Shown one piece after another: positions 1-24,593 of a stretch of 24,593 nucleotides of DNA. Where the stretch lies: the IMG/VR virus record IMGVR_UViG_3300048033_000280, positions 1-24,593 of that record; one strand, given 5' to 3'. Positions within the stretch are counted from its first letter, which is position 1, and each line of letters opens with the position of its first letter. The DNA is from a virus. The translations under genes were made by a program, and so were the position numbers. The notes below the pieces were generated by a model. That model saw only the letters and a program-made list of their open reading frames with translations, ran no database searches and was not told the origin of the DNA.

Positions 1-336
1 AGTAAACAAACTATCAATATGCTGTAGTACATTATCAATATACTCAGGTTCGATATGTTCTAGTACGTCTGTACTAATCAACATCTCTGCAGGGCCATTT
101 GGCTCAACTGCATACTCTGCATAGCCTGGGTCGTATCCTACACAACTATTAGGAGACATATCATTAAGAGTGTTTACAAGGCCGCCTTTACCGCATCCGT
201 AGTCTAAAAAAGTTTCGGGATTATACTTTTCAACCCATTGTTGAATATCTCCTAGACCGGTTCTGCTACCAAATGTCTTTTTCTTTTCGTGTAACTGTTT
301 AAGCTGATTAGTGTAGTCTTTGCTGTATAGTGTCAT
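1..336 (-). CDS. Class I SAM-dependent methyltransferase, C-terminus missing at window edge
   Basis: The gene enters from the left edge; about 112 N-terminal codons are present. The translation shows a Rossmann methyltransferase: motif I FLDYGCGKGGL near residues 43-53, an acidic strand-2 end VGYDPG near 67-72, and motif IV STDVLEHIEP near 88-97, typical of the Methyltransf_11/23 type. The start ATG at 334-336 overlaps the TGA of the upstream 168-aa gene (ATGA), which implies translational coupling within the uvsW operon. The substrate cannot be told. Nearby glycan genes make a sugar or lipid target possible, but that is inference. The family call is firm; the function is open. Confidence 0.8.
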   Translation of the reverse strand, partial: MTLYSKDYTNQLKQLHEKKKTFGSRTGLGDIQQWVEKYNPETFLDYGCGKGGLVNTLNDMSPNSCVGYDPGYAEYAVEPNGPAEMLISTDVLEHIEPEYIDNVLQHIDSLFT

Positions 337-839
337 AGTAAGTTTCCAAAATCTATTACTTCGCTTGCTCTACTTACGTCTTTACAAAAGAAAGCACACA
401 AAGGATTTTCGCCTTCTTCTAGAGGTACAGCAAGAACTTGATTATTCTTCATTTTAGGGAAGAACCATTTAACATCATTATAGAAATTAACAACTTCTAG
501 CTCTCCCCACTGTGGTACAAAAGTTGTCATTGGGTTAAACAAGAATACGTCAAACCCTCTATCTGCAATGCTAGTCAGCGGAATAATTTCTAAGTCGCTG
601 CCGCTTTCTGCACAGCCTACTGCTATATTCCAATCAACTGGCATTGTTATTTCTTTGCCAGCGATATTCAATACAATAGCAGGACTATTAAATGATTCTA
701 AAAATATTAAAGGTATCCAGTAAAAATCACACTCTGCAGGGACGTTGTTGTCTAGAACTGCAAATCGAATATCCTCATCAATTTTGTCAGGTAAGTTATT
801 TAAGTTATACGTTTTATTTTCTAGTGTTAATATTTGCAT
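333..839 (-). CDS. Conserved hypothetical protein downstream of uvsW
   Basis: This 168-aa acidic protein has no domain I recognise. It contains no transmembrane segment or signal peptide. The central and C-terminal parts are rich in aromatic residues (FDVFLFNPMTTFVPQWGEL near residues 95-113; VKWFFPKMKNN near 123-133). The gene lies 2 nt below the uvsW stop and is coupled by ATGA to the methyltransferase behind it, so it belongs to the uvsW transcription unit. Its position suggests a DNA-metabolism or early-acting role, but nothing in the sequence shows one. It reads as a real gene because it fills the space between two recognised genes in the same direction. Confidence 0.75.
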   Translation of the reverse strand: MQILTLENKTYNLNNLPDKIDEDIRFAVLDNNVPAECDFYWIPLIFLESFNSPAIVLNIAGKEITMPVDWNIAVGCAESGSDLEIIPLTSIADRGFDVFLFNPMTTFVPQWGELEVVNFYNDVKWFFPKMKNNQVLAVPLEEGENPLCAFFCKDVSRASEVIDFGNLL

Positions 840-841
840 TA

Positions 842-2305
842 TTAGTTCCAGTCTATTTTTTCTATAGTAAACGGATATTCGGCTTCTTTATAGAATTTTT
901 TTCGTTGTGTTAAGTGTCGTTTAGCAAATTTGCACGTTGAAGTGATATCCCAAATTTGTACGAAGTCCTTGTCTTTAGCTTTACGGACGCCACGTCCGAT
1001 GCTTTGAATTACACGAACAAAAGATTTTCCAGGCTCAAGAAGTACAAGATTAAAAATGCGAGGTATATTAAGGCCCACTGCCGCAACTCCGTAGGTTGCG
1101 ATAATAACTTCGTTAGTTCCTTCGCGAATCGTATCATATGTCTCCTTTCTGTCTTTGTTTTTAACAGCGCCGCTTACAAACGTGCTGCCTGGTATAAGTT
1201 CTGCTAGTGCTTGTCCTGCACTAATTCTATCTACTAGTATTAGTGTATTGCCTGATTGTTTTACTGTGTTTAATAATTTGCCTATATACTGAATTCTTGC
1301 CTCGTTAGTGACAAGATACTTTAATTCTTCTTGATAACCTGCATGCGAAACAGTGTCAATCATTTGACAAATGTTTACATGACATTGTGCTAGAACGCCT
1401 TTGTCTTGTAGCTCTTTAGCACTAATCTGTCCAATCACAGGACCTAGTGATGCGTGAATACTTTCAAACTCAAACTTCTCTTTAGGTACTGTGCCAGTTA
1501 GTCCCCAACGGATAGGAGCGTTGCGTAGGTTGCGAGTGAGCAGATTTTTAAGTACTTCTGCTTTGGCTTGGTGTACTTCGTCGACAATGATAGTGCTCAC
1601 ACCTTCTAAGAACTCTGCAAGTGATAACACTGCCGATCCGTCCTTGTGCTTCTTGTCTAGAATATTCAAACTCTGCCAAGTGCATATAGTGTGAGTCTTA
1701 CCTAATTGTTTCCTGTCGCCGAAGTACACCCCTACGTCCAACCCACAGTTAATATAGTCTTCTTCAGTTTGCTCAACAAGCGATTTATTAGGAACAATAA
1801 CCAAACTACGTCCATACTTTTCACTCATGTGTGATAGTGTAGCAGTAGTAATAGTTTTGCCTGCGCCTGTTGCAATCTGCTGTAGACTCTGCGGGTTCTT
1901 TGCAAAGTTGTTGATTGCTTCTACTTGATAGTCACGAAGAATAATATCTTCGCCTTCTGCTGGATGACCTTTAGGCCATACAACGCCTTGATCCTTCCAA
2001 TAGTTTTCTGTTACTTCTGGAAATTTAAGATCAATAGGATGTCTTCTGTCATCAATGGCTGCAATTTGAACATTGTTTTTAGAAAGGATATCTTGTACTA
2101 CATCAAGGTGATTAACATAACCACTGCCACCAATACCAAAGAAAGCAACTTTACCATCCCATCGTCCTAGTTTATACTGCGGCATATGTTTTGCATAAGG
2201 CACTTCAAACTTAAGAGCATTAGCAATTTTGCGCCGCACATCAACGTCAAGGCCTTCAATTTTAATGTTTACTTCATCTTCAATTATTAGTTTACAAGTA
2301 CTCAT
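842..2305 (-). CDS. uvsW: UvsW-type DNA/RNA helicase (superfamily 2)
   Basis: This 487-aa protein is an SF2 helicase of the T4 UvsW type, which remodels branched DNA, unwinds R-loops and drives fork regression and recombination-dependent replication. Visible motifs are the Q-like ILRDYQVEAI near residue 122, Walker A ATGAGKT at 145-151, DEVH at 242-245, motif III RWGLTGT near 266-272, motif V ATYGVAAVGLN near 403-413 and motif VI QSIGRGVR at 434-441. The first ~100 residues resemble the UvsW N-terminal DNA-binding domain. It is about 100 residues shorter than T4 UvsW. Its ATG overlaps the upstream TGA by 4 nt, so translation is probably coupled to the 394-aa protein. Confidence 0.95.
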   Translation of the reverse strand: MSTCKLIIEDEVNIKIEGLDVDVRRKIANALKFEVPYAKHMPQYKLGRWDGKVAFFGIGGSGYVNHLDVVQDILSKNNVQIAAIDDRRHPIDLKFPEVTENYWKDQGVVWPKGHPAEGEDIILRDYQVEAINNFAKNPQSLQQIATGAGKTITTATLSHMSEKYGRSLVIVPNKSLVEQTEEDYINCGLDVGVYFGDRKQLGKTHTICTWQSLNILDKKHKDGSAVLSLAEFLEGVSTIIVDEVHQAKAEVLKNLLTRNLRNAPIRWGLTGTVPKEKFEFESIHASLGPVIGQISAKELQDKGVLAQCHVNICQMIDTVSHAGYQEELKYLVTNEARIQYIGKLLNTVKQSGNTLILVDRISAGQALAELIPGSTFVSGAVKNKDRKETYDTIREGTNEVIIATYGVAAVGLNIPRIFNLVLLEPGKSFVRVIQSIGRGVRKAKDKDFVQIWDITSTCKFAKRHLTQRKKFYKEAEYPFTIEKIDWN

Positions 2306-3486
2306 TCTATTATTTCTGTTCCTTTAGATACTAACGGCTTTAAGCCATAGTCTATTTTTAAATCACTAACTGCTGATATCCAAGAACCTATGTTTCCGTA
2401 TGCAAGTGTCTTAGGCGAAAAGTTTAAAACACAGCTAGGACTAAAGTTATTTGCAACTACTTTAGTGACTTTGTTAGCACTAATATACACTATCTTTGTA
2501 TTGTTGTCAAGCCAATTATTAAGATTATTTTGTTTAACCCAATGATTAAATTGAGTTTCTTGAGTAGTATCGTTAGACAGTCTGAACATTACAGTTTGTT
2601 CACTGGTTTTAATTTTTCCTGTAGTAGCACTGTAAAAGTTATATATGTCATTTAACTTTTCTTGATCAACTACTACTAATAACGGAAATCTATCAAGTAC
2701 GCATAATGCATCAATTAACTGTCCTAAACTAATACTATCATTAGAAACGTTAACAGTGTTGTGAGATCTACCAGCTAATTTAGTTTCTAGTGTTTGTTCA
2801 TTTAACTCATAATCAATATGCTCGATACCAAACTGTTTTGCTCGATCAACATACTTTAAAATATTTTCGTCTAGTGTTCCGCATGCATTGATTGCATTTT
2901 GTTCTGCATCAGGATGTAGATTTTTTAATACAAGAGATCCGTCAACATTGTAAATTCCAGGAACAGTTTCGTCGTACTTAAATTTACTAATTTTCTCAAA
3001 CAACTCAACAAAGTTTTCACTAAACTTAAAATGACTAACTGTATTACCAACTAAAAATATGTTTTGTTCAGATAATTCAAACTTCCATTTGTTTTTATTA
3101 TTTGTCACCTGTCCAGTAGCTTCGTTACGTAATATTTGTATTTTAGATATTAGTTTTTTGTTAAAAGGAAATTGAACTACAATAAGACTGTCTTCAATGT
3201 AAACTTGTTGCGTCCTGTCAACTGTTCTAAACGGTGTTCTTAAAACTTTCTGTTCTATGATTCCGTTAATATCAATTCCGTTCTTTTCAAACTGAAGTGT
3301 ATAAGTTTCAAACTTTTTAACAAGCATATCAAACTGTCTGTCAGTTAGCGCAGTGCCTTTAAACACTTGCCTTGCAACACTTGTAAGAATATTATAGTCT
3401 GACTTTTCGAGATCAAATGTATAGCCTTCAACAGCATTAATACCTGTTAGCAGCTCTAAGCAATCTTCAATTGTAAGATTAATCAC
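2302..3486 (-). CDS. Unknown protein coupled to uvsW, possible HARP-like segment
   Basis: This 394-aa protein begins with GTG, preceded by an AAGGAG ribosome site about 11 nt upstream, and is first in the uvsW operon. Residues 1-65 form a helical segment with LTDRQFDMLVKKF near 47-59. Residues about 95-150 (VVQFPFNKKLISKI, then a basic stretch and KWKFELSEQNIFLV) resemble the HARP module of SMARCAL1-type annealing helicases: a hydrophobic strand, an LI helix, then W-x-F-x-L. The C-terminal ~130 residues alternate strands and helices as in a RecA-like lobe, but I see no Walker A or helicase motifs. The overlap with uvsW (ATGA) suggests a partner or DNA-targeting factor. The HARP likeness is by eye only. 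Confidence 0.7.
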   Translation of the reverse strand: MINLTIEDCLELLTGINAVEGYTFDLEKSDYNILTSVARQVFKGTALTDRQFDMLVKKFETYTLQFEKNGIDINGIIEQKVLRTPFRTVDRTQQVYIEDSLIVVQFPFNKKLISKIQILRNEATGQVTNNKNKWKFELSEQNIFLVGNTVSHFKFSENFVELFEKISKFKYDETVPGIYNVDGSLVLKNLHPDAEQNAINACGTLDENILKYVDRAKQFGIEHIDYELNEQTLETKLAGRSHNTVNVSNDSISLGQLIDALCVLDRFPLLVVVDQEKLNDIYNFYSATTGKIKTSEQTVMFRLSNDTTQETQFNHWVKQNNLNNWLDNNTKIVYISANKVTKVVANNFSPSCVLNFSPKTLAYGNIGSWISAVSDLKIDYGLKPLVSKGTEIIE

Positions 3487-3512
3487 TAAACTTAACTCCT
3501 TATTTAATATAC

Positions 3513-3541
3513 ATTATAACTTATATTAAATGAGATGTCAA
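3513..3541 (-). promoter_or_regulatory. Consensus sigma70-type (early) promoter of the uvsW operon
   Basis: On the minus strand TTGACA (3536-3541) and TATAAT (3513-3518) are both perfect and separated by 17 nt. The -35 lies downstream of the glycosyltransferase stop codon at 3521-3523 on the plus map, so it is inside that gene's last codons. The predicted start near 3506 leaves a ~20-nt leader with AAGGAG before the GTG at 3486. Such promoters are read by unmodified host RNA polymerase. Confidence 0.85.
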
Positions 3542-4375
3542 GTGTTTAAGTGGGATACCTTGGGATATTTCTTCTATTGTGTATTCTGTATGAGCGTAGT
3601 CGTTTAGCCATTGTGTTCTATCTGGTGTCAAAGGCTGTTCAATATCGTGTAAAAAGTCTATATCGTTAGATACATCGTAAGCAAGACTATGAGTACTAAC
3701 AAAAGCAGGAACGCCCTGGATGATACTATGTATCCCAGGATTGCTACTGTAACTGATAGTGCAATGTATATTATTAAACCCCATATCAAAATCATCATAA
3801 GTGCCGTTAACATGTTGTGGCACCTGTCTGTATACATGTTTAAGACCACGTTCAATATGCTCTAGTTTACAACGTGGGTGCGGTCGAAATATAATTGGAC
3901 GATCTGTGTATTTCCGTATTTCATCATATGTATTTAAGAACCAATTGCTCATACGTGGCAGTCCTTGCCACTGTAAACTTTTATCGTGCTGTCCTGCTAT
4001 TAGAATAAAATCGCCGTTGGATCGCCAAGGCTTACAAACCAGTCCCAAGTTATCAGCCCTAGTCCTATCATTGTCTTTGTCACCAAAGTAACCGTCTCTG
4101 TTAATTCCATTTAGTCCTACTTTCCATGTTGTTCCTCTTTTAATGCCGCCGACTTCGAGTACGATGGTCGGTTTGGATTGTGCCACGTTCCGTTGCCAGA
4201 TAGCTTTGTTTCTAGCCATGCGACCATGCCAAAGTACACTCCAAATAACATCAACATCGCTATTGCTATCATTCCAAGTAACAGTATGCCCAGCAGCCAC
4301 AAGACTGTGAGCAAAGGCATCAAAAACCTCTCTACTATTAAGTGCGCCATATTGTGTCCATAAGCTAAATCTCAT
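3521..4375 (-). CDS. Capsule-type polysaccharide transferase (paralogue A)
   Basis: This 284-aa protein resembles the GT-B-like KpsC/KpsS capsule polysaccharide transferases. The C-terminal half holds the shared core of this phage's three paralogues: a KYTDRPIIFRPHPR strand-loop, then CTISYSSNPGIHSIIQGVPA, then a loop with VSNDIDFLHDIEQP, and a closing helical segment containing Y-x-x-E-E-I-x-x-G. In KpsC/S-like enzymes such segments bind a nucleotide-sugar, commonly CMP-Kdo; the donor here is not known. The N-terminal half is divergent (SDVDVIWSVLWHGRMA). There is no membrane segment, so it is probably cytoplasmic. It is divergent from the plus-strand transferase at 4418, with 42 nt between them. 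Confidence 0.7.
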   Translation of the reverse strand: MRFSLWTQYGALNSREVFDAFAHSLVAAGHTVTWNDSNSDVDVIWSVLWHGRMARNKAIWQRNVAQSKPTIVLEVGGIKRGTTWKVGLNGINRDGYFGDKDNDRTRADNLGLVCKPWRSNGDFILIAGQHDKSLQWQGLPRMSNWFLNTYDEIRKYTDRPIIFRPHPRCKLEHIERGLKHVYRQVPQHVNGTYDDFDMGFNNIHCTISYSSNPGIHSIIQGVPAFVSTHSLAYDVSNDIDFLHDIEQPLTPDRTQWLNDYAHTEYTIEEISQGIPLKHLTSHLI

Positions 4376-4378
4376 ATG

Positions 4379-4412
4379 TTAAATACTTCCATATAGCATA
4401 TTTACACGAGGA
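4379..4412. promoter_or_regulatory. Divergent late-type promoter region
   Basis: The 42-nt gap between two divergent glycan genes has a TTAAATAC motif on the plus strand (4379-4386), 32 nt before the ATG at 4418, and a GTAAATA motif on the minus strand (4399-4405), 23 nt before the ATG at 4375. Both fit the T4 late -10 element TATAAATA loosely. A GAGGA ribosome site at 4408-4412 precedes the plus-strand gene. Confidence 0.5.
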
Positions 4413-4417
4413 ACACA

Positions 4418-5257
4418 ATGTCAGCAATAACTGTGGTTACAACATTCCATCCAGAAGGATACTCAAAATATGGCAAACGCTTTTTAGAAAGTTTTGCCGC
4501 GAAAGTAGACAAGCGTATTAAATTAGTTGTGTACGCAGAGGACGTAAAACCTGATAACCCAGATCCTAGTAGAATAGAAATACTAGATGCAAAGCAAGCA
4601 TTACCTAAACTAAATGCATTTAAAGACAAATGGGGAGATGTTCCTAAGGCAAACGGAAAGTGTCCATTTCCAGAAAGACGTCCTAGAGATCATCATAAAG
4701 AATTTAAATGGGATGCTGTGCGTTTCGCTAATAAAGTATATGCTGTATTTGATGCATGCGAAAAAGCAAAGGATTGGGTTGTATGGATGGATGCAGATAC
4801 ATTTGTCCATAGTGACTGGAGTTACGAAGAGTTTTCCGAGTTGCTTCCTGACACTAGTTGGATTACTTATGTTGGTAGAGGCAAAGGCAGTGCAAGCTGG
4901 CCTGAGTGTGGTTTTTACGGAATGAACTTAAATGATAGTTGGTGTCAAGACTTTTTAGCAGAGTTTGAACGTATGTATGAAGATGCAGACAAAGGAATTT
5001 TTACACTAGACGAATGGCATGATAGTTTTGTGTTCGGACATATACTTAATAATATGAAGAAGACTGCACCTAACGTAATTGATTATACTGCTGAACTTGC
5101 ACTGCGAGGTGCCAAGACAGGCGGCGGCGGACATCCATTAATTAACAGTAGACTAGGCAACTGGATTGATCATATGAAGGGTGACCGCAAAAACAAAGGC
5201 AAAAGTTTAGCAAAGGACTTAGTAGTTAATCGTAAAGAGAGTTATTGGAATGATTGA
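4418..5257 (+). CDS. Glycosyltransferase with DxD motif
   Basis: This 279-aa protein starts with a Rossmann-like strand (ITVVTTFHPEGY) and has a DxD metal/nucleotide-sugar motif in VVWMDADTFVHSDW (D125, D127), followed by GxGxGSASWPECGFYGMN and a late EWHDSFVFGHIL segment. This is the pattern of GT-A transferases found in phage and bacterial surface-glycan loci. The donor and acceptor are unknown. It has a clear GAGGA site 5 nt before the ATG. It is one of only two complete plus-strand genes here and overlaps the following methyltransferase by 8 nt, so the two form a small coupled operon facing against all their neighbours. Confidence 0.75.
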   Translation: MSAITVVTTFHPEGYSKYGKRFLESFAAKVDKRIKLVVYAEDVKPDNPDPSRIEILDAKQALPKLNAFKDKWGDVPKANGKCPFPERRPRDHHKEFKWDAVRFANKVYAVFDACEKAKDWVVWMDADTFVHSDWSYEEFSELLPDTSWITYVGRGKGSASWPECGFYGMNLNDSWCQDFLAEFERMYEDADKGIFTLDEWHDSFVFGHILNNMKKTAPNVIDYTAELALRGAKTGGGGHPLINSRLGNWIDHMKGDRKNKGKSLAKDLVVNRKESYWND

Positions 5258-5894
5258 GCATTTAGGAATTTACTTACCTAACATAGAAACACACTTTCAA
5301 CGTATGTTAGATAAAAGTCTTAAGAAAGATAACTGTGTACGTTATCAACATCGAGTAAGAGATCATGCAATCAGCTTGTTAGAAAACAAACGCATAGCAT
5401 TAGACATTGGTGCTAATGTAGGGCTTTGGACAATGGATCTAGTTAAAGACTTTGAGTTCGTTCATTCGTTTGAGCCTGTACCAGAGTTCCAAGACTGCTT
5501 ATTTAGAAACACTGCACACGATAACTTTACACTACATCCTTGTGCATTAGGTGAAACTGAAGCAGAGATTGATATGATTATTACACCTGATAACACAGGA
5601 CATAGTCACGTTGATCCTAAGTCATTTGGCAAAGGCAAAACACCTATGCGTACACTAGATAGCTTTAACTTTAGTTTTGTTGATCTTATTAAAGTAGATT
5701 GTGAAGGATACGAAGTTCCTATTCTTAACGGAGCAAAAGAAACTATATTATCTAATCGTCCTATGATGATTGTTGAACAACAAGATCACGAGTATCAAGA
5801 AGACAGAGAAACACTTCCTGCTGTACAGCTATTAGAAAGCTGGGGTATGAAGCGTGTTACTAACTTTAACAAGGATTGGATCCTTACTTGGTAG
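5250..5894 (+). CDS. FkbM-family methyltransferase
   Basis: This 214-aa protein shows the FkbM pattern: motif I ALDIGANVGLWT near residues 50-61, motif II HSFEPVPE near 72-79, and the family hallmark IKVDCEGYEVPIL near 147-159, followed by MMIVEQQDHEY. FkbM enzymes usually O-methylate sugars or polyketides. Beside a glycosyltransferase, sugar capping by methylation is a reasonable inference. Translation overlaps the upstream gene (ATG inside its last codons). Its tail overlaps the tail of the minus-strand gene at 5884 by 11 nt, a convergent end without an obvious terminator. Confidence 0.85.
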   Translation: MIEHLGIYLPNIETHFQRMLDKSLKKDNCVRYQHRVRDHAISLLENKRIALDIGANVGLWTMDLVKDFEFVHSFEPVPEFQDCLFRNTAHDNFTLHPCALGETEAEIDMIITPDNTGHSHVDPKSFGKGKTPMRTLDSFNFSFVDLIKVDCEGYEVPILNGAKETILSNRPMMIVEQQDHEYQEDRETLPAVQLLESWGMKRVTNFNKDWILTW

Positions 5895-6813
5895 CCCACT
5901 GACGCATCCAGTCCCAACACTCACCACTTTTTAAATCTTCTTGATTCCAGTGACACATTGCTAGTTTTCTAATCCAATCTTCGCGGTCAAACTCCTCAGG
6001 ATTTTCTATTCTAGCCAATGATGTATTTGCAACACTGTATGCTTGACTTTGTATAGGATTTGGATCTGTAACAAATACTGGAACACCTTCGATTGCTGCT
6101 GCAACGCCTGGACTACTGTTATATGTAACCACTGCGCTTGCTACAGCTAAGTCGTCCATAAGTGTTTTACTTCTGCTTAATATAATGCCAGACTTAATTA
6201 ATTTCTTATAATGATGTCTCCAGTTTCCGTCACCTGGGTGGAAACGTAACATTACAGGCTTGTCGGTGTATTTTTTAATTTCTGGTAGGATTTCTAATAC
6301 CCAATCAACAACACGCTTGCCGCCCATACTCCATCCGCCATCACGTTGTGCGCATATAACAATATACTTTCCTTTGTTTCCGCGATACGGTTGTAGATCA
6401 AATCCTATATCTTTTCTAAGTTTCTCCCAACGTTTTGGATCAAACTTATCATTACAATATTCGCCAGTTGTAGGGAATACGCCGTCATAACTATAACGTA
6501 AGTAACGTTTAGTGTTGCCTGGATCTTTATACAAGAATAGATTACTATCAACAATTATAGTACGCTTTCCTTGTGCTGCTTGATGATCTAATACAGCCTT
6601 TCTAAGATTTAGATGGGGACTGCCTTCTGAACGTTCGTGAACATAACCTTGTATAACTGCAACATCAGAATTTATAGGATTGTTATCGTAACATACAATT
6701 CCTCTATCTGTGCCGTGACGATTGACTCCAACGATAAAGTTGTTGATAATCTCTGGCTTCTCAGGATTTCTATTATTAGCCGGGATGCCTCGCATATAAC
6801 TTGCTATTAACAT
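5884..6813 (-). CDS. Capsule-type polysaccharide transferase (paralogue B)
   Basis: This 309-aa protein is the longest of the three paralogous transferases. Core segments match the others: YIVICAQRDGGWSMGG, EIKKYTDKPVMLRFHPGDG, AVVTYNSSPGVAAAIEGVPV, then SVANTSLARIENPEEFDRED and a tail with W-N-Q-E-D-L-K-S-G. The GVP(V/A)F turn and the preceding small-residue helix resemble the donor-site region of KpsC/KpsS-like proteins. No transmembrane segment is seen. Its start overlaps the 266-aa paralogue by 7 nt, so B follows C in one translationally coupled unit. The exact sugar is unknown. Confidence 0.7.
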   Translation of the reverse strand: MLIASYMRGIPANNRNPEKPEIINNFIVGVNRHGTDRGIVCYDNNPINSDVAVIQGYVHERSEGSPHLNLRKAVLDHQAAQGKRTIIVDSNLFLYKDPGNTKRYLRYSYDGVFPTTGEYCNDKFDPKRWEKLRKDIGFDLQPYRGNKGKYIVICAQRDGGWSMGGKRVVDWVLEILPEIKKYTDKPVMLRFHPGDGNWRHHYKKLIKSGIILSRSKTLMDDLAVASAVVTYNSSPGVAAAIEGVPVFVTDPNPIQSQAYSVANTSLARIENPEEFDREDWIRKLAMCHWNQEDLKSGECWDWMRQWATK

Positions 6814-7607
6814 AGATTGTATTTTTCCTGTATTCTATATGCTGTGCCGTTTGATAATTCAGATGTATTGTACTGACAATACGCTAGCCAATGTATCCAT
6901 TTAGCAACTTGTTCTCTACTAGGATAGTAAGGATTTTCTATTTCACTAACATCTTTACTACACACGCTCCAAGCAGCATTAGGAGCACTTGCAAACGCTG
7001 GCACTCCAAACGAAACTGCTTCTGTTGCAGCAATACTATTGTATGTTACAACTGCATAGATTTTTTCGTCGAGCATTTGTCTAAAGATGCTGCTGTTACC
7101 TACTCGGTCTCTACGTGGCGGTTTGTCTCGAATAATAATTTCACGATCAGTGTGTTGCTTTAGTGTTGCTAATGTATCATTTAGCCATTCGTCTCGTGTT
7201 ATTCCGTAGTACTTGCACGGCTTCTCACTTGGAGTTACAATAAGTATTTTGCTTCCGCCTTTGCGCCATCCTGGAAAGTAAATTGGCCAATCAGGGTGCG
7301 ATAGTTTTGTTAATGCTTTGTATCTATCATCAGGAACATCTATAGGTGTTAGGTGCTGTACATTGTTTTTTACAACTCTATGGAAGTCCTTACGCTTGCC
7401 TAAGTTGCCAAGATACCCAGTATCAATATAGTAATAGTCTCTACCTTCTTCTGCACACCTTGCCATTATCTTACGCTTAGTCATTCCTCTAATAGCTACA
7501 GGAATGTTTTTGTCAACTAAGTGCAACTGTTCTAAATGTCCAAACGTGCCGTTAGAGCCTTTCCTCCATAACTCTAATATAGAGTCATTTCCATCAAATA
7601 GTATCAT
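6807..7607 (-). CDS. Capsule-type polysaccharide transferase (paralogue C)
   Basis: This 266-aa protein is the most divergent paralogue. It keeps KILIVTPSEKP, LKQHTDREIIIRDKPPRRDR, YAVVTYNSIAATEAVSFGVP, a loop ending SEIENPYYPSREQ and a closing LAYCQYNTSELSNG. The HP dipeptide of the other two after the IIFR strand is replaced by KPPRRDR, which may alter donor binding. The N-terminal region (ILFDGNDSILELWRKG) differs from A and B, which suggests a different acceptor. It overlaps the GT8-like gene upstream by 14 nt and paralogue B downstream by 7 nt. Confidence 0.65.
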   Translation of the reverse strand: MILFDGNDSILELWRKGSNGTFGHLEQLHLVDKNIPVAIRGMTKRKIMARCAEEGRDYYYIDTGYLGNLGKRKDFHRVVKNNVQHLTPIDVPDDRYKALTKLSHPDWPIYFPGWRKGGSKILIVTPSEKPCKYYGITRDEWLNDTLATLKQHTDREIIIRDKPPRRDRVGNSSIFRQMLDEKIYAVVTYNSIAATEAVSFGVPAFASAPNAAWSVCSKDVSEIENPYYPSREQVAKWIHWLAYCQYNTSELSNGTAYRIQEKYNLC

Positions 7608-8274
7608 TCATCATCTCAAATAATTCATCTTTCCAACGCAAACTAAACTCACAGTTTCTGTAGTTTTCAAACCAAGGTCCGCCTTCTGTGTAGTGTATTA
7701 GTTTGGGTACTTCGATGTCATCGTACACGCCTACTAAGTAGTTCCATGTGTGATCTAGTTCGCCAATTTCTTCATCTTTTAACCAACTAAATCTATGGAA
7801 GTATGCGCCGTTTAATTCTATATCGTTTACCATGTCTTGTGTTAGTCGAGCATTACTAGGGTGCGCACAATTAAACAATACAACACTTGACCAGTTCTTG
7901 CGTGGATAGACCGTTTGCCTTTGTCCGTCCATCTTCATGCCTTCCTTAGGTGTGTAATCATGTTGCACACACATAACAGCATACTTGTCGTCTGCTTGAT
8001 CAAACAGTTCTTTAATGTCTGTGGTAAGGATCATATCGCAATCCATAAACACTGCCCAACCTTTGAAGTTAGCAAGCTCTGGTACAAGAAAGCGTGTAAA
8101 GGTAAATTCAGTACTTGCAAGTTTGTCTTTAGGGCGTGTGTACCAACCAGCATCACGTAATTCCTTTTGCACTAACGGGCGTACAATTGCTTCTGGTTGT
8201 TTTGTTACAATACTATGCTTACATACTTGGTAAGCAATATCTTCTCGCGGATCGTATCCTACAAATACTTTCAT
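7594..8274 (-). CDS. GT8-like glycosyltransferase
   Basis: This 226-aa protein starts MKVFVGYDPREDIAYQV, the usual opening of GT8-like and stealth/DUF-type transferases in phages. It has a basic helix with TRFLVPEL near residues 60-67 and a DxD motif in AVFMDCDMIL (D78, D80). A C-terminal region LIHYTEGGPWFENY near 191-204 matches the H-x-x-G-x-x-P-W element that in GT8 closes over the metal and phosphates. It is therefore likely a metal-dependent transferase active on nucleotide-sugars. Start and stop overlap its neighbours (TAATG with the fusion gene), so it belongs to the same unit. Confidence 0.85.
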   Translation of the reverse strand: MKVFVGYDPREDIAYQVCKHSIVTKQPEAIVRPLVQKELRDAGWYTRPKDKLASTEFTFTRFLVPELANFKGWAVFMDCDMILTTDIKELFDQADDKYAVMCVQHDYTPKEGMKMDGQRQTVYPRKNWSSVVLFNCAHPSNARLTQDMVNDIELNGAYFHRFSWLKDEEIGELDHTWNYLVGVYDDIEVPKLIHYTEGGPWFENYRNCEFSLRWKDELFEMMNDTI

Positions 8275-9047
8275 TAATCTCTTCTTTCTATATCTTCTTC
8301 ATAACATTCACCTCGTTGTATTTCAAGGATGTGTGCGTTTTCTGTACTAGGATTGCTTGCTTTATGCCAAACTTCCTTGTCAATATTATAAGGTCTACTT
8401 TCAGGTTGTAATAGTATTGAACTTTGTATACTGTTCCACTCAGTGTCCATTTTTACTTTACCTTCTAGTATAGCCCATTGTTCTGAACGTTTAAAATGTT
8501 TTTGATCGCTTAGACTTTTGCCAGGATAGATTACAAGCTCTTTTACTTTGTAACCTTTCTCTGGCTTATCATCTAGTACACGCCAGTAGCCCCAATCACG
8601 TTCTGTCTTTTGTGTTTTCCACTCGTCGAGTATCCAACTGCTACTGTTAGCTTTGTTCGAACCACCTACCTTCCAAGCAAACTCTACATCTTGATGTTCA
8701 CCAAATGTAGCGTATTCTGGTGTAGTCTTGTTTGTTCGATCGCCGCCATTTGCAAATACAACACGCCAACTGCTGCCTTTAGTTTGTAGTACTTGGCCTA
8801 TAGCATTTATTGCTGTATCATCGTTGTCATTGAATCCGATAACTTCGTCAACACATTCTAGTTCTTTGATAATTGAACATCGTTCGCTAAAGGACATGAA
8901 TGGCCTACCCTTCTTACGAGTAAGCCATTCGTCACTGTTAACTCCGACTACTAGGTGATCACCTAGTTCTTTTGCTGCTTTAAAGTAGGCAATGTGCCCT
9001 GAGTGTAAGGGATCAAATCCGCCTGTTACTAATACTACTTTGCTCAT
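8274..9047 (-). CDS. Cytidylyltransferase-like / mannose-6-P-isomerase-type cupin fusion
   Basis: Two domains lie in 257 residues. Residues 1-145 are a nucleotidyltransferase of the GCT/RfaE-C type, with GGFDPLHSGH (HSGH at 15-18), VGVNSDEWLTRKKGRP, NGGDR (100-104) and an SSSW segment where relatives have the STSSI loop. Residues 152-257 match the cupin at the C-terminus of bifunctional GMP/PMI enzymes (ManC/AlgA): WGYWRVLDD, YKVKELVIYPGKSLSDQKHF, EQWAILEGKV, VWHKASNP and RGECYEEDI. Of the expected metal ligands Q, H, E and a later H are present, but the second His of the HHH cluster is Lys. It probably makes an activated sugar or polyol for the adjacent transferases; the substrate is unknown. 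Confidence 0.8.
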   Translation of the reverse strand: MSKVVLVTGGFDPLHSGHIAYFKAAKELGDHLVVGVNSDEWLTRKKGRPFMSFSERCSIIKELECVDEVIGFNDNDDTAINAIGQVLQTKGSSWRVVFANGGDRTNKTTPEYATFGEHQDVEFAWKVGGSNKANSSSWILDEWKTQKTERDWGYWRVLDDKPEKGYKVKELVIYPGKSLSDQKHFKRSEQWAILEGKVKMDTEWNSIQSSILLQPESRPYNIDKEVWHKASNPSTENAHILEIQRGECYEEDIERRD

Positions 9048-9052
9048 AAAAG

Positions 9053-9060
9053 TATTTACA
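9053..9060 (-). promoter_or_regulatory. Late-type promoter motif before the glycan block
   Basis: TGTAAATA followed by C is found on the minus strand and ends 5 nt before the ATG at 9047. It includes the TAA stop of uvsY (9056-9058). It resembles the T4 late -10 TATAAATA but lacks the second T-A step. Confidence 0.45.
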
Positions 9061-9511
9061 AAGTTGCATCTTCCATCCCTGCAACTCTGAGCTTAACTAC
9101 GTTTGTAATTTGCCATTGCTTCTGATCAAGGCCTTTTAGTACACCTAACCATTTGTTACGCATTAGCGCAAAGTCATTAATGATCTTTTCGTAATCACAA
9201 ACATCTGCCTCGCCGTCAACGTATTTTTCAACGTCACGACTAGACAGAGCTCGTTGGTAGTTCTCGAGGTATTTCTTAAAGTACGAGCTACGCAATCTAC
9301 GTAGCTCGATGTTTAAGTAGTTAAGTATAGCTTCAATTTCTTGAAGTTGATTAAATCTATATTCAACAATGCCAGGCATGCTAGCTGCCGCCTTTTCAAC
9401 ATTTCCTACTAGTTTAACTTCTTTACGAGCGTCAACTAGTTCATTTTCAAAGTGTTGTATTGCTGCTGGGATTTGATTAATATCTCTAGAAACTTTGCTA
9501 TACCAAGCCAT
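9056..9511 (-). CDS. uvsY: UvsY recombination mediator
   Basis: This 151-aa protein matches the UvsY form of marine T4-like phages: AWYSKVSRDINQIPAAIQHF at the start, ELVDARKEVKLVGNVEKAA, the YRFNQLQEIEAILNYLNIEL helix, SRDVEKYVDGEADV and the closing KQWQITNVVKLRVAGMEDA. UvsY forms rings on gp32-covered single-stranded DNA and loads UvsX; its N-terminal helices bind UvsX and DNA, and the C-terminal part drives oligomerisation. T4 UvsY is 137 aa, so the length fits. It sits 1 nt from the 79-aa gene and close to uvsX, so mediator and recombinase are co-transcribed. Confidence 0.93.
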   Translation of the reverse strand: MAWYSKVSRDINQIPAAIQHFENELVDARKEVKLVGNVEKAAASMPGIVEYRFNQLQEIEAILNYLNIELRRLRSSYFKKYLENYQRALSSRDVEKYVDGEADVCDYEKIINDFALMRNKWLGVLKGLDQKQWQITNVVKLRVAGMEDATL

Positions 9512-9512
9512 T

Positions 9513-9752
9513 TTAATCCTCGTATTCAGTTATGTCATCATCATCTTTTAGATCTTCTTCCATGTCTAGATAATAGTGTATAGCATTATCTAAACTCTGA
9601 CTGTGTCCTAAAGATGCTTGAAGTACTTCGTCGTGTGTGCCTGCATCAACAAGATAGTCTATATACTTTTCAGCAGTTAGATTTAATTGTTTCTTGTCAA
9701 TGTAGGGCTTAAACAAGTTCCATATTTCTACAACCTGTTCTTCTTCATTCAT
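9513..9752 (-). CDS. Small acidic protein between uvsX and uvsY
   Basis: This 79-aa protein is very acidic, with a C-terminal tail EEDLKDDDDITEYED. The front part is helical (VVEIWNLFKPYIDKKQL, EKYIDYLVDAG). Similar short proteins occur beside uvsY-type genes in marine T4-like phages as I recall them, without assigned function. The start is set by an AGGAG site 9 nt upstream and overlaps the uvsX stop by 8 nt. The acidic tail recalls that of single-strand binding proteins, which recruit partners. A role with UvsX/UvsY is inferred from position only. Confidence 0.8.
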   Translation of the reverse strand: MNEEEQVVEIWNLFKPYIDKKQLNLTAEKYIDYLVDAGTHDEVLQASLGHSQSLDNAIHYYLDMEEDLKDDDDITEYED

Positions 9753-10881
9753 CGGCGTTCTCCTCGATTAAGTTATCCTCGGTATTTACCAATTGTGCAT
9801 CAAGTTCAGCTAATTCTGCTTCTCTTTCTAAACGAGCAGCTTCTGCTTCTTGTTCAGCAATTTGTGCTTCTTTAGCTGGCAAGTCTGCCATAACCTTATC
9901 GAGTAGTTCACCGGTCCAACGCTTACGGAACTCTAGGATCTCTTCACCGTCACTCATAATATACTTGTAACGGTTGCCTTGCTTTTCTAGCAAGCCTTTT
10001 GAATCCATCAAATCAAACATACCTGAATATGGATCCATGCCTGTTTCGTATGGAATCTCAACTTGTACACTTTCAAACGGTTTAGCATAGCGTGTTTTCA
10101 TTACCTTACACGCTGCTCTAATACCATGTACTTGTGAAGTTTTGTTGCCGTCTGCGTCTACTTTTAGTTTAAGTTTCTTCATAGCAACAACCATAGAACT
10201 TGCATACACAAAGCCACTACCACCTGAGATCTTGTCATCTGGATCAAACATATCCTGTGATGCATATGTGTGGTTAGTAACACACATGCCTACGTTGTAT
10301 GAACCAAACATGTTAACACAGTTAGTAACAAGTGCTTTTAGTGCTTTAGCCTTACGACCCATGTCACCTTTCATATCACCTGCTTCAAACTGTTTTAGTT
10401 CTGTAGGCGACATCAACATGCCAAGTGAGTCAACTACAAACAACACTTTAGGACGCTCTTCTTCATTCATAGACTTATAGTCATCCATAAACGTACTAAC
10501 AGTTTTAGCAACATCATCAATCATTGCCATGTTAAGTTTAAGAAGTTTGCTTTCGTCTGTGTCTACATTAAGTGCTTGTAGCCATGTTTCGTCAAGTGCG
10601 TTCTCTGAGTCAATTAGTACTACAAAGATGCCTTGCTCTTGTGCGTAACGTACAATGTTACCTGACACAATGTATGATTTACCTGCACCAGATTCGCCAG
10701 CAAATACTGACACTTTGCCTAGTGGAATACCTTTTTGAAAGTCGCCACTTAGTAGATAGTTGAGTGCATAGTTACCTGTACTAATCCAGTCAGTAGGATC
10801 ATGGAAACCTGCGCTCATACCCGTAATAGATTTTGTCAACGAATTACGGAACTTCGTTGGATCGAATGTTTTACTAGCCAT
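9745..10881 (-). CDS. uvsX: UvsX RecA-like recombinase
   Basis: This 378-aa protein is the RecA-family strand-exchange protein of T4-like phages (T4: 391 aa). Walker A is GESGAGKS at 62-69, followed by IVSGNIVRYAQEQG. Walker B is KVLFVVDSLGML near 145-156. L1/L2-region features include MKGDMGRKAKALKAL and VTNHTYASQDMFDPDDKISGG. The last ~50 residues form an acidic, Ala/Glu-rich tail (EAQIAEQEAEAARLEREAEL), as in RecA-type regulators of DNA access. It polymerises on single-stranded DNA with UvsY help after gp32 covers it. The ribosome site is ATAGGAGAA, and a terminator lies between it and gp32 upstream. Confidence 0.95.
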   Translation of the reverse strand: MASKTFDPTKFRNSLTKSITGMSAGFHDPTDWISTGNYALNYLLSGDFQKGIPLGKVSVFAGESGAGKSYIVSGNIVRYAQEQGIFVVLIDSENALDETWLQALNVDTDESKLLKLNMAMIDDVAKTVSTFMDDYKSMNEEERPKVLFVVDSLGMLMSPTELKQFEAGDMKGDMGRKAKALKALVTNCVNMFGSYNVGMCVTNHTYASQDMFDPDDKISGGSGFVYASSMVVAMKKLKLKVDADGNKTSQVHGIRAACKVMKTRYAKPFESVQVEIPYETGMDPYSGMFDLMDSKGLLEKQGNRYKYIMSDGEEILEFRKRWTGELLDKVMADLPAKEAQIAEQEAEAARLEREAELAELDAQLVNTEDNLIEENADE

Positions 10882-10909
10882 TAAATTCTCCTATAAAGCT
10901 GAGCAACTA

Positions 10910-10942
10910 AAAAGGGTTGCAATCTGTAAAAGCAACCCTTTT
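10910..10942 (-). terminator. Rho-independent terminator after gp32
   Basis: An 11-bp perfect stem (10910-10920 paired with 10932-10942) has an 11-nt loop and, on the minus transcript, ends in a U run directly after the CCC arm. It lies between the gp32 stop (10955) and the uvsX ribosome site. It should limit read-through from the strong gp32 promoter into uvsX. Confidence 0.85.
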
Positions 10943-10954
10943 AGCATGCGTGTA

Positions 10955-11992
10955 TTAACCCTGACGTGAACGGATCATTGCAAGAATATCTTGCGCACTG
11001 CCGCCGTCTGCCGCAGGTGCTGCCGCTGGTGCTGGATCAGGAGTAAATGGTGCTTCTTGTGCAGGTTCTTGCCAGCCTGTGTCAGTTACTGCTTCTGCTA
11101 CTGGTGCAGGTGCTGCTGGCTGCGGAGTAGGTGCTACTGGAGCACTTTGGCTTACAGCAGTTGCATTAGGCGATGCTGCACGAGTTGGATCACCTGTACG
11201 TGCTTGCATACCTGCAGGACGGAAGTACTGGCTCCAACGATCTGGATCATATGCTTCGCCATCTACTGATGCTTCGAACATCTCTGACAAGATTTTTACT
11301 TCTACTTCGCCTGGCTTCTTAGGCAAAAAGTCACCCAAGTTATGAAGACCATGTGCATTGATTGCTGCCATTTCTTGATCGCTCAAAGGACGATCACGAC
11401 GCGACCAATTACTTGTGCCGTAGTCAGCATACCCACCTTTTGAACTCTTGTTCAAACGGAAGTCAACTCCACCAGTGTAATCTGTTGGCAACTCTTCCAT
11501 GTCTGGGTCAAGTAAACTCTGCTTAATAATGTTAAAGATTTGTGGGCCGATAATAAATCGACGGATTGGATTCTCTGGTGTGGAATCTTCTGCTAGTGGA
11601 TTGTCAGTTACAAAACCTTGCATAATGTAAGAACGTTTCTTCCAGTATTTACGACCCATATCTTCCAATGAAGGGTCTTTAAACCAACCACGTACTTCTG
11701 CAAGAATTGGACAGCTTTCGCCGTACATTTCCATACATGGTACTTGTACTTGTACTGGACGCGATGATGTATCACCTTTTACTCCGCTAAACGGAAGTTT
11801 GATCATCAAACGTTCTGCCCAAAAGAAGTCGTTTTTCTCATCGCCATCTGGCAAGAAACGCATCGTTGCTGATTCGCCTTCTTTGATATTCCAGAATGGG
11901 TAAATTGCGTTGTCACCGCCTGATTGACGATTGCCGCCTGCGCCGGCTTCTTGTTCTTTGAGCTTTGCTCTGATTTCTGCTAATGATGCCAT
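10955..11992 (-). CDS. gp32: gp32 single-stranded DNA-binding protein
   Basis: This 345-aa protein matches marine T4-like gp32. It opens with ASLAEIRAKLKEQEAG (the basic B-domain that gives cooperativity), then the OB-fold core with YPFWNIKEGESATMRFLPDG near residues 31-50, FFWAERLMIKLPF near 56-68, and WKKRSYIMQGFVTDNPL near 117-133. The expected zinc region has only C86 and C94 (PCMEMYGESCP); T4's third Cys and its His have no clear counterpart. The last ~90 residues are low-complexity Ala/Pro/Thr, then an SAQDILAMIRSRQG end. It coats single-stranded DNA and recruits UvsX, UvsY and the replisome. The ribosome site is ATAGGAGAA, the same as at uvsX and gp18. Confidence 0.93.
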   Translation of the reverse strand: MASLAEIRAKLKEQEAGAGGNRQSGGDNAIYPFWNIKEGESATMRFLPDGDEKNDFFWAERLMIKLPFSGVKGDTSSRPVQVQVPCMEMYGESCPILAEVRGWFKDPSLEDMGRKYWKKRSYIMQGFVTDNPLAEDSTPENPIRRFIIGPQIFNIIKQSLLDPDMEELPTDYTGGVDFRLNKSSKGGYADYGTSNWSRRDRPLSDQEMAAINAHGLHNLGDFLPKKPGEVEVKILSEMFEASVDGEAYDPDRWSQYFRPAGMQARTGDPTRAASPNATAVSQSAPVAPTPQPAAPAPVAEAVTDTGWQEPAQEAPFTPDPAPAAAPAADGGSAQDILAMIRSRQG

Positions 11993-12026
11993 AGTGCCTT
12001 TTCTCCTATAATGTTATGCCTATGTT

Positions 12027-12046
12027 AGAACAACATGTGTTGTTCT
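12027..12046 (-). promoter_or_regulatory. Hairpin in the gp32 mRNA leader
   Basis: A 9-bp perfect inverted repeat (12027-12035 with 12038-12046) and a 2-nt gap lies between the predicted transcription start near 12069 and the ribosome site near 12003-12008. The segment after the hairpin is A/U-rich and unpaired by eye. T4 gp32 represses its own translation by binding a 5' pseudoknot and the unstructured stretch after it, so this arrangement could serve the same purpose. There is no run of U, which argues against termination. Confidence 0.5.
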
Positions 12047-12075
12047 CGTGCCTTTATGTTTGTAGCACAGTTATT

Positions 12076-12103
12076 ATTATAACACCACTACAAACATTGT
12101 CAA
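12076..12103 (-). promoter_or_regulatory. Consensus sigma70-type promoter of gp32
   Basis: Minus-strand TTGACA (12098-12103) and TATAAT (12076-12081) are perfect, 16 nt apart. The region 11993-12144 holds no gene. This promoter, with a leader of about 75 nt, the hairpin and the ribosome site, fills most of it. Confidence 0.85.
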
Positions 12104-12144
12104 GTCTTTTTTAAAGAAAAACTTAAAAACTTATAGTAGGACTA

Positions 12145-14250
12145 TTACAGCCCTGCTAAACTTTTAACTCTATCTAGTTCTACTGATTTCTCTGCAACTG
12201 GTGCATGACAGTCTTCTTTACAGTCACAGCCTGGTGTCGGATTGCCAACTTCACAGCCGCAATGTGCGCAACTGCCTTCACTCATATTCTCGTGTGCTGT
12301 TAGCTTCTCTACCATCTTTTCTTCTACTTTTTGAATAAACTCAGCAGCCTTACTAACGTACTTGTCACCGTATTCTTTTTCTACCATAGTAAGCACTGCT
12401 GTTTCGCCTTTAGGAAACTTTCCTGTTTCGCGATCAAAGTAACTTAGAATAAACTCGCCTAATGGTGTCTTTTGTTCTTCTTCGTCGTCCATGCTCAGTT
12501 GGCCTTTGTTATCAACCGAAACATCTGTTGTATTGTCGTCGTTAGATTCTACCTTACGACAAGAGCCTTTTTCGCCTCTTTTGGTGCCTGGAACTCTTTC
12601 ATATCCATCCCAGCAATCATCATATTCGCTGCTGTTACCGTGCTTTGTGCCTTCTTGCATATTGCCAAAGTCTAGTTTAGATAGCACTTCTGGTGACTTT
12701 GCTTTAATGTATTTTTGTACTAATGGACGTACACACATGTCTGAATCTTTTTCGCCCACTTTGCGTAGCATTTCGTTTAACATTGGATCGTCAATTAATC
12801 CTTGTAAACTTTCAACAGCGTTCATTCCGTCTATACCAGCAGCAAAGTGATCACTTACTAGTTCTTGTAACTTTTTAAGTGCTTGTTCTGCTTCTTGTTC
12901 GTCTTCGCTGAATATACTATTAGTTTCAGTAATGCTACTAAACTGGCCCATAGTTTTCTCAAGCGCAGCTTCTATTTCTTCGGTAGGTTCACTAGGTGCA
13001 AATGCTGACGGATTTATAAGACGTTTAAAGTCTGCATCGCTATAATTATCCTTAGGATCGATGCCTCTAGTTGCGCCAGGTGTAGTTGGACTTGCACCAA
13101 GTTGATTAATACCCGGAACAATAAGTTCTTGACCTACTTTTATTTCTGCGTTGTCACCAAGTCCGTTGATTTCAATAATGTCACCAACTGAAGTTCCTGA
13201 CTGTTTTGATAAACTGTATACTGTATCACCTTTTTGTACAATGTACATGTCTTCTTCATCTTCACCTAGCAAATCTTTAGGACCTAAGCCTTCAGCTTCT
13301 GCTACTAAGTCGTACACATAAGGAAATACATCTTGCAGTTCTTCTTGGAACGATTTAATTGTAAGTGCTTCAACCCAACTTGCTTTTACATCATCTGGTA
13401 CTTCAGACAGCTCACGAGATTCAAATCCTTCAATAACGTCTTTGTAGTACGACTCACGTTGTAACATTGTTACTTCTTTTTTGATATGTGCAATACGATC
13501 ATTAACACGATCTGCAACAGGGCCCATTGCTTCTGCCATTACGCCCGAACGTCCCATGTACGTTTTAAACTTACGTAGCTTACCTAGCTCTTGACTCATT
13601 TCAATAATATGTGTGCCAAATGCATCATATGGAGTTCCGCCGTTAGCAACATGTCTGCCTAATGCTCTTGCACCATTTAAGTGCTTTAATGGATACTTGA
13701 ATCTTTCACCATCTGTGTTTTCAATAAAAATGTTTTCAATATGCATTGAACGTGCGCCTGCTTGTTCAGCATTTACTGGCTTAGTGTGTGTCACTATCAT
13801 AGTTGCGCCACTAAGGTCTTGATAACTTTTACGTGACGAGCCATAAAGTTTTGATTCGCTCATTGGTGTGTCTCCGGATGGTGTTGCTAAAAACTGGTAA
13901 TCTCTTTTGTCTAAATTACTCTTAGTAATATCTCTTGTATCAAAATTTAACATACGCTTTTTACTAAAGGTTCTAAGTTCTCTAAGAAAGTTGTACCAAT
14001 CTTTTTGCACTTGATCGCTTTCTTCACTTACAAATTCTGAACTATAGTATACTACTAGTCCGTCATCTTCACTTAGGCTTACATTAACGTGTCCTAGTGT
14101 TTCCCCATTTGTTTTATATTCAAAATCAATGAAGCGAGCTAACTCAGCTTCGCTAGTCACTTTTCCGTTTTGATCACCCATTTTTACATTACTGTAACGG
14201 CTACGTATCTTGTTAAATAGGTCTTCTGCTATGTCATTTAAATTTATCAT
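12145..14250 (-). CDS. Large LysM-containing protein, probably virion-associated
   Basis: This 701-aa protein has no single family I can name. A LysM domain at about 335-379 (YIVQKGDTVYSLSKQSG, then IIEINGLGDNAEIKVGQELI) could bind peptidoglycan or be a structural module. At 546-563 lies DCWDGYERVPGTKRGEKG, followed by SCRK, a Cys-Trp-Gly-Tyr motif recurring in marine phage structural proteins as I recall. Residues 660-682 carry six clustered Cys (SCAHCGCE, GCDCKEDC), a possible metal site. It ends VELDRVKSLAGL, like internal virion proteins of marine T4-like phages. It is directly downstream of gp17 with a late-type motif, so a virion or packaging role is likely. An early IAE at residues 7-9 fits the gp21-type cleavage rule. 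Confidence 0.7.
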   Translation of the reverse strand: MINLNDIAEDLFNKIRSRYSNVKMGDQNGKVTSEAELARFIDFEYKTNGETLGHVNVSLSEDDGLVVYYSSEFVSEESDQVQKDWYNFLRELRTFSKKRMLNFDTRDITKSNLDKRDYQFLATPSGDTPMSESKLYGSSRKSYQDLSGATMIVTHTKPVNAEQAGARSMHIENIFIENTDGERFKYPLKHLNGARALGRHVANGGTPYDAFGTHIIEMSQELGKLRKFKTYMGRSGVMAEAMGPVADRVNDRIAHIKKEVTMLQRESYYKDVIEGFESRELSEVPDDVKASWVEALTIKSFQEELQDVFPYVYDLVAEAEGLGPKDLLGEDEEDMYIVQKGDTVYSLSKQSGTSVGDIIEINGLGDNAEIKVGQELIVPGINQLGASPTTPGATRGIDPKDNYSDADFKRLINPSAFAPSEPTEEIEAALEKTMGQFSSITETNSIFSEDEQEAEQALKKLQELVSDHFAAGIDGMNAVESLQGLIDDPMLNEMLRKVGEKDSDMCVRPLVQKYIKAKSPEVLSKLDFGNMQEGTKHGNSSEYDDCWDGYERVPGTKRGEKGSCRKVESNDDNTTDVSVDNKGQLSMDDEEEQKTPLGEFILSYFDRETGKFPKGETAVLTMVEKEYGDKYVSKAAEFIQKVEEKMVEKLTAHENMSEGSCAHCGCEVGNPTPGCDCKEDCHAPVAEKSVELDRVKSLAGL

Positions 14251-14257
14251 CGTAAAG

Positions 14258-14265
14258 TATTTATC
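14258..14265 (-). promoter_or_regulatory. Late promoter motif GATAAATA before the 701-aa gene
   Basis: GATAAATAC on the minus strand matches the T4 late -10 TATAAATA except at the first base. It contains the TGA stop of gp17 and ends 7 nt before the ATG at 14250. The spacer between the two genes is little more than the motif. Confidence 0.6.
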
Positions 14266-15859
14266 AAAAACTGTTGCTTATGAATATCGGCATTGGTGCT
14301 TCGTAATCGTCGTCACCATTCATTCCTGACATGCCCACTGCACCTCCCCATTGTTGGTATACTCGAGGATCCCATTCTGCTAAAACTTGCATCATTCTCA
14401 TTACTAACAATGTAGCACTTACAAGATCATCGTGTTGTCCAGACTTTGCTTTAAAACTAGTTGCTTGTGCAACAAACCCTTTAAGTTCACTTATTAACGG
14501 CTTTGAATACACATGCAGTTTATCGTTTTCTATTAATGTTTTAAGTCTACTACACGAACTTATTTTAGTCTTGTGTGTTGTATTAAAGCCTTTACGGAAT
14601 TTACGTACATGTCCTTTGCGCATTGGCTCACTTAACAACAGCCCTGGAATGTTCTCTTCACCAATGTCATTAATAACTAATAACGCCGCTTCACCGATTG
14701 TATTATTCTCAAGACTCCAGTAAACATTGTCTGCACCACAAGTTTCGGCTAGGTAAGTGTTTATTTCTCTAACAGTTCTAATTTGCTCAGGAATAGCTGT
14801 TTGATTGTGTTGCCATTCTGCTACTTGCTTAAAGCTAGGCAATTCGTACACTTGTATAGCAGCATAGTCGCCGCCTGTGCCCATGCTAGGATCTAATGCA
14901 ACTACATATATTCCGTCTTTTCTAATATTCTTATAGAAGCGTGTTTGGCCCATTTTCATTGTAGGGTCAATGCCTTCCATAGTAGCAAGTTTCAAACTGT
15001 TGATTAATGTTTCGTCAAATACTAGGAATTCACAGCCATATTCACGGCGGAATTTTTCTTCACCAATACGTCCAATTTCTTCTTTTTTCCACTCTTCATC
15101 TCGATCTGGATGTTCGTGCCACTGTGCAATAAAACTATGGAAACCGTTAACACCAATATCACTTTCGTTACCGTGTTCGTCAAACTTCTGTTCTGCTTGC
15201 TTCCATATGTTAGCAAATGTATCTTCATCACTGTTAGGTGTGCTAGTAATAATTGCACGACCACCTGTTGCTAGTGTAGGTGATATTGAAGTCCAAAACT
15301 CTTCAGCAATGTTGGGTTGCACAAATGCAAACTCGTCACAGTATAGTAGCGAGATACTCATACCACGTCCTGTGTTGCCTGTTGTAGTCTGTGCAACAAT
15401 ACGTGATCCATTTTCAAATTCAATTGACTGTTTGTTGTATGATGTAACACCTGCTCTAATATGATCTGGGCAAGTTTCATACACAAAGCGGATGCGTGAC
15501 ATAATCTCCTGCGCACCTGTGTATTTGTGTGCAGCAACAAGAATAGTTTGGTCTGGATTAAACATTGCATACCATGCTAGATAGATACTAGCACACGTTG
15601 TCTTACCTGTTTGTCTAGGCATCATATTAATGTTAAAGCGATACTTATGATAAGACGACATTAATCCTAACTGATATTCAAAAGGATCAAACAATAGCTT
15701 TCCTTTTACAGGATGCTGAATGTACGCAAATTTACGTGCAAAGTACATGTATCCATCATCAGGATCCATACACTTCATCAAGTCATCAACTTGATCTTCT
15801 GTAAACGTTTCCTTCTGATTTGCTTTTTTGGTTAGTACACCATCTAAACTTTTTGACAT
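14264..15859 (-). CDS. gp17: Terminase large subunit gp17 (packaging ATPase and nuclease)
   Basis: This 531-aa motor protein pumps DNA into the prohead and cuts concatemers (T4 gp17: 610 aa). The ATPase half has Walker A PRQTGKTT at 81-88, Walker B SLLYCDEFAF near 170-179 and coupling motif TSTPNS near 205-210. The RNase H-fold nuclease half has VVALDPSMGTGGDYAAIQ near 319-336 (catalytic D323), SLENNTIGEAAL near 382-393, and HDDLVSATLL at 476-485. The end MPIFISNSF is short. The N-terminal region before Walker A is compact, which explains the length. It lies 12 nt after the 112-aa gene with a late-type motif in the gap. Small subunit gp16 is encoded 1.7 kb upstream. Confidence 0.97.
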   Translation of the reverse strand: MSKSLDGVLTKKANQKETFTEDQVDDLMKCMDPDDGYMYFARKFAYIQHPVKGKLLFDPFEYQLGLMSSYHKYRFNINMMPRQTGKTTCASIYLAWYAMFNPDQTILVAAHKYTGAQEIMSRIRFVYETCPDHIRAGVTSYNKQSIEFENGSRIVAQTTTGNTGRGMSISLLYCDEFAFVQPNIAEEFWTSISPTLATGGRAIITSTPNSDEDTFANIWKQAEQKFDEHGNESDIGVNGFHSFIAQWHEHPDRDEEWKKEEIGRIGEEKFRREYGCEFLVFDETLINSLKLATMEGIDPTMKMGQTRFYKNIRKDGIYVVALDPSMGTGGDYAAIQVYELPSFKQVAEWQHNQTAIPEQIRTVREINTYLAETCGADNVYWSLENNTIGEAALLVINDIGEENIPGLLLSEPMRKGHVRKFRKGFNTTHKTKISSCSRLKTLIENDKLHVYSKPLISELKGFVAQATSFKAKSGQHDDLVSATLLVMRMMQVLAEWDPRVYQQWGGAVGMSGMNGDDDYEAPMPIFISNSF

Positions 15860-15863
15860 ATTG

Positions 15864-15871
15864 TATTTACT
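15864..15871 (-). promoter_or_regulatory. Late-type promoter motif before gp17
   Basis: AGTAAATA followed by C on the minus strand sits in the 12-nt gap between the 112-aa gene's TAA and the gp17 ATG, ending 4 nt before the ATG. It lacks the T of TATAAATA at position three. Confidence 0.45.
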
Positions 15872-16210
15872 TTAATCATAATAACCTATATTAACCCTGG
15901 CTTGAGCTAACTCGATTCTATCTTGCTGAACTAGTACGTGTGTAGGAGCAGCATAATCACCGTATCGTGGTTCGCTCCATAGCCAAACGTATTCTAAACT
16001 ATTATCAAGTTTTTGGCACAGTTTTTTTAAACGCCTTCTATTAGTATTTTTTACTATATAGACAATAGCTTTATTATCGCCTAGGGGTTCCCATTCGCCG
16101 TCCCAAACTCTAATCTTAATTTCGCCTTTTTGATAGGCAGTGTTACTCCAAGGACATACAGACTTTATATGTTTAAAGTATTCTTCCCAATCAATATTGT
16201 CTTGTACCAT
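15872..16210 (-). CDS. Conserved hypothetical protein upstream of gp17
   Basis: This 112-aa protein begins MVQDNIDWEEYFKHIKSVCPW, which resembles small genes next to the terminase in marine T4-like phages as I recall them. The middle is a strand-helix pair (KAIVYIVKNTNRRRLKKLCQKL); the end THVLVQQDRIELAQARV is helical. No catalytic motif, membrane segment or signal is seen. It is isolated from the 247-aa gene by a strong terminator and has its own late-type motif, so it and gp17 form a two-gene unit. A packaging accessory role is inferred from this only. Confidence 0.75.
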   Translation of the reverse strand: MVQDNIDWEEYFKHIKSVCPWSNTAYQKGEIKIRVWDGEWEPLGDNKAIVYIVKNTNRRRLKKLCQKLDNSLEYVWLWSEPRYGDYAAPTHVLVQQDRIELAQARVNIGYYD

Positions 16211-16215
16211 ACTGT

Positions 16216-16223
16216 TATTTACT
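16216..16223 (-). promoter_or_regulatory. Late-type promoter motif before the 112-aa gene
   Basis: Minus-strand AGTAAATA, then ACAGT and the ATG at 16210. The motif is directly downstream of a terminator, which supports its use as a fresh start for the 112-aa/gp17 unit. Confidence 0.5.
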
Positions 16224-16228
16224 CAAGA

Positions 16229-16252
16229 AAATAGGACCCGAAGGTCCTATTT
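16229..16252 (-). terminator. C(UUCG)G-capped rho-independent terminator
   Basis: A perfect 10-bp stem (16229-16238 with 16243-16252) is closed, on the minus transcript, by a UUCG loop with C-G closing pair, the most stable tetraloop class. It is followed by UUUU. It ends the unit containing the 247-aa gene, whose stop is 26 nt upstream. Confidence 0.88.
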
Positions 16253-16277
16253 GGTCCGTTTATCCTATCGGTAGGAA

Positions 16278-17021
16278 TTACTTTTTCTTGCCACGTCCGC
16301 GACCACGTCCGGCCATTAGCTTTTTGTTCTTGCCACGTCCACGACCTTCAAGAGCCATTTCATCGGATAGCTTTTGTAGTGCTTCTTCGATTTCTTTATC
16401 GTTGTTAGTTGACTCTTTAGTTTCTTCGTCTTCGTTGTCATCTTCGCCTGGCTTCTTGTCTGCCCAGTCTGGAACACCGTCGCCGTCTTCATCTGGCTTT
16501 TTCTTCTTGGCTTCTAGTGCTAGCTTTAGTGCTTCTTTGATACTAGTTTGTTCAGCTGTCATCGGGTTGTCGCCGCCTGCTGCTGGCTTGTGCATCTTTT
16601 TGCTTTTGTGAATATCATCGCCTGACTTGATTAAGTCTGACATGCTGTGATGTTCTTCGTCTGGCTCGTTTGCATAATCTTCTTCAACGTCTCCGCCATC
16701 CATTGCAATTAGCTGACGTCTCATCATATCAGTGTCAATGTCTCCGCCTTGAAGACGCGGAGCAGAATCGCAACCACATGGTGATTCACCGCAGCCGCAA
16801 TCACTAGCTTCAGGCTCATCATGCATATGCGGTAGTTCTTCTGTTGAACCATCGTTATGTACAACGCCGCCTAGTGCTAGTACACGCATTAAGTTTCCAA
16901 CTTCGTCTGCTGTTTCTGCGTTTGCACTTACTGTTACACTTGCTTCGTTAATTAGTTCTGGCGTTTTTGCATCGCCTTCGATTTGATCCATTGCTTGAAT
17001 CATGTCTTTAATAGTAGTCAT
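16278..17021 (-). CDS. Acidic multi-module protein, probable internal head protein
   Basis: This 247-aa protein is built of short modules. Residues 27-53 (ASVTVSANAETADEVGNLMR and ALGGV) form a helix-strand unit that I recall from marine phage virion proteins. Residues 75-84 hold a Cys cluster (CGCGESPCGC). Residues 177-188 (DEDGDGVPDWAD) form a DxDxDG calcium-binding loop of the thrombospondin-3/dockerin type. The basic end (GRGRGKNKK and AGRGRGRGKKK) fits contact with DNA or RNA. INE at 24-26, followed by A27, fits the (L/I)xE rule for prohead protease cleavage. Its ATG shares a base with the upstream stop (TAATG). Function is unproven; a DNA-contacting head protein is the best guess. Confidence 0.65.
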   Translation of the reverse strand: MTTIKDMIQAMDQIEGDAKTPELINEASVTVSANAETADEVGNLMRVLALGGVVHNDGSTEELPHMHDEPEASDCGCGESPCGCDSAPRLQGGDIDTDMMRRQLIAMDGGDVEEDYANEPDEEHHSMSDLIKSGDDIHKSKKMHKPAAGGDNPMTAEQTSIKEALKLALEAKKKKPDEDGDGVPDWADKKPGEDDNEDEETKESTNNDKEIEEALQKLSDEMALEGRGRGKNKKLMAGRGRGRGKKK

Positions 17022-17539
17022 TATTCTGCCTCCGGTGCTGCTTGCACACTATCTATAGGATCGTGATCGCGTTCTTTACGAGCTGTTTCTAATTCTTTTA
17101 GTAGATCCATTACTTGGTTAGTTGGTGCCATTTTCTGATTCTCAGTCTGCTCTTCGTAATCACTAGTAAGTATTGCTTCGTAGGTTGATTCTTCAGCTGT
17201 TTCCTGGTAGTCTTCTTGTGGCTCGTTTGGGTTACGTACAATGAGATTAGAAAGTGGGATATTACATGTACTTCTTAAATGCTCTTGTAATTGATGCGAA
17301 GTTGTTGGGTAAGCTAGTTCTACTTCCCATGTATAAACTTCACAATTAGTTAGTTGCGGAAAGTCTAGAGGACGTTCAACAATTGGTGTTTTTGACGCAC
17401 TGCTCATGTTTTCTACACCAAATTTCTTTAGTGCTGTTTCCATTCTATCTTCGCATGCTTCAGGCAACTCGCCTGCAATTCTAATCTTGAATTGATATGT
17501 TTTCTTTGATTCTGTAAGAAAATCTGTAAATTTTTTCAT
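17021..17539 (-). CDS. Probable internal head protein with capsid-targeting-like N-terminus
   Basis: This 172-aa protein begins MKKFTDFLTESKK, close to the capsid-targeting sequence of T4 internal proteins (MKTYQEFIAE), including the (L/I)xE site: LTE at 8-10, then S11. That would predict packaging into the prohead core and removal of the peptide by a gp21-type protease. Residues 14-110 look like a compact mixed fold (TYQFKIRIAGELPEACEDRM, NCEVYTWEVELAYP). The last 60 residues are acidic and disordered (EEQTENQKMAP and a DHDPIDSVQAAPEAE end). It lies between gp16 and the 247-aa gene, with a late promoter motif upstream. The targeting call is motif-based inference. Confidence 0.7.
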   Translation of the reverse strand: MKKFTDFLTESKKTYQFKIRIAGELPEACEDRMETALKKFGVENMSSASKTPIVERPLDFPQLTNCEVYTWEVELAYPTTSHQLQEHLRSTCNIPLSNLIVRNPNEPQEDYQETAEESTYEAILTSDYEEQTENQKMAPTNQVMDLLKELETARKERDHDPIDSVQAAPEAE

Positions 17540-17561
17540 TGTCTATGTTCCCAACTATACT

Positions 17562-18047
17562 CTATTTATCAATCTTGCGTAGTTTCTCTAGCAAACTGTT
17601 TCTATCTGTAACTACTGCTGCTGCACCAACAACTGTGTCACCGTCGGAATTGCTTCCAGATTCGTCAGCTTTTTGTTTCTTAAGTTGAAGATCAATCATT
17701 TTTAATTTTTTATCTAGTTTGGCTGTTTTAGCATCTAAACTAGTTTTTAACATACTGCCTGCTGTTTCAAAAACTCTGCCACTATAACGACTTTCTACAT
17801 TCATTCCTAGGTTCATTAAATCTTCAAATGAATCTAAAGCACGTTGTGCAATATGATCCAATTCTGCATCTGCTTTCTCTCCTAGTCCTTTAACACTAGG
17901 TAACGCACTTGCTATCTTATCAAACTCTTCCATGTCACGCATAGTTTCGTCGATGTCATCTGCAACAACAAGCGGAGCAGTATTAAGCTCTTTAGCCTCT
18001 TCTTTGTTTTCGGGTAAGTTTAATAATTCTTCTAGTTTTTTTGTCAT
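17562..18047 (-). CDS. gp16: Terminase small subunit gp16
   Basis: This 161-aa protein matches marine T4-like gp16 (T4: 164 aa). The core is a long helical hairpin: residues ~65-90 (HIAQRALDSFEDLMNLGMNV), then RYSGRVFETAGSMLKTSLDA and KTAKLDKKLKMIDLQLKKQK, which form the coiled oligomerisation region that builds the ring stimulating gp17. The first 55 residues are acidic; the end DRNSLLEKLRKIDK is conserved in relatives, as I recall. It recognises the concatemer and regulates gp17 ATPase and nuclease. It has a late promoter motif 27 nt upstream, which covers the gp4 stop. Confidence 0.85.
   Translation of the reverse strand: MTKKLEELLNLPENKEEAKELNTAPLVVADDIDETMRDMEEFDKIASALPSVKGLGEKADAELDHIAQRALDSFEDLMNLGMNVESRYSGRVFETAGSMLKTSLDAKTAKLDKKLKMIDLQLKKQKADESGSNSDGDTVVGAAAVVTDRNSLLEKLRKIDK
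17563..17570 (-). promoter_or_regulatory. Late promoter motif GATAAATA before the 172-aa gene
   Basis: Minus-strand GATAAATA overlaps the TAG stop of gp16 and lies 23 nt before the ATG at 17539. This spacing is normal for a leader with a ribosome site (GGGAAC). Confidence 0.6.
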
Positions 18048-18073
18048 TGTTCCATACCGTTATATGCTACTAT

Positions 18074-18081
18074 TATTTATC
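18074..18081 (-). promoter_or_regulatory. Late promoter motif GATAAATA before gp16
   Basis: Minus-strand GATAAATA followed by ATAGTAG overlaps the gp4 stop (18077-18079) and lies 26 nt before the gp16 ATG. Confidence 0.6.
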
Positions 18082-18514
18082 TTCTTTTGCCGGTATGGAA
18101 TATGTCTTTTTCTGTAATGACTCTAAACATGATATTCTTCTGTTTACACCAAGCTCTTGCTGCTTCCCACTTTGCTTGATTAACAACATAGTGTGCCTGA
18201 TTAACTTTGCTTTTTCCAAGCTTTTGACTGTTAGCTTGATTCTCTGGCTTAACTTCAATAAGCTCTACACGTTGCTTTCCGTTTTTATCTACATATACTA
18301 TAAAAAAGTCTGGAACATATATAGTATACTTTCCACTTAACGGATTTCTATAAGGTATCTTAATTGCTTCGCTTGCCCATTGTGACACATTAGGATTTTC
18401 GTCACAAAACTTCATCATAGCCCATTCCCAACTGCTGCGATAAGTTGGAGATCTACCGCCTGCGTACTTTTCAGGATTTACTAATCCATATTTTCCTTGG
18501 GCAAATCTACTCAT
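18077..18514 (-). CDS. gp4: Head completion protein gp4 (TnsA/PD-(D/E)xK-like nuclease fold)
   Basis: This 145-aa protein matches T4 gp4 (150 aa), needed to finish the filled head before tail joining. Visible: TYRSSWEWAMMKF near residues 24-36 (catalytic-type E30), a VPDFFIVYVD strand with D69, and ELIEVKP near 84-90 (E87-V-K89), giving the E..D..ExK series of a nuclease of the TnsA type. A helical segment (AKWEAARAWCKQKNI) and FRVITE follow, as in T4. It may trim protruding DNA or act at the neck; the nuclease role is from the family. The upstream 120-aa gene ends 5 nt before its ATG. Confidence 0.9.
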   Translation of the reverse strand: MSRFAQGKYGLVNPEKYAGGRSPTYRSSWEWAMMKFCDENPNVSQWASEAIKIPYRNPLSGKYTIYVPDFFIVYVDKNGKQRVELIEVKPENQANSQKLGKSKVNQAHYVVNQAKWEAARAWCKQKNIMFRVITEKDIFHTGKRR

Positions 18515-18519
18515 AAATG

Positions 18520-18882
18520 TTAGGCCAATATATTGCGATAGTCTAAGCTTTGTATCTCATTATTACTTTTAGCACCCACTACACTAGTTTTAGGTCTATT
18601 TAAGTTAACAACTTCTGCAACTACAGCACTTAGTTCTACTTCTTGCAATCCTTTTAACGTGTCTAGTACTTCAAACACAGGTACATTTTCTAACTTTGCT
18701 TGCTGCAAGATTACTGTAGCAACACTAATAGCCGGAGTTTTATCAAAACCTCTTTTTGTAAAGAAGTTTACTACTGCATCAATTTCGTTTGCAGGATATG
18801 ATAATGATACTGTGTAATACTTGTTAAAAAATGTTTTAGTATCTTGAGTCGTGTTTGTTTCTAAATTAGTACGTACTGTCAT
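18520..18882 (-). CDS. Conserved structural-type protein of unknown function
   Basis: This 120-aa protein has a core FFNKYYTVSLSYPANEIDAV followed by NFFTKRGFD and an Ala/Val-rich helical part (ISVATVILQQAKLENVPVF, LQEVELSAVVAEVVNLNRPK). I recall nearly the same pattern in many marine T4-like phages next to tail and neck genes, without a T4 name. No catalytic motif is present. Its ATG overlaps the stop of the tail-tube-like gene (ATGA), so the two are co-translated, and gp4 follows. This suggests a baseplate/tail-assembly or chaperone-like role. Confidence 0.7.
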   Translation of the reverse strand: MTVRTNLETNTTQDTKTFFNKYYTVSLSYPANEIDAVVNFFTKRGFDKTPAISVATVILQQAKLENVPVFEVLDTLKGLQEVELSAVVAEVVNLNRPKTSVVGAKSNNEIQSLDYRNILA

Positions 18883-20210
18883 CTTGCTCTCATCTCTTGA
18901 TTAATAATTGTTAGTGCTTGTTCTCTATATTCAGTTTTTTTAGATTCGCTTAGTAACTGGTATGATTCTTTTATTTCGTTCATATCACTGGAACCAACTT
19001 CGCTAATGTATTCTGATTTATATACTGTCGACAATGCAAAGTCGTCTAACTTTTTTATGCTACTTTTGATAAGAAGTTCTTCTTCAGAAACATTATTACC
19101 AGTTAATGATATAGTATTGCCTCTAACATTATTATTTAATTGTGCATCCGTAGGAGCTTGTTGAGTTTTGGGGAACGAAGTATCAGTCAATCCCGACACA
19201 CTAACGTTTGTTTGAAGTCCTCGGGTCAGTATTCCTTGACCTTCTTGTTTTAGTCCTGAGCTATTAAGTTGACTAAAGTTTTTATATGTGTTTGCGCCAG
19301 TAACAACTGCTTCTAAAAACCCACCAAGTGAACTATATGCTTTGCCGCTACCAATTAAATCAAATATATCTGCAACACCTTCTACAACGCCGCCGGCACC
19401 AAATAGCGTAGCACTGCCGCCACCTGCTGCACTAATAGGACTAGGCATTCTATCATAATGTCTTTCTCCAAATCCGCTCGGAGTGTCAGGTTTAATATTA
19501 CCTGGATTATGATATATTACTGATTCATACGCAACTTGCATTTGACTTTCAGAAAGGCCGCCACCTTCGCTTGATGCTACATTGTCATGACTCCAAGACA
19601 CAACAACAGGATTAATTAATGTATATGTAAAGTGCCTATGTCTAGACAGCTGACTTATTTGTATACTTGTAAAGAATCGTTTTTTGTCCCCGGCAGTGTT
19701 ATAATCTAAACCATATGCACCGGGTGCATTAGTATATGGGTTTAATCCAAATGCACTATTTGCGCCTTGCGGATTACCACTTGTATCTTCACTATATCCT
19801 ACGCCTACATAATTGCCATCTGCAATCATATACTTGTAATATGCTTTCCACATATCAGTAGTAGTATTGTTATTATCGTCGTGGAAACCAATTTGAATAG
19901 GTTCGTAATTAATTTTAGTTGTAACAATCTTTTTACGATTGTATTGATTGATTACATTAGTATCAAATGCAAACTTTGGTAATTCTGCACTCTTAACTAG
20001 CATGTTTAATTCTAACTTATCAAAGTTTACGTTTGGTACTTTAGGATTGATATTAAAAACAACATGATAAAGAAATTTAGTCTTAGGGGAAAGACGAAAG
20101 TAATCGTCTGTAAATAGTCTAGCAGCATGTTGAAAGTCTCCAAGATTTCCCTTGGGGTTTAATACACCGTTTACAACATTATCTAAAAATCCATTAAGTT
20201 TATTTGCCAT
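18879..20210 (-). CDS. Tail-tube-like structural protein, probably baseplate tube initiator/cap (gp54/gp48-like)
   Basis: This 443-aa protein has a tube-protein-like front half: RLSPKTKFLYHVVFNINPKV near residues 38-57, then LVKSAELPKFAFDT, NQYNRKKIVTTKINYEPIQI, GFHDDNNNTT, MWKAYYKYMIADG and a later TYTLINPVVVSWSHD. That follows the fold order of tail tube proteins (hairpin, PxF loop, then a helix with W-x-x-Y-x-Y). The second half is Gly/Ser-rich and variable. T4 gp54 (320 aa) and gp48 (364 aa) share the tube fold and connect baseplate and tube. Which of the two this is cannot be decided by eye. It lies below gp19, behind a terminator, with its own late-type motif. Confidence 0.6.
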   Translation of the reverse strand: MANKLNGFLDNVVNGVLNPKGNLGDFQHAARLFTDDYFRLSPKTKFLYHVVFNINPKVPNVNFDKLELNMLVKSAELPKFAFDTNVINQYNRKKIVTTKINYEPIQIGFHDDNNNTTTDMWKAYYKYMIADGNYVGVGYSEDTSGNPQGANSAFGLNPYTNAPGAYGLDYNTAGDKKRFFTSIQISQLSRHRHFTYTLINPVVVSWSHDNVASSEGGGLSESQMQVAYESVIYHNPGNIKPDTPSGFGERHYDRMPSPISAAGGGSATLFGAGGVVEGVADIFDLIGSGKAYSSLGGFLEAVVTGANTYKNFSQLNSSGLKQEGQGILTRGLQTNVSVSGLTDTSFPKTQQAPTDAQLNNNVRGNTISLTGNNVSEEELLIKSSIKKLDDFALSTVYKSEYISEVGSSDMNEIKESYQLLSESKKTEYREQALTIINQEMRAR

Positions 20211-20215
20211 ATAAA

Positions 20216-20223
20216 TATTTATC
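20216..20223 (-). promoter_or_regulatory. Late promoter motif GATAAATA before the tail-tube-like gene
   Basis: Minus-strand GATAAATA then TTTAT and the ATG at 20210, only 5 nt apart. The AAGGA that could serve as ribosome site overlaps the motif, so a transcript starting here would lack it. The region 20211-20313 has no gene; it holds this motif and the terminator. Confidence 0.55.
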
Positions 20224-20248
20224 CTTAATGATTATATACGCATATAAT

Positions 20249-20277
20249 AAAAAAGGAGGACCAATTAAGATCCTCCT
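20249..20277 (-). terminator. Rho-independent terminator after gp19
   Basis: A 7-bp G/C-rich stem (20254-20260 with 20271-20277) with a 10-nt loop is followed, on the minus transcript, by a run of six U. It lies 37 nt after the gp19 stop and should end the gp18-gp19 message. Confidence 0.85.
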
Positions 20278-20313
20278 CGCTTACAGGGTTAAGTCAACTC
20301 TTGAAGTTACTGT

Positions 20314-20940
20314 TTAGCTACCGCCGCCAGTTACTAAGCTTCCAGCTGTACGTCCAACGTTTGTACCAATACCTTGGCCTTGTGGCGATTGTATTGCGTT
20401 GTCGTAGCGCACTGCAAGTGTTACACTTACTGGATCGTTAGCTGAGTAGCTTAACTGATTGTAGTTAGCATTTTCTACATAACAACCGTATAGTTCAAAT
20501 GTCTCAAGTACAACTGGTGTGTTAGCACCGTTACCACCATCTAAGATCTCAATACGTGTTGTAAATTTGTAGTCAATACCTGATGCTGCACTTGACTGCT
20601 CGTAGAAGTCGAATTGCTTCTGTAGCTGCTCGCCTACAAGTTTCTGTACATTGTTGTTAACGTCTTCACGTAAGTTAATAGTGATTGGTTCCCAACTATG
20701 TTTACCAGCTAGGTAAACACGTGAGTTGTACACGTCTAGTGTCATTTGTTCAAAGCCTACTGTAGGACGAGTTACGTCAATTACTTGCTTTGTTAGTTCT
20801 GTTGTCGGTGTTGATACACCAAAGTTTTCTAAAGTAAGGCGAAAGCGATACTGTAGTTTCGGCATCAACAGACCCTGGTTGCTAGCAGAGTCACTGCTAG
20901 CAAGAGGTACTGTAAATTTAGAAAGAGTTGATATAGCCAT
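20314..20940 (-). CDS. gp19: Tail tube protein gp19
   Basis: This 208-aa protein matches cyanophage-type gp19 (T4: 163 aa). It starts with a variable MAISTLSKFTVPLAS, then the core LLMPKLQYRFRLTLENFGV, LTKQVIDVTRPTVGFEQMTL, YNSRVYLAGKHSWEPITINL, GEQLQKQFDFYEQSSAASGI and IEILDGGNGANTPVVLETFE, ending SVTLAVRYDNAIQSP. Hexameric rings of gp19 stack into the inner tube through which DNA passes. The extra C-terminal Gly-rich tail is typical of the marine form. It follows gp18 by 35 nt with its own late-type motif and AGGAG site. Confidence 0.95.
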   Translation of the reverse strand: MAISTLSKFTVPLASSDSASNQGLLMPKLQYRFRLTLENFGVSTPTTELTKQVIDVTRPTVGFEQMTLDVYNSRVYLAGKHSWEPITINLREDVNNNVQKLVGEQLQKQFDFYEQSSAASGIDYKFTTRIEILDGGNGANTPVVLETFELYGCYVENANYNQLSYSANDPVSVTLAVRYDNAIQSPQGQGIGTNVGRTAGSLVTGGGS

Positions 20941-20965
20941 TAATTTGCTCCTGTTATCTTATATA

Positions 20966-20973
20966 TATTTATC
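20966..20973 (-). promoter_or_regulatory. Late promoter motif GATAAATA before gp19
   Basis: Minus-strand GATAAATA followed by TATATAAG, just after the gp18 stop (20976-20978), 25 nt before the gp19 ATG. It is one of the best matches to the T4 late -10 in this window. Confidence 0.65.
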
Positions 20974-20975
20974 TA

Positions 20976-23900
20976 TTACAGACTTCCTATTTCACCTGTA
21001 TTTTTCAAGCGTAGTGGAATGTAAATAAATTCAACTGCTTTAACTGGTTCAATAGCAATGTCTACATAAAGCTGATTACGGTCAATTCTACTTGGAGTGT
21101 TGTTAGACTCGTCACATACAACTAGGAAGTCATATAGTGCTCTTTGTCCAACTAGTTCAAGCATTAAGCTTTCAACTTGCTGTTTAATCTCATCACGTGT
21201 GATCTTATCATTTGGTTCAAAGATATAAGGCTTAGCAAGAGCGTTAAGCTGTCTACGTAAGTATACAACTAGTCTTGCAACGTTTACTCTATCAAGAGCA
21301 CTTGCATTTCTTGCACGAGTTTTTTGTCCCATTGCAACAACGCCGCTACCTGTAATGAATGTAATTGGGTTAACATTTACATTATATAAAACATTACGTT
21401 GACCTTCGTTTAGTGCTACTGTTTTAAATTCGCCTTCGTTATCTACATAACCTACTGCACTTGCGTTAGTAATGCCGCCACGTCTTGTACCTGCTGGTGC
21501 AAACCATGGGTAGCTAACTTGGTCACTTAGTGCAAATGTACGTAGCATCATGTGACTTGGTGGAACAACTACATTGTTGCCTGCGTTGTCACTAGTAATA
21601 CCACTTGGATAGTAAATGCCCAAGTACTCGTCTGATGTAACAAGTCCGTCATCATTATCTTCAAATGTTCCTGCAACGTTGTTACCCCAGTTGTTTAGTG
21701 TTGAACCACTTGAGTTCAATCTAAACGGAGTATCACCAATTACAAACGATGTTAGTCCTCTGTCTACGTTTAGCGTAACCATTTCGTTGATTAGCTCTGG
21801 GTAGCCTGGTGTTGCAATTAAGTTATAGTTTAGGCCTTCTTCATCACGGATTGCTTCGTTACTATTAATCATTGCTTGCAATGCACGTACAACAACTTTA
21901 CGCTGTGCGTTACGTCCAAATGCGCCTGAGCCATCTTCATTGTTTGTAGAAACTGTTACCCAACGGTGTGGATAGTAGTTGCTCATTGAAGTACCATCGT
22001 CTGTGCCACGCTGATTTTCTTCTGTTAGTGGAACATAGTTACGACGGAATTCTTTAACATTGAATCCGCTTCTGCGTGTGTTTAATAGTATCATACCACG
22101 TGGGTAAAGTGCAGGATCAGGAGCATCGTGATCTAAGTAATCGCTTGTTAGCAATTGCTCAATCGTAGCTTCGTTAAGCTGTGTTGATATGCCACCTGAC
22201 ATGCCCCAACGTGCATCTGCGAACAATACGCCGTCTTCTGTTGTTTGATCAGTGTTGTCAAGCAACTCCCAAGCGCCTGCTAGGTTGTAACGATATATCA
22301 TTGGATAGTTTTCTAAATCACTTGTGTCTACCCAAAGATCGCCATACTCTAGTGCCGATGTACCATCTGCTCTAAATGTAGGCTGTGTAGCACTAACAAT
22401 CGGTCCAGTGAACGATGTAAATACGTTCTTATAACCTCTCCAGTTGCCGCCGTCGTGTATCATAAAGTCTAGTTCGTCTACAATTGAATTATACCATAAT
22501 GCACCGTCAGCAGTTAAGCTAGTTGGGTTATCTGAACTACTTGCTGGAGCAAGGAATTTCCATCCACTTGCAACGTAGCTGTTTGGTGTTCCGCCTGGCG
22601 CGCCGTATAGGTTAGCAGTACCTACGCCTGCACTTACATAAGCACTAAATCCAGCTGAACTAAATGGTAGGTTAACACCATCTTCAATTCTAAATTCACC
22701 GCCGTTTGCATGTGTTACTACAACACGGTTCTGTGCGTCAATTGCTGCAGAAACATATGTTAATCCCATGCCGTTAACTGCTGCTGCAAAGCGTTCTGCA
22801 TTAGTAGTTGCATCGTCTGATCCAGTAAAGGAAGCAGTTCTCTGAGACAGTACTAATGAGTTTGGAACTGATTCGCTAATTGTAAATCCGTAGTTTCCGC
22901 CATTAGTAAATGTTGTAGAAATAATTGGGCTAGATGTAATTTTCACTGCGCCTAGTACTTCTCTTCTAAAGATTTTAAAAGTAGAAAGTGCCGGTGTAAT
23001 ATCTGCGCCATCTGTTTCGCCTGCATTATATTGTACGTACAATGTACCTACGCCAATATTTGCGCCTGCGCCAGTTCTATCTAAGTTGTAGATAGCAGCG
23101 TGATTTGTTTGGTATAATGGAGCAGTTTGTTCATCCCAAAGTCTTGTTTCATCGTTCCAAACTTTAATGCGCCATTTTGCGCCACCGTTTGGATCAGTTG
23201 TTTTAACCCATACACTGCCGCTTGGACGACTATTAGTATCTAAAGCTTTCCACTCGGGTACTCTAGTATGTGCTGACATTGCAAGTGCTGGTGGATAATA
23301 AACTCCTGATGCAACTCCAATTGGACTGTCTACTGCATTAGCAGCAAGCAATGTTCCGCCTAGTGTAATAGCATTAGATGTTTCAGATGCTGTTGCAGTA
23401 TCGTCTAGTGCGTTACTTACATATAATACAAATCGACCATTAACAATAGCAGCAGATACTACGCTCGATTTTCCTGCTGATGTTAGTTGTGCATTAAGTT
23501 CGTCTACTAGAAGATTAAGTGCTTGTGGTCCTGAACTTGGTACTGTAGCAGTAACGTTTAAGTTAGTAGCAGTAACAGTAATAGAATCGCCACCTTGTAC
23601 AACAGGAGAAGCTTTTGTACCTGTAACTGTCGGCCATGTCATTGACCAAGCATTTGAACCAACTTCTACCCAAACGTTTGCTGTTGTTTTGTACCACATA
23701 CGCTTGATTGGTTTACTAGTAGTAGCTGTAACTGCATAATCGCCTCCAACTCCAACACTTACTGCTGGTGAGCCTGTATTACTAAGTTGTGCTTCGTCTG
23801 TAATAACAATTGGAGATATTTCTTTAAATTTCTGTCCGCCTGCTGATGTAGCAGCGTTCGAATTCCATTCAAACATACCAAAGCTAGTTGCGCCTGTATC

Positions 23901-24311
23901 AAACCAATATGTTCCCGGAACTGGATTTGCAGCCGGTGCTTCTGATGTTGCAGTTAGTTCTGCTAAATTTACATCTGCACGTACAATGTATGCTCTGTTA
24001 GCTACACCTAGAAAACTGTATGCTGCTTGTAGACCATATTCGTTTTGCTCGCCGCCATGAATAGCTGCGCCGCTTGCGTCTGTGTAAAACAACGGATCGC
24101 CAAATGTTTCAGCTAATTCTCGTTGACTAGTAATTGTGTACACTTCGCCTGCGTTGCTTGCTAATGTTCCTGGGGCAATTCCTGTGCCCGAGCTGTTTGT
24201 TTTATCTTGTCCAGATGCAACAATAATAAGTGGTGTAGTACCTGGTTCAGCTGGGGTGTAAAAACTTTCGTCTATTACACTAACCTGTACTCCTGGTGAT
24301 TCTAATGCCAT
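20976..24311 (-). CDS. gp18: Contractile tail sheath gp18, enlarged
   Basis: This 1,111-aa protein is the sheath subunit (T4: 659 aa). Sheath parts are residues 1-115 (ALESPGVQVSVIDESFYTPA, TSQRELAETFGDPLFYTDAS, YSFLGVANRAYIVRADVNLA) and about 735-1111 (RRGGITNASAVGYVD, VVAMGQKTRARNASALDRVN, VARLVVYLRRQLNALAKPYI, VESLMLELVGQRALYDFLVV, VKAVEFIYIPLRL). The C-terminal parts form the strand exchange between subunits. Between them about 600 residues form surface insertions: two Ig/Sm-like units (245-320 and 470-545) and repeated Trp motifs (GTYWFDT, GSVWVKT, GALWYNS, GDLWVDT). The ribosome site ATAGGAGAA is 9 nt upstream, and late-type motifs lie at 24334-24354. Confidence 0.95.
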   Translation of the reverse strand: MALESPGVQVSVIDESFYTPAEPGTTPLIIVASGQDKTNSSGTGIAPGTLASNAGEVYTITSQRELAETFGDPLFYTDASGAAIHGGEQNEYGLQAAYSFLGVANRAYIVRADVNLAELTATSEAPAANPVPGTYWFDTGATSFGMFEWNSNAATSAGGQKFKEISPIVITDEAQLSNTGSPAVSVGVGGDYAVTATTSKPIKRMWYKTTANVWVEVGSNAWSMTWPTVTGTKASPVVQGGDSITVTATNLNVTATVPSSGPQALNLLVDELNAQLTSAGKSSVVSAAIVNGRFVLYVSNALDDTATASETSNAITLGGTLLAANAVDSPIGVASGVYYPPALAMSAHTRVPEWKALDTNSRPSGSVWVKTTDPNGGAKWRIKVWNDETRLWDEQTAPLYQTNHAAIYNLDRTGAGANIGVGTLYVQYNAGETDGADITPALSTFKIFRREVLGAVKITSSPIISTTFTNGGNYGFTISESVPNSLVLSQRTASFTGSDDATTNAERFAAAVNGMGLTYVSAAIDAQNRVVVTHANGGEFRIEDGVNLPFSSAGFSAYVSAGVGTANLYGAPGGTPNSYVASGWKFLAPASSSDNPTSLTADGALWYNSIVDELDFMIHDGGNWRGYKNVFTSFTGPIVSATQPTFRADGTSALEYGDLWVDTSDLENYPMIYRYNLAGAWELLDNTDQTTEDGVLFADARWGMSGGISTQLNEATIEQLLTSDYLDHDAPDPALYPRGMILLNTRRSGFNVKEFRRNYVPLTEENQRGTDDGTSMSNYYPHRWVTVSTNNEDGSGAFGRNAQRKVVVRALQAMINSNEAIRDEEGLNYNLIATPGYPELINEMVTLNVDRGLTSFVIGDTPFRLNSSGSTLNNWGNNVAGTFEDNDDGLVTSDEYLGIYYPSGITSDNAGNNVVVPPSHMMLRTFALSDQVSYPWFAPAGTRRGGITNASAVGYVDNEGEFKTVALNEGQRNVLYNVNVNPITFITGSGVVAMGQKTRARNASALDRVNVARLVVYLRRQLNALAKPYIFEPNDKITRDEIKQQVESLMLELVGQRALYDFLVVCDESNNTPSRIDRNQLYVDIAIEPVKAVEFIYIPLRLKNTGEIGSL

Positions 24312-24333
24312 GTTGTATTTCTCCTATGAGCGT

Positions 24334-24354
24334 TATTTACTTTATATTATTTAG
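24334..24354 (-). promoter_or_regulatory. Two late-type promoter motifs before gp18
   Basis: Minus-strand CTAAATA (24348-24354) and GTAAATA (24334-24340) lie 37 and 23 nt before the gp18 ATG. One may be the true -10. The divergent gap 24312-24423 holds these, the gp18 ribosome site and one CTAAATA on the plus strand. Nothing else is evident. Confidence 0.5.
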
Positions 24355-24411
24355 CAGTTTAGATAGAAAACATAGCGGAAATCCAGGGGAAAAAGGGACC
24401 ATAAAGGGCAG

Positions 24412-24418
24412 CTAAATA
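24412..24418 (+). promoter_or_regulatory. Late-type motif before the zinc-ribbon gene
   Basis: Plus-strand CTAAATA lies 5 nt before the ATG at 24424, with no ribosome site between them. It is a mirror image of the gp18 motifs across the same gap. Confidence 0.4.
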
Positions 24419-24423
24419 TACAC

Positions 24424-24593
24424 ATGCGTCCTATATGTAAAAACTGCAATAAAAACCCTGCTGCTATCAATTATAAAAAGGAAGGCAAGGTGTTTTATAG
24501 ATCAAAGTGCGAAAGCTGTTGTAGATACGGTGGCAAGTCCAAAGGAATGCCTTTATGGTATCAAAATGGTTATAGGAAAAAAGCACACTGCGA
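24424..24593 (+). CDS. Zinc-ribbon protein, N-terminal part only
   Basis: At least 56 codons are open to the right edge. The start MRPICKNCNKNPAAINY has a CxxC, then FYRSKCESCC has a second CxxC(C), followed by a basic segment and KKAHC, which would begin a further zinc site past the edge. I recall a widespread marine T4-like phage protein with this order, whose second half is a second zinc ribbon with an H-x-D element reminiscent of HNH. The function is unknown; DNA or RNA binding is likely from the basic charge and Cys pairs. It diverges from gp18 across a 112-nt gap. Confidence 0.75.
   Translation, partial: MRPICKNCNKNPAAINYKKEGKVFYRSKCESCCRYGGKSKGMPLWYQNGYRKKAHC

Follow-up and report, generated by a model that had tools for sequence, protein, structure and literature searches.

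A conserved late-type glycan gene block with exchangeable accessory genes in marine jumbo myoviruses and its possible role in virion glycosylation

The glycan locus, its borders and its conservation

The window, i.e., the whole analysed stretch of 24,593 nucleotides (IMG/VR record IMGVR_UViG_3300048033_000280), represents part of a marine jumbo myovirus genome; in a megablast comparison with known phages, uvsX was its sole match. Seven full-length ORFs (P1 to P7) occupy positions 3521–9047, with uvsY on one side and uvsW (842–2305) on the other. The preliminary description of this DNA had proposed seven contiguous glycan genes here, and these turned out to be real, full-length and syntenic in dozens of contigs. 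It had also placed the block between uvsY and the uvsW operon. The uvsY border stands (UvsY, 9056–9511, minus strand; phrog_231, E 2.9e-16) and marks the upstream end of the glycan insertion, but P8 (2302–3486, minus strand), an unknown protein of the recombination backbone, intervenes before uvsW and forms the downstream border. In phage Phosso, which is devoid of the glycan block, the P8 homolog sits between uvsY and uvsW. P8 possesses its own perfect sigma-70 promoter, TTGACA-17-TATAAT, read directly from the sequence at the 3' edge of the block (3513–3541, minus strand); the two separate the glycan genes from uvsW, and the promoter is predicted to drive P8-uvsW.

Across about 150 related contigs the core order is P7-P6-P5-P4-P2-P1, preceded by uvsY and followed by P8 and then uvsW, with the identical gene order repeated in dozens of contigs. 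The dN/dS values of the block genes, 0.05–0.17, indicate purifying selection. The recurrence of one order together with these values argues that the block did not arise by chance; chance or decayed ORFs were thus rejected, the frames being intact and syntenic, and the decay that had been named as a refuting observation was tested and discarded on the same grounds. Within the block, conservation is highest for P6, whose dN/dS of 0.05 equals that of UvsY. Relatives without these genes but with unchanged virion or host glycans had likewise been named as refuting; relatives without the genes do exist, since the closest cultured ones, Phosso and Atu_ph07, have no glycan block. In the window, two genes (4418–5257 and 5250–5894) lie on the plus strand and the remaining five glycan genes on the minus strand. 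P2 is inverted here relative to the core, and a single-operon reading of the block in the window was rejected because of the two inverted genes.

Accessory glycan genes occupy two hypervariable slots, located beside the core or within it. In the window, slot 2 carries P3 (5250–5894, plus strand), an FkbM-family methyltransferase (PF05050, 8e-17; TIGR01444, 6e-23, 82 bits against a cut-off of 37.7). The FkbM gene is sporadic among relatives and belongs to the accessory cargo rather than to the core, so that capping of the chain by FkbM, suggested previously, does not hold as a general feature. The cargo of relatives comprises FkbM and other methyltransferases, GT25 and other glycosyltransferases, a sulfotransferase, an aminotransferase, nucleotide-sugar dehydratases and epimerases, of which the NAD-dependent type is absent from the window. 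TM-like segments were absent from 545 of the 546 proteins of the core and the FkbM group and from 422 of the 425 cargo proteins, and among the core and the 425 cargo ORFs the only multi-TM protein was encoded by one 91-aa ORF. The 25 cargo Pfam families listed, out of 55 found, contained no flippase, polymerase, ABC exporter or initiating phosphoglycosyltransferase. Judged by its gene content, the glycan pathway looks cytosolic only. 2OG oxygenases are encoded elsewhere in the genome.

The core enzymes

P7 (8274–9047, minus strand) is a HIGH-type nucleotidyltransferase (HldE-II/TagD-like) fused to a MannoseP_isomer-type cupin (Pfam CTP_transf_like, 4e-16; MannoseP_isomer, 2e-15). Its H15-x-G-H18 motif is unvarying in 34 relatives and its N-terminal half is ~53% identical to proteins of S-SSM7 and P-TIM68. 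It would be the first gene of a late glycan operon, and its product probably activates a donor sugar. P6 (7594–8274, minus strand) is a GT8-like retaining GT-A glycosyltransferase (PF01501, 6e-6, a marginal pass with 26.4 bits against the Glyco_transf_8 cut-off of 24.3; phrog_28018, 7e-53) with the DxD metal site D78-x-D80 unvarying in 25 relatives. Hence, the nucleotidyltransferase-cupin, GT8-like and FkbM assignments made earlier are borne out by Pfam, GT8 just over its cut-off. P6 and P5 are fused in five relative contigs, which points to consecutive steps.

For the three transferases previously called capsule-type and for the DxD transferase the outcome is mixed, as none of the four gave a significant Pfam match while the models of two of them yielded glycosyltransferase folds. 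The DxD protein, P2 (4418–5257, plus strand), is assigned a GT-A fold from its AlphaFold model, with weak matches to GT6 and to the GT8 protein WbbM; D125 and D127 are unvarying in 38 relatives. P1 (3521–4375), P4 (5884–6813) and P5 (6807–7607, the variable core copy), all on the minus strand, are paralogs of one family with a predicted KpsC/WbbB-like GT-B fold, their relationship being seen from hhalign profile comparison (P4 vs P1, 5e-48; P5 vs P4, 1e-41; P5 vs P1, 5e-29). A PDB sequence search with the P1, P2 and P4 profiles gave no meaningful match. When the P1 model (pLDDT 94.6) was used in Foldseek, the best 26 PDB matches were all retaining Kdo transferases (E 6e-7 to 9e-5), the structural similarity being weak (TM 0.44–0.57, ~12% identity). 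On this model, P1 appears to share the fold of the retaining beta-Kdo transferases KpsC (GT107), WbbB (GT99) and KrkA (GT140). The model also matches four proteins of Tetraselmis virus 1 (TM 0.69–0.77), a eukaryotic giant alga virus whose capsule-polysaccharide-type glycosyltransferases it thus seems to resemble.

The cytidine-binding positions of Kdo transferases, (K/R)XHP, SS and, in P1, TY, recur in the phage proteins at matching spacing. The (K/R)XHP CMP-binding motif is present in all P1 (37/37, as R164-x-H166-P167) and all P4 proteins (R190, H192 and P193 in 53/53), but not in P5, where the histidine is replaced by K or R; P1 additionally keeps Y193 and S211 in 37/37 and T192 in 35/37, and in P5 R160, S191 and D62 are unvarying. 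The Gln of QXXXD is kept in P1 and P4 (Q156 in 53/53) and absent from P5. In contrast to Kdo transferases, the nucleophilic Asp is replaced by Ser (S133) in all 37 P1 proteins and by Gly in the core P4 proteins. Since this Asp is missing from the core copies, we rejected the classification of P1, P4 and P5 as Kdo transferases (GT99/GT107/GT140). The catalytic Asp is kept in many accessory copies, and the full QXXXD+HP signature was found in 41 of 309 family ORFs, some of them accessory. To the proteins sharing the fold and the CMP-binding signature of retaining Kdo transferases this work adds a large phage family, whose copies with and without the nucleophile bear on the evolution of the unusual double-displacement mechanism.

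Late-promoter-type motifs

The late-type motif, [AGT]TAAATA, which corresponds to the TAAATA-type late -10 element of T4-like phages, was inferred by enrichment and scored within 50 nt of a gene. In the window it occurs before P7 (GTAAATAC, 9052–9059, minus strand), before P2 (TTAAATA, 4379–4385, plus strand) and before P1 (GTAAATAT, 4398–4405, minus strand). Among relatives it precedes P7 in 74 of 85 cases, with 9% expected, and structural-region genes carry it at 42–100% (44/45, 18/18, 11/16, 8/10, 5/6 and, for TerL, 13/31). It is scarce at recombination and replication genes (uvsX 2/110, uvsY 2/110, gp32 2/88, uvsW 0/30) and at the internal core genes (P6 0/76, P5 0/27, P4 1/61). In the loci with inverted P2 the motif stands before P1 in 5/7 and before P2 in 6/7, against 1/32 each in co-directional loci (Fisher 2e-4 and 1.5e-5, respectively). 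Such re-creation of the motifs after inversion is a natural experiment suggesting selection on expression timing, and late expression appears to be maintained. We infer from the motifs that the block is expressed late, together with the virus-particle genes; the earlier proposal of a glycan that is built, then modified, and expressed late was strengthened by the motifs before P7 and, upon P2 inversion, before P1 and P2. The slot-1 cargo after uvsY lacks the motif in 84 of 91 loci, and so some of the modifying genes may be switched on earlier.

Related systems and the probable acceptor of the glycan

The block is a variant of the phage polysaccharide clusters already known from jumbo cyanophages such as P-SSM2 and S-SSM7 (Iyer et al. 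2021, PMC7824862), and "new system", as it had been called, is too strong a term. Glycosyltransferase paralogs, a HIGH nucleotidyltransferase and a cupin occur in one polymorphic cluster in both cases, along with methyltransferases and polymorphism between related phages. The 1–4 NAD-dependent epimerases typical of the cyanophage clusters have counterparts in the accessory cargo of our relatives, with none in the window. Our block differs in belonging to another phage group, in its fixed uvsY-uvsW locus, in the fusion of nucleotidyltransferase and cupin, in the core of one conserved GT8 and three KpsC-fold paralogs, in the restriction of the cargo to two slots and in the late-type promoter on the core. 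Parts of the module occur in other phage families, at other loci and with no P7 match: homologs of P2, P3, P5 and P6 adjoin one another in the T4-like Pelagibacter phage Mosig, P4-P5-P6 homologs follow the tail-fibre genes in Caulobacter phage CcrSC (Bertelyviruses), and podovirus ct7QV12 has P2 and P4 homologs. In podovirus ctDrO704 a P6 homolog and an FkbM-type gene lie between capsid and tail genes. The Mosig and DLP_6 homologs are found at a distance from virion genes.

We give an even chance to what we consider the most likely reading, a late, cytosolic oligosaccharide pathway whose products are attached to virion proteins either ahead of assembly or while it proceeds. P7 would supply a nucleotide-activated donor, P6 and/or P2 would start the chain on the acceptor or elongate its first sugars, and P5, P4 and P1 would lengthen it further, with CMP- or CDP-activated (cytidine-nucleotide) donors as the probable source, while interchangeable accessory enzymes in the two slots may diversify the outer end. 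Which substrates are used, in what sequence the sugars are added and that the virion accepts them are proposals. We counted in favour of this reading the late motifs, the lack of membrane proteins, the conserved core order, the dN/dS of P6, the module homologs beside virion genes (CcrSC, ctDrO704), the P6-P5 fusions, the fold and motifs of P1 and the lack, in five long relatives, of the hydroxymethylase family that readies DNA for T4-type glucosylation; counted against it were the derivation of the late motif from enrichment, the homologs away from virion genes in Mosig and DLP_6, the slot-1 cargo mostly without late motif and the weak structural match to Kdo transferases. A search for glycosylated phage virions in the literature covered found little; as far as the account of Freeman et al. 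2023 given in PMC12619734 goes, mycobacteriophages bear phage-encoded glycans on capsid and tail-tube subunits. Compared with that system, the multi-enzyme core and variable cargo suggest a longer, tailored chain.

On the choice between virion and host envelope the evidence leans to the virion. Lipopolysaccharide-core transferases likewise lack membrane segments, so that host LPS could be the acceptor, and the enzymes might, during infection, alter the LPS core or some other glycan that is lipid-linked and faces the cytosol, thus blocking adsorption of rival phages or released progeny. This is the published view of the jumbo cyanophage glycan clusters (PMC7824862), and of the PGC_C marine jumbo phages 76% have LPS genes (PMC9123017). 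Further points in its favour are that enzymes of the KpsC/WbbB type work on surface glycans of bacteria, that GT25 of the LPS type and nucleotide-sugar dehydratases are among the cargo, and that P6 homologs are present in alphaproteobacterial genomes. We nevertheless consider this main rival reading rather unlikely, given that late timing is unusual for superinfection exclusion and that bacterial O-antigen and capsule loci contain a membrane initiating transferase and a flippase/polymerase or ABC exporter, whereas the core and the 25 listed cargo families showed neither a flippase or polymerase nor a ligase or a membrane-bound enzyme for initiation. In SAR11 genomes, moreover, the P6 homolog stands as a lone gene next to the TsaD and HemY genes, outside any LPS cluster. 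The P6 tree, which nests three marine betaproteobacterial genes among those of the phages and separates most SAR11 genes from them, has weak deep support, and host inference from it was set aside as not decisive.

A free or lipid-linked small metabolite acting on the host or competitors, an idea comparable to that raised for S-SSM6a (PMC7824862), would fit the aminotransferase, the sulfotransferase and the 2OG oxygenases elsewhere, which resemble secondary-metabolite clusters, but it is improbable: five of the six core proteins are glycosyltransferases, P6 is as strongly conserved as recombination proteins, and the cluster has no exporter. Hypermodification of phage DNA, brought to mind by the position within the recombination/replication region and by the DNA glycosylation known in T4-like phages, appears very improbable. 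PF00303, the thymidylate synthase/dCMP hydroxymethylase family whose hydroxymethylase provides T4-type DNA glycosylation with its base, was found in none of five long, possibly incomplete, relatives, the control being positive in 9 of 14 genomes, and in G001 thymidylate comes from ThyX; a Tet/JBP search without positive control gave no match and says little here. In T4, the DNA glucosyltransferase genes are not known to be among the late ones, which counts against DNA as the target of a late block, and we know of no precedent for hypervariable methylation or sulfation cargo acting on DNA-bound sugars.

If virion proteins are indeed the acceptor, exchangeable outer-end enzymes on a conserved core imply a glycan of its own for every phage strain. 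The conserved late sugar-chain genes and the fast-changing sets flanking them suggest particles probably coated with a strain-specific sugar, and such a coat would be a core trait of widespread marine jumbo phages. A bolder and doubtful version may be called an O-antigen of the virion, in which the late core would build a Kdo/nonulosonate-like oligosaccharide, derived from cytidine nucleotides, on structural proteins, the three nucleophile-less KpsC-fold core transferases may be inverting and the cargo slots would set the serotype; a particle serotype for each phage could then shape adsorption, grazing or host defence. P6 and P1 offer a clear genetic handle for testing the glycan coat.

Setting and conservation of the glycan block

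The window (a 24.6 kb IMG/VR viral fragment) combines T4-like and jumbo-type genes for gp32, UvsX, UvsY, UvsW, terminase, sheath and tube-like proteins; most of these names follow ORF position and the labels of the preliminary description, UvsY and UvsX having been tested by search. The nearest UvsX proteins are those of Agrobacterium phage Atu_ph07 (66%) and Sinorhizobium phage Phosso (64%), followed by the CBB/GAP32/RaK2 jumbo phages, and at the DNA level only uvsX matched known phages. All seven glycan ORFs claimed earlier (3521–9047) were found intact. Their description was largely right but required corrections: P2 (4418–5257) and P3 (5250–5894), for example, lie on the plus strand. P1 (3521–4375), P4 (5884–6813), P5 (6807–7607), P6 (7594–8274) and P7 (8274–9047) are on the minus strand. 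Profile searches identified P7 as a nucleotidyltransferase with a MannoseP_isomer cupin, P6 as GT8-like and P3 as FkbM, and yielded no significant Pfam match for P1, P2, P4 or P5. The P2 model is a GT-A fold weakly resembling GT6 and the GT8 protein WbbM.

Searching IMG/VR with P6 gave 445 relatives, the best 80 of which were examined, and a second sample was picked through UvsX, independently of the block. The recurring order in relatives is gp32-UvsX-g9513-UvsY-(slot 1)-P7-P6-P5-P4-(slot 2, P2)-P1-P8-UvsW, the slots being hypervariable positions that hold accessory glycan genes (cargo). In the UvsX-chosen sample, core genes (the core being the block minus P3) were present in 36 of 39 contigs having at least 3 kb beyond uvsY, and glycan genes lay between uvsY and uvsW in 7/7 contigs covering both; the uvsY-to-P7 distance varies from none to 8.2 kb. 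All seven families are absent from this region in Phosso and Atu_ph07, the Phosso interval holding, apart from the P8 homolog, just a few genes; the block was therefore either inserted between uvsY and P8 or gained there ancestrally. P8 itself (2302–3486, minus strand), directly upstream of uvsW, is fast-evolving. A perfect sigma-70 promoter, TTGACA-17-TATAAT (3513–3541, minus strand), overlaps the end of P1 upstream of P8-uvsW.

Against the 12 nearest relatives, dN/dS was 0.05 for both P6 and UvsY, 0.12 for UvsX, 0.13 for P7 and 0.12–0.17 for P1, P2, P4 and P5, the P4 and P5 values resting on 2–3 pairs because synonymous sites were saturated. One unusual feature is this conserved, putatively late core, in which the GT8 gene matches the recombination proteins in degree of conservation.

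Core enzymes and cargo

P1, P4 and P5 are mutual paralogs (hhalign E 5e-29 to 5e-48). The 26 top PDB matches of the P1 model (pLDDT 94.6) are the retaining beta-Kdo transferases KpsC, WbbB and KrkA, at modest scores (TM 0.44–0.57). Of the signature motifs of these enzymes (PMC12887879, PMC9587256, PMC10148158), P1 and P4 retain (K/R)XHP without exception; from Q to K/R the spacing is 35 in P1 versus 36 in KpsC and KrkA, and P1 T192-Y193 and S210-S211 are spaced nearly as KrkA T254-Y255 and S271-S272. In QXXXD, Ser takes the place of the nucleophile Asp in all P1 proteins and Gly does so in the core P4 proteins, and 41 of 309 family ORFs, accessory cargo copies included, retain the complete motif. 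Judged by these motifs, the family would comprise cytidine-nucleotide transferases, and its core members probably work without the covalent mechanism. Loci longer than 13 kb carry 1–5 copies of the family, mostly 3–4. A second unusual feature is that the Kdo-transferase fold has radiated in phages, with core copies lacking the catalytic nucleophile.

In five contigs P6 and P5 are joined as a single protein of ~560 residues, which suggests that they act in consecutive steps. Bacterial P6 homologs are mostly alphaproteobacterial, and some betaproteobacterial ones are nested inside the phage group. A lone P6 homolog in ~30 SAR11 and other alphaproteobacterial genomes (L204–L262) is surrounded by a conserved set of genes that includes TsaD and HemY-like ones, and adjoins large TPR proteins.

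The cargo, counting P2 wherever it sits in slot 2, comprises 425 ORFs in 93 clusters. Pfam searches with 57 cluster representatives gave 55 families; the 25 listed include several kinds of methyltransferases, FkbM, GDP-mannose-dehydratase and epimerase families, sulfotransferase, DegT aminotransferase, cytidylyltransferase and GSCFA. The first cargo member matched GT25. Unlike O-antigen and capsule loci, core and cargo are essentially without membrane segments.

Late-type motifs and the acceptor

The T4 late promoter consensus is TATAAATA. In the window, TAAATA stands directly upstream of sheath, tube, terminase and other structural-region genes as well as P7, P1 and P2, and of none of uvsX, uvsY, gp32 and uvsW; with this placement and the T4 consensus, the element is a putative late promoter. 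Across relatives it precedes structural-region genes in 42–100% of cases, recombination and internal block genes in 0–2% (chance, 4–12%), and P7 in 74/85. In loci with an inverted P2, the arrangement of the window, it was found upstream of P1 in 5/7 and of P2 in 6/7, and in 1/32 for each where P2 is co-directional. Slot-1 cargo downstream of uvsY has no motif in 84/91 loci, so that transcription may reach it from the earlier uvsX-uvsY unit.

Homologous genes neighbour virion genes in other phages: Caulobacter phage CcrSC has P4-P5-P6 homologs and an FkbM-annotated gene directly downstream of tail-fibre genes, and in ctDrO704 a P6 homolog lies with an FkbM-annotated gene in the interval from capsid to tail genes. 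Podovirus ct7QV12 has P2 and P4 homologs adjoining the terminase, and Pelagibacter phage Mosig carries consecutive P3-P3-P2-P6-P5 homologs with another P5 homolog nearby. The preliminary interpretation, a candidate new system acting late on virion or host envelope, is supported in part; the block is a variant of already known phage polysaccharide clusters. A Foldseek search of viral models found the P1 fold in four proteins of the giant alga virus Tetraselmis virus 1 (BFVD A0A2P0VNK4, A0A2P0VP54, A0A2P0VP74, A0A2P0VP72; TM up to 0.77).

The putative late timing, exclusively cytosolic enzymes, the virion-gene neighbours in other phages and the absence of any flippase or exporter from the block and from the 25 listed of 55 cargo families favour a virion protein as the acceptor, a reading to which we would give an even chance. 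Modification of the host LPS core is a less likely alternative, which draws on the fact that LPS-core enzymes are peripheral too and on the published interpretation of cyanophage glycan clusters as changing the surface (PMC7824862, PMC9123017). Glycosylation of DNA is unlikely, since PF00303 was not found in five long relatives and the relative G001 has ThyX instead; a Tet/JBP search gave no match and, run without a positive control, says little.

Other features of the relatives

Besides ThyX, G001 (the contig of L049) encodes GTP cyclohydrolase I and a QueC-like protein (L178–L182), and 7-deazaguanine DNA modification is possible in its phage group. Downstream of its tail-collar genes runs a one-direction series of ~57 genes (L176–L179, ~134–190 kb) that accounts for most of the 19 radical SAM matches on the contig and also includes SPASM, B12-binding, 2OG-Fe oxygenase, aminotransferase and epimerase genes. 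On two other contigs, G002 and G003, radical SAM matches number 17 and 13, many of them clustered. Gene sets of this kind are unexpected in a phage. Four loci with uvsX/uvsY/uvsW and block genes (L183, L184, L193, L210) come from MAGs that serve as species representatives and are labelled Euryarchaeota, Neomarinimicrobiota, Pelagibacter and Rickettsiales; these contigs resemble fragments of the window's phage group and are probably misbinned.
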